Shown here: in pieces, positions 1-41,618 of the stretch
Position numbering within the stretch: the stretch's first letter is position 1
Layout: every line of letters starts with the position of its first letter
Origin: a virus
Strand: one strand, 5' to 3'
Length of the DNA: 41,618 nt
IMG/VR virus record: IMGVR_UViG_3300033388_004708
Location: 1 to 41,618 of that record
Translations under genes and position numbers: made by a program
The notes under the pieces: generated by a model
Told to the model about the DNA's origin: nothing
Database searches by the model: none
Seen by the model: the letters and a program-made list of their open reading frames with translations, nothing else

Positions 1-114
1 GTCCATTAAGAAGGTAAAGGTAGATATCGAAATTGAAATCTCTGACCTAATAACCAAACTTGAGGAAACTCTTGAACCAAAGCTCATCAAACATTATGGC
101 ACAAAAGAAAAAAT
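1..114. repeat. Terminal direct repeat, left copy
   Basis: These 114 bases are identical to the last 114 bases of the window (41505-41618). They lie inside the DNA polymerase gene. Joining the right copy to base 115 continues the reading frame without a break into the rest of the polymerase. This is what a circular assembly overlap looks like. A true terminal redundancy inside a coding gene is possible but less likely. Confidence 0.97.
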
Positions 115-1417
115 CCCAAGAACAAAACTTAAGGATGGAACACCTGTTTACCTCAACATGCAATCCTCTGCACAAATGCAGAACTACTTCTATAATATTT
201 TAGGTATACCCCCCTACAAAACAAAAGGGAAACCTACTTGTGATGACAAAGCATTACAAAGATTGGCGAAAGGGACAGCTACGAGAGCTCCACTTCCTGA
301 AGCATCTTTGATTCAAAAAATCAAGACTCTTCAAAAATTCTATGGAACTTACATAACCATGACCATAGATGAAGATAACCGATATAGATGTTCATACGTT
401 CCAAGAGGAACTATCTTCGGGCGTCTTTCTTCTCGAAAAACAATCTTCAACACAGGGATGAATAATCAAAACATTCCTAATAATTTTAAATCCTTCCTCT
501 TAGCCGATGAGGATCATTTATTTGTAAATATAGATAAAGTTGGTGCTGAATGGGTAGCTACAGCTTATATCTCAGGGGATAGAAATATGATGAGAATTTG
601 TGAAGAGGGGTTAGATCCCCATTTAGAAACTGCTCATCTTATTACAGGGGTTCCAAGACCTTTAATCATACAAGAAAACAAAGGCGTAGGCCATGAAACT
701 GATCCATCTATTATAGAAAAGGTTCGTGGGAACTTAGATGTAAATAACAGTCTTATAGTAAAAGGAGATTTTAGAAATAAGGTTATTTTCATCCCTCGTG
801 CTATGTCATGTCGCCAAGCAGGGAAAAAATCTAATCACGGATTCAACTATGGAATGCATCATAGAACTTTTGCTCTTCAAAATGAGGTCCCTGATAGAGA
901 GGCCGAAATGGCCTATGAAGGATATCACAATGCTTATCCAGGATTAAAAGGTTGGTATGAGGAAATTCGAAAAGGCCTTAATAGTTCAAGAACTCTTGTA
1001 AGCTGTTTAGGAAGGAAGATTCGTCTCCTTGGTCGATGGGATAATAATCTTTTTCAACAGGCTTATGCTTTCAATCCACAATCAACCGTGGCAGATATAG
1101 TTCTTGATGGGATGTTACTCTCTTATAAAGAAAAACAAAATAAGGTCCTGGCCTCGGCAGAACTTATAAACAACGTTCATGATAGTATTTTAATTCAAAT
1201 ACCTTATAAAAAATTCACCTGGACAGAAATCGCCGAAGGGTTAAAACTTATGGTAAAGTATTTCGATCCAACCTTATCTTATAAAGGAAGGGATTTTGTT
1301 ATTAAATCAGAACTCTTGGTAGGTTTTAATTGGCATGATATGGAAGAGGTGCCTGCTTATGAGAGTACATCTAGAATGGGAGAAATTATGGAAAATACTG
1401 TTAAGGAGTTGATGTGA
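1..1417 (+). CDS. UDG-exonuclease-DNA polymerase A fusion, C-terminal part (continues from 40360-41618)
   Basis: This is the polymerase half of an 853-aa protein whose N-terminal half is at 40360-41618. It is read in frame from base 2, so the first ATG at 158 is internal (residue 435). Family A motifs are visible. Motif A is VNIDKVGAEW, with the metal-binding Asp near residue 560 and the Glu five residues later kept. Motif B is RQAGKKSNHGFNYG, residues 653-666, with the expected Arg, Lys and Tyr. Motif C is NVHDS, with Asp776. The position equivalent to E. coli Phe762 is His661, and motif C has HDS instead of HDE. The protein should copy phage DNA. It ends in TGA at 1417, overlapping the GTG start of the next gene. 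The family call is secure; the effect of the substitutions is unknown. Confidence 0.95.
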   Translation, partial: SIKKVKVDIEIEISDLITKLEETLEPKLIKHYGTKEKIPRTKLKDGTPVYLNMQSSAQMQNYFYNILGIPPYKTKGKPTCDDKALQRLAKGTATRAPLPEASLIQKIKTLQKFYGTYITMTIDEDNRYRCSYVPRGTIFGRLSSRKTIFNTGMNNQNIPNNFKSFLLADEDHLFVNIDKVGAEWVATAYISGDRNMMRICEEGLDPHLETAHLITGVPRPLIIQENKGVGHETDPSIIEKVRGNLDVNNSLIVKGDFRNKVIFIPRAMSCRQAGKKSNHGFNYGMHHRTFALQNEVPDREAEMAYEGYHNAYPGLKGWYEEIRKGLNSSRTLVSCLGRKIRLLGRWDNNLFQQAYAFNPQSTVADIVLDGMLLSYKEKQNKVLASAELINNVHDSILIQIPYKKFTWTEIAEGLKLMVKYFDPTLSYKGRDFVIKSELLVGFNWHDMEEVPAYESTSRMGEIMENTVKELM

Positions 1418-1626
1418 ATAGTAAAGATAAAAAAGCATTATGTAAAACTTGTTTCTATAGAAACGATAGTATAAGAAGGGTGAAAGAATATATAAAAAGA
1501 AATCCTGCCGGAGAAGGCATGGTTTGTGATCCTGCTCCAAAAGCTGAATGTAAATGGCATACTTTGTATGGAGAAGAAGAAAATTATCAAAAAACGGCTT
1601 GCTTCGATTATAAGGAGTTAAAATGA
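1414..1626 (+). CDS. Small Cys-rich protein, unknown function
   Basis: A 70-aa protein starting with GTG that overlaps the polymerase stop (GTGA). An AAGGAG ribosome site at 1403-1408 is correctly spaced and fixes this start. It has five cysteines and one histidine in a CKTC...C...CKWH...C arrangement, which could hold a zinc ion. The middle is basic. It is translationally coupled to the polymerase and overlaps the next start by four bases, so it is probably made with the replication proteins. No family recognised. Confidence 0.75.
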   Translation: MNSKDKKALCKTCFYRNDSIRRVKEYIKRNPAGEGMVCDPAPKAECKWHTLYGEEENYQKTACFDYKELK

Positions 1627-1832
1627 AAACAGAAATTCAAATATCACTGCTCAAGCAGATTAAAAAGGCTCTTTATGGCCCAAAGAAAATAAAAAAGGAA
1701 GGTGCTTATGGTTTTTTAACGGTTCCTGAGGAAAGGGAAAATATGAAGTATCGCCTAAAACATAAAAAAGAGATTTCCTTGATCCTGGATCAAATAGAAT
1801 CAATCATAGAAACCTCCAAACGCTATGGTTAA
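1623..1832 (+). CDS. Small basic helical protein, unknown function
   Basis: A 69-aa lysine-rich protein predicted to be mostly helical. Its ATG overlaps the stop of the upstream gene, and its end overlaps the start of the ATPase gene at 1825, so it sits between the polymerase and the ATPase in one tightly coupled operon. There are no cysteines, membrane segments or recognisable motifs. A replication accessory role is only a guess from position. Confidence 0.7.
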   Translation: MKTEIQISLLKQIKKALYGPKKIKKEGAYGFLTVPEERENMKYRLKHKKEISLILDQIESIIETSKRYG

Positions 1833-3024
1833 TCGTATCCTAGAAGATTGGCTCATAGCATATCTCGAATATGTAGATAACCTCGAACAGCCTGCACAAT
1901 ATAAGGTATGGGGGGGTATATCTTGTCTAGCAGGTGCCTTACAAAGACGAGTATATTGGGAATTAGGATTAAGAAAAACTTATTCTAATCTTTATATTAT
2001 CTTTGTAGGTAAGTCCGGCCTAGGAAAAAGTCAAGCAATGCTACCAGCTATGTCTTTATTTAGGGAGCTTGGTTTTCCAATCGTAGCCTCTGCAACCACT
2101 AAAGAGGCTCTCGTTGCTTTTATGCATAAAAAAGGGAAAACAAAATTCATGAATGCGCAAGGAGAGGAAGAAGAACAGGCAGCTATTCAGATTTTCTCGG
2201 CAGAACTCGTAGCTCTCCTCGGTGAGAAAAATATGCTGTTCCTTGGCTGGATGACTGATTGGTATGATTCAAGTGATAATTGGGATTATGAAACAAAAAC
2301 CCAGGGGTCTTATCACTTAGAAGGTCTTTGTCCTAATATGCTTGGTGCCACGGCTCCTGAATGGATTGATGTTATGATCCCAGTACAAGCACATAGTGGT
2401 GGATTTACCTCCAGGACCATCTTCATTGTCGCCACAAAGAAAGATCACCTTAATCCGAGGCCTAAATATGATGCTTGGCATAAACAACGTTATAAGGACC
2501 TTGTACATGATCTAGAGCAGATAAGTAAACTGGCTGGTGTAATAGATGTAGATCCTCAAACTTGGGAAATTTTCGACGAGTTCTATATGACCCAAGAAAA
2601 AGCTCTCCAAGAAGGTAAGTTACCAGAACATATCACGGACCCTGGATTAGAAGGCTATGTAACCCGAAGACCTATGCTTTTACAAAAGCTCTCAATGATC
2701 ATGAGTGTGAGTAGATCTAATACTTTGTTAGTCAAAAAGAAAGATATCAAAAAAGCTAAACGAATCTTAATCCATGCTGAAAAAGATATGGCAAAGGTTT
2801 TTAGAGGATTAGGAAAAGCGAGTTCATCTACTCCTATTTTTATCATTGAAACCTTACTCAAGGAGAATGAGAGAATATCAAGGGCGAGACTCCTTAAAGC
2901 CCTTACAAGAGAGTTTGAATTTGATGCAATTGAAACGGCAATTAAGATCTTAGAAGAAATGGGACGGATACAAACATCTTTAAGTACTGAAGATAATAAC
3001 GTTTATTATAGGTTGATTAAATGA
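1825..3024 (+). CDS. DUF3987-like P-loop ATPase (probable replication helicase/primase-type protein)
   Basis: A 399-aa protein with a clear Walker A motif, GKSGLGKS (residues 62-69), after a hydrophobic strand. An acidic strand FSAEL follows, then a segment LGATAPEWI...GGFTSRTIFI. This arrangement is typical of the DUF3987 group of phage and mobile-element ATPases, which resemble DnaB/RecA-fold helicases. The C-terminal quarter looks like a winged-helix region (RISRARLLKALTREF...). It lies two genes after the polymerase and is the best candidate for the phage replicative ATPase. No TOPRIM or other primase domain is visible here, so priming may depend on the host. The ATPase call is strong; helicase activity is inferred. 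Confidence 0.8.
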   Translation: MVNRILEDWLIAYLEYVDNLEQPAQYKVWGGISCLAGALQRRVYWELGLRKTYSNLYIIFVGKSGLGKSQAMLPAMSLFRELGFPIVASATTKEALVAFMHKKGKTKFMNAQGEEEEQAAIQIFSAELVALLGEKNMLFLGWMTDWYDSSDNWDYETKTQGSYHLEGLCPNMLGATAPEWIDVMIPVQAHSGGFTSRTIFIVATKKDHLNPRPKYDAWHKQRYKDLVHDLEQISKLAGVIDVDPQTWEIFDEFYMTQEKALQEGKLPEHITDPGLEGYVTRRPMLLQKLSMIMSVSRSNTLLVKKKDIKKAKRILIHAEKDMAKVFRGLGKASSSTPIFIIETLLKENERISRARLLKALTREFEFDAIETAIKILEEMGRIQTSLSTEDNNVYYRLIK

Positions 3025-3242
3025 AAGCAACAATTAAAAGGCATATTGAAGTTACTCTGGTTTTGGATGAGGAAGAGGCTAAGTGGTTGAGAGGGATAAT
3101 GAGTAATGCACTGCTTTATCCTTGTACGACTTCTGATATAGGAAAAGATTATTTATCTGATTACGTAGGTATACGACGGGAGGATGAAGAGGAATGTGAA
3201 ATGAGAGAAGCCCTTTTCAACATCCTAAAGGATCAAGTATGA
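3021..3242 (+). CDS. Small acidic protein, unknown function
   Basis: A 73-aa protein rich in Glu and Asp. Its ATG overlaps the ATPase stop by four bases (ATGA), and the next gene overlaps its own stop in the same way, so it belongs to the replication operon. The N-terminus reads as a beta strand (IEVTLVLDEEEAKWLRGIM) followed by a helix, a pattern common in small phage regulators. No motif allows a functional call. Confidence 0.7.
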   Translation: MKATIKRHIEVTLVLDEEEAKWLRGIMSNALLYPCTTSDIGKDYLSDYVGIRREDEEECEMREALFNILKDQV

Positions 3243-3595
3243 ACCAAAGAGAAATGCCTATCATACAACCTATTCCGATTAGGATTAAATATAAAAAATA
3301 TCGTTGGCTTAGGTTTTTTCAGAGGCAGGAATATAAACTTAGGTATCGATTCTCTTTAGATCTAACGTTTGGTAATTATTGGGTAAAAGAAGGGACGGTT
3401 TTCAAGATGCCTTTGTTACATAGTCTTTTGATACCTTATTTGATTTACTATCATGATAGTTACGTAAAAAAAGCTTCTCCTTCAATAAAGACCCTGCTTT
3501 TTTATAAACTCGCAAACTTCGTAAATGGTAAACATTGGATCAATTGGGTAATCTGGAAAGGGCTTTGTTTGGTTAATTTATTTAAGAGGAAGTAA
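3239..3595 (+). CDS. Basic aromatic-rich protein, possibly DUF1353-like
   Basis: A 118-aa protein rich in Lys, Tyr and Trp. The order of a short strand, a turn with VKEGTVFKMP, then LIYYHDSYVKK and a C-terminal helix resembles DUF1353 proteins. These have a DLASVPR-type strand followed by an HD-Y motif and are often found near phage lysis genes. The similarity is weak and the DLAS motif itself is degenerate. It overlaps both neighbours by a few bases, so coding is likely; the family call is tentative. Confidence 0.6.
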   Translation: MNQREMPIIQPIPIRIKYKKYRWLRFFQRQEYKLRYRFSLDLTFGNYWVKEGTVFKMPLLHSLLIPYLIYYHDSYVKKASPSIKTLLFYKLANFVNGKHWINWVIWKGLCLVNLFKRK

Positions 3596-4044
3596 TGAGA
3601 ACATTCTTACTCCGTATTATAGTAGGCTTTTCAATAGGTTTTTGCATTTATCATATGTTACCTTTTATCTTATATAATCTCGCAGCTCACACTTCATGTT
3701 ATGAAGACAAGAAAGAGTATCTAAAAAACATGGAGACTCCTATCATCCACCCCGTTCTTCTAACTGCCTACTCAGCAAAGGAAGAACAAACCGATTCAAC
3801 ACCTTTCATAGCAGCATGGGGAGATCCGGTTGAGGAATGTACGGTAGGAGTAAGTCGAGATTTACTTAAAAAAGGTCTTGGGAGAAATGCTATTATCTAC
3901 CTCCTCGGTTATGGTATCTATCGAGTAAATGATAAAATGCACCCAAGAAAAAAGAATCAACTCGACCTTTTCTTTTTCGACAATTTGAGGGCTAGAGAGT
4001 TAAGTCCTAGGATTGGTTATTATATAATCCTAAAAAGAGGTTAG
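3595..4044 (+). CDS. Membrane-anchored or exported protein, unknown function
   Basis: A 149-aa protein beginning with MRT and a hydrophobic stretch of about 25 residues (LLRIIVGFSIGFCIYHMLPFILYNL), which reads as an N-terminal membrane anchor. The rest is soluble, with HPVLLTAYSA and an Arg/Lys-rich end. An AGAGGAAG ribosome site precedes the ATG. It sits between replication and lysis genes, and a role at the inner membrane is plausible. The family is not recognised. Confidence 0.7.
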   Translation: MRTFLLRIIVGFSIGFCIYHMLPFILYNLAAHTSCYEDKKEYLKNMETPIIHPVLLTAYSAKEEQTDSTPFIAAWGDPVEECTVGVSRDLLKKGLGRNAIIYLLGYGIYRVNDKMHPRKKNQLDLFFFDNLRARELSPRIGYYIILKRG

Positions 4045-4045
4045 A

Positions 4046-4258
4046 ATGAAATTAATAGGTTTACCAGACGAGTTTAACAAGAATTTATATTATATAAATA
4101 TAGATACTATTGCCTATTGTACTGCTTATGTAGATGGGAATACTGGGGAGGTTAAAGAAGGTCTTTGTTGGTTAACCTTCGTTAATAGCCACAATCTTAT
4201 TATAGGTAAAAATCAAGAAGATACAATAAAATTAATCTCAATGAGGAAGGTTTTATGA
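4046..4258 (+). CDS. Small protein, unknown function
   Basis: A 70-aa protein with a beta-rich pattern (strands near residues 13-25 and 38-52). An AGAGG ribosome site precedes the ATG. Its TGA overlaps the ATG of the next tiny membrane protein at 4255. No motif recognised. Confidence 0.65.
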   Translation: MKLIGLPDEFNKNLYYINIDTIAYCTAYVDGNTGEVKEGLCWLTFVNSHNLIIGKNQEDTIKLISMRKVL

Positions 4259-4356
4259 TCATCAAATTTATCCACATGCTCCTAGCCGGTTACATAGGTT
4301 GGGATCTTCATAAAAGATATCTTAGGTATCTTGAACAGAAAGAGGAGGAAGAATAA
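4255..4356 (+). CDS. Tiny membrane protein (33 aa)
   Basis: A 33-codon frame starts at an ATG overlapping the previous stop (ATGA). It encodes a hydrophobic start (MIIKFIHMLLAGYIGW) followed by a very charged tail ending in five glutamates. Its TAA overlaps the ATG of the next tiny gene. The chain of start-stop overlaps and its position just before the endolysin support coding. It could be a small holin or lysis accessory, but this rests on hydrophobicity and location only. Confidence 0.5.
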   Translation: MIIKFIHMLLAGYIGWDLHKRYLRYLEQKEEEE

Positions 4357-4475
4357 TGGAACTGATTTATATGCTTATTTATACTCTCGTAGTCTATGGC
4401 CTTGGTGTATACACCGGGAAACTTTCTATTAAAAAAGATTCAAAAATTATCAAAACCCCTTTTGAGGAACTCTAA
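4356..4475 (+). CDS. Tiny single-span membrane protein, holin-like candidate
   Basis: A 39-aa frame whose ATG overlaps the preceding TAA and follows an AGGAGGAAGAA ribosome site. Residues 2-20 form one hydrophobic helix (IYMLIYTLVVYGLGVY), followed by a basic tail. The next gene starts directly after its stop. Single-span proteins like this beside an endolysin are often holins or pinholins. That is an inference, and the tandem pair at 15605-16158 is a competing holin candidate. Confidence 0.55.
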   Translation: MELIYMLIYTLVVYGLGVYTGKLSIKKDSKIIKTPFEEL

Positions 4476-4763
4476 ATGAAACCTATAAAAGAAGCTTGGG
4501 AACTCCATAAACTAAGCACTCAAAAGGTTGCTCCTCTTCTCACAGTCTTAGAGCAAAATAAAGCCGAGTTTCATTTCTCAGATGGCTGCGGGGCAGGAAT
4601 AAATATTATGCTCAATTTTATCATGAACACCTTCGAAGAAGGGCTTTCTAAAAAAGATCTTTTTGCTTTTATAGAAAAACTCGCCTTAGAAGGTGCCAAA
4701 ATTACACAACAAATAGTAAAGGAGTTAGAGAATGAGAGTAGTAACAGTAGAAAGAAAGTCTAA
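4476..4763 (+). CDS. Small helical protein, unknown function
   Basis: A 95-aa mostly helical protein starting immediately after the previous stop. It has an amphipathic C-terminal half ending in a Ser/Asn/Arg/Lys tail. The last 32 bases overlap the start of the next gene in another frame, and the ribosome site of that gene (AAAGGAG) lies inside this one. No family recognised. Confidence 0.65.
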   Translation: MKPIKEAWELHKLSTQKVAPLLTVLEQNKAEFHFSDGCGAGINIMLNFIMNTFEEGLSKKDLFAFIEKLALEGAKITQQIVKELENESSNSRKKV

Positions 4764-4917
4764 ACAGGTAATTGTTTTAAATATTGCTGAGTTTAAGGCA
4801 ATTATGCAAGTAATAGGAAGAACCTCGCATCCTGAACGAATCCGGTTAGGACTTTCTGAGGGAGCTTCTAAGGAATGCAGTAAACTTTATCAAACATTTT
4901 ATGACCTAAAACTATGA
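4732..4917 (+). CDS. Small protein, unknown function
   Basis: A 61-aa protein. The start is well supported by AAAGGAG nine bases upstream of the ATG, inside the preceding gene. It is basic at the N-terminus, with a strand-helix pattern (RVVTVERKSKQVIVLNIAEFKAIMQVI). Its TGA overlaps the endolysin ATG. Function unknown. Confidence 0.6.
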   Translation: MRVVTVERKSKQVIVLNIAEFKAIMQVIGRTSHPERIRLGLSEGASKECSKLYQTFYDLKL

Positions 4918-5240
4918 AAATTAAACGTGGAGTAATCCTAGCAGGCATCCAACCTGTCATGCGTCCTGTTTTAATTGCAGCGAACGCAGTTTGGAAAAGT
5001 TATAATCAAGAACTTGTAGTAACTTCTGGTTTAGAAGGTGAGCATTCAGCAGGGAGTTATCATTACTATGGACTCGCTCTGGATCTCGGTTCGAAAGATT
5101 TTCAAAACTTTTCCCACCCAAGGGCTGTAATAGCAAAGCTTCAGAAGATCTTAGGTTTTGCTTACCAAGTTATCTATGAAGGAAATCATATTCATGTAGA
5201 GTATGATATTAATTATAAATTTTTAGGGAGTGTTTTATGA
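4914..5240 (+). CDS. M15-family peptidase, probable endolysin
   Basis: A 108-aa protein with the zinc-peptidase signature of the M15 family (D-Ala-D-Ala carboxypeptidase / L-Ala-D-Glu endopeptidase type). The signature is HSAGSYHYYGLALDLG, with His50 and Asp57 as likely ligands, and HIHVE, with His92 and His94. Such enzymes cut peptide cross-links of peptidoglycan and release phage progeny. No signal peptide or wall-binding domain is visible, so it would need a holin. It is compact for the family. The ATG overlaps the preceding stop, and a lipoprotein gene follows with a four-base overlap, forming a lysis cassette. The family call is strong. Confidence 0.85.
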   Translation: MKIKRGVILAGIQPVMRPVLIAANAVWKSYNQELVVTSGLEGEHSAGSYHYYGLALDLGSKDFQNFSHPRAVIAKLQKILGFAYQVIYEGNHIHVEYDINYKFLGSVL

Positions 5241-5716
5241 AAAAACTAATTGGTATCGTAATCCTCCTCTTCCTAGTCTCTTGTTCTACCTTCCAAGTAG
5301 ACCAGCCAAAGGCCGTTTCAAAAGTAGATAAGTTAAAATCTATAACAACGGCTAAGAAAACGCCCAAGGATTTTCGTTTTATTCAAGCCATGTTCTACAG
5401 TCATGAGGCTCGTTGGATTACAATGAGTTGGTATGGTCAGAAAGAGATATCCAGATTTGGTCATTGGGATACTATTATCGTAGCTTTTACAGATACGAGA
5501 AAAGGAAAACAGAAACTTTTTGGTATCCAAGTCAGAGAACGTCTAACTAATGAAACTAACGACAAACTTCCTAAAGAAAGAACAACAGCTTGTCAATATA
5601 AAACGGGCGGGGAATGGCATAAGATTAAAACAACAGACAGTGATTACTGCCTTGATGCTTTAAAGGAATTTGCTGATTATTTAATTATTCAAGAACAACA
5701 GAGGAGGGTTTATTAA
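5237..5716 (+). CDS. Outer-membrane-type lipoprotein, lysis-linked
   Basis: A 159-aa protein starting with a bacterial lipoprotein signal: two lysines, a hydrophobic core and a lipobox LVSC, with Cys16 as the lipidation site. The mature part is basic and beta-rich, with a Cys pair near the C-terminus. It is preceded by AGGGAG and overlaps the endolysin stop. Its location suggests an outer-membrane partner in lysis, such as an outer spanin, which would imply a Gram-negative host. At about 140 mature residues it is longer than most outer spanins and lacks an obvious proline-rich stretch, so superinfection exclusion is an alternative. Confidence 0.7.
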   Translation: MKKLIGIVILLFLVSCSTFQVDQPKAVSKVDKLKSITTAKKTPKDFRFIQAMFYSHEARWITMSWYGQKEISRFGHWDTIIVAFTDTRKGKQKLFGIQVRERLTNETNDKLPKERTTACQYKTGGEWHKIKTTDSDYCLDALKEFADYLIIQEQQRRVY

Positions 5717-6044
5717 GCGTCAAACCCTTAAACAACTTCTCCTCTCAATCCTTGTGGCTTTAGTCGTGATAATCTTCTATCTCCATCTAATCCACAAGGA
5801 CTTAAAGGCTTTCCTCGTATTCCCTTCTGAGACGGTTGAATTCTCTGGTAAACTCCTTACCTCGGTGGGTGAAAAAACCAGGATAAAGCCTAGCGGCTCT
5901 GACCATAAGTCTTTGATCATCTTTAGGAAGGTCAACCCAATTGTCAAAGAACCATTGCGCTCTGGTAGTATAATGTGCCCTTCCATAGAGGAACCATTCC
6001 TTATTAGAAGGAACCAACATTTCCACCCTAGGGGTTTTTATTAA
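5702..6044 (+). other. Possible AUU- or GUG-started membrane protein frame
   Basis: An AGGAGG ribosome site (5702-5707) is followed four bases later by ATT at 5712, overlapping the lipoprotein TAA. From this ATT an open frame begins KRQTLKQLLL and continues as a strong hydrophobic helix (SILVALVVIIFYLHL), then runs to 6044. The only conventional start in this frame is GTG at 5754, which would cut the helix. The first 90 bases are free of other genes. The rest lies antisense to the end of the large ejection protein. A third lysis gene is attractive, but an ATT start is rare and a hairpin occupies the same bases. Confidence 0.3.
5749..5800. terminator. Inverted repeat at the convergence point
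   Basis: TCCTTGTGG at 5749-5757 pairs perfectly with CCACAAGGA at 5792-5800. With a one-base bulge the pairing extends into TTAG/CTAA. It lies between the plus-strand lysis genes and the end of the minus-strand virion operon. There is no clean U-tract on either side, so a bidirectional transcription barrier is likely by position but not proven. Confidence 0.4.
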
Positions 6045-9000
6045 CCTTTCTCTTGATTGCTTTGCTCGATATTGAGTTGATAGATCTTTGATCATATCAT
6101 TTTTCTGTCGGGCAGGCATGGTTGATTTTCTAGCCTCTTTGAGAATATCCTTAAGATCCTTATCCCCGTCTAAAATATCCTGCTCAAACTCAGTCTTAAT
6201 AGATCCTATTTTTTTCCAAATTCCTGCTCTACCTTCATTGATAGTTTTATAATCCTTATATGTATTTGGATAAGTGAAACCTATAAATTGTTTTGCTAAA
6301 GGCATTTCAGAGAGGAATTTTGTAGAATCTTCCTGAGCATCTTTTGTTAGTCCTTCGGTATAAATCCCTGCAAGAGTAGAAAAAGGATTACTAGCATGGA
6401 TCTCTCGAAGACCTTTTCTTAAAGCTTCGGGATGCAGACCAGTTAGATTCCCTAGATTCTTATAAAACTCAGGTGTGTCAGGCTTAAACCGCCTCGGTTT
6501 TTCAGCTTCGTTAACATAAGCTAAAAGAGCTTCAACCACCGGTGCACCCTCTCCAAGAAGAGGAACCTGTTCAGCAACAGCTTTAAACTGTTCTCCTAGA
6601 TCCACATCAGTATCTTTATCATAAATCCCTAACATAACGTCAGTAGCACTATTAGCGAGAGCTACGATACTACCGGTCAAAGGGGAGTTCTCTTGTTTTA
6701 ATTTAATATGAGGATATATCTTATTCCCCTCTTCATTCCTCATCCCTCCAGGAAGACAAAATAACCAATTATTAAGTTTCTGCCTTGCACTAAAAGCTTG
6801 ATAACATTCTGGATTAGTATAATAATTCATTAAATTCAGCGCAGTAACAGCAGTAACCAATTGAACAACCTTACCACCCATTACTTTAGGATTCTTTACA
6901 CCGGCCGTTATAAGACCGTCAATAGCCTGAACAGCAGGATTTAGGAAAGGAAGGAAAGAATTCATAATCCCTCCTGTTGTACCTGATCGACGAAAATTCA
7001 AAGCCCTATTAGTCTCACCTACTCCAATATCCCATGCTTTCTTCCAAGCAACAGGAGCTTTTTTAAGTTCTTTGAGAGACTTGAAACCTAAATCCTTTCC
7101 CACACTCTCAGCCTTCGTAGCTGCATTGTGAACCCTAAGACTGATTTCCATGTAATTATTAAAGGTATTCAGTTTATCTAAAGCTCTTTGATAGGATTTA
7201 CCGATGGTACTTTTTAATCTTGTCTTTCCAGCAGCCCTCTCAAGAGGCTCTAATTTAATAGCATCTCTGGTATAGGTATAAAAGCTCCCTCTGCTGTCTG
7301 CATAGGCATTAATCTTATCCCCTCCTGTTGCGGTATCTTTTAAGGTCCGAACAACCTCAAGCATCCTATGAGGACGGAAGAGGGCTTTTTCTCTGGTATT
7401 ATTTAATGTCCAAAAAAGTATATCTCTCGGAGCACTTTTCAAACCAAAAATAGGGTTAGCTGTAATAGCTGTTCCCCTAATAGCCGAAGTAGCACTAACA
7501 ATAGGAAGAAAAGTTTTCAATAAGGTAGCAGCCTCATACTGAGTAGCTTCCAAAGCTTCTGCAACTTCTGAGGAAACCCAAACCTTTTTCCTATCCCCAT
7601 TCTGTACAAATGAATATTCCTTATAAGCTTCGTAAGGAACTGTTTCTTTACCCGCCCTCTTAGCAGCTTTGATCTGTTTCCTTCCTGATTTACCTATAGG
7701 CTTATTCCTTAAAACCATAGCTTGATTAGGATTCTTAGTAGCAAAACTTCCAAGGGCAATCCCTGTTTCATGTTTTGCTTGGATATATTCCATACGGTTA
7801 TAAAAATTTCTTAATAAAAGTTCAGGATTAGTATTAGCACGCAAAAAATTGATGGAATGTCCAATAGTGTTAACTGGATCACCCGCAAGGATGTTTTTTT
7901 CATATAATTTATCTCCTGTCATATTAAGATCTTTTTCAAACTTCGCAAGGACCTCCAAGGGTGCCCATCTACGACCACGAAGGATTTTATATTGCTGCTT
8001 ACTCATAATACCAGCATTAAGAAGTTCAATTTTCTTTCCTTCAAAAATATCGAAAAACTTATTTGAGTAGTTAATAATCTCTTGTAAATAAGGTTGCTTA
8101 GATGCTTCCCGACGATAGAAACTTAAAATCTTAACCTGATCCGCTACTTGATCAGCAGGGATTTTTCCAGGTTTATATATCTCATGTTCTTGCCCTAAGA
8201 CAGCCGACATATATTTTTCAATATCATTAAGCTTTTTTCCGGTTAATTTCTTTTCAGGATCGATATATTTCCAGGCCCTTCTAACCTTAACGTCAGCAAG
8301 ATCAGAGGTATTATATTGCCCTGCCCTAAGATTTGTAACCTCCTCGTTTACAAGAACTTCTAACCGTTTCCCCTCTCCAACAAGTTGTTTTCTTGCGCCC
8401 CAAAATAATTCCTTAACTCCCTGAAGAGTTTTTGTCTTTTTCTGCTTTTCATAAAAGCTAAGTTCTTGTTCTGCTTTTGCTTTGATTGCTTTGTCGCCCT
8501 TCTTGAGAGCAATACTTTCTTCGCTAGTAATACCAGCTTTGTTTCCATCAGGTAATTTATGGGATTTAGGTTTAATATCTGCTTCACGAGCTTTGTAAAT
8601 TTGATCCAATTTTCTTTGGGTAATATCAAAAGCTTGTTTAGCTATTTGGGCTTTCCGGAAAATAGGACCCGCAAGGATTTTTGCATTTTGTTCTTTGATA
8701 CCGTTTCTTGTAAGGTGTTGTACGAATACATCCTTGAGTTGGTTATTTGTGAGAGTGTCAAGATTTCTAAATTCCTTCTCACCTAACCAACTTTTTACAA
8801 GATCAACAGTAGGATTCTTCTTTGGCGATCCTAAAACATCACGAGGAATAATCTTCTCTAACTCTCTGACATTTGAGTATTCTTTTGAAATTCCTTTTCC
8901 TGCAAATTTAGTAGCTTTAGCATCTACAGCAGGACCTAGGCGAGCAGAAGGTTTCCGGAGACTTGAGAATGAAGAGCCTAGAATGATGCTTGCCCACATT

Positions 9001-9815
9001 TCATTATCATTGGCTTCTTGGATCTTTGGATCATTGGTAGGGTTAGATTGACCAAGTTTTATAAGGCCTCCAAGGATACCACCTACCAGGACAGCCCTGA
9101 GAGGTCGACTATAAGGAGCAAAGGCGGTATTTAATACCTCCATAAGACCATATCCAGCAGCCCCTTCTACGCCATGTAAAGCCGCTCCTGTACCTATCAC
9201 ACCAGCAGCCCTAGCAGCCGTAGCAACCAAAGGACTAAGAGGGGCAAACTTAGATGCCACACTAACAACCCCTGCACCTGAGGCCGTGGCAAGGACAGCT
9301 TCAGGGACCATATTACCAAGTTGAAATGAAATAATATTAGCAATACTGCTTGTGGTTGGGATTTGTTCTTCAAGACCGATCTCTGAAAGAATCTCATCAG
9401 CTAACTCAGGAGTCCAAACAGAAGCTTCATCATCTAAAGAGGTCCAATTATCTACAGTCTCAGCAGCAGAAAAGACAGCCTTCCCTACTGAGTAACCTGA
9501 ATTTTGCAACCCAAGAACCATATTTTTCAAAACCTCAAAACTATCAATCTCTTTAAGAGTAGTTTGTAATAAGGTATCAGGATCAATATCCTGCACCGGA
9601 GGACCCTCAGTAGTAGGAGGTTCAACTACCTTTTGTTCCCCAGGAGTTTCAGGAGCATTTAACTCAGCAAAGGCATCAAAAAGATTAACAGGAGAGGGTT
9701 CTTCTTCTCTCTCTAATTCTTGAACCTCTTCCTCAAAGAAAACAGCCTCTTCTTCTCCTGGAATATCTTCTTGTCCCTGGAATAAAAGTAATTCATTTAA
9801 TAGATCTTCAGCCAT
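5802..9815 (-). CDS. Large internal virion / DNA ejection protein
   Basis: A 1337-aa protein, the last and largest of the virion operon. It starts with an acidic region (about residues 1-80). A long hydrophobic, Gly/Ala-rich region follows (about 155-265) that could insert in membranes. The charged middle (about 330-600) is rich in Lys and Glu. A segment near 780-1000, containing SAPRDILFW and NFRRSGTTGG...NSFLPFLNPAVQ, resembles the LPD38-type domain of phage polyvalent and ejection proteins. In short-tailed phages proteins of this size and place are packaged in the head and enter the cell with DNA. No transglycosylase motif is obvious. The ejection role is inferred from size, order and composition. 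Confidence 0.75.
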   Translation of the reverse strand: MAEDLLNELLLFQGQEDIPGEEEAVFFEEEVQELEREEEPSPVNLFDAFAELNAPETPGEQKVVEPPTTEGPPVQDIDPDTLLQTTLKEIDSFEVLKNMVLGLQNSGYSVGKAVFSAAETVDNWTSLDDEASVWTPELADEILSEIGLEEQIPTTSSIANIISFQLGNMVPEAVLATASGAGVVSVASKFAPLSPLVATAARAAGVIGTGAALHGVEGAAGYGLMEVLNTAFAPYSRPLRAVLVGGILGGLIKLGQSNPTNDPKIQEANDNEMWASIILGSSFSSLRKPSARLGPAVDAKATKFAGKGISKEYSNVRELEKIIPRDVLGSPKKNPTVDLVKSWLGEKEFRNLDTLTNNQLKDVFVQHLTRNGIKEQNAKILAGPIFRKAQIAKQAFDITQRKLDQIYKAREADIKPKSHKLPDGNKAGITSEESIALKKGDKAIKAKAEQELSFYEKQKKTKTLQGVKELFWGARKQLVGEGKRLEVLVNEEVTNLRAGQYNTSDLADVKVRRAWKYIDPEKKLTGKKLNDIEKYMSAVLGQEHEIYKPGKIPADQVADQVKILSFYRREASKQPYLQEIINYSNKFFDIFEGKKIELLNAGIMSKQQYKILRGRRWAPLEVLAKFEKDLNMTGDKLYEKNILAGDPVNTIGHSINFLRANTNPELLLRNFYNRMEYIQAKHETGIALGSFATKNPNQAMVLRNKPIGKSGRKQIKAAKRAGKETVPYEAYKEYSFVQNGDRKKVWVSSEVAEALEATQYEAATLLKTFLPIVSATSAIRGTAITANPIFGLKSAPRDILFWTLNNTREKALFRPHRMLEVVRTLKDTATGGDKINAYADSRGSFYTYTRDAIKLEPLERAAGKTRLKSTIGKSYQRALDKLNTFNNYMEISLRVHNAATKAESVGKDLGFKSLKELKKAPVAWKKAWDIGVGETNRALNFRRSGTTGGIMNSFLPFLNPAVQAIDGLITAGVKNPKVMGGKVVQLVTAVTALNLMNYYTNPECYQAFSARQKLNNWLFCLPGGMRNEEGNKIYPHIKLKQENSPLTGSIVALANSATDVMLGIYDKDTDVDLGEQFKAVAEQVPLLGEGAPVVEALLAYVNEAEKPRRFKPDTPEFYKNLGNLTGLHPEALRKGLREIHASNPFSTLAGIYTEGLTKDAQEDSTKFLSEMPLAKQFIGFTYPNTYKDYKTINEGRAGIWKKIGSIKTEFEQDILDGDKDLKDILKEARKSTMPARQKNDMIKDLSTQYRAKQSRERLIKTPRVEMLVPSNKEWFLYGRAHYTTRAQWFFDNWVDLPKDDQRLMVRAARLYPGFFTHRGKEFTREFNRLRREYEESL

Positions 9816-9821
9816 AGTAAG

Positions 9822-11426
9822 TTATAATGAAAAAGGTTCCTTTTTTTGTTGAAAAAGAAGGGAGAGTAATCTTTGCGTAGGCGTTTTTTCAATCGGTTCT
9901 TGGAAAGCCGCTTGTTCAGTTTCAGGGGTAGTTGCTACCTTTTGTTCTTGTTCACCCGCTTGGAGAGCTTTTAAGTAAAATTGTCTAAATTCATCATCTC
10001 TTAAAAAGCGATCTACAAAACCCCTTTCTTTAAGCTGTTCATAAGTCTTAGTATTTTTAAACCTTCCTGATTTAGAACTTCCCCAAGAATTAACAGCATC
10101 CATGAAAGATTCTTCTCTAATCTGTACAAGACTTGGAAGATCTATTGTGGAGCCTCCGGATAAAACTAAATCAGCAGGAAGTTCATCTATAATAGCAGAA
10201 GACATATCAAATCCAAGACCTATTTGATCCTTGGCCTTTTGATATTGTTCCACAATAGAAGGCATAATACTTGCTACACTACCTTGTAAAACCCCTGGAT
10301 CAATACCAGGATTATTTTTAGTAATTTCAGCAAGACTCAATTGCCAATCAGTTAGGAACATTTGTTGATCATTTGTGTCTAGGTCTATCAGTTCTTCAAA
10401 GAAATTCTTTTTCGATAAACCTTTGATATACTTAGACATTTCCTTCTCAGTATCAGTAGGATCTTGGACATCTGCGAAGAAGGGTAAAGACCCTCTCTTA
10501 CTTTTACTAGTATTCTTTTTCATGGCAAGACCTAAAGCCCTCTGAGGATCAAGTCTGAAGGCTCTTTTTATGGCTCGTCCTTGTCGGGTATTTGTCCAGC
10601 CATTTACGGTCATAACCTCATTTAAAAGTTCAATAGGAATTTTCCCTGTAATCTCCTTAACTGTGTTAGCTAAAAAACCTCTTCCAGGGGAATAAGTTTC
10701 TAAGTAGACTGCATCACGGATCTTTTGTAAAGATTCTGCATCTTCTCCGGAATATCTCCTTTGAAGCATCTCAGTCATATTTATTGCTTGCTCTTGCTTA
10801 TTTAAAAGCTCAGTCATTTCTCTATTCTTACCAGTGACAGTTAAAAGACTAGGAGACACATCTGATTCCTCCCCATCCGCAACTAAAGAAGCTCTTTGGA
10901 AGTCTAATAATTTCTCATCGGCTACATTGGTTAGGAGTCCTCTTGCTACATTACCAAAATTTTTATCAGTCAAGGCGAGATTAAGGATATTCCGATAATC
11001 AAATTCATGTAATCCTTTAGGGTTTGTTTGAAGGATATCTAAATATTCTCTCTTTTGCTGAGCTTGTTGAAGTTCAATAGGATCAATTTGAGCTTCTTGA
11101 GGTTGGGTAGGCTGTACTTGTGTTTCAGGAGTATCAACAATAGGACCTGTAAACGATCCAGGAGCGAAACCTCCTCTTGCAGGTGTCCTAACCTCAAAAG
11201 TCCTCTTTCCCGTAGGAAGAGGCTTCTGACGCCCTTCTCGTTGAAGTTCTTCAAGCTCACGTTTTTTCTCTGCTATCTTATCTCTATGAGCCGCAGCCTC
11301 TTTTTCCCTCACCCTTTGATCCATCATACGATCCCTTTCAATTTTAGCTTCCCTAGCTTCACGCTCCTTTTTAGCAACAAGTTTAGCGTGTGCCCTTCCT
11401 CCAATTGTTGATCTTCTTGTAGCCAT
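9822..11426 (-). CDS. Internal virion protein (ejection-type)
   Basis: A 534-aa protein with a very basic, coiled-coil N-terminus (about residues 1-70, rich in Lys, Arg and Glu), a Pro/Gln-rich linker (about 85-125), a helical body and a Gln/Glu-rich tail. It lies between the 347-aa and 1337-aa proteins, with six bases to the next gene. Three consecutive large helical proteins at the end of a podovirus structural operon usually form the internal core or ejection apparatus. No enzyme motif seen. Confidence 0.65.
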   Translation of the reverse strand: MATRRSTIGGRAHAKLVAKKEREAREAKIERDRMMDQRVREKEAAAHRDKIAEKKRELEELQREGRQKPLPTGKRTFEVRTPARGGFAPGSFTGPIVDTPETQVQPTQPQEAQIDPIELQQAQQKREYLDILQTNPKGLHEFDYRNILNLALTDKNFGNVARGLLTNVADEKLLDFQRASLVADGEESDVSPSLLTVTGKNREMTELLNKQEQAINMTEMLQRRYSGEDAESLQKIRDAVYLETYSPGRGFLANTVKEITGKIPIELLNEVMTVNGWTNTRQGRAIKRAFRLDPQRALGLAMKKNTSKSKRGSLPFFADVQDPTDTEKEMSKYIKGLSKKNFFEELIDLDTNDQQMFLTDWQLSLAEITKNNPGIDPGVLQGSVASIMPSIVEQYQKAKDQIGLGFDMSSAIIDELPADLVLSGGSTIDLPSLVQIREESFMDAVNSWGSSKSGRFKNTKTYEQLKERGFVDRFLRDDEFRQFYLKALQAGEQEQKVATTPETEQAAFQEPIEKTPTQRLLSLLFQQKKEPFSL

Positions 11427-11435
11427 AATGCAATC

Positions 11436-12479
11436 CTATGTAGTAAAAGTTTTTCTACGTTCGCCTAACTCAATCTCAGGTAAAGCACCGAATTCTCGCA
11501 GGAGTTTTTCTAATTCCTCAAGATAAGCTCCTTGTCTTTGTTCTAAAGCTTGTGTTCGTCCAGCAGCAGTTTCCTTTGCAAGTCCTCTAACAGCTTCAAC
11601 ATCTTCAGCTCTTCTACGAGAACTAAAAGTTGTTCCTGTTCCGGCTCTTGAACGAGCGATTCCAGAAAGAGCTTCTTTTGTTGTACCAACAGTCTCACCT
11701 AATCCTGCCTGAATGGCTTCTAAAGTAGATGGATCTAAAGTACGAATATCTTGAAATTGATTTGATAATTCAGAAAGCCTTGATAAAAGTTCAGGTGGTA
11801 TGTCTCTCGTACCGGCAGCCTCAAAAGATTCAAGAAGCTCTCCTGTAGCTACATTCCTAACCTCTTCTTTTTCTGTTCTGCCAGTTTCTATTTGCTGAAA
11901 AGCGTCAATAAGTTGAGCAAGTGCTTGGTTTCTTTGTAAAGCTTCTTGAGTGAAGGCTGTTTGAGCCTGAGCTTTTTCCCCGGTCAATAATTCTTGTAAA
12001 AGCCTTTGTTGTGCTTCTTCTCCGCCCCCTCTCTCACCACTAGAAATAAGACTCTGAGCAGTTTCCCCAGAACCTTTGAGGAGTTCTTCAAATATACGTT
12101 GTTGTTCTGAAGTAGTCTCCCCAGGAACTAAGCCAGCCTCTAATTGAGCTAAACTTTCGGGATCAAATAAAGTAATTTCAGTTGTAGGGGTAGTTTCTGT
12201 GGTAATCTCTTTACCGACTTCAGGAAGATTTTTCAAAGGCTCATTCATAGAAGCTGTAATCTCTTGAGTAGCTTCTATAATACCTGGAAAGGAATCTTTG
12301 TAAGTATCTCGCAGATTAATGATCCTAGAAAATTGTCTATTCCACCTCGCAGTCCCCTCTTTACGTCCTGTACTAGCAAGGCCAGCAAAATCAATAAAAT
12401 CCTGCGCCATACCAAACATAATAGCTTTTACATCTTCTATACTTCTTATTCTATCTGTAGGTATATCACCAATCGCCAT
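11436..12479 (-). CDS. Internal virion protein (ejection-type)
   Basis: A 347-aa protein, almost entirely helical and very rich in Glu, Gln, Ala and Arg, with long coiled-coil segments. A conserved-looking patch SGIARSRAGTGTTFSS near residues 275-290 is followed by helices with many Arg-Glu pairs. It follows the nozzle protein by one base and precedes the 534-aa protein. This composition and position match small internal core proteins of short-tailed phages. Function inferred from context. Confidence 0.65.
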   Translation of the reverse strand: MAIGDIPTDRIRSIEDVKAIMFGMAQDFIDFAGLASTGRKEGTARWNRQFSRIINLRDTYKDSFPGIIEATQEITASMNEPLKNLPEVGKEITTETTPTTEITLFDPESLAQLEAGLVPGETTSEQQRIFEELLKGSGETAQSLISSGERGGGEEAQQRLLQELLTGEKAQAQTAFTQEALQRNQALAQLIDAFQQIETGRTEKEEVRNVATGELLESFEAAGTRDIPPELLSRLSELSNQFQDIRTLDPSTLEAIQAGLGETVGTTKEALSGIARSRAGTGTTFSSRRRAEDVEAVRGLAKETAAGRTQALEQRQGAYLEELEKLLREFGALPEIELGERRKTFTT

Positions 12480-12480
12480 A

Positions 12481-14247
12481 TTAATTCTCCTCTTCTTCTA
12501 TTATGTAATATATAGTAATTTTGCCTAATTGAAAACTAGGATCATTTCCTGAAAACTTAAACCTTATTTTATCTACGATAATTTGCTTATAAACATCTGT
12601 CATTGTGGCAAGTGTCCCTGTTACAGTTTCTTGATAAATTGCCCAAGTAGCCCCACTATCGGTTGAATAATGAATATCAATACCAGCAGAGGCTAGGAGG
12701 TTAACCCTAAGATGATCAACCCGAATTGTTCGAGCCTTTAAACTCTCAGCAGTAAAATCTTTAGTCTGTAAATCAAAATCAATAGCAACCGTATCAAACT
12801 CTGTATTAACAATATCATAAGCAAGTAATTGCTCATCATTATCAAACATTATACGGTTTCTTTCACGAGCTAAAAAGGCATCATCAATAGTATAAGGATA
12901 AGACTCAATAGTATCCTCAACCTCATCAATAGTTAATTCATGGGTGTCTCGATAGACGCCTACTGCATTTAATACCCCGCTATAACTAGCTACCGACCAA
13001 ACTTTTGTAATTACGTTATATTTATAAACAGAAGCAACTCCTTGAGTGGTGAAGCAAAACCAATATTCTTGGAGATCTGGTTGTTTAAAGGCGTAAGCTT
13101 CCCAGACGTTAGAGGTTCGAATATTTGAAAGAAGGCTGTGCATGAAGTCATGGATTTTCTCTGAGAGACTTTCGATTATGTAACCCCCTGTGTAAGAGAA
13201 AATATCCTCTTCTCCTATTACAATATGTTTTGTTTTATCTTTAAAAACTGCATTATAACTTAAGGCACTTTCTTTAGAGATAACATCTTTCCAAGATAAT
13301 AAAAGAGTCGGGGAACCTACATATTGGCCTCTAAGGATTGAAAACTCTCGATAGATGATAAGCATATCATTAAGTTCTTTTATCGCTAAGAGATGCTCAG
13401 GAACATCATAGAAGTCATTACTTCCAGCATCGGGATCAACTGTAGAGTCCCATACATCAGGATCAAGGGATTTACACCACCTTATCCGTTGATTATAAGC
13501 AGTTCCATCTTCAGTTGAATTTACAAGAAATAACCTATCTCGATAAATAAGCAAAGCCTTACAAATAAAAGTAGTTGTTGGTAAAGTAAGCATCTTCTCA
13601 CAAGTTACACCATCAAATTCCAAAGGTCGATCTACATTATTCGTAATATAAAGCTTTTCCTTATATTCCCAATAAGAAACATCAACAGCATTTGCGGTTG
13701 TATGGGTAAGTTCACGAGGGCGAAAAATAACATTTCCTATTGCTACATCGTCAGTTAGATTATCAGTCAACGTAATATCTGTATCATCAGTAACACCAGA
13801 AACAGTGTTAGATTGCCAAGTACCATTATCAAGTTCTATAACAACTTTATTACCTATTGCAATCTTTGCATCGCCATTACCAACAGTAGTTGTATCAGCA
13901 ACAGTTAGAACATTAGTACCACTTGCGGCACCGGCAGTTTCCGTTGTTTTATAACCATCAGAGATTTTATCCCATTCTTCAGTTGTTGAGTTATAAACAT
14001 AAATATAATCAGTAGTAAAGAGAAGAAGATACTCAGAAGCATCAGACTTAACCATATTATAAAGTAATTGCGCCCGACCGGAAAAACTTCCCCCAAATTC
14101 AGCTACTCCTCTCTCTCTTATAACCCTATTACCACTATAGTAAACACCTTCCGCAGACGTAGTTTCTTGTACATCAAGTAATAAAGGACTATCTTGAAGA
14201 TTTAAACCCCCTGCTAAATTCGGTATGTTTATTGATTTAAGAGGCAT
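12481..14247 (-). CDS. Tail nozzle-like beta-propeller protein
   Basis: A 588-aa beta-rich protein. The start LKSINIPNLAGGLNLQDSPLLL resembles podovirus nozzle/tail-tubular B and tail-stabilisation proteins (P22 gp10 or T7 gp12 type), which begin with an N-x-GG-L...D-P-L element. Repeated blade-like segments follow (YLLLFTTDYIYVYN, KLYITNNVDRPLEFDG, RDRLFLVNSTEDG, MLIIYREFSILRG), consistent with a beta-propeller. An inserted TTVGNGDAKIAIG/DDTDITLTDN module sits near residues 115-165. It probably extends the short tail and holds appendages. Confidence 0.75.
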   Translation of the reverse strand: MPLKSINIPNLAGGLNLQDSPLLLDVQETTSAEGVYYSGNRVIRERGVAEFGGSFSGRAQLLYNMVKSDASEYLLLFTTDYIYVYNSTTEEWDKISDGYKTTETAGAASGTNVLTVADTTTVGNGDAKIAIGNKVVIELDNGTWQSNTVSGVTDDTDITLTDNLTDDVAIGNVIFRPRELTHTTANAVDVSYWEYKEKLYITNNVDRPLEFDGVTCEKMLTLPTTTFICKALLIYRDRLFLVNSTEDGTAYNQRIRWCKSLDPDVWDSTVDPDAGSNDFYDVPEHLLAIKELNDMLIIYREFSILRGQYVGSPTLLLSWKDVISKESALSYNAVFKDKTKHIVIGEEDIFSYTGGYIIESLSEKIHDFMHSLLSNIRTSNVWEAYAFKQPDLQEYWFCFTTQGVASVYKYNVITKVWSVASYSGVLNAVGVYRDTHELTIDEVEDTIESYPYTIDDAFLARERNRIMFDNDEQLLAYDIVNTEFDTVAIDFDLQTKDFTAESLKARTIRVDHLRVNLLASAGIDIHYSTDSGATWAIYQETVTGTLATMTDVYKQIIVDKIRFKFSGNDPSFQLGKITIYYIIEEEEN

Positions 14248-14253
14248 TTTAAA

Positions 14254-14586
14254 TTACTTTTTTGGATTATTATCTTTAATTAGTTTTCTCGAAAGATAGA
14301 ATTCGCTTGTTTTATCCAAAACCCCAACATCTATAGCATGCCAAAGCATATCTAAGTATTCATGAGGTGGTGCATATTCAATAGATCGTTTTTGATCTAT
14401 TATAGCTTGATCAGTCCATAATTGTAACTCGGTTTTTGTTGGTTTAGGATATTTATTAGTATCCCAACTAAATTCCTCGGCACCAGTTTCCATATCCCTG
14501 TTTTTTACTTCATAATCTCCACCATTTCCATTATCATGTTGAAGATCAGGATATTTATACTCAATTGCTTTACGTCTATTAATCAT
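14254..14586 (-). CDS. Small virion-operon protein, possible tail-fibre chaperone (XkdW-like)
   Basis: A 110-aa hydrophilic protein located just after the carbohydrate-binding appendage gene. The segment WDTNKYPKPTKTELQLWTDQ resembles the P-T-x-x-E-L-x-x-W element of XkdW-type proteins found next to tail fibres. The match is short. A fibre assembly or chaperone role is an inference from that pattern and from position. Confidence 0.5.
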   Translation of the reverse strand: MINRRKAIEYKYPDLQHDNGNGGDYEVKNRDMETGAEEFSWDTNKYPKPTKTELQLWTDQAIIDQKRSIEYAPPHEYLDMLWHAIDVGVLDKTSEFYLSRKLIKDNNPKK

Positions 14587-14595
14587 AATAATCTT

Positions 14596-15312
14596 TTATA
14601 TATCAGCTAATTTTGTAAACCTTGCAAATGTTCTATTGTGTGCTGTATTCCCTTGAAAAACACCATCACCTTGGGTAGTAGTTTTTGAAAATCTTATTTT
14701 ATCATTACTGATATCAGTAACTTTAATTCCTGTACCGGTGTATAAATTCATGGTTCTATTAGCAGCCCCGGCATTAGTTCCTGGAAAAGCTATAGAAGTA
14801 TAGACCGAATTGTCGTTTGTAGCTAAAATATTAGCAGCAAGACTAGCTTCTGCGGCTGAGGCATTAATACCTCGCCCACCAAAATCAACCCAATAATAAC
14901 CTGTAGAAGCAAAAGAAAACGTTCCTGAAGACTCGGTTACTTGTGACGCAACACCTAAATAAAATTCAGTTTCAGTATCGTCTGCTATCTCCCAATTTAT
15001 TATAGGACTAACTGATCCAGTTGCAGTATCACTTGTAAGACGGTATACTATTGATTCTAAACCTTTAAACACACCTTTAGAATCAGCACTAAAATCGAGC
15101 CCTTTACCAGAATCCATGATAATATCTACTGAACCAAGAGCAGGCATGACTTCAATCCAATATGTAGTATCGGTAGGTAAATTTCCAGTAGAAGCTAATT
15201 TACAATAATAAAGACCGTTATTATAATTAACTACGTCAGCTATGATATAAGCCGTTCCACCTGCATAATCTCCTTTATGTATAGGAAGTAAATTCCCTAA
15301 GTCAAGTTCCAT
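14596..15312 (-). CDS. Appendage protein with CBM5/12-like N-terminus (receptor-binding candidate)
   Basis: A 238-aa protein. Residues 13-56 (KGDYAGGTAYIIADVVNYNN, then LYYCK...TGNLPTDTTYWIEV) match the pattern of carbohydrate-binding modules of the CBM5/12 type, with aromatic residues at the expected places. The remainder is a beta-rich domain with YYWVDFGGRG and SVYTSIAFPG, like the C1q/TNF-type jelly rolls at the tips of phage fibres. It probably recognises a surface sugar of the host. It overlaps the upstream stop by one base. Confidence 0.65.
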   Translation of the reverse strand: MELDLGNLLPIHKGDYAGGTAYIIADVVNYNNGLYYCKLASTGNLPTDTTYWIEVMPALGSVDIIMDSGKGLDFSADSKGVFKGLESIVYRLTSDTATGSVSPIINWEIADDTETEFYLGVASQVTESSGTFSFASTGYYWVDFGGRGINASAAEASLAANILATNDNSVYTSIAFPGTNAGAANRTMNLYTGTGIKVTDISNDKIRFSKTTTQGDGVFQGNTAHNRTFARFTKLADI

Positions 15313-15602
15313 TATAAAACCAATATTAAATGTCCATCTGTTATTTTAAATTCAACACCTTTAGTTGGTACAAACCAATCATCATAATCTGATACATCAA
15401 CTTCATCAACATCATCACCATTGAGGAAAGTTACCCTAAGCTTTGCATCTACATCTCGTTTAAAGCCAATAAAAGCAGGCGCATAAGTTTTTCTTGTCCC
15501 TTCTATGAAATTTTGAACATCTCTAAAAGCCTGTGATAATCTTTCATCTTCAAAGTTGTCATGTCCGTATGGTAATAATAATTGGTTAAGTTTTAAGGTC
15601 AT
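15312..15602 (-). CDS. Small virion-operon protein, unknown
   Basis: A 96-aa acidic protein with a helical first half (ERLSQAFRDVQNFIEGTRK) and a beta C-terminal half containing DDVDEVDVSDYDDW. It sits between the holin-like pair and the carbohydrate-binding appendage. It may be a short adaptor of the appendage, but no family is recognised. Confidence 0.6.
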   Translation of the reverse strand: MTLKLNQLLLPYGHDNFEDERLSQAFRDVQNFIEGTRKTYAPAFIGFKRDVDAKLRVTFLNGDDVDEVDVSDYDDWFVPTKGVEFKITDGHLILVL

Positions 15603-15604
15603 CG

Positions 15605-15865
15605 TTATCTCTTATCAGAAATACCTTGCCCAATTACATAAGCAGCAAGAGGAGCAAGAAGGGTTCCAACTACTTCAGGCTCTAAACCTAGACTAAAAGT
15701 ACTATTCACAACAGGAACAGTAAAGGCACAAATAGAAACCCAAAATTTCTTTGATCGATAGAATTTTTTACTCTCACTAATCTTTTTTGCTTTCAAAACA
15801 TCAATCTCATCTGAGATTTGTTTAACATCTTTTATATTCTGTAAAACATTTTTTGCTTCTTTCAT
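15605..15865 (-). CDS. Holin-like membrane protein, copy 2
   Basis: An 86-aa protein with a charged helical N-terminus and two hydrophobic segments (about residues 42-57 and 63-78) around a short LGLEPE turn, ending in GQGISDKR. The topology and the R-S-K-K-F-W start of the first span resemble phage holin-like proteins. A gap-free hand alignment of its last 54 residues with the upstream neighbour gives 22 identities, so the two are tandem paralogs. One may be a holin and the other an antiholin, or both may be virion membrane factors. Confidence 0.65.
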   Translation of the reverse strand: MKEAKNVLQNIKDVKQISDEIDVLKAKKISESKKFYRSKKFWVSICAFTVPVVNSTFSLGLEPEVVGTLLAPLAAYVIGQGISDKR

Positions 15866-15867
15866 TA

Positions 15868-16158
15868 TTATCTCCTATCTGCAATACCTTGGGCGATTAT
15901 ATAGGATACCAGTAGGGCCCCTATAAAACTAAGTTCTACGACACAAAGACCTAAATCGAATAAAGAATTTAAAAAAGGAACGGTAATTCCTACTAGGGTA
16001 AACCAGACTTTTCGTGACCAAAAGATACTTTTTCTCGTAACATTAAGAAGAAGATCTTTTTCGATTTCTGGAAGCAGGACCTTTGAGTTTTCTTGTTCGA
16101 GTTTTTTAATTTCTTCGGCTAACTTTTTTACCCTTTCTATTTTATTGAAATATAACAT
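15868..16158 (-). CDS. Holin-like membrane protein, copy 1
   Basis: A 96-aa protein with a longer coiled-coil N-terminus (about residues 7-35, Lys/Glu-rich), then two hydrophobic spans (about 52-67 and 73-88) separated by LFDLGLCV, and an AQGIADRR end. It is paralogous to the next gene, two bases downstream. The conserved residues S-x-K-x-W, TVP, NS, LGL and QGI-D define the shared fold. Lysis timing is plausible, although it lies far from the endolysin. Confidence 0.65.
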   Translation of the reverse strand: MLYFNKIERVKKLAEEIKKLEQENSKVLLPEIEKDLLLNVTRKSIFWSRKVWFTLVGITVPFLNSLFDLGLCVVELSFIGALLVSYIIAQGIADRR

Positions 16159-16160
16159 TT

Positions 16161-17015
16161 TTATGTATTTTTTGTATTAACAGGAATCCAACCGACAGCA
16201 AATGAACCGCCTGCTACACCCCCTGCGGCATCAGCTTTACATGATATCTTAACCTTACAGCCAGCAGGAAGATATAAAGGTCCTAGAGGTCGAGTCCCTA
16301 CGGTAGAGAGTTCCCCAACGGCAAAATCCTGAAAAAGGAAAATACTGTCACTTGTAAGTTCTCTACTACATCTATGAGCCGTTGCCCGAAGATAAAATTC
16401 AACACCTTTTTTAAGGGCTGAAAAGGACCAATCGAAGAGAACTCCTATACCGCCCGAAGGAACATGCCAATGAGCAGTCAAAGATTGATTACCACCGGCT
16501 GAAATATATTCATAGACTATCAATTCCGTATCTGTATCAACAAGAGAAATATTCCCAATAGCTACGCCATTTGTATTAGAGCCTTTTTGAGATACGTGTA
16601 TCCATTGGATTGAATCTATATCAGAAATACCTAAAGGAACAGCCGTAACACCATCCATATCAACAATTTTACACTTCTGAACTCCCTCAGTATCACAATA
16701 AACAACATCTATCTTTTGCGCTCCTGTACCTTCCAAAGTATCATCAGCACTATCTGAAACAAGACTAAGTAATGTGCTATCTACATCTACTATATTAACT
16801 ATACTAGGAATGCGGGAAAGATCTCCAAGTTGAGTTGTTTCAACATTTGCTAAATGAGAACCAGGAATATTTACAATATAAGACTTTTGCGTAGCTGAGA
16901 AGAAAGCTCCTCCTGCGATCATCTGACGAAGGATACCCATAACAAAGGCATTCTTTTGCCAATCAACAGAAAGGTATTCTTGCTCTACTAGAAAGTCTAT
17001 AATTGTATTAGGCAT
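16161..17015 (-). CDS. Virion surface/decoration-type protein B
   Basis: A 284-aa beta-rich protein with almost no charged helices after the first 35 residues. The motif DSADDTLEGTGAQKIDVVYCD followed by CKIVDMDGVTAVPLG matches the same motif in the upstream gene (17018-17803). This suggests a duplicated beta-sandwich module of the D-T-x-x-G-x-G-A type seen in phage virion proteins. It is probably a capsid or tail accessory. The exact role is unknown. Confidence 0.6.
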   Translation of the reverse strand: MPNTIIDFLVEQEYLSVDWQKNAFVMGILRQMIAGGAFFSATQKSYIVNIPGSHLANVETTQLGDLSRIPSIVNIVDVDSTLLSLVSDSADDTLEGTGAQKIDVVYCDTEGVQKCKIVDMDGVTAVPLGISDIDSIQWIHVSQKGSNTNGVAIGNISLVDTDTELIVYEYISAGGNQSLTAHWHVPSGGIGVLFDWSFSALKKGVEFYLRATAHRCSRELTSDSIFLFQDFAVGELSTVGTRPLGPLYLPAGCKVKISCKADAAGGVAGGSFAVGWIPVNTKNT

Positions 17016-17017
17016 AA

Positions 17018-17803
17018 TTAACTTACTTTATCTCGTAGGAGGTAGTAGATAGTTGCATGGCCTTCAGGGGATGCTCCTGTTACGATTTTGACTTGGATTT
17101 CTATATCTGTTTTTTCATCAGCAAAAAGATTAATGGGTATTGTTTCATACTCAGCCTCTATAATGAAGCTCTCTTGATGTTCTAAGGCCCCTCCTAATGC
17201 CCTTGTGCCAATTGCAAAAGAAACCCCTTTAGCGGCCTCACAGGAGAGTTGTAAGTAGACAATTAACATTTCCTTATTTGCAGGGACCGTAGTAAAAGCC
17301 ATATCAGATTTATTCTCACCAATGGCAATATGACCATATACAACAGCAGGTTTACCTGTAGTAACTGAACCAGTACCTACCCAAATAGTCCCCTCATTCG
17401 ATCCGGTCACACCGGTAGTTAGTACTTCAACTTTCGTAACCCGAAGAAATTTTTGTGTGGTCGTTTGTTCTGCTTGCCCATCCATAGTAACGGTTTCACT
17501 AACTTCTAAAAAATCATTATCAAGACCTGTTACTTTAACCGTCAAAGCTCCATCACCCGCAGCCGTATCTTCTGTATCATCTGAGGAAGCGACTAACATA
17601 ACTGCATCTGAGTCAACTGCTAATTGAGTAATAACTGCCTCTCCTCCACCCCAAAGAGTGTGATAAGCAGCCCCTATATCTAAGCTTTGCCCGAATTGTT
17701 TATGTAACGTAACTCCTGGAATATCACCCCATGCGGCTGAGGCTAGGTAATCCATAAAAGGGACTCGATTAGGGGAAATAGGTACTTTTTGCTGTGTTGT
17801 CAT
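17018..17803 (-). CDS. Virion surface/decoration-type protein A
   Basis: A 261-aa beta-rich protein. After an N-terminal segment with PNRVPFMDYLASAAWGD it has SSDDTEDTAAGDGALTVKVT, then ETVTMDGQA, a module shared with the next gene. The C-terminal half is beta-sandwich-like (MLIVYLQLSCEAAKGVSFAIG). It lies among structural genes with a two-base gap to its paralog. A decoration or head-tail accessory role is inferred. Confidence 0.6.
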   Translation of the reverse strand: MTTQQKVPISPNRVPFMDYLASAAWGDIPGVTLHKQFGQSLDIGAAYHTLWGGGEAVITQLAVDSDAVMLVASSDDTEDTAAGDGALTVKVTGLDNDFLEVSETVTMDGQAEQTTTQKFLRVTKVEVLTTGVTGSNEGTIWVGTGSVTTGKPAVVYGHIAIGENKSDMAFTTVPANKEMLIVYLQLSCEAAKGVSFAIGTRALGGALEHQESFIIEAEYETIPINLFADEKTDIEIQVKIVTGASPEGHATIYYLLRDKVS

Positions 17804-17816
17804 TTTTTATCCTTTA

Positions 17817-18944
17817 TTAATTTTCTTTCCAAAATTCTGCTTGTGTGTAAATATTTGTAGTACCTGCAAAACCTACAGCTTTTCCAAAACCATTAGTATT
17901 TTGAGATGCATTACATTGATGTAAAATTTTAAAAATTTTAGTAGCTGCTATAGTAAAACGTCCTGTAATTATAGATACTGAATTTCCTGTCGTACCTACA
18001 GCAGTATTGGCAATAGCAGAAAGACCAAATACTTCAATGCTGGTATCTGAATGATTATAAAGAATAGCTTGGTGCAAGGCTACCTTATGGGCACCGCATA
18101 CAATACGACATCTATAAGTCCCTTTTAATAAGGTAATTTCATTACTAGATAAAGAAGCATTAGAACCTGTATCATGTTTCTCTGTCGTTAAAGTTCTAGT
18201 TCTCCACTCTCCTGTTGTAAAAGTACCTCCGTCGGTATCAAAAGTTTGTTCATCTAATATTAAAATATAGTCTTCAGATTGCAAAACTTTTATAAAAGTT
18301 AAGGCAGTTGTATCAACGGTAATAGCTCCCGTGTTTGTACATTTAAAATATTTACCTGCATTTAAGGTTCCTTCTTTAACATAGGTAACAGCGCCACGAA
18401 TACTTTCAGCAGTTTTGTAGGCTTCTAATCGTGATGGAGCCCCGGAAGCTTGTACTTCATAGAACCCATTTTCATCGCCACTCGCAGCATCTTTATTAAG
18501 AAAAAAGTCCCCTGTTGCAAGAACAGTTCCATCAACAGTGTCCCCATTCTCAAAATCGGTAGCCAATGTTAAAGCACTTACCGTAGCAACCCTAACAGAA
18601 ACTTTCCAAGGATTCTCCCCTATAAGAGGATAAACCTCCCCACCTTCTGTAACTTGTTCAGTCATATGATCTGCTTGAGAACCAAGAACCACATGACCAG
18701 CTACAGCAGTAGGATCTGCGTTTAGATCTTTGAGAGTCACTTTTCTATGATACCCCGAATCACCATCCCCAAGTTGAGTAGCATCAGGACCATCTTCAGC
18801 ACTCTCCCCTACCTCATGGTCAGTATTCATCCTTTCACGGATAGCTAATTTATGAGTTTTCCCAATAGTATCTAAATCACTAATTTTATCCGTTCCTGCG
18901 GGGATAGCCTCAAAAGCAGTGTCCCAATCGTCAGTAAATGCCAT
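17817..18944 (-). CDS. Tail appendage protein with C1q/TNF-like tip
   Basis: A 375-aa protein. The N-terminus (DKISDLDTIGKTHKLAIRERM) is typical of short fibre proteins that attach to the virion. The middle (about 115-225) is a beta domain with ATVSALTLATDFENGDTVDG. The C-terminal 140 residues carry the widespread phage tip-domain pattern DEQTFDTDGGTFTTGEWRTR...LNHSD-like...FGKAVGF...YTQAEFWKEN, which resembles a C1q/TNF-type jelly roll. It is a good receptor-binding candidate. Confidence 0.65.
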   Translation of the reverse strand: MAFTDDWDTAFEAIPAGTDKISDLDTIGKTHKLAIRERMNTDHEVGESAEDGPDATQLGDGDSGYHRKVTLKDLNADPTAVAGHVVLGSQADHMTEQVTEGGEVYPLIGENPWKVSVRVATVSALTLATDFENGDTVDGTVLATGDFFLNKDAASGDENGFYEVQASGAPSRLEAYKTAESIRGAVTYVKEGTLNAGKYFKCTNTGAITVDTTALTFIKVLQSEDYILILDEQTFDTDGGTFTTGEWRTRTLTTEKHDTGSNASLSSNEITLLKGTYRCRIVCGAHKVALHQAILYNHSDTSIEVFGLSAIANTAVGTTGNSVSIITGRFTIAATKIFKILHQCNASQNTNGFGKAVGFAGTTNIYTQAEFWKEN

Positions 18945-18947
18945 AAT

Positions 18948-19643
18948 TTATCCTGTAATCCAAGGGTCTTGCCAATAATTACTATTAGCTATAGAAGATT
19001 TGTAAGTAGAAAAAGCCAAATCAACAGAAGAATTCTGACTATCATGAGTCATAGCTTCTGCGAGAGTATCTTTAAAAATTGTCCAATGCATTTTTCCTGA
19101 TTCGTGATTCCGGAGACTATGGTAAATAGTACTCAAAGTAAGATTAATAATCACATCATCAATAGTAGTAATAGCAGGTTCATCAGCATCAAGGACTAAT
19201 GTAGTAGGTCGTTTTCGATAGTAAAATGTAGCTGTATAAGATTGATCAGGAACAGGATAGAGTTCAAAGCGATCTCCCCAAATATGATAATTTGAAGGCC
19301 TTTTGGCGGCCCATCTTCCTGGTCGATTGTAGAGTGTTCTCCATTTAACTGTAGGAATATGAAAGAGTTCATACTCTGTTGAGGAGTCTAGAAGTGTGAC
19401 GGTTAAGGTACCTCGATTTTCAAGGTCACTAACTGCCGCTGAGAGGGAAAAGAAACTATCATCAGTCTCCGTCCCTGTGAAAGGAATAGCATAGGTTGCC
19501 ACTCCCTCAAGATCCCTGAAAAGATGGAACCTCGCTATTCGTTTATAGGCAAGATTTATAAGAGAGTCAATACGAGCATCAGTCACATCACCTCTGTTAT
19601 TCAAATGCGCTTTTATTTCTGTTCTAAGATCACCTAAATTCAT
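18948..19643 (-). CDS. Head-tail adaptor protein
   Basis: A 231-aa protein. MNLGDLRTEIKAHLNNRGD...ARIDSLINLAYKRIARFHLF is characteristic of the phage adaptor family that sits under the portal in short-tailed phages. A beta region with FELYPVPDQSYTATFYYRKRP follows, also typical. It lies between capsid/decoration genes and appendage genes, as expected. The family call rests on this pattern and position. Confidence 0.75.
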   Translation of the reverse strand: MNLGDLRTEIKAHLNNRGDVTDARIDSLINLAYKRIARFHLFRDLEGVATYAIPFTGTETDDSFFSLSAAVSDLENRGTLTVTLLDSSTEYELFHIPTVKWRTLYNRPGRWAAKRPSNYHIWGDRFELYPVPDQSYTATFYYRKRPTTLVLDADEPAITTIDDVIINLTLSTIYHSLRNHESGKMHWTIFKDTLAEAMTHDSQNSSVDLAFSTYKSSIANSNYWQDPWITG

Positions 19644-19665
19644 ATCTTGCCTATAAAGTTAAGGG

Positions 19666-19968
19666 TTATCCAACCCCGATTGCGATAAATTCTGCTAAAC
19701 CGGAATCCTCGTCATCCGTAGATTCAGCATGGGCACCAGAAGCACCTTCCCAAGATTTAATACTTGTGCCAGTCCATTCAAATTCACGACCAAGATCAGA
19801 GGTACCGAAAACTACTCTAAAAGGACCTCTAAAGGCCCCTGTAATTTCCGTAATCTCCACATTTGTCGCATGATAACTGGTAACATTTATAGTACCAATT
19901 AAAACCTTCAAAAGTCCAATACGCTCAGGTTGTTGAAGGTCTAAAGCCGCAGCATAAACATAAGCCAT
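19666..19968 (-). CDS. Small structural protein, unknown
   Basis: A 100-aa beta-rich protein (ERIGLLKVLIGTINV, then FRVVFGTSDLGREFEWTG). It is located between the putative decoration protein and the adaptor, with a nine-base gap upstream. It might be a capsid or connector accessory. No family recognised. Confidence 0.6.
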   Translation of the reverse strand: MAYVYAAALDLQQPERIGLLKVLIGTINVTSYHATNVEITEITGAFRGPFRVVFGTSDLGREFEWTGTSIKSWEGASGAHAESTDDEDSGLAEFIAIGVG

Positions 19969-19977
19969 AATTACCTC

Positions 19978-20472
19978 CTAAGGACATTGAATGAAGATAA
20001 TATTAGCTGATCCTGTAACATCAAGAATGATACCACAAGGAGCACCAATATAACCAGTAGCCACAACGTCAAATTCACCATCAGAAGCTCCAACAGCCGT
20101 ACACTCATCACCAACAGCACCGGCTGTAAGATCTTGAGCTAAAGCATCAGAAATACCTTCTACTTGAATCCAACCATACTCACCATCTGCAATAACAGAT
20201 AACATAACTCCAGCACCAACTGCCTTAGCTCCTGAAGATCCATCCATAGCTGAGATATCAGGTGTGACAAGCCAAGTCCCTGCTCCAAGGGAAGCAGACG
20301 TATAACCTACACATTTCCCAACAACGGCTGCAATAGCATCACCATTGTCATACTCAACATAACGGTATCTTTTCAAAGCATTTTTATCCCATCGCTGAGT
20401 CCCTAACGGATACAATAGCTTAGAGCCTGTATCTGTTAATTCATCATGCCATGCTCTTTGATTCATACTCAT
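19978..20472 (-). CDS. Capsid decoration-type protein
   Basis: A 164-aa beta-rich, Gly/Ala-rich protein directly after the major capsid gene and its terminator. The segments VVGKCVGYTSASLGAG, EYGWIQVEGISDALAQDL and GYIGAPCGIIL resemble small capsid-stabilising proteins with an I-x-V-x-G core. Its place after a terminator would make it less abundant than the capsid protein. Assigned by position and composition. Confidence 0.6.
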   Translation of the reverse strand: MSMNQRAWHDELTDTGSKLLYPLGTQRWDKNALKRYRYVEYDNGDAIAAVVGKCVGYTSASLGAGTWLVTPDISAMDGSSGAKAVGAGVMLSVIADGEYGWIQVEGISDALAQDLTAGAVGDECTAVGASDGEFDVVATGYIGAPCGIILDVTGSANIIFIQCP

Positions 20473-20483
20473 AAAATTTCTCC

Positions 20484-20512
20484 AAAAAAGGAGAGAGCTT
20501 TATACCCTCTCC
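20484..20512 (-). terminator. Intrinsic terminator after the major capsid gene
   Basis: On the minus strand GGAGAG (20512-20507) pairs with CTCTCC (20495-20490), with an 11-base loop. It is followed directly by six T residues (20489-20484). It lies in the 49-base gap between the capsid gene and the decoration gene. A partial terminator here would lower expression of downstream genes relative to the capsid protein, as in T7-like phages. Confidence 0.75.
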
Positions 20513-20521
20513 TGGTTAAAA

Positions 20522-21493
20522 CTACGCAGTATCAATAGTGTGCATTACACCAAGACAACGACGACGACTTGTTACTAATGTAGCACAATAAAGAATCTGT
20601 GCAGCTCTATCTTCAGGTTGATTAGGAATATCTTTCCACTTGGTCATGGAAAAGTTATAACGCTTATCATAAACAAGAGCTAAATAGTTTGTATTTAAGA
20701 AATACATTCTAGTATCAGCACATTGAGGAGACCAGAAAACAGGGATTTTTTTATACATAAAATGATCGAAACCAATATTTAAAAGATCTTCTTGTTGAAT
20801 AATCTTATATTGATTTTGAGCAGCCTCTAAGTACTCATAAGGTACTTGTCCAGATAGAATAATATCAGGTCGTTCAGACCGTCTGTTATTACCTGTATTG
20901 TTAATCATAGTAGACATATGAGCCTCACCATGAGTAGCAAAAGAAAGACCTGTCATATTATCAGTCTTAGACCTCCACCAAGTATGAGTAAGTTGATTAA
21001 TTGTACCAACCTCAACATCAGCAGCAGGATTATCAGGAACAAGTCTCTGTAATCCATCAGGACCATCAGTTGTAGTAGCAGCAAAAAGAGCCTCTTCGAG
21101 TTTATCTGTAAGAGATTCTTGAGTCACCGTAACCTTAGTTTTAATAAGATCTTGTAACTTTGCTTTACCTGCATTCTGTTGATCATCATCACGGAATCTA
21201 ACCATAGAACCGATAAGCCATTTCCACTCATATTCAGCAGTGGTTAAGACATCCATATCAGTTAGAGATACAGTACCGCCTTTTGGTAGCCATCCTACCT
21301 GTTCATTTTTTGCGTAGACAAGAGGATATTCAATCCTTCGCCCACCAGTTTTAGCTTCGAGCTTTCCTTTCTTTTTCAGAAAATGAAAAAAGGGAACAGA
21401 GTCGAAGATATTGTCTGCAATCTTTTGCTGCATATTAGCCCAAGTGGCTGTATACAGCATATCGACTGCATCTGCTCTATTACGAATTGCCAT
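20522..21493 (-). CDS. Major capsid protein, HK97-fold type
   Basis: A 323-aa protein with the organisation of short phage capsid proteins: a helical start (AIRNRADAVDMLYTATWANMQ), an E-loop-like segment (GGRRIEYPLVYAKNEQVGWL), a long helix with DLIKTKVTVTQESLTDKLEEAL and a C-terminal beta region ending in RRRCLGVMHTIDTA. GGAG precedes the ATG. It lies after the scaffold gene and before a terminator. The call is strong by position and layout. Confidence 0.85.
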   Translation of the reverse strand: MAIRNRADAVDMLYTATWANMQQKIADNIFDSVPFFHFLKKKGKLEAKTGGRRIEYPLVYAKNEQVGWLPKGGTVSLTDMDVLTTAEYEWKWLIGSMVRFRDDDQQNAGKAKLQDLIKTKVTVTQESLTDKLEEALFAATTTDGPDGLQRLVPDNPAADVEVGTINQLTHTWWRSKTDNMTGLSFATHGEAHMSTMINNTGNNRRSERPDIILSGQVPYEYLEAAQNQYKIIQQEDLLNIGFDHFMYKKIPVFWSPQCADTRMYFLNTNYLALVYDKRYNFSMTKWKDIPNQPEDRAAQILYCATLVTSRRRCLGVMHTIDTA

Positions 21494-21509
21494 AAATTAC
21501 TCCAATAAA

Positions 21510-22277
21510 TTAAAGCTCGGAATCTAGAAGTGCTTGGACTGATCCCCAAGCAGCATTAAAAGAATCCTCAGCATTCATATTACCCGTACTCCCACTAGAG
21601 GCTCTAGTTGAGGCACCAGTCCCTATACCGGTATAAGGCCGCTTAGTAGCAGTCTTTTTAGCGATACGCTGGCGAATTTTTCTGTCTTTCTGTGGATCTT
21701 CGAGTTTAGCAAGTGCTAAGGCTCTTTTCACAGATAGTCCAGGGGTATCTTTTGTGATACCAATAATTTCTTGCTTCCAATAATCAAGGCCAGGATCTTT
21801 TGCTCGAACTGAGTCAATCTCAGACTTCAAAGCTGTAACCGTTTGTTTTTGTGTTAGATCTTGGATGTTATTCTGCAAAGGCTCAAGAAGAGGTTTTAAC
21901 TCATTCATTACAGCCCTTGTGGTTTTTCGTTGAGTGTATTCAATGAGTTCTTTTGTATCTAGGTTATCAAGGTCATCAGGTTCTGGCTCATCATCAAGCA
22001 AAGGATCTGGTTCATCAACCTTTTGACCATCTAAAAGTCGATCCTTAAGACCATTAATAACATTACTTTGATCTAAGACCATCTTACGAAGCTCAGCCAT
22101 TTCTGGATTTACTTGAGGATCAGCATCCCCTTCCCCTTCATCACCCTCGTCGTCATCAAGATCGACTTCCTTTTCTACCTTCTTAATCGAGATAATAGGT
22201 TCATTATCCTCTGCATCTGCATCAGTTAAGAATTCATCCATTTGATCTATACTCGTGTCTAAAATTTCATCACCCAT
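21510..22277 (-). CDS. Capsid scaffolding protein
   Basis: A 255-aa protein with an extremely acidic N-terminal third (runs of Asp/Glu near residues 38-52), helical coiled-coil segments with a predicted break near DEPDPLLDDEPEPDD, and a basic Lys/Arg-rich end (KDRKIRQRIAKKTATKRPYTG). This charge layout, immediately before the capsid gene, is typical of phage scaffolds that guide shell assembly and then leave. No protease motif seen. Confidence 0.75.
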   Translation of the reverse strand: MGDEILDTSIDQMDEFLTDADAEDNEPIISIKKVEKEVDLDDDEGDEGEGDADPQVNPEMAELRKMVLDQSNVINGLKDRLLDGQKVDEPDPLLDDEPEPDDLDNLDTKELIEYTQRKTTRAVMNELKPLLEPLQNNIQDLTQKQTVTALKSEIDSVRAKDPGLDYWKQEIIGITKDTPGLSVKRALALAKLEDPQKDRKIRQRIAKKTATKRPYTGIGTGASTRASSGSTGNMNAEDSFNAAWGSVQALLDSEL

Positions 22278-22465
22278 TATTTCTCCTTACCTTTTAAATC
22301 TTCTTGTTTACGTTGTTCACGCCATTCGAAAAAAAGTCTTTCCACGACAAATCTTAATTCCATAGAGCCTATATCATTTACATTGTGAAACTTAATCACA
22401 GGCTGTTTTGTCCCTTCAAAGACTACCTCTAAAAAAACCTTTTCTTTTTCTTTTTTAAACGTCAT
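22277..22465 (-). CDS. Small protein of the head module, unknown
   Basis: A 62-aa charged protein (Lys, Glu, Phe-rich) that overlaps the scaffold start by one base and the zinc-ribbon gene by 11 bases. The tight packing supports coding. No motif recognised. Confidence 0.55.
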   Translation of the reverse strand: MTFKKEKEKVFLEVVFEGTKQPVIKFHNVNDIGSMELRFVVERLFFEWREQRKQEDLKGKEK

Positions 22466-22718
22466 CTAAATACCTCGATCTAACATTATGTTTTTTACAT
22501 TCCTCCCTTAGTTGATGTTTTGAACCTATCCATATAGGTTCATCGGAGATGTTTTCCCACATTCCAGCAGGGAAAGTAGGGCGTAGATTGGAAGTTTTTA
22601 TAGTAATAGTCATAAACATGTTACAAGAAGGACATTTTTCATCCTTTCTATGCTTAACTGAATTAAAACTTTCTAACTCTCTTCCACAAAAAGGGCATGT
22701 ATAATCATAAAGAGGCAT
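22455..22718 (-). CDS. FmdB-type zinc-ribbon protein
   Basis: An 87-aa protein starting MPLYDYTCPFCGRELESF, with a second CPSC pair at residues 34-37. This is the two-CxxC zinc-ribbon pattern of FmdB-like proteins. The family is small and its role in phages is unknown; regulation or head assembly are possible. It sits between portal and scaffold, an unusual place for a zinc ribbon. The fold call is strong. Confidence 0.75.
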   Translation of the reverse strand: MPLYDYTCPFCGRELESFNSVKHRKDEKCPSCNMFMTITIKTSNLRPTFPAGMWENISDEPIWIGSKHQLREECKKHNVRSRYLDDV

Positions 22719-22725
22719 AATAAGG

Positions 22726-24369
22726 TTATTGTTGAGGTTGTAAATTTTCAGGCGTTAGAGGGGAAGGAGTAGGAATTTTACCTTCCTCTTGTACAATCAT
22801 TAATTCTTCGGGACTAAGGCCTTTTAGTTTTGTTAATGTTCGGGTTAGAAGTTTTTCCTGGTCGATTAGAGGATTCTCAGCAAATAGTTGATAAATAGAT
22901 ATAGCCCTCCTTTCAAGAGTTTCCGCAGTTTCAGGAGCAGCCGACTCAGGATGAATCTCCACATCAAAGAAGGAAGCATCAATAGTTGAGTTTTGGTACT
23001 CTTCGAATACTTCTTTTGCTATATCACCAAGGAGTTCTATAATATCATTAGGCTCTAAGAATTGATCCATGGCTACGTGGACATGACGGAAGACCCTTTT
23101 AAGAAGATCAAAGAGCATATCCCGACGTTCATCAATTCGGATCTCTCCACCTTCCTTGACAGTATTAACCTCCGTAGCTGTGATATCTCGACTTCCTGGT
23201 TCGAAAGCCCCCATAGCATTTCGAGAAAATCCAACCGTCTCCCTAGTATCCTGCATTATATCATCAGCATAACCTTGAAGTTCATCAGGAATAGTACCAG
23301 TAGGGAAAAGTTTAATCTTACCTATCCTTTTAACATCAACTACAGGATCAGAATCCGTGTTAGTCATCTTTGCTTTTTCAGGAGCAGAAATATTCCCTAT
23401 TTCAGAAAGTACCTTCATTCCTACAGATCTCGCAGATTTAGAAATCTGTCTTTTTACATCAAGGGTTTCATTTTGGAAAGATTCGAGAATCTTAGAATCG
23501 GGAGTTCCCCATACAGATTTTGTGGAAGGGTTGAAAACTAGGAGTTCGAAAGGTAGGCCATATTGAGATTGTAAAACATCATCTGCATAGACGAGAGGTT
23601 TAGTTGTATATTCAGGTGCAAAGAGCATAACCTTTTTGAAACGCCTGTCTCGGATTTCGAGAAGATCTATTGTTTCCGCAGGATGGTCTGAGTATTTTCC
23701 AGGCTCAAAGGCCGCAGCTTCAAGTTCATCAGTGTCTATTCGATCATCATTAACGAGATCATCAAGAGCTTTTGTTATGAATTGGTAAGAGTAAAAGGAA
23801 TCTTGAAGTCTCCTACAACCAGCAGCAAGGCCAAAATCCCTAGGGTGGATAGCTTTTATCCATGGGAGATCATTTTTTGCATCTTGGTGAATATCATAGC
23901 TGAAACCGTTTTTGGTGTATTTCTCTTCATCTTCATTTTCCTCTTCTTCAAGAGCTAACCCTCCTATGTCAGAACCAAAACCGATTTGAATAGCACAGGC
24001 CCCATTTCGGAATGTAATCTGAACAGCCTTCTTAAGTTCCTCCTTAAACCGACTCAAATCAATAACTCGGTTATCTAAATTTGCAAATAACTTTGCGTAA
24101 GCTTCATGCTCGGCGTCTTTTCTTTTTGAGGTAAGTGTAACGGTAGGGTTTTGGAGATAGAGTCTAGGGATTAAGGATCTTTCCATCATGAAGAAGATAT
24201 TCTTAATATACATACCTTCAGGAAAGTTCCCCTCATACCATTCATCCCACGTATCCCAACGAGTTTCGAATAGACGATCTTTCTTTTCCTTCTCGGCTTC
24301 TTCTATCTGAGCTTCCCACCAAGAGAGAACAGGTGTGTAGGTTGAGCCTTCTTTAATATAGCCTTCCAT
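22726..24369 (-). CDS. Portal protein
   Basis: A 547-aa protein directly after the terminase region and before scaffold and capsid. It has portal-like features: an aromatic N-terminal helix (WDTWDEWYEGNFPEGMYIKNIFFMMERSLIPRLY), a central crown-type region with AIHPRDFGLAAGCRRLQDS, a stem-like segment with SGDITATEVN-like text (SRDITATEVNTVKEGGEIRIDERRD divided by the helix turn), and an acidic C-terminus. It would form the 12-mer ring through which DNA is packaged. Length is normal for podovirus portals. Confidence 0.85.
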   Translation of the reverse strand: MEGYIKEGSTYTPVLSWWEAQIEEAEKEKKDRLFETRWDTWDEWYEGNFPEGMYIKNIFFMMERSLIPRLYLQNPTVTLTSKRKDAEHEAYAKLFANLDNRVIDLSRFKEELKKAVQITFRNGACAIQIGFGSDIGGLALEEEENEDEEKYTKNGFSYDIHQDAKNDLPWIKAIHPRDFGLAAGCRRLQDSFYSYQFITKALDDLVNDDRIDTDELEAAAFEPGKYSDHPAETIDLLEIRDRRFKKVMLFAPEYTTKPLVYADDVLQSQYGLPFELLVFNPSTKSVWGTPDSKILESFQNETLDVKRQISKSARSVGMKVLSEIGNISAPEKAKMTNTDSDPVVDVKRIGKIKLFPTGTIPDELQGYADDIMQDTRETVGFSRNAMGAFEPGSRDITATEVNTVKEGGEIRIDERRDMLFDLLKRVFRHVHVAMDQFLEPNDIIELLGDIAKEVFEEYQNSTIDASFFDVEIHPESAAPETAETLERRAISIYQLFAENPLIDQEKLLTRTLTKLKGLSPEELMIVQEEGKIPTPSPLTPENLQPQQ

Positions 24370-24370
24370 T

Positions 24371-24787
24371 TTAAGACATCTCTAAGTACGCTTCAGCATC
24401 TGCATCTGTAGCAAATTCACAAGTAATATTTTGTGCTACTGCCATTATATCAATAAAATCATCATCAGGGTCTGGTTTACTAGAATAACGATCTGTAAAA
24501 CCATGCCCCTCACGTTTATTCTTTCTTTCATTTAACAACATAATCTCAGGAACGCCCTCTAAAAGTTTATAAACTTTCTCAGTTAGGCTATTTAGAGATA
24601 TCTCAACCATGCCATTTTTATCAAAGACAAAAGTTGTGCTAAGCTTAGTTGAAAAACCTTTTATGCACAAAGATAAATTTTCAGGTACTATATAAGGTGA
24701 TTGCTTTACAAGCCATTTGGCTAAAGCCCCCAGAAAATCTTTTTTACAAGCCCAAACTTTTCTATTAAAACGTTTATGTGTTGCCAT
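24371..24787 (-). CDS. Protein between terminase and portal, unknown
   Basis: A 138-aa protein with a basic N-terminal half and an acidic C-terminus (PDPDDDFIDIMAV...ATDADAEAYLEMS). It is spaced two bases from the terminase stop and one base from the portal start. It could be a packaging accessory. No motif seen. Confidence 0.65.
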   Translation of the reverse strand: MATHKRFNRKVWACKKDFLGALAKWLVKQSPYIVPENLSLCIKGFSTKLSTTFVFDKNGMVEISLNSLTEKVYKLLEGVPEIMLLNERKNKREGHGFTDRYSSKPDPDDDFIDIMAVAQNITCEFATDADAEAYLEMS

Positions 24788-24789
24788 TT

Positions 24790-26442
24790 TTATAACCAGA
24801 GATTACCGTTATTGTTATCAGAATGGGTATTTTCCATTTCATCAATTATATTACCTAATTGGAAACCTCCAAAAGGTAATTGTTTCGTATCTTCTTGAGC
24901 AGGCTTAGGATTTACATATCTATAAAGATCTTGAAAACCAACTGTTCTCATAGCATCCCCCATGACTAAATCATCATGGCACCCCTTGTCCGCTTCGAGT
25001 TTTCCTGAATCTGTTTCTACAAAAGTTGAAAGTTCTCCAAAAAGGGATAAGGAATAAATTTTATATTTATTAAACAAATCCCTTCTAAGGAGGCCTATTG
25101 CATAACTTCTTGACTTCCCATTTGTATTATAACCTAAACCGCTTGCTAAGTCAAAGTCCGTATCATCCCGACTTGACATTCTCTCCCTCTGCCAGATTAG
25201 ATCTTCAGGGTAAATAGCTTTGAGAGTGTCAATAGTAGTGTGTCCATAGTTATTAGATTCAGGAACCACAAGACAAGGACCAAAGTAATTACAAAGATCT
25301 TTAATGTAGTGAGCAAAATCGTCAGGACGGATTTTATTTGTTCTAAACTCGGCCACTTGTTCATTCGTTTCCACACAGCCTACCTCAATTGTTGAATAGT
25401 CTTTTCCTACTCCACCACTGACATCAACGCCAGCAACATAAGTAAGACGTTTTTTAGGATGCCCTTCGAGGATATGGAGAGTGTATTTTTTGGAAAAATT
25501 TGTTATAAAATCAGGATTTTGTATCTCCTTCCATCGGGGGGATTTTATATAATTTACATAAGGAAATATTCCATATCCATGGGATTGAAAAGCATCATCT
25601 AAATCTAAAGGGTACTCATTTTTAAATCTCGAAATGTCGCCGAGTAGTTCGTCTAAAATCTTTCGTCGTCGCCAAAAAACTTGTTCAGCTGTTGCTTGTG
25701 GTGCCTTTTCAAGAAATTCGGGTTCTTCGATCGCACTATCCAAATTAGATAAGACCTCCTCAGCCTCTTCAGCCGTTAGTGTTATAGAATACTCTGGTCG
25801 ATCAAGCCAATCAAAAAAATGAACTGTGTAAAGAGTTCCGGGGGCGAGATTAGCCAGAGTTAATTTATGATAAAAAGAACCTACTCGGCGACCGGTAGCT
25901 TCCATGGTAAGGGTTCCATTTCGTGGAACCGCATTAAAAAGTCCTTGTGTTAGATCTTCCGGCTTAGGCCAGAGAGGGATCTCGGAGCAATGGAGATCGT
26001 GGACTGTATCTCCGACCCCAAAATTAGGATTACCAGCTGTACCGATTGAAAGTGTTGATCCGTTGGGAAAGACTATTGTGTTAAGGTTCTTATTTTTTAA
26101 CTTGGTCCGAGGTCCTTTATAGTTGTCTATAAAGAAATGTGCTTTCTTTAGGAGTTTTGCAGTAGCCTCAACATTATGTGAAACCATCACAGCATTGAAG
26201 TTTGGATAGACTAGGCATTTGATAACCTGTTGTGCTACACGCCATGTGGAGATGCCACACTGACGAGGTTTGACTATAATATCCCTTCCTGTTACTGAGA
26301 GATCTAATTGCCTTTGCTCAGGATTAAGAAGAAAGTCTATAACACGTAGACTCTCCTTATCATGAACTAAAAGGGTTTGCTCTATTACCTGAGATATGTC
26401 AGATAAAGGAGCAGAAAGATCTTGAACAAGAGGGGCTAGCAT
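24790..26442 (-). CDS. terL: Terminase large subunit
   Basis: A 550-aa packaging motor. The ATPase half has a Walker A of terminase type, KPRQCGIST (residues 58-66), and an acidic element VHDLHCSEI near 147-155. The nuclease half has the RNase H-type acidic set: Asp340 in YVAGVDVSG, Glu395 in VVPESNN and the pair Asp490/Asp491 in CHDDLVMGDAM. It cuts concatemeric DNA and pumps it through the portal. Length and motif order are complete. The cut-site type (headful or defined end) cannot be read from the sequence. Confidence 0.93.
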   Translation of the reverse strand: MLAPLVQDLSAPLSDISQVIEQTLLVHDKESLRVIDFLLNPEQRQLDLSVTGRDIIVKPRQCGISTWRVAQQVIKCLVYPNFNAVMVSHNVEATAKLLKKAHFFIDNYKGPRTKLKNKNLNTIVFPNGSTLSIGTAGNPNFGVGDTVHDLHCSEIPLWPKPEDLTQGLFNAVPRNGTLTMEATGRRVGSFYHKLTLANLAPGTLYTVHFFDWLDRPEYSITLTAEEAEEVLSNLDSAIEEPEFLEKAPQATAEQVFWRRRKILDELLGDISRFKNEYPLDLDDAFQSHGYGIFPYVNYIKSPRWKEIQNPDFITNFSKKYTLHILEGHPKKRLTYVAGVDVSGGVGKDYSTIEVGCVETNEQVAEFRTNKIRPDDFAHYIKDLCNYFGPCLVVPESNNYGHTTIDTLKAIYPEDLIWQRERMSSRDDTDFDLASGLGYNTNGKSRSYAIGLLRRDLFNKYKIYSLSLFGELSTFVETDSGKLEADKGCHDDLVMGDAMRTVGFQDLYRYVNPKPAQEDTKQLPFGGFQLGNIIDEMENTHSDNNNGNLWL

Positions 26443-26448
26443 GAGAGG

Positions 26449-26742
26449 TTATTTTTTCTTTGGGAAAAGGATAACTTTAGCAGGACCTTTTTTGGTTACT
26501 GTTTTAGAAATCCCTTCTGACCGAGGTTTTAAAACGATAGGTTTTTTCTCAGGCACTTCCTTAGGACCATCTTCTACTTTTGCTTTTAACAATCTCTTAA
26601 AATAAAACTCCCTATTAGCCCCCATCGTAAGAACACTCACCAACTCCCAACCCTCTCTACCACAATGATTTAGATATCTTTGAAAAGTTTCTGGATCATT
26701 AACAGGTAGTCCAGGGATGATCTCTCTTTTGTATTCAAACAT
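26449..26742 (-). CDS. DUF4177-like small protein
   Basis: A 97-aa protein. Residues 1-50 (FEYKREIIPG...FQRYLNHCGREGWELVSV...REFYFKR) match the DUF4177 pattern: a strand, a helix with N-x-x-G-x-E-GWELV, and a strand ending in KR. The tail is Lys/Pro-rich. Its function is unknown; members often appear near phage packaging or regulatory genes. It lies six bases upstream of the large terminase. Confidence 0.7.
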   Translation of the reverse strand: MFEYKREIIPGLPVNDPETFQRYLNHCGREGWELVSVLTMGANREFYFKRLLKAKVEDGPKEVPEKKPIVLKPRSEGISKTVTKKGPAKVILFPKKK

Positions 26743-26776
26743 GATCGGCTTTCCAACTTGGTCTAGGTTTCATCTT

Positions 26777-27268
26777 CTACCCCTTATTTTGATTTTGGAT
26801 TTGTATAAAAATATTCCTGGCGTGATCTTCAGTTGTCTCAGGAGGCCCAGAGTTGAGTTCTCCTGTTCTTTGATAGAGTAATCTCACTGCCGCTAACCTA
26901 TCTGATGTTTTCTCCCCTCTCTCCATACTATCCCCCAATACCTCATGACTCTTTCGTCTCAACCCCTCAAGACCAAAAACGAAATCATCTTTCTCTTTTG
27001 TGATAATCTCTAACGCGGCGGGCTTCTGTAAAATAGCCTTAATCGTAGGAGGGGTGACTCCGATTTCCCTGGATATTTCAGCAAAAGTCTCGCCGCTTAA
27101 GAACATCTCTACTATTTCTAATTCCTTTAGGTGTAACCCATCCCCTAAGACCTTTGTAGGGTCCTCTATAAGGATTGTATTCTTACCTATCTCCCCGTCT
27201 GTTACGATCTTTGTTAAGACCTTGAGAGGAAGGGGAAGTAGGATTCCTTGGCTTTCTATCGAGATCAT
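26777..27268 (-). CDS. terS: Terminase small subunit
   Basis: A 163-aa protein with a central helix-turn-helix (VEMFLSGETFAEISREIGV then PTIKAILQ, about residues 52-80) and a helical C-terminal region with RLAAVRLLYQRTGEL. This is the usual form of small terminase subunits, which bind the packaging site and hand it to the large subunit. It is the second or third gene of the virion operon. The ATG at 27268 is the first start after an in-frame TAG and has only a weak GGA ribosome site. The first 29 codons overlap a 53-aa frame described separately. Confidence 0.75.
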   Translation of the reverse strand: MISIESQGILLPLPLKVLTKIVTDGEIGKNTILIEDPTKVLGDGLHLKELEIVEMFLSGETFAEISREIGVTPPTIKAILQKPAALEIITKEKDDFVFGLEGLRRKSHEVLGDSMERGEKTSDRLAAVRLLYQRTGELNSGPPETTEDHARNIFIQIQNQNKG

Positions 27269-27344
27269 GTTGTTGCTTTTCTAAGAGTTCCATTAGATCG
27301 GGGTTGTTGCCCTTTTCTAAAAGTTTTTTAAGTTTTGATTTCAT
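27183..27344 (-). CDS. Possible 53-aa frame overlapping the small terminase start
   Basis: A 53-codon frame starting eight bases after the 69-aa gene. It begins with a lysine/leucine helix (MKSKLKKLLEKGNNPDLMEL) and ends in an Arg/Asn-rich stretch. It overlaps the first 86 bases of the small terminase in another frame, and no ribosome site is visible. It could be a real small gene, a frameshifted N-terminus of the terminase, or chance. Confidence 0.35.
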   Translation of the reverse strand: MKSKLKKLLEKGNNPDLMELLEKQQHDLDRKPRNPTSPSSQGLNKDRNRRGDR

Positions 27345-27352
27345 GATTTTGG

Positions 27353-27562
27353 TTATTTACTAAAACCTGTTATCCAATATTCCTCGGTTGTTTCACTTTG
27401 AGCATATTTAATAGCTATTTTTTCATTTGTTACTGTATCTTGCCAAGCAGTATTAACTAATAGGTTACTCTCATCTACTAAACTATCCTTTATGCCTATA
27501 CAGGTATTATATCTGTGTTTCCAAAGCCAATCGTCCAAAGCTTTTTTATTTACGATAATCAT
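27353..27562 (-). CDS. First gene of the virion operon, unknown
   Basis: A 69-aa protein next to the control region. GGGG is positioned seven bases before the ATG, and a strong leftward promoter lies 32 bases further upstream. It is moderately charged, with DDWLWKHRY near the start and no recognised motif. Its position suggests it is the first protein of the late leftward transcript. Confidence 0.6.
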   Translation of the reverse strand: MIIVNKKALDDWLWKHRYNTCIGIKDSLVDESNLLVNTAWQDTVTNEKIAIKYAQSETTEEYWITGFSK

Positions 27563-27593
27563 AATTGATCCCCTTTTTTATCTATATATCCTA

Positions 27594-27623
27594 TATATAA
27601 CAGTCCCCTACCCTCTTTGTCAA
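27594..27623 (-). promoter_or_regulatory. Leftward sigma-70-like promoter PL1
   Basis: On the minus strand a perfect -35 TTGACA (27623-27618) is followed after 18 bases by TATATA (27599-27594). It lies 32 bases upstream of the first virion-operon gene. The elements GGTTG, AGGGT and ACTGTTAT around it recur in PL2. Confidence 0.65.
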
Positions 27624-27703
27624 CCTTAATAAGTTTGTAAAAACAATAGCACCTTTTTCCAGATTTTTGAAAAAATTCACAGATAGACCAAGAAATACGG
27701 CGG

Positions 27704-27746
27704 CGGGGGTAGGCAGGGGGGTGATGACTTTTGGGAAGGGGAGGGG
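27704..27746 (+). other. G-run cluster, possible G-quadruplex
   Basis: The plus strand has five tracts of three or more G: GGGGG, GGGGGG, then GGG, GGGG and GGGG separated by only AA and A. The spacing between the second and third tracts is 11 bases, so a quadruplex with one long loop is possible. It marks the left edge of the polypurine tract. Confidence 0.45.
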
Positions 27747-27960
27747 AGAAAGGAAAAGGCCAACCACCCAACCAACCAACCACCTACCAGGTTGGGAGAG
27801 GGAAAAGGGCAAGAGAAGGGGGAAATACACACATATATAAGGAGAAGAGACAAGAAGGAGAGAAGAAAGGAGAGAATTGAGAGGTAAAGAGGGCTGAGTA
27901 GGCCGAGGATGAGAGATAAGAGGAGCTAGGTATGGTAAGAAGGAAAGGGAAAGAGATTGA
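27747..27960 (+). other. Polypurine-biased tract
   Basis: Apart from the CCAACC cluster at 27760-27789, the plus strand here is dominated by A and G, with repeated GGAGA, AGAAGG and GAGAGG units. Minus-strand frames across it (to 28019) read as Leu/Pro/Ser low complexity. No gene is supported. Such asymmetry can favour triplex or strand-separation structures. Confidence 0.55.
27760..27795. repeat. CCAACC cluster with facing GGTTGG (repeat unit 1)
   Basis: CCAACC occurs at 27760, 27768, 27772 and 27776, followed by GGTTGG at 27790. The last pair forms a six-base stem with an eight-base loop. This is the densest copy of the repeat family. Confidence 0.8.
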
Positions 27961-28131
27961 AACCTTGTCTCCTTAAGAAAGATCCATCTGTAAACCTCCT
28001 CCTTCCCCCTTCTAAACACCTCTTTTTAAAACGGTAAAGGTCTTTTTCCCTACTTTAAGCTTTCAAAAAAAGACGTGGAACGTTAATAATAAAGGTTAAT
28101 AATTGTGTTACTCTTTATTATTCTTGCATTC

Positions 28132-28160
28132 CTTATAGATAACAGTACCCTAAAGCCCAA
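28132..28160 (-). promoter_or_regulatory. Leftward promoter candidate PL2
   Basis: On the minus strand TTGGGC (28160-28155) lies 17 bases before TATAAG (28137-28132). The GGTTGGG of repeat unit 2 forms the -35 region. GGTTG, AGGGT and ACTGTTAT occur in the same order as in PL1. Confidence 0.5.
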
Positions 28161-28184
28161 CCAACTTTGTGGTTGTCTGGTTGG
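28157..28184. repeat. CCAACC/GGTTGG inverted repeat (unit 2)
   Basis: CCAACC at 28157-28162 pairs with GGTTGG at 28179-28184, with a 16-base loop. A further lone GGTTGG lies at 28214-28219. Confidence 0.75.
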
Positions 28185-28314
28185 AAGGGGGGTCCTCTCC
28201 CCACCTCCTAAATGGTTGGAAAGAAGAGAGAAAGAAGAATAAGAGATAATATACTTTATATATAAAAATATATATTAATTAAAAACACCCCTTACACACT
28301 TTACCACTAAACAA

Positions 28315-28327
28315 CCAACCAGGTTGG
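28315..28327. repeat. CCAACC/GGTTGG near-palindrome (unit 3)
   Basis: CCAACC (28315-28320), a single A, then GGTTGG (28322-28327). The one-base centre means it acts as a palindromic protein site rather than an RNA hairpin. Confidence 0.75.
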
Positions 28328-28349
28328 ACCCTGGGACATGGGGGGTCTA

Positions 28350-28377
28350 CCAACCACCCTACCACAAACATGGTTGG
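28350..28377. repeat. CCAACCA/TGGTTGG inverted repeat (unit 4)
   Basis: CCAACCA (28350-28356) pairs with TGGTTGG (28371-28377) around a 14-base loop. Its right arm occupies the -35 region of promoter PR1, so it could be an operator. Confidence 0.75.
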
Positions 28378-28398
28378 GACGGAAGATACTGATATAAT
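28370..28398 (+). promoter_or_regulatory. Rightward extended -10 promoter candidate PR1
   Basis: A perfect extended -10, TGATATAAT, ends at 28398 with TATAAT at 28393-28398. The -35 region (28370-28375) is poor and overlaps GGTTGG. The downstream gene is 340 bases away, so a long leader would be made. Confidence 0.5.
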
Positions 28399-28411
28399 AG
28401 AAGAACCCAAC

Positions 28412-28450
28412 AATAATAATCTTGAACACAATTATTATTAATTATTATTA
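28412..28450. repeat. AT-rich inverted repeat, possible unwinding element
   Basis: AATAATAAT (28412-28420) pairs perfectly with ATTATTATT (28431-28439), and a second ATTATTATTA follows at 28441. A similar AT-only stretch lies at 28256-28280. Directly beside the CCAACC repeats, this resembles the DNA-unwinding part of an origin. Confidence 0.55.
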
Positions 28451-28544
28451 ACATTACCGGCAAAAATAAAATAGTTTAAATATTCTAAAAAACCCTTATA
28501 ATGGTGAGATATCCCTTCCCTACTTTTGAGATAGAGACAAATTC

Positions 28545-28594
28545 GTCGAGAAAAACGTAAATTGTCGAGGAAAAGCTACGATCTGGTCGAGAAA
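28545..28594 (+). repeat. Three GTCGAG direct repeats
   Basis: GTCGAG followed by A-rich sequence (GTCGAGRAAA) occurs at 28545, 28564 and 28586, spaced 19 and 22 bases. They lie 70-115 bases upstream of the sigma-54-like site. They could bind a regulator of the early operon. Confidence 0.6.
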
Positions 28595-28659
28595 TGAGAG
28601 GAGGAAAGGAGAGAGGAAAGAAAGTGTAAGTATATCAAGGAGATAGAGAGTGTAATCCG

Positions 28660-28675
28660 TGGCACGGTTTTCGCT
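28660..28675 (+). promoter_or_regulatory. Sigma-54-like -24/-12 element
   Basis: TGGCACG, four bases, then TCGCT. It differs at one position from the sigma-54 consensus TGGCACG-N4-TTGCW and keeps the essential GG and GC at the exact spacing. It is 67 bases before the first early gene. An AT-rich TATATATAAG follows it and could instead be a sigma-70 -10. Confidence 0.4.
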
Positions 28676-28741
28676 ACTATATATATAAGAGGTAAAAACC
28701 ATCGAACTAACTAAACTATAACCCTATCTAGGAGTAGAACC

Positions 28742-28948
28742 ATGAGAATTCAAATAATAACATGTATTTTAATTGATAATTCCAGGGTCTACGAGGTTCG
28801 TTTATTTGACTCTAATTTTAGTTTAAGCCCTATACAATGTTCAAATGAAGTCCAAGCAATAGCTTTACAAGATAGAGTAGTCAAAGCCTTTGCCTATGAA
28901 TCTTGTGAACCCCTAATTATTGCAGATCCTTTAATACGTCGCGCTTAG
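28742..28948 (+). CDS. First early gene, unknown
   Basis: A 68-aa protein starting after AGGAG (tctAGGAGtagaacc). Beta-rich N-terminus (IQIITCILIDNSRVYEVRLF), then a helix with SNEVQAIALQDRVVKAFAY. It is the first gene of the rightward early operon. Such first genes often act on the host, but no family is recognised. Confidence 0.65.
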   Translation: MRIQIITCILIDNSRVYEVRLFDSNFSLSPIQCSNEVQAIALQDRVVKAFAYESCEPLIIADPLIRRA

Positions 28949-29001
28949 TAACGCCAGCCCGTAGGCTTTGATTAGTCGAAGCTCTCGGAGTATTGTTAAC
29001 A

Positions 29002-29226
29002 ATGAGAAAAGGAGACAAAATAGAAGACTATTTAATTAATGCTTGTGAAACTATTGACGCTAGCTTCTTTTCTAGTGATACTTTTCATGATAAACAAAAC
29101 CTTGGAGAGATAAGACGCTATTTAGGAAGATGGTTGAGAGAATCCGAGAGTATATCTAAAAGATATATAGAATTAGAAGAGAAAGGGACTGTTGATAGTA
29201 ATTGGGTATTTAAGGAGACAAAATGA
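29002..29226 (+). CDS. Small early protein, unknown
   Basis: A 74-aa acidic helical protein (GEIRRYLGRWLRESESISKRYIELEE with a break). I choose ATG 29002 over TTG 28993 because GGAG at 28987 is too close to the TTG. The C-terminal KETK is encoded by the ribosome site of the next gene (TAAGGAGACAAAATGAAA), an 18-base cassette repeated at 30493. Confidence 0.65.
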   Translation: MRKGDKIEDYLINACETIDASFFSSDTFHDKQNLGEIRRYLGRWLRESESISKRYIELEEKGTVDSNWVFKETK

Positions 29227-29381
29227 AATTCGTAATCACAAACTTAGAAAGGGCTGTCAAAGTCATGGCTGATGATATTTTAGGCGAAGAGTGGAAAAGA
29301 TCAGGAAAAAGATTGCTAGCCTTTGTCGAAGAGAATAAAGAAAGGATTGATATTTTAATTAGAAGAGAGTACGGAGATTAG
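29223..29381 (+). CDS. Small early protein (52 aa), unknown
   Basis: A 52-codon frame with an ATG overlapping the previous stop and a clear AAGGAG site. It encodes a helical protein (NLERAVKVMADDILGEEWKR). Four bases separate it from the next gene. The tight spacing supports coding. Function unknown. Confidence 0.6.
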   Translation: MKFVITNLERAVKVMADDILGEEWKRSGKRLLAFVEENKERIDILIRREYGD

Positions 29382-29384
29382 ATC

Positions 29385-29588
29385 ATGAAACTAATAATTG
29401 AAATTAACCTAGATAATGCAGCTTTTGATGATAATTGTGGTGGCGAAGTTTCTAAGATATTAAGGAAGCAAGTTTTTGCTTGCGAAACTACAAAAAGAGC
29501 TTTCTTTATAACTCATCACGGTATACCCTTAAAGGATACAAATGGAAATACCGTTGGAAAAATTACCTTAGAAGGTTACCCATCATGA
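29385..29588 (+). CDS. Small early protein, unknown
   Basis: A 67-aa protein with a beta-rich start (KLIIEINLDNAAF), a helix (EVSKILRKQVF) and a C-terminal strand pair around DTNGNTVGKITLEGYPS. The shape resembles small phage proteins of unknown function. It overlaps the next ATG by four bases. Confidence 0.65.
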   Translation: MKLIIEINLDNAAFDDNCGGEVSKILRKQVFACETTKRAFFITHHGIPLKDTNGNTVGKITLEGYPS

Positions 29589-29728
29589 AACCAGAAGAAG
29601 AAAAAATCTATGCTGATCTTAAAAAGACCAAGGCAAACGCAGAGGGAGAAAAACTCCTTGAAATGTATTGGAATAGTTATTGGAGATATCTAGTAGGCGA
29701 AGCTATGAAAGAGGAGGAAGAGTTATGA
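29585..29728 (+). CDS. Small early protein (47 aa), unknown
   Basis: I place the start at ATG 29585, which overlaps the previous stop, not at the upstream in-frame start that would run across the preceding gene. It encodes a charged helix (EEEKIYADLKKTKANAEGEK) ending in Glu-rich sequence that also forms the GAGGAGG ribosome site of the next gene. Confidence 0.6.
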   Translation: MKPEEEKIYADLKKTKANAEGEKLLEMYWNSYWRYLVGEAMKEEEEL

Positions 29729-29916
29729 AATCTTACTTCAACAAACTAACCAGAACAAAAATCATTATCCGCCAAGTTAGTAAGAAAAGATGGAAAACTA
29801 CCGTTGTTTATCCTCCTAGTGTGGTTAATGGAAGGAGTTATGAAGAATCACCGGAGACTAAGAGACATACTAGTCAAAGTTCTGTTGATCGCCTTGTTAA
29901 GAGAATTATGAAATAG
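29725..29916 (+). CDS. Small basic early protein (63 aa), unknown
   Basis: Start ATG 29725 follows GAGGAGGAAGAG and overlaps the preceding TGA. The protein is strongly basic (KLTRTKIIIRQVSKKRWKTT), with a Ser/Arg-rich tail, and could bind nucleic acid. No family recognised. Confidence 0.6.
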   Translation: MKSYFNKLTRTKIIIRQVSKKRWKTTVVYPPSVVNGRSYEESPETKRHTSQSSVDRLVKRIMK

Positions 29917-29922
29917 GTAAAA

Positions 29923-30111
29923 ATGACAACTTTAATTAAAATTGAAATCGAAATTAAAGAAGATAGAACCTTCACTACTACTGAACAAATAACATATGCC
30001 TTGGATGAGTATATTGAGGGACTGCAAGAATATGGAAAGACTTTCGTTAATCAACTCTTGAGGAATCGTGATAGGAAGTTAGTAGGTTTTGCAAGGAAAA
30101 TTGAGAGATAA
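29923..30111 (+). CDS. Small early protein, unknown
   Basis: A 62-aa protein with a strand-turn-helix layout (TLIKIEIEIKEDRTFTTTEQ, then YALDEYIEGLQEYG). It is preceded by AGG and lies six bases after the previous stop. Unrecognised. Confidence 0.6.
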   Translation: MTTLIKIEIEIKEDRTFTTTEQITYALDEYIEGLQEYGKTFVNQLLRNRDRKLVGFARKIER

Positions 30112-30120
30112 GGAGAAGTT

Positions 30121-30312
30121 ATGACAAAACAAGAAGCCGCTATAGTAATGGCTTATACAGGAATTATGTTAGGCAAATTCTCAGATTTCCACGGTTACGC
30201 AGAGAAAGTCATGGAAAGACCTATATGGACTCACCAATTCGGTAATAAGGAAATCTGCAAAGAGTTGAAAGAAAAAGCAAAAGAGGATTTTGTTAATCTT
30301 AAAGTAACCTAA
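30121..30312 (+). CDS. Early protein resembling DUF7736-type small phage proteins, unknown role
   Basis: A 63-aa protein. KQEAAIVMAYTGIMLGKFSDF, then HGYAEKVMERPIWTHQF, is a pattern I have seen in many small phage proteins with a T-G-x-x-x-G-x-F-x-x-F/Y-H element. The family number is from memory and uncertain. It has an excellent AAGGAG site. Function unknown. Confidence 0.65.
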   Translation: MTKQEAAIVMAYTGIMLGKFSDFHGYAEKVMERPIWTHQFGNKEICKELKEKAKEDFVNLKVT

Positions 30313-30322
30313 AAAGGTCAAA

Positions 30323-30508
30323 ATGAAACAAAACTACTCAACCTATATGGAAAATTTCCTTCTTCAACAATCAATGAAGTCAGCTATCCAACCAGACGAA
30401 ACGTGTCAAGATTGCGGTGTTCATATGGATATCGAAGGAGATTATTGCTCAACTTGTGTGGTTGAAATGGAAAAGAAGTATGAAAATTATTCTAAGGAGA
30501 CAAAATGA
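30323..30508 (+). CDS. Small two-CxxC zinc-ribbon protein
   Basis: A 61-aa protein with CQDC (residues 28-31) and CSTC (43-46), separated by 11 residues, the classic zinc-ribbon spacing. The helical N-terminus holds many Gln and Met residues. The C-terminal KETK overlaps the ribosome site of the next gene. Zinc ribbons of this type commonly bind nucleic acid or protein partners. The fold is likely; the role is unknown. Confidence 0.7.
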   Translation: MKQNYSTYMENFLLQQSMKSAIQPDETCQDCGVHMDIEGDYCSTCVVEMEKKYENYSKETK

Positions 30509-30783
30509 AAGTTAGAAATATGACCTCATCAAGAGGAAACAAAGTAGCGAATCAATTTGAGATTACTGACGATAAAGGAGATGTTTATTTTCAATCCTAT
30601 AAGTCAGTTATTGCTAGAAAAACTTTTATTCGAGGCCCTCGTGTTCAAATCCTTCTTGATAAAAAATATTGGGACTACTCAGTCACTACCGGAAAATATC
30701 GAAATCAATTCCTTGGTGAGACGAAAAAAGAAACCCAAGCAAAGATTGACTCCGGTGAGTATATTTTAACTAATCTTAATTAG
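30505..30783 (+). CDS. Early protein, unknown
   Basis: A 92-aa basic beta-rich protein (VANQFEITDDKGDVYFQSY, then KTFIRGPRVQILLDKKYWDYS), with a C-terminal helix containing ETKKETQAKIDSGEY. It starts after AAGGAG with a four-base overlap. It resembles small phage proteins of the type found near replication genes. No family recognised. Confidence 0.65.
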   Translation: MKVRNMTSSRGNKVANQFEITDDKGDVYFQSYKSVIARKTFIRGPRVQILLDKKYWDYSVTTGKYRNQFLGETKKETQAKIDSGEYILTNLN

Positions 30784-30789
30784 AGAGTT

Positions 30790-30987
30790 ATGAGTATTCA
30801 AAAACTAATCAAAGACTCTCTAATGCGTCCACCTTTTAAGGTCCGGACAAGAGAGCTACAGGATTTTGTTGAACGTGTCGGTCAATCTTTGATTAAAGTT
30901 TCTATCCTAACGGGGATAGGTTTTAAGTTGCGGATTGAACCATGGAGAGTAAGATTAATTCGTAAAATGTTAAAGGAGAAGGGATGA
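30790..30987 (+). CDS. Small basic early protein, unknown
   Basis: A 65-aa protein with a high share of Lys and Arg, two helices around DFVERVGQSLIKVSILTG and a basic tail. The TGA overlaps the next ATG. Unrecognised. Confidence 0.6.
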   Translation: MSIQKLIKDSLMRPPFKVRTRELQDFVERVGQSLIKVSILTGIGFKLRIEPWRVRLIRKMLKEKG

Positions 30988-31190
30988 CAGCTTGTAAAAA
31001 TTGTAAATATTTGCAATCTTTAAAACAGCAAGATAGGGGCATATGGTATAATCATCATTGCGCAGGAGCGGCAAAAATTAAAACCTATGATTCTTTCTCA
31101 GATACTTGGGAAGAAAGTCTTCCTTTTTGTAGAGATATAAACACCCATGGAAGATGTCCTTTCTTCAAAGAAAAAGAAGGAAAAAAATGA
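30984..31190 (+). CDS. Small Cys-rich protein, zinc-binding candidate
   Basis: A 68-aa protein with CKNC near the start, HHC in the middle and two further Cys (FCRD, RCPFF). The spacing C-x2-C ... C ... C-x8-C suggests a bound metal. It is preceded by AAGGAG. It ends in a Lys-rich tail overlapping the next ATG. A small phage zinc protein of unknown function. Confidence 0.65.
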   Translation: MTACKNCKYLQSLKQQDRGIWYNHHCAGAAKIKTYDSFSDTWEESLPFCRDINTHGRCPFFKEKEGKK

Positions 31191-31327
31191 CTCAATCAAT
31201 CCACCTAGCCCGTATCTATTATGAACGGGGAAAACCTTATAAAAAATCATCCTACGAATGGAAATACTTTCATTTGTTAGTTTTGAAGTATCTTGAAATG
31301 GCGAGGAGGGGACATGAGGTTAAATAA
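31187..31327 (+). CDS. Small protein (46 aa), unknown
   Basis: A 46-codon frame whose ATG overlaps the previous TGA and whose end overlaps the next gene by 14 bases. It encodes a helical, Tyr-rich peptide (IHLARIYYERGKPY). Coding is supported only by the overlaps. Confidence 0.5.
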   Translation: MTQSIHLARIYYERGKPYKKSSYEWKYFHLLVLKYLEMARRGHEVK

Positions 31328-31778
31328 CTATTATGAAAAGCCTTCTATCTGTGCGAAATGTAAAGGGGTTTGTTGTAAAGGAATACCGGGTGCCTGTTAT
31401 CCGAAAGATTTTAGTTATAATACCGATAATATTTTTCAGGCTTTAAAAAGCGGTTTATACAGCATTGATTCTTGGGAAGGTTCACTTGATGGAAAAGACA
31501 AGCCTTATTATTGTTTCTATTTCATTCGACCCGCCATAAAAGGTTATGAAGGTTCTATTTATCATCCTTCTTGGGGCGGTGAATGTATTTTTCTAACTTC
31601 GAAAGGTTGTAAACTCCCTGCTGATAAAAGACCTGCTGAATGCGGGCTTATAGAACCTAAAGAAAATGGCCCTTGTATAGGTCATAACAACGCAGGAAAA
31701 GAAGAATCTGCTCGAAGGTGGGATTCTTATAATCCTTGGTTGAATTCCTTAATCTATCCAGAGGAGGATAAAAAATGA
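31314..31778 (+). CDS. YkgJ-like CxxCxxxCC metal-binding protein
   Basis: A 154-aa protein. I choose ATG 31314 because GAGGAGGGG lies directly upstream; the upstream TTG lacks a ribosome site. The N-terminus has CAKCKGVCCKG, and residues about 95-118 have ECIFLTSKGCKLPADKRPAEC. Together these match the YkgJ-type family (PF03692), which is thought to bind zinc or iron and is sometimes annotated as an Fe-S oxidoreductase or flagellin methylase. About ten cysteines in all. The activity in a phage is unknown. The family call is good. Confidence 0.75.
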   Translation: MRLNNYYEKPSICAKCKGVCCKGIPGACYPKDFSYNTDNIFQALKSGLYSIDSWEGSLDGKDKPYYCFYFIRPAIKGYEGSIYHPSWGGECIFLTSKGCKLPADKRPAECGLIEPKENGPCIGHNNAGKEESARRWDSYNPWLNSLIYPEEDKK

Positions 31779-31942
31779 AACACAATAAATACACAACCCT
31801 TAAAGATCGCAGAGGACGTATAACTCAATGTTCAGATGGCCTTTATGCTATCTTCTGTAATGGCATGCGAACAAACCAAACATTCCGAAACCCGAAAGCG
31901 TGTTTGATGGTTCTTAGACAACTTCAATCAAGGCAGAGATAA
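31775..31942 (+). CDS. Small protein (55 aa), unknown
   Basis: A 55-codon frame with GAGGAGG upstream and an ATG overlapping the previous stop. Basic, with YTTLKDRRGRITQCSDGLYA and a helical tail. No family recognised; a short nucleic-acid-binding protein is conceivable. Confidence 0.55.
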   Translation: MKHNKYTTLKDRRGRITQCSDGLYAIFCNGMRTNQTFRNPKACLMVLRQLQSRQR

Positions 31943-31981
31943 TGAAACGTTATCAGAGATACTTAAAATAAAGAGGTAAAA

Positions 31982-32194
31982 ATGCCCGAAAACATCTATA
32001 TAATCACCTACAATGGTAAACCCCATTCAGCACATAGGGAAGACCCTAGCGACCTTTTGAAACGATTTATTGATAAGGGTTTCACGAAATATTGTAAGAG
32101 TCATGAACTTCCTAGGACGATTGAGAATAAAGAACTCTATCTTAAAATCCATCAGTGGAGACTTGAGGAAACCCCTTTAGAGGAGGAAGGATGA
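31982..32194 (+). CDS. Small early protein, unknown
   Basis: A 70-aa protein preceded by AGAGG. Starts with a strand (NIYIITYNGKPHSAH), then helices. Glu-rich tail overlapping the next ATG. Unrecognised. Confidence 0.6.
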   Translation: MPENIYIITYNGKPHSAHREDPSDLLKRFIDKGFTKYCKSHELPRTIENKELYLKIHQWRLEETPLEEEG

Positions 32195-32391
32195 GCGAAA
32201 AGAAAATAGTCCTAGATCCTAATAGTCCTTTTAAAGGTCTGGAAAGAGTCAAAGCCAGAATAGAAAGCCTGGAAAGTACTATCGACTTTTACCGTAAAAT
32301 GGTAGTTGAGTATAAAGATATTGTAGATACTCAGGATAAAATCATAAAAACCTACGAGGATACCTATGGAAAACTTATCAACAAAGGATAA
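32191..32391 (+). CDS. Small coiled-coil protein, unknown
   Basis: A 66-aa protein with GAGGAGG upstream. Residues 17-60 form one continuous charged helix with heptad-like spacing (RVKARIESLESTIDFYRKMV...), suggesting a dimeric coiled coil. The last 26 bases overlap the next gene. Function unknown. Confidence 0.6.
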   Translation: MSEKKIVLDPNSPFKGLERVKARIESLESTIDFYRKMVVEYKDIVDTQDKIIKTYEDTYGKLINKG

Positions 32392-32581
32392 ACTTAGGGA
32401 GGAAGTAGAAAGAGAAACGGAAAAGTTTCTATCCCAAGGAGGAGAAATTAGTAAAGCTCCTCCTCAAGAGGCCCCGGCTATTTTTGAATCTTGTGATCGT
32501 TTATTACTTTCTGACGATCTTCAAGCGGAGAAATTAGATACTATTTTAAATATTCTTGTTATAGAGAATTGTATTGATTAA
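32366..32581 (+). CDS. Small acidic helical protein, unknown
   Basis: A 71-aa protein with many Glu and Asp, starting inside the previous gene with GAGG upstream. No motif. Confidence 0.55.
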   Translation: MENLSTKDKLREEVERETEKFLSQGGEISKAPPQEAPAIFESCDRLLLSDDLQAEKLDTILNILVIENCID

Positions 32582-32601
32582 TTTTATAAAGGAGAAATTT
32601 T

Positions 32602-32823
32602 ATGAGTGAGAAAAATAAAAGAATGGGCATCGTAAAGAGTATTAATCTTCGAGCCGCTATTTTTGAAGTTGAAGAAGATGTTACAGAGGAGGAACTCTTA
32701 GATTATGTTTATGGCTTAGATGAAAGATATACAGGTGCTACAATAATTAAAAGTACGGCTTTTACATCTTTTGAATGGACAAGAAAGGAAGTAGGAAAAA
32801 AATATTTTATAGTAGTCCCCTAA
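32602..32823 (+). CDS. Last gene of the first early operon, unknown
   Basis: A 73-aa protein with an excellent AAAGGAG site. Strand-helix pattern (RAAIFEVEEDVTEEELLDYVYGLDE). After it comes a 167-base gap with an inverted repeat and a promoter. Unrecognised. Confidence 0.6.
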   Translation: MSEKNKRMGIVKSINLRAAIFEVEEDVTEEELLDYVYGLDERYTGATIIKSTAFTSFEWTRKEVGKKYFIVVP

Positions 32824-32836
32824 ACCTTCTATCCCT

Positions 32837-32869
32837 TGGCATAGATCTTGTTTACCTAAAACTATGCCA
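32837..32869. terminator. Inverted repeat after the early operon
   Basis: TGGCATAG (32837-32844) pairs perfectly with CTATGCCA (32862-32869), with a 17-base loop. No U-tract follows (the flank is A-rich), so it may be an operator or a weak terminator. Confidence 0.4.
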
Positions 32870-32909
32870 TAAAACCAAAAACAATATATTAAAAGATTTT
32901 ACTTTGTTC

Positions 32910-32937
32910 TTGCATTCTTTTTCCATTCATGTATAAT
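32910..32937 (+). promoter_or_regulatory. Rightward promoter for the regulatory/recombination operon
   Basis: TTGCAT (32910-32915), 16 bases, then a perfect TATAAT (32932-32937). The -35 matches only its TTG. The 11-mer TTCTTGCATTC at 32907 is also present at 28121 in the control region. It is 53 bases before the next gene, with no gene between. Confidence 0.6.
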
Positions 32938-32990
32938 TAGAGACATAGACTTAAATTAACCAAAAACATAACCCTTTCATCCTACCAAAT

Positions 32991-33404
32991 ATGCCTCCTA
33001 GCAAAAATTCCCATCTCAAACGTGACCGTACGATAGTCTCTATCGGCCTCTCATATCAAGAACTGGCTGAACTCTATAGGCTACTATATGAATGCGGTAT
33101 AACGGTCCAAAATCAGCCATATACCAGTGTTATCTTAATGACTCTCCGTTCCCTTATAAAAACAACTCTCCATCGACAAAATCTCAAACGCCTTACACCC
33201 GAGGAGGCCCACACACTTCTTAAAAAACTCAATCCAAAAGTAAAATCCCTCGGAGCAATAGAAAATATCTTCGCTGGTGAACTAATCCCTGATGATTCTG
33301 ATAGTACAGAAGACGCAATTAAAAGAGAGATCGAAGAACGTATCCAAAAACGCTCAGAAGAGGGCAACAATGCTATAGATATCCTAAGAGGTGATGATGA
33401 TTAA
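32991..33404 (+). CDS. Ribbon-helix-helix-like candidate DNA-binding protein
   Basis: A 137-aa protein. Residues 13-55 (RTIVSIGLSYQELAELYRLL, then ITVQNQPYTSVILMTLRSLI) read as a strand, helix, turn and helix, as in ribbon-helix-helix regulators. The C-terminus is an acidic coiled coil. The small protein at 34312 has a very similar core, suggesting duplication. First gene behind its own promoter, with no Shine-Dalgarno sequence upstream of the ATG. A regulator is plausible but not certain. Confidence 0.6.
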   Translation: MPPSKNSHLKRDRTIVSIGLSYQELAELYRLLYECGITVQNQPYTSVILMTLRSLIKTTLHRQNLKRLTPEEAHTLLKKLNPKVKSLGAIENIFAGELIPDDSDSTEDAIKREIEERIQKRSEEGNNAIDILRGDDD

Positions 33405-33762
33405 GAAGACTTTGTGGTTAGGCAGTACAAAACTTTCTGTATCTCATATAGAAGGTGAGATTAACTATCCTTTTGAAATACGTCATAATGTTTATCAAAA
33501 TGGAGTATGTTTACAGACTGATCTTATTGAAAATTTTGACCCCATAGAAGAAATTCCAAAACCAGAACCTAAATTCAAAGTAGGTGATTATGTTAGAGTT
33601 GTTAAACAAGTATTAGATTTTACATTCCTTGCCAGTACTATTGGTATCATCAGTAAGGTTACTTTAAAACCGAATTTGAAATACTCCTATATTGTTAAAG
33701 CCTACAACGATTATTGGTATTACAAAGAATCCCAACTAGAAGACCCCAAAAACCCGCAATAG
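33397..33762 (+). CDS. SH3-like beta-barrel protein, unknown
   Basis: A 121-aa protein from ATG 33397, favoured by AAGAGG six bases upstream; GTG 33391 and ATG 33394 are alternatives in frame. The C-terminal 60 residues (KFKVGDYVRVVKQ ... TIGIISKV ... YIVKAYNDYWYYKESQLE) look like a small SH3/KOW-type barrel. It overlaps the previous gene. Function unknown. Confidence 0.6.
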   Translation: MIKKTLWLGSTKLSVSHIEGEINYPFEIRHNVYQNGVCLQTDLIENFDPIEEIPKPEPKFKVGDYVRVVKQVLDFTFLASTIGIISKVTLKPNLKYSYIVKAYNDYWYYKESQLEDPKNPQ

Positions 33763-33819
33763 GCCAAAGGTAGTTGCCTAATTTTAAAATCTACCTATAA
33801 AAACCATCTCACAAAGCCA

Positions 33820-34218
33820 ATGACCAAGAAACTTGAAATCAATGTAAAAGCGAAGGATTCAAAAGGCGAAGCCTATGAACTCATAGTCCCTTATGAAATT
33901 GACGAAACAGTTGCAGATAATGTAGTTCGTTTCGGGGAAAAAACAATCCTTTATAATCTCGAAGTTCGTATCCGAGGGGCTGTACAAGCCCATGTCCGGA
34001 AAGCGGTAGAGACTGCAAAAGCCGTTAACGATGTGATTGTCATCAATGAAGCCCTCGTAGCTGATGCTATGGAATCTTTCAAACTCCCTGATGGATCGAG
34101 AAGGAAATTAACTGCTACTGAAAAGATCATGCGAGAAATCGCTAAACTCTCCCCTGATGAAAAGAAAGAACTTGATGGTCTTACAGGTGAAGAGGAAGTT
34201 GAAGAGGAAGAAGTCTAA
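33820..34218 (+). CDS. Charged protein with acidic tail, unknown
   Basis: A 132-aa protein. Beta start (KLEINVKAKDSKGEAYELIV), a middle helix, and a C-terminus of repeated Glu (GEEEVEEEEV). No Shine-Dalgarno sequence precedes the ATG, as for 32991. It lies just before the switch-like hairpin region. No motif recognised. Confidence 0.65.
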   Translation: MTKKLEINVKAKDSKGEAYELIVPYEIDETVADNVVRFGEKTILYNLEVRIRGAVQAHVRKAVETAKAVNDVIVINEALVADAMESFKLPDGSRRKLTATEKIMREIAKLSPDEKKELDGLTGEEEVEEEEV

Positions 34219-34232
34219 CCTATAACCCTAAA

Positions 34233-34297
34233 GGCTGGCTATCCTGTTCTTCGTTGCGATAGGAAAGATCCTATTGAATAGGATGGTTGGTCTTTTT
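34233..34297 (+). promoter_or_regulatory. Switch-like RNA: two alternative hairpins ending in a terminator
   Basis: GGCTGGCTATCCT (34233-34245) can pair along its full 13 bases, using several G-U pairs, with AGGATGGTTGGTC (34280-34292), followed by TTTTT. That makes a terminator enclosing an inner ATAGGA/TCCTAT hairpin. Alternatively TATCCT (34240-34245) pairs with ATAGGA (34259-34264), and ATCCTAT (34268-34274) with ATAGGAT (34278-34284). The two folds exclude each other. Confidence 0.55.
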
Positions 34298-34311
34298 AAA
34301 ATAAAATTATT

Positions 34312-34491
34312 ATGGCTACTTGTAAGAAGCGAAAAATTGAAAAAACTTTTTATACCTTAAATCTTACCCAAGAAGAATTTAGTAATCTTTATGAAGTATT
34401 ATTACGCTACACTAAAAATTTTTATCCGAATGCGTGTTCAGAAACCACTGCTATCAAAACTATTTATGCTGCCTTATTTACCCAACTATGA
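34312..34491 (+). CDS. Small paralog of the ribbon-helix-helix-like protein
   Basis: A 59-codon frame starting 15 bases after the hairpin T-run. FYTLNLTQEEFSNLYEVLLR aligns with IVSIGLSYQELAELYRLLYE of the protein at 32991, including L-[ST]-x-[QE]-E-x-x-x-L-Y. Its TGA overlaps the nuclease ATG. There is no clear Shine-Dalgarno sequence. A small regulator is plausible. Confidence 0.55.
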   Translation: MATCKKRKIEKTFYTLNLTQEEFSNLYEVLLRYTKNFYPNACSETTAIKTIYAALFTQL

Positions 34492-35468
34492 AAACCCTAA
34501 CAGACATAAACACTTTCTCAAATTCCCGTCTCAACGTAATTCGTTCCTGCTACAGGAAATATTATCTATCCTATATCCTTGGTTGGACAAGAGAAGGTTT
34601 TTCCCCTGCTCCTGCATTTGGAAAGGCTTTTCATGATGCGTTGGATAACTTTTTCAACTGTTTAAAGAATAACGAAAAGCATTATGCTTTTAATGATACG
34701 TTAGAAGAACTTCCTGAAATTTGGGAAAACTCCGGTCTACCTACAGATCCATTCGAGCAAGATTCCCTAGGTTTCCGGAATTATGAAAATCTTGTAGCTA
34801 TTTTAACCCACTGGTATGATTCAAATTTAAATTGGCTCGAACTTATCGAACCTATTGCCTCAGAAAAGGAATTCATAGTAGACTTCCAGGATCTTAATTT
34901 CCTAATAGGTAAGCTCGATTTAGTCTATCGCCTTAAAGCTGATGGAAAAATTTATATCCTAGAACACAAAACATCTTCATCATATGCAAAAGACTACGGT
35001 CTTCAATACAAAGCAATCCACAATTGGCAAGATGACCCACAAGTCCATCAATACGCCTATGCAGGTAGAATGCTTTATGGATCAGACTTCGGTGGAATTA
35101 CAATGAACCTGAATCTTGTTCATAAAACGGTTAGGAAAACTATCAGACAGCCGATTTTATTTATCGACGAGAGTTTAGAAGATTGGTATAATGCTACGCA
35201 ATTTTACATTAATCAAGTCCTTCCGGGAGAATTAATAACTAATGAAAATGCCTGGACTAACAATTTCCCAAAAAATCAATCAACTTGTTGGGGAATGTAT
35301 GGCTCTTGTCCTTATCTTAATATCTGTCGAACCTGCCTTCCTATTGAATCCTTTGACAAAGATTCTATCCCAGAGGGCTTTATTCAAAAAGATGGTTCTA
35401 AGGGGTTGATCATATCTGATGAGATGAAAATGGAAATCTTAAAGAGGTATAATAGAGATGAAAAGTGA
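34488..35468 (+). CDS. PD-(D/E)XK nuclease (RecB/Cas4-like)
   Basis: A 326-aa protein from ATG 34488, chosen because it overlaps the preceding stop; a GTG at 34434 would add 18 residues inside the previous gene. The nuclease core shows His49, Asp144 in GKLDLVY, Glu159-x-Lys161 in LEHKTSS and the QVHQYAY helix. One Cys near residue 21 plus a C-terminal Cys group (CWGMYGSCPYLNICRTC) match the iron-sulphur pattern of AddB/Cas4-type exonucleases. It lies two kilobases before the Sak4-like gene and probably makes single-stranded ends for recombination. It overlaps the next gene by 11 bases. Confidence 0.8.
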   Translation: MKTLTDINTFSNSRLNVIRSCYRKYYLSYILGWTREGFSPAPAFGKAFHDALDNFFNCLKNNEKHYAFNDTLEELPEIWENSGLPTDPFEQDSLGFRNYENLVAILTHWYDSNLNWLELIEPIASEKEFIVDFQDLNFLIGKLDLVYRLKADGKIYILEHKTSSSYAKDYGLQYKAIHNWQDDPQVHQYAYAGRMLYGSDFGGITMNLNLVHKTVRKTIRQPILFIDESLEDWYNATQFYINQVLPGELITNENAWTNNFPKNQSTCWGMYGSCPYLNICRTCLPIESFDKDSIPEGFIQKDGSKGLIISDEMKMEILKRYNRDEK

Positions 35469-35688
35469 AACATTGGTAAAAGCTAAGAAACTTTCTGAAC
35501 GGATAGAGGATTTAAGTTATTTAAAGAAACAAAGCACGGATTACCTTTCTTTACATACGGCAACAAGAAATTTAGTAGCTACAAAGGCTTTTGATACAAC
35601 ACAACTTCTTAGAACTGTCAAGTTACTAACATTAGCCGAAATTGGTGTACAGCTTAAAAAAGCTCAACAAGAATTTGAGGAATTATGA
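35458..35688 (+). CDS. Small helical protein, unknown
   Basis: A 76-aa helical Lys/Leu-rich protein with AGAGG upstream. It overlaps the nuclease stop and the next ATG. It could be an accessory of the nuclease by position. Unrecognised. Confidence 0.6.
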   Translation: MKSETLVKAKKLSERIEDLSYLKKQSTDYLSLHTATRNLVATKAFDTTQLLRTVKLLTLAEIGVQLKKAQQEFEEL

Positions 35689-36017
35689 AACCCTCCACAC
35701 ACAGAACCTTATTAGGTTCTATTAGAAAATGGGAACTGATTGTAGAAGGTAAGAAAAGAGATGGTGGTGTCAGTGATTGCCCTTTATGTGTACGATTTTA
35801 TGATAATATTCCTCAGTGTGAGGATTGTCCAGTAAAGAAAAAAGTAGGTTATCCTGGTTGCCGTAGAACACCTTGGGCAGTTTGGCATGGTTATATGGGT
35901 TATCGATTATCTGACTACGCCTCAACACCAAAAGCAAAAGAACTCGCACAAGCTGAAGTAGATTTCTTAAAATCTCTCTTACCAAAGAGAAAACTAAGTA
36001 TGAAGAGGAGAAGATGA
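35685..36017 (+). CDS. Cys-rich paralog family member 1
   Basis: A 110-aa protein. Order of elements: helix LLGSIRKWELIV, CPLC (residues about 32-35), CEDCPV (45-50), C and TPW, then LAQAEVDFLKSLLPKRK. The same order is found at 36261 and 39648. Four to five Cys suggest a zinc knuckle. The family occurs as small unknown proteins in other phages as I recall it. It may act near the recombination genes. Confidence 0.7.
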   Translation: MKPSTHRTLLGSIRKWELIVEGKKRDGGVSDCPLCVRFYDNIPQCEDCPVKKKVGYPGCRRTPWAVWHGYMGYRLSDYASTPKAKELAQAEVDFLKSLLPKRKLSMKRRR

Positions 36018-36277
36018 ACAAGCCTAAACGCCCAAACCCTAAAAAAGATCGCTCAGTCCGAAGATCTCGTAAAGATCCTCGTAAGTTCAAACTACCTTAT
36101 AACCCTTATGTCCATTTGAAGAATAGGAAGGTGAAGTTGGAAAAGAGGGATGAAATTGTGGAAAAAATCGAAGAGGCAAAACTCCGTCAGCTAAAGAAAC
36201 AGTTATACTTTGGTAAGCATTATGGAGCAAGCGTAAAAATTTTAAAAGAATTTATTAAAAATGAAACCAAAAATTAA
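36014..36277 (+). CDS. Very basic protein, nucleic-acid-binding candidate
   Basis: An 87-aa protein with Lys and Arg making up well over a third of residues (KRPNPKKDRSVRRSRKDPRK at the start, then a helix). Starts after GAGGAG. Likely binds nucleic acid nonspecifically. No family. Confidence 0.6.
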   Translation: MNKPKRPNPKKDRSVRRSRKDPRKFKLPYNPYVHLKNRKVKLEKRDEIVEKIEEAKLRQLKKQLYFGKHYGASVKILKEFIKNETKN

Positions 36278-36599
36278 AACCGCCCTCCTCCAAGCAATCA
36301 AGCAATGGGAAGGTTATAGAGATGGGGAGTTAGATCAAAATGATGCAACTTGCCCTCTTTGTAATATAGGTGGAAACTGTAGCTTTTGTCCTGTAGCAAC
36401 TGAGACAGACTCCCTAATAGAAGATTGCGCTGATACACCTTACCAGAATTGGGAAGGTTATTGGGATGGCAAACCTGAAGATGAGGAAGACGACTTTTCA
36501 CACCTTGTAACAACCAACGAAGAACGTTCCTTAGCTCAAGCAGAGATTGATTTCCTAAAATCCTTACTCCCTAAAGAAGATGAAAGTAAAAGCTGTTAG
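36261..36599 (+). CDS. Cys-rich paralog family member 2
   Basis: A 112-aa protein with LLQAIKQWEGY, CPLC, CSFCPV, DCADTPY and LAQAEIDFLKSLLPK in the same order as member 1. Between the Cys part and the C-terminal helix lies an acidic insert (PEDEEDDFS). The start lacks a clear ribosome site and overlaps the previous gene by 17 bases. Probably zinc-binding, function unknown. Confidence 0.7.
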   Translation: MKPKIKTALLQAIKQWEGYRDGELDQNDATCPLCNIGGNCSFCPVATETDSLIEDCADTPYQNWEGYWDGKPEDEEDDFSHLVTTNEERSLAQAEIDFLKSLLPKEDESKSC

Positions 36600-36855
36600 G
36601 CTCACTGATTTTATCAGTATTGATAAACGTCCAAAATTTAAAAGAGTGTCAGAAAGACCTGCAACAGGCCAATTTATAGCTATTTGGTCTTATAAAAGAA
36701 TTCCTTGGTGTAATACTTATAAATGGGAAGGTAATAAATTATTTCAATATCATGAACATGATGATAAATGGTATATTGTCGAAGATAAAGAATTCTTGGG
36801 CTTTGTTCCTGAAAACATTAAACTTAACTTTATTATTATAACCCCTAAAAGATGA
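36580..36855 (+). CDS. Small basic beta-rich protein, unknown
   Basis: A 91-aa protein with many aromatic residues (QFIAIWSYKRIPWCNTYKWEG, then YHEHDDKWYIVED). Beta-rich. Its TGA overlaps the next ATG. Unrecognised. Confidence 0.55.
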   Translation: MKVKAVRLTDFISIDKRPKFKRVSERPATGQFIAIWSYKRIPWCNTYKWEGNKLFQYHEHDDKWYIVEDKEFLGFVPENIKLNFIIITPKR

Positions 36856-36956
36856 AAAAACCAAATAAACCAACCCTCAAAGATAATCGTCTAGGCTGGA
36901 CCATAGCAATTCTTTTTGGATTGTATATATTAATGTGTATCGTACAGGGGATGTAG
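36852..36956 (+). CDS. Tiny membrane protein (34 aa)
   Basis: A 34-codon frame overlapping the previous stop by four bases and ending directly at the next ATG. A basic start (KKPNKPTLKDNRLGW) leads to one hydrophobic helix (TIAILFGLYILMCIV). Coding is supported by the overlaps. Function unknown. Confidence 0.5.
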   Translation: MKKPNKPTLKDNRLGWTIAILFGLYILMCIVQGM

Positions 36957-37757
36957 ATGAACATAAAAAATGCTCAAGATTCAACCCCAAAGGTAGAGAG
37001 GATCTTCCTCCTTGGTCAAAATGGAACGGGAAAGACCTCTCAAATCTTAACCCTTCCAGGTAAGACCTTCTGTTTCCTCTTCGATCCAGGAGCAGTTAAG
37101 GCTATTGAAGGAGCGGATATAGATTATACAACGTATTTTCATGATATCCTTGATCTAACTCCCAAAGGGATTACAAAATCCGGTTCAGTTACCCCAAGAA
37201 GTATCACAAAGGTAGAAGACCCTCATGCTTATAATGATTACGCAAGAGATTTTATTGATTTAATAAATGATAAGACTTTTGAATCTTATGATAACATCTG
37301 TCTAGATAATACAACAATGTTATCTTCTTGTATTATGGATCAAATACTCTTCCAGGCTCGTCGTTTCGGTCAACAACCTGAAATCGGTGATTATGCAACA
37401 TTATCAATCACCCTTCTTAAGGTAGTTAGAACCCTTGTGGCCCTGGATAAAAACATTATCCTCATAGGTCATGATGATTATTTCCAGGATGACAAAACAA
37501 AAAGAATTGCTAATCATCCTATCTTAGTAGGAGCCTTAAAGACTCAGTTACCTTTATTGTTCAATAATGTCCTAAGGTGTGAGATGGAAGAAAAAGCCGG
37601 AAAACTTCGCTACTTTGTAGAAGCTGTGAAATATGACAAAGCGAAATATATCAGAACTTCCATCAAAAACCCTTCCTCCCGAATCGATGTAACAATCGAC
37701 GATTTCAAAAACCCTACTGAGTATGGACTTGGTAAATTATTAGGACTAGGAAAATGA
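36957..37757 (+). CDS. Sak4-like RecA-fold ATPase, ssDNA annealing candidate
   Basis: A 266-aa P-loop protein. Walker A is GQNGTGKTS (residues 20-28). FESYDNICLDNTTMLSS near 105-121 is the Walker B strand. RFGQQPEIGDY and TLVALDKNIILIGHDDYF fit the AAA_24/Sak4 family, which phages use to anneal single-stranded DNA or assist recombination. It is near the DUF669-like and nuclease genes, a usual Sak4 neighbourhood. It starts after CAGGGG. The ATPase call is strong. Confidence 0.8.
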   Translation: MNIKNAQDSTPKVERIFLLGQNGTGKTSQILTLPGKTFCFLFDPGAVKAIEGADIDYTTYFHDILDLTPKGITKSGSVTPRSITKVEDPHAYNDYARDFIDLINDKTFESYDNICLDNTTMLSSCIMDQILFQARRFGQQPEIGDYATLSITLLKVVRTLVALDKNIILIGHDDYFQDDKTKRIANHPILVGALKTQLPLLFNNVLRCEMEEKAGKLRYFVEAVKYDKAKYIRTSIKNPSSRIDVTIDDFKNPTEYGLGKLLGLGK

Positions 37758-37930
37758 AAATAAGAATATTTGATTGTTCTTTATCAACTAAACATTTGTT
37801 AGAAGGACAAATAGAAAATTGTCTTGAGGAATTATATAAAAATTTTCCTAAACCTCGCATACTTGATAGAAAACAATCTATTAGTAGTAGTGATAGGGTA
37901 ATAATTTCAATCTGGTATACGGAGAGATAA
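37754..37930 (+). CDS. Small protein (58 aa), unknown
   Basis: A 58-codon frame with an ATG overlapping the Sak4-like stop. Mixed charge, with CSLSTKHLLEGQIENCLEEL as a helix and a C-terminal strand (RVIISIWYT). Coding is supported by overlap and by one base of spacing to the next gene. Unrecognised. Confidence 0.55.
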   Translation: MKIRIFDCSLSTKHLLEGQIENCLEELYKNFPKPRILDRKQSISSSDRVIISIWYTER

Positions 37931-37931
37931 G

Positions 37932-38159
37932 ATGCCAAAAAGATATATGCAGAGAAGGAAATTTAAGTTTTTGGGTTATCGTGGTGAACCTTATTATGGA
38001 GAAGGGGTATTTACAAAAGGACTCTTATATAAATTTAGCGGACTTAGAAGATACCCTTATGTTTTTAGATGGAAAGGTACTTTGCCAGATGCAGTTTTTA
38101 TCGACGATAGTAAAAATGATCAATATGAAGAACTCCAATATTTCAAAGAAATCCTATGA
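37932..38159 (+). CDS. Small basic aromatic-rich protein, unknown
   Basis: A 75-aa protein with GGAGAG upstream. Tyr, Phe and Lys-rich (RKFKFLGYRGEPYYGEGVFT), beta-rich. Overlaps the next ATG by four bases. Unrecognised. Confidence 0.6.
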   Translation: MPKRYMQRRKFKFLGYRGEPYYGEGVFTKGLLYKFSGLRRYPYVFRWKGTLPDAVFIDDSKNDQYEELQYFKEIL

Positions 38160-38485
38160 AACACAAATTCGACGTATCCCTAATAGAAAATTGGCGTTGT
38201 GTATCTGATCCAGTAGAAGAGGCCATACCTCGTCAACTTAAATCAACATACATAGAAGGTTTTATCTACGAACATCCTGATTATAAAGATGGCTCACCTA
38301 TTCGAACCTACGCAGTTGTGTTAGCTAAGAAGAAACTAATCTTCACGGCTTCAGGAGATATCCATGCACTTGGAAAAGTAGATCCGGTCTATAAGGATTT
38401 TGCCTTAAAACACCTCCCTGATTGGGATGAAAACGAACCTATTCAATCTTGGTCGCAAGAAGAGATTGATGATTTAGTTAATTGA
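38156..38485 (+). CDS. Unknown protein
   Basis: A 109-aa protein with beta strands (TYIEGFIYEHPDYKDG, TYAVVLAKKKLIFTASG) and an acidic C-terminus. Situated between the Sak4-like and DUF669-like genes. No motif recognised. Confidence 0.65.
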   Translation: MKHKFDVSLIENWRCVSDPVEEAIPRQLKSTYIEGFIYEHPDYKDGSPIRTYAVVLAKKKLIFTASGDIHALGKVDPVYKDFALKHLPDWDENEPIQSWSQEEIDDLVN

Positions 38486-38502
38486 TTTTAAAAAGGAACC
38501 TA

Positions 38503-38718
38503 ATGAACGGAGAACAAAAATTTTGGTTATCTTGTTGGACTATTATTGCACTGGTTATTATCAGTATTTTAGGAAGTATTCTTCTTTATAGTGCTAGTGT
38601 TGATACAAAAGTAGCAAATTTAGTTAAAGAGGGCATCCATCCTATTGCTGCTAATTGTGCTATAAAAGACGATTTAGGTACTGAACCTATTTGTGTTCAA
38701 TGGACTACTAAAAATTAA
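38503..38718 (+). CDS. Small membrane protein
   Basis: A 71-aa protein; ATG 38503 is chosen over TTG 38482 because an AAGGAA site lies upstream. Residues about 8-30 are one hydrophobic helix (WTIIALVIISILGSILLYSA). The rest is soluble, with two Cys that could form a disulphide outside the cell. Function unknown. Confidence 0.6.
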   Translation: MNGEQKFWLSCWTIIALVIISILGSILLYSASVDTKVANLVKEGIHPIAANCAIKDDLGTEPICVQWTTKN

Positions 38719-38742
38719 TTACTTCCCTTTCTAAGATCTTAT

Positions 38743-38782
38743 ACCGTCTGAGATCCTAGAACAACCTTAAAAGACGGTTTTT
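38743..38782 (+). terminator. Hairpin with T-run before the DUF669-like gene
   Basis: ACCGTCT (38743-38749) pairs perfectly with AGACGGT (38772-38778) and is followed by TTTTT ending at 38782. The loop is 22 bases. It lies 17 bases before the next ATG, so it may be a partial terminator or attenuator. Confidence 0.55.
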
Positions 38783-38798
38783 CTAAGGAGAAAAATAA

Positions 38799-39206
38799 AT
38801 GCCTATTGTTGAATTACCGGCAGGTGCTTTGGATATTGTAGAGCCAAAGGCTGTACCGGAAGGAGATTATGAGCTTCAGATTATTAAATCAGAGCTTGTA
38901 AAATCTAGTAACGGCTTTCCTATGAATACTTTAACAGTTGTTATTGTAGAACATCAGGATGAAGCCTTACCTGTTTATGAACGCCTTAATCTTCCACGAG
39001 GGGGAGGCTATGAATGGGATCATCTTTTTATCTTAACTCTTCGACGAGCTTGTCAAGCATCCAGTGTTGAGATTTCTGATACAAATCCCCCTGTTTATGA
39101 CAGTGATGATTTTGCAGGACAAACATTTAAAGGTCGTTTAAATGTAGGAGCGGATCAAAATGGTGAACCTCAAAACCAAATCGTTTGGCCTAAGCTGAAA
39201 GACTAA
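38799..39206 (+). CDS. DUF669-like protein, ssDNA-binding candidate
   Basis: A 135-aa protein. EGDYELQIIKSELVKSSNG, then MNTLTVVIVE..., HLFILTLRRACQASS and GQTFKGRLNVGADQNGEPQNQIV follow the layout of DUF669 proteins, which have an OB-like fold and accompany Sak4-type recombinases. AAGGAG precedes the ATG. Probably coats ssDNA for the Sak4-like ATPase. The family call is by pattern. Confidence 0.7.
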   Translation: MPIVELPAGALDIVEPKAVPEGDYELQIIKSELVKSSNGFPMNTLTVVIVEHQDEALPVYERLNLPRGGGYEWDHLFILTLRRACQASSVEISDTNPPVYDSDDFAGQTFKGRLNVGADQNGEPQNQIVWPKLKD

Positions 39207-39250
39207 CCTTAAAAAGGGAGCCTAAAAAACTCCCTTGTTAATAGGAAATT

Positions 39251-39466
39251 ATGGCATATAAAACAGAAGAAGGAAAAAAGCGTACAACTCATATGATTTC
39301 GCAGGAGCTCTACGCAAGGGTTATGAGTACAAAAGTTCAGTATGGTTTGAAGTCTAAAGTTCATGAGACTCTTTGGAACTCTTTTATGGATTTACTAGAA
39401 GAGAATCCTACAGAGGTTTACACGGCTCTCTGGAATAATAATATTAAGGTGGTTATTGAGGAATGA
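39251..39466 (+). CDS. Small protein, possible ribbon-helix-helix
   Basis: A 71-aa protein. KRTTHMISQELYARVMSTKV, then a Gly turn and KSKVHETLWNSFMDLL, is a strand-helix-helix order. Well-placed AGGAAA upstream. A DNA-binding role is conceivable. Unrecognised otherwise. Confidence 0.55.
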   Translation: MAYKTEEGKKRTTHMISQELYARVMSTKVQYGLKSKVHETLWNSFMDLLEENPTEVYTALWNNNIKVVIEE

Positions 39467-39651
39467 AAACTCTCCCTGATCTTATTGAACCTTTTACATC
39501 TCTTTCAGATGATGAGCGTTGTGATCGTATAACCACCCTCAAAAGGAAACGCCTTATTAGGCAATTTGTGAAAGAGAAAAAGAAAATTAAAACTAAAACT
39601 AAACTCACCCTCCTTGCAGCAAAAATGAAAAATTTAGGGATTACTTTATGA
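39463..39651 (+). CDS. Small basic protein, unknown
   Basis: A 62-aa protein with a strongly basic centre (TLKRKRLIRQFVKEKKKIKT). Start overlaps the previous stop; GAGG upstream. Unrecognised. Confidence 0.55.
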   Translation: MKTLPDLIEPFTSLSDDERCDRITTLKRKRLIRQFVKEKKKIKTKTKLTLLAAKMKNLGITL

Positions 39652-39962
39652 ATGAAAATATACGAAAAGCCCTCGAAGGTTCAATTAAAAAATGGGAAAG
39701 TATTGTAAAACATAATGGGGTTAATAAAGAATACCTTCTATGTAAGCTTTGTTTAAATGTTGGTTGTGGAAGATGCCCCGTAGCTAAGAGAACAAGTAGA
39801 GAAGATTGTTTAGATACTCCGCATGTGGCTTGGGTATATGAAAATGATAAAGATCATTGTAATAATAGAGGAGAAGGAACCCCTCGTTTAAAACAACTAG
39901 CCCAATTAGAACTAGATTTTCTATGTTCTCTTAGACCCAAAAGAAAAATGGGGAGGAAATGA
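39648..39962 (+). CDS. Cys-rich paralog family member 3
   Basis: A 104-aa protein with the order LEGSIKKWESIV, CKLC, CGRCPV, DCLDTPH and LAQLELDFLCSLRPKRK shared with the proteins at 35685 and 36261. The first CxxC has Lys-Leu in place of Pro-Leu. It also starts after a helix-forming stretch. Likely zinc-binding. Function unknown. Confidence 0.7.
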   Translation: MNENIRKALEGSIKKWESIVKHNGVNKEYLLCKLCLNVGCGRCPVAKRTSREDCLDTPHVAWVYENDKDHCNNRGEGTPRLKQLAQLELDFLCSLRPKRKMGRK

Positions 39963-40201
39963 GCAGATTTTATAAACTAAACCCTCTCACCTATCCAGGT
40001 CCAGGGGATGAGATAACACAACCTGATTATTATGGGCATCCTCTCGATCCTAAAGCACCTTTACCAATGGATGAAGAGGAACCAGAGGAAGAACTAATCA
40101 CCAAACCTGTTAAAATCGACACAACCTTTTGTGAAGGCGAATGTGGTTGTTCAAAACCTTGCTATCATTGTAAATTAAATCCATTAAAAGAAGATGATTA
40201 G
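39959..40201 (+). CDS. Small acidic Cys-rich protein, unknown
   Basis: An 80-aa protein. Pro and Glu-rich N-terminus (PMDEEEPEEEL), then CEGECGCSKPCYHCK, six Cys in 20 residues, which suggests a metal cluster. Overlaps both neighbours. No family. Confidence 0.6.
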   Translation: MSRFYKLNPLTYPGPGDEITQPDYYGHPLDPKAPLPMDEEEPEEELITKPVKIDTTFCEGECGCSKPCYHCKLNPLKEDD

Positions 40202-40376
40202 ACCAAGAGATTTTTATATAGACTTTAAAGAAGATGCTCCAACAGAAACACTTGAGCGTTTAGATGCCGCGAAAAATGATTGTTTACAGTCAATACGATA
40301 TGATAAACAAACGCTTGAAATTATTCAAGAAGTAAGAAATCTTATCTTAAAAACTAGTTATGCCCAAACTAATTAA
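40194..40376 (+). CDS. Small protein just before the polymerase, unknown
   Basis: A 60-aa charged helical protein (TETLERLDAAKNDCLQSI). Overlaps the previous gene by eight bases and the polymerase start by 17 bases. Unrecognised. Confidence 0.55.
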   Translation: MIRPRDFYIDFKEDAPTETLERLDAAKNDCLQSIRYDKQTLEIIQEVRNLILKTSYAQTN

Positions 40377-41618
40377 AGCCTCTGGAGCTTTTGAGTCAAA
40401 AATAGTCTTCGTAGGGGAAGCTCCAGGAACAATGGAAGAGACATTAGGTAAGCCTTTTGTAGGTAGGAGTGGTGGTGAGCTTCGTTCTATGCTTAAAATG
40501 GCAGGGATAAGCCCTGATGCATGTTATATGACAAATGTCATCAAAGAACGTCCTGTAGGGAACAAGATAGCCCCCTTCTTTTTCAAAGGACAATTCACAG
40601 AACGCGCTGACGCATATCTCGAACTCCTTAAAGAAGAACTAACTGACACAACAGCAAATGTAATCGTAGCAGTTGGAGCAGTCGCGGCACAAGCTCTTAT
40701 AGGTCGAAACGATATTACAAAAATTCGAGGTTCTATCTATCCATCCTCCCTGCTTCCCGGACGAAAAATTATCCCTATCCTTCACCCTTCCTTCATCCTT
40801 AAAGGAAATTATATCTCTAAATTGGTTACTATAAACGATCTTTCAAGAGTAAAACGTGATGCGACATTCCCTGAACTCCAACTACCCGAATGGAACTATA
40901 TCATCAATCCATCGGCAGAATTCGCTATTTCATGGCTTGAGAAAGCGTCTAAAGAAAAAGCCATCTGTTACGACATTGAAGTTGATGGCTCGTTGCAAAT
41001 TAATTGCATTGGTTTCTCAGTTAACCCAATGGAGTCAATCTGCATCCCCGTGGCTACCTATAACAATGCTAACGAAACAAGAACTTGGGCTGCTATCGCA
41101 AGAATTCTTGAAGATCCGGAAATTACTAAAATAGGTCAGAACGTAATCTTCGACGCTCATTACATAACCTATACTCTTGGTATCTTATCCCGTGGACCTA
41201 TGCACGATACAATGGTAGCTCATAGTCACCTTTATCCGGACTTCAAGAAAGGTCTTGATTACCTAACTTCAGTCTATACTCGACTCCCTTACTATAAAGA
41301 CGAGGGAAAAGATTGGAAAACGATTCGAGACTATGATGCTTTTTATACTTACAACTGTAAAGATGTTGCTTCAACGTTAACCTCTTGGTATGAACTTGAA
41401 AAACTACTCACCAAACAGGGTTATATGGATCAATATCTTCATAATATGGAAATCTTTGACCCTTGTATGTATATGATGTATCGAGGCAACAAAGTCGCTC
41501 AGGCGTCCATTAAGAAGGTAAAGGTAGATATCGAAATTGAAATCTCTGACCTAATAACCAAACTTGAGGAAACTCTTGAACCAAAGCTCATCAAACATTA
41601 TGGCACAAAAGAAAAAAT
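40360..41618 (+). CDS. UDG-exonuclease-DNA polymerase A fusion, N-terminal part (continues at 1-1417)
   Basis: The first 420 codons of the 853-aa protein. Residues 14-160 form a family-4-type uracil-DNA glycosylase domain: GEAPG (19-23), KPFVGRSGGEL, TNVIKERP (58-65) and LHPSF (141-145). The four cysteines that hold an iron-sulphur cluster in typical family 4 enzymes are absent. Residues 200-340 are a 3'-5' exonuclease with the DEDD set: Asp205-x-Glu207, Asp265 in NVIFD and Tyr331-x3-Asp335. No stop interrupts the junction. The ATG at 40360 lacks a strong ribosome site and overlaps the previous gene. A similar domain order is known for phage SPO1. Confidence 0.9.
   Translation, partial: MPKLIKASGAFESKIVFVGEAPGTMEETLGKPFVGRSGGELRSMLKMAGISPDACYMTNVIKERPVGNKIAPFFFKGQFTERADAYLELLKEELTDTTANVIVAVGAVAAQALIGRNDITKIRGSIYPSSLLPGRKIIPILHPSFILKGNYISKLVTINDLSRVKRDATFPELQLPEWNYIINPSAEFAISWLEKASKEKAICYDIEVDGSLQINCIGFSVNPMESICIPVATYNNANETRTWAAIARILEDPEITKIGQNVIFDAHYITYTLGILSRGPMHDTMVAHSHLYPDFKKGLDYLTSVYTRLPYYKDEGKDWKTIRDYDAFYTYNCKDVASTLTSWYELEKLLTKQGYMDQYLHNMEIFDPCMYMMYRGNKVAQASIKKVKVDIEIEISDLITKLEETLEPKLIKHYGTKEK
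41505..41618. repeat. Terminal direct repeat, right copy
   Basis: Exact copy of bases 1-114. The unique genome length is therefore 41,504 bases if the molecule is circular or circularly permuted. Confidence 0.97.

Follow-up and report, generated by a model that had tools for sequence, protein, structure and literature searches.

A divergent noncoding region separates the terminase and early modules

The window, by which we mean the whole 41,618-nucleotide stretch of DNA that was analyzed (IMG/VR record IMGVR_UViG_3300033388_004708), holds a complete circular phage genome of 41,504 bp plus a 114-bp overlap of its ends, and the polA reading frame crosses the circle joint. According to the ORF map, terminase and structural genes run leftward from position 27562, and early and replication genes run rightward from 28742. 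The cumulative GC-skew minimum of the genome (27660) falls inside the noncoding region between them. This region and the genes that bear on its function are as follows.

27563-28741, no strand: divergent noncoding control region, 1.18 kb, separating the terminase/structural module (left) from the early/replication module (right)
26777-27268, minus strand: helix-turn-helix (HTH) protein, 163 aa, beside terL, with weak HTH profile matches and an HTH followed by helices
1825-3024, plus strand: DUF3987/primase-type protein, a marker of the replication module and a candidate partner of an origin

The HTH protein gene lies one small gene away from the divergent region and probably encodes the small terminase, an identity that we infer; its AlphaFold2 model is of low confidence (pLDDT 47). 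Profile matches of the primase alignment to solved structures involved repeat proteins, with no single stretch passing alone, and were judged to be artefacts. ORFs within the divergent region carry no coding signal (−0.02 to −0.08 bits per codon), and the two that cover repeats (27559-27783 and 27591-28019) were for that reason dropped as genes. The plus strand at 27801-28000 is strongly purine-rich (85% purine at 27801-27900), likewise without coding signal.

The host is probably bacterial, because a TTGACA-18-TATATA promoter is present at 27594-27623 and a SutA-domain protein is encoded at 32366-32581. The latter, a 71-aa protein on the plus strand, matches the SutA RNA-polymerase-binding domain (Pfam PF20661, E 2.8e-8) and is a possible phage modulator of host RNA polymerase. 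The sequence TATATATA occurs in the genome only within the divergent region (27592, 28257, 28678 and 28680); its reading as an archaeal TATA box was dropped in view of the same promoter and SutA-domain protein.

CCAACC and GGTTGG copies are concentrated in the divergent region beyond chance

On the plus strand, CCAACC occurs seven times (27760, 27768, 27772, 27776, 28157, 28315 and 28350) and GGTTGG five times (27790, 28179, 28214, 28322 and 28372) within 27760-28377, every position being as an earlier note on this DNA had given it. The copies form four facing pairs, 27776/27790, 28157/28179, 28315/28322 and 28350/28372, with 8, 16, 1 and 16 bases between them, respectively; the first three loops were reported correctly before, and the fourth, given as 14, is 16. 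With seven-base arms (CCAACCA/TGGTTGG), both long pairs have 14-base loops. Four of the CCAACC copies form one 22-bp tandem array of (CCAA) type (27760-27781), and there are therefore about nine independent occurrences, all in a single genome, on which the motif evidence is based.

The claim that this density exceeds chance held both in dinucleotide shuffles and in motif-agnostic tests. Among 2,000 dinucleotide shuffles of 27563-28741, the hexamer reached a mean of 0.70 copies (maximum 4) against the 12 observed, and facing pairs a mean of 0.0035 (maximum 1) against four. The motif-agnostic tests allow for a motif chosen after the fact: CCAACC, the commonest hexamer with 12 copies, was compared with the best hexamer of each of 200 shuffles (mean 6.1, maximum 9), and the largest number of facing pairs for any hexamer, four, with a maximum of two in 500 shuffles. 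The 16 copies outside the divergent region are near chance (whole-genome expectation 12.4), and facing pairs with loops of up to 30 bases are absent from the rest of the genome; equal density elsewhere, the outcome named beforehand as counting against the claim, is thus not what the genome contains.

No close relative of the phage was detected by TerL, primase and MCP scans of IMG/VR, which used exact peptide words and whose negative outcome is not proof of absence, by a TerL scan of GTDB genomes or by a DNA search against phage records. Nor was a CCAACC cluster detected in other viruses, consensus-site scans of IMG/VR giving zero matches. A looser repeat-pattern scan was discarded, its matches being chance pairs, one of them terminator-like (in locus L007). 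As far as these searches reached, the CCAACC motif and its cluster are new with the present phage, and the kind of element is already known.

Two mirrored sites flank an AT-rich core

The copies are arranged in four sites and one unpaired half-site, together with two AT-rich elements.

27760-27795, no strand: site S1, tandem CCAACC (27760, 27768, 27772, 27776) facing GGTTGG at 27790-27795
28157-28184, plus strand: site S2, CCAACCA-N14-TGGTTGG, with core TTTGTGGT
28214-28219, minus strand: unpaired half-site GGTTGG
28246-28285, no strand: AT core, 97.5% A+T, TATATATA-AAAA-TATATATT, centre 28265.5, the 40-bp segment with the highest A+T content in the region
28315-28327, no strand: site S4, CCAACC-A-GGTTGG
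28350-28377, minus strand: site S3, CCAACCA-N14-TGGTTGG, with core TTTGTGGT on the minus strand
28156-28378, no strand: dyad, arms 28156-28187 and 28347-28378, 26 of 32 columns complementary, centre 28267.0
28392-28491, no strand: 100 bp immediately next to S3, with the lowest GC (18%) and the lowest stability in the genome

Three 28-bp segments, S2, S3 and the part of S1 at 27768-27795, share CCAACC-N16-GGTTGG and an inner core, TNNGTGGTNG, which is on the plus strand in S2 and on the minus strand in S1 and S3, so that the S1 segment has the S2/S3 geometry with its core in minus orientation. Since the core is in plus orientation in S2 and in minus orientation in S3, S3 is an inverted copy of S2, a feature absent from the earlier note. 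Their midpoint at 28267.0 ranks first among inverted-repeat centres in the region and is offset by 1.5 bp from the middle of the AT core, in which 39 of 40 bases are A or T, although for the best 24-column inverted repeat the value in the window was reached by one of 25 shuffles. The AT core is a candidate DNA-unwinding element. Positions 28224 and 28430 are among the 60-bp GC minima of the genome, and AATTATTATT is repeated 2.2 times at 28430-28451, within the least stable 100 bp.

In the two long pairs, S2 and S3, the centres of the arms are separated by 22 bp, roughly two helical turns, a half-site geometry that is typical of protein-binding sites. In the broadest terms, the repeats are very probably double-stranded binding sites for a phage protein. 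We predict more tentatively, and at a little under even confidence, that they are the sites at which an initiator protein would bind a dyad-symmetric replication origin. This reading ranks first, followed by operators and then by packaging.

The repeat sites lie away from the best promoter candidates

Two sigma70-like promoter candidates lie at the outer sides of the repeats.

27594-27623, minus strand: TTGACA-18-TATATA, toward the leftward operon, consensus match only
28475-28502, plus strand: TTTAAA-16-TATAAT, toward the early genes, consensus match only

These best candidates lie ~100 to 140 bp beyond the outermost repeat sites and overlap none of them. The earlier description of pairs flanking AT-rich DNA and promoters therefore stands in its first part, the most AT-rich DNA of the genome adjoining the sites, and is not supported in its second. 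In lambda-type control, dyad operators overlap the −35 and −10 elements of divergent promoters, an arrangement not found here, and classical promoter-occluding operators are accordingly less likely. A phage regulator might still use the repeats as operators or activator sites and, through DNA looping or activation from a distance, switch the divergent promoters, early on the right and late on the left; we give this an appreciable but clearly minority chance. The location of the repeats where early and late modules diverge, with sigma70-like promoter candidates on both outer sides, and the paired half-sites two helical turns apart, would suit such a regulator, as would the best sigma54-like site of the genome (11/12) before the first early gene, sigma54-type promoters being ones that use distant upstream sites. 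Against it, the best promoter candidates are free of repeat sites, and the S2/S3 mirror is centred on the AT core and not on a promoter. No recognizable regulator gene was found adjoining the repeats.

The sigma54-type match itself, TGGCACGGTTTTCGCT, is at 28660-28675 on the plus strand. Three GTCGAG direct repeats (28545, 28564 and 28586, with spacings of 19 and 22 bp; window 28545-28591, plus strand) sit 70 to 115 bp upstream of it, and only five further copies occur elsewhere. A search for intrinsic terminators (stem-loop plus T run) gave only two weak matches, at S4 on the minus strand, a number equal to that in shuffles (1.7).

An AT-centred dyad recurs in phages sharing replication genes

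The records nearest by DUF3987 primase (22 to 30% identical) and polA are those of the Desulfofustis phage, Microcystis phage Mel-JY34, Caudoviricetes sp. vir526, MW202489, Kuura and the PaP2 group, all with the same bipartite early/late layout. A motif-free dyad test, which asks if the AT minimum (the AT-richest point) coincides with the centre of an inverted repeat and uses block shuffles that preserve the local AT profile, was applied to the divergent regions, whose limits in the relatives were set by hand from annotation. It gave p = 0.013 for the window, 0.007 for vir526, 0.003 for Mel-JY34 and 0.013 for MW202489, and 0.106 for Kuura, 0.31 for the Desulfofustis phage and 0.87 for PaP2; the inverted repeat thus recurs in three of the six phages tested with the DUF3987-primase/polA module. 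With the window left out as the source of the idea, the Fisher combined p ranged from 0.0001 to 0.024 over six parameter settings. As a calibration of the null, the test was run on 315 random segments from these genomes, of which 7 (2.2%) had p < 0.02. Among relatives by terminase only, two of seven loci (L141 and L160) also passed, and given this and the hand-set limits, the link to the replication module is suggestive and not exclusive.

The repeat motif differs by phage, being AATGCA in vir526, AACTGCC in Kuura and CAAGGT in PaP2, as expected for lineage-specific initiators; the design, and not the motif, recurs in distant relatives. In vir526, which is assigned to Methanomicrobiales and has primase and exonuclease in common with the present phage, inverted AATGCA copies are centred at 908.5 on the most AT-rich stretch of that genome, with TATATATA runs, although the motif is unrelated and larger outer inverted repeats (69 nt) are present. 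The Jamesmcgillvirus phages PaP2, PaMx41, TF17 and Neko also have a repeat-rich noncoding region between early and terminase modules, but the motif, spacing and orientation pattern differ, PaP2 fails the strict dyad test and the primase is only 22% identical. All seven CAAGGT copies are kept in the four phages, with spacing within the array changed in Neko. In the PaP2 record (L133), they are at 43649-43695 and 198-226, four in plus and then three in minus orientation, around AT-rich DNA at the record ends.

The equivalent region of phage Kuura holds the reported packaging end

Caulobacter phage Kuura has a 606-bp direct terminal repeat reported from PhageTerm (PMC9959647). The sequence confirms an exact repeat of 606 bp, which according to the annotation is located in the divergent region that precedes the small terminase. 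As in the present phage, oppositely oriented repeats, here AACTGCC, flank an AT tract between early genes and small terminase; unlike it, Kuura is a GC-rich genome whose divergent region is known to hold the packaging end. The terminal repeat starts at 43208, between two AACTGCC groups of opposite orientation, so that one region may hold both origin and packaging end.

Distant TerL relatives, found by a TerL alignment scan (27 to 31% identical), have other motifs, and many have noncoding gaps of 0.8 to 2 kb upstream of terL that are full of their own short repeats (GGGATAC in L158 and L160, CCTAAGG in L141). In L166, five 73-bp tandem units with AGACATGTCT palindromes (6696-6997) occupy a 2-kb noncoding gap directly upstream of terL.

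That the repeats serve packaging, with the small terminase binding them and the genome end being cut in the divergent region, is, like the operator reading, a live rival with a minority chance, slightly the smaller of the two. It draws on the terminal repeat of Kuura, which shares polA and primase and has AACTGCC around the repeat start, on the repeat-rich divergent gaps directly upstream of terL in the distant TerL relatives, and on the probable small terminase (26777-27268) encoded just to the left. However, the AT-centred dyad is clearest in phages with shared replication genes, and because the assembly is circular (114-bp overlap, polA over the joint), physical ends are not readable from it.

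Folding of the repeats as single strands

Local folds equal those of shuffles (z −1.26 to 0.43) with no Rfam match, and a hairpin or RNA reading was dropped. When the whole of 28140-28400 is folded as a single strand, it is more stable than its shuffles (z = −3.75), an effect of the mirrored S2 and S3 pairing with each other. None of the sites is in a stretch downstream of the best promoter candidates, which together with the unremarkable hairpins favors a function at the DNA level. Two-tetrad G-quadruplex patterns are also concentrated here, 27699-28363 containing six of the seven G-rich matches of the genome and 10 of the 12 C-rich (overlapping) ones. Nucleic-acid structures formed by GGTTGG runs on one strand, whether two-tetrad G-quadruplexes or hairpins, could draw on this concentration and on the S2-S3 pairing; they are nevertheless very unlikely to be what the repeats are for, local hairpins being no better than shuffles, perfect arms reaching only 6 to 8 bp, and the motifs of phages with the same layout (AATGCA, CAAGGT) not being G-quadruplex formers. 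Least probable of all is that the repeats have no function and arose through tandem slippage in a G/C-rich noncoding stretch of low complexity, for although the S1 array is a microsatellite-like (CCAA) repeat and purine- and G-rich tracts adjoin, facing pairs outnumber those in every shuffle of the region, and S2 and S3 mirror each other with a common core that extends beyond the arms.

A predicted replication origin with a lineage-specific recognition motif

Returning to the origin, the present region would work like a dyad-symmetric viral or phage origin, with putative binding sites in inverted orientation on either side of AT-rich DNA (the two centres being 28267.0 and 28265.5, p = 0.013). 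This reading is also favored by the genome-wide AT minimum beside S3 and the skew minimum in the region, although the latter is also explained by divergent transcription. Also against an origin, the strict dyad test is failed by two of the phages with shared replication genes (PaP2 and the Desulfofustis phage), L141 and L160 pass with a terminase relation only, and the equivalent region in Kuura is a packaging terminus. Pfam and PHROG searches found no initiator among the neighboring proteins, many of which are orphans, and a literature search found no mapped origin for PaP2-like phages with DUF3987 primase and polA.

Iteron-type plasmid and phage origins have clustered short repeats beside AT-rich unwinding DNA, and iterons are mostly direct repeats of ~17 to 22 bp next to a rep gene, often with a DnaA box. 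The present region resembles them in its AT-rich elements beside the repeats, namely the AT core between S2 and S4/S3 and 28392-28491. It differs in having 6- to 7-bp half-sites of mixed orientation and irregular spacing, direct only in the S1 array. Matches to the DnaA box all had one mismatch (four within the region, compared with 100 genome-wide) and were no better than chance, and no linked rep gene was recognized. For these reasons it is not classified as an iteron origin. Of the earlier proposal that the repeats resemble iterons or operators, the AT-rich neighbor and the binding-site geometry are retained, whereas iteron-length direct repeats, a DnaA box and overlap with the best promoter candidates were not found.

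We infer protein binding, the identity of the bound protein as an initiator and origin function from sequence. In the mechanism that we propose, the initiator would bind S2, S3 and S4 (and S1) cooperatively and bend or strain the DNA between the sites; the AT core, or the adjacent AT-rich 28392-28491, would then open, and the DUF3987-type primase/helicase and the polA-family polymerase would load at the opened DNA. The prediction is position specific, placing the origin at 28246-28285 between two mirror 28-bp sites, with matching predictions in vir526, Mel-JY34 and Kuura (43141-43165 in the last), and it is directly testable, since Kuura is a cultivated phage. If it is true, a conserved origin layout coexists with a rapidly replaced recognition motif, and the repeat sites could serve as bait DNA for initiator proteins. 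A wider proposal, which we regard as speculative and doubtful, is that this phage group keeps one origin layout, an AT core amid inverted repeats in the early/late divergent region, and replaces the recognition motif in each lineage. An exchangeable initiator-motif pair would then act on a fixed dyad, origin and terminus would lie in one element (the packaging end is there in at least one member), and CCAACC would be the recognition word of the present phage.

Small conserved proteins of the early module

Two small early-module proteins on the plus strand have recognizable homologs. The 92-aa early protein at 30505-30783 belongs to phrog_21575 and is unusually conserved, being ~49 to 72% identical in Pelagibacter podophages, Proteus phage PM 93, vir526 and at least 80 IMG/VR loci. 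These loci have no other tested protein in common with the present phage, and the scan with this protein, which gave the 80 loci, yielded no closer relative of the divergent region. The 63-aa protein at 30121-30312 matches DUF7736 (Pfam E 7.7e-18) and phrog_13999 and is a conserved small phage protein.
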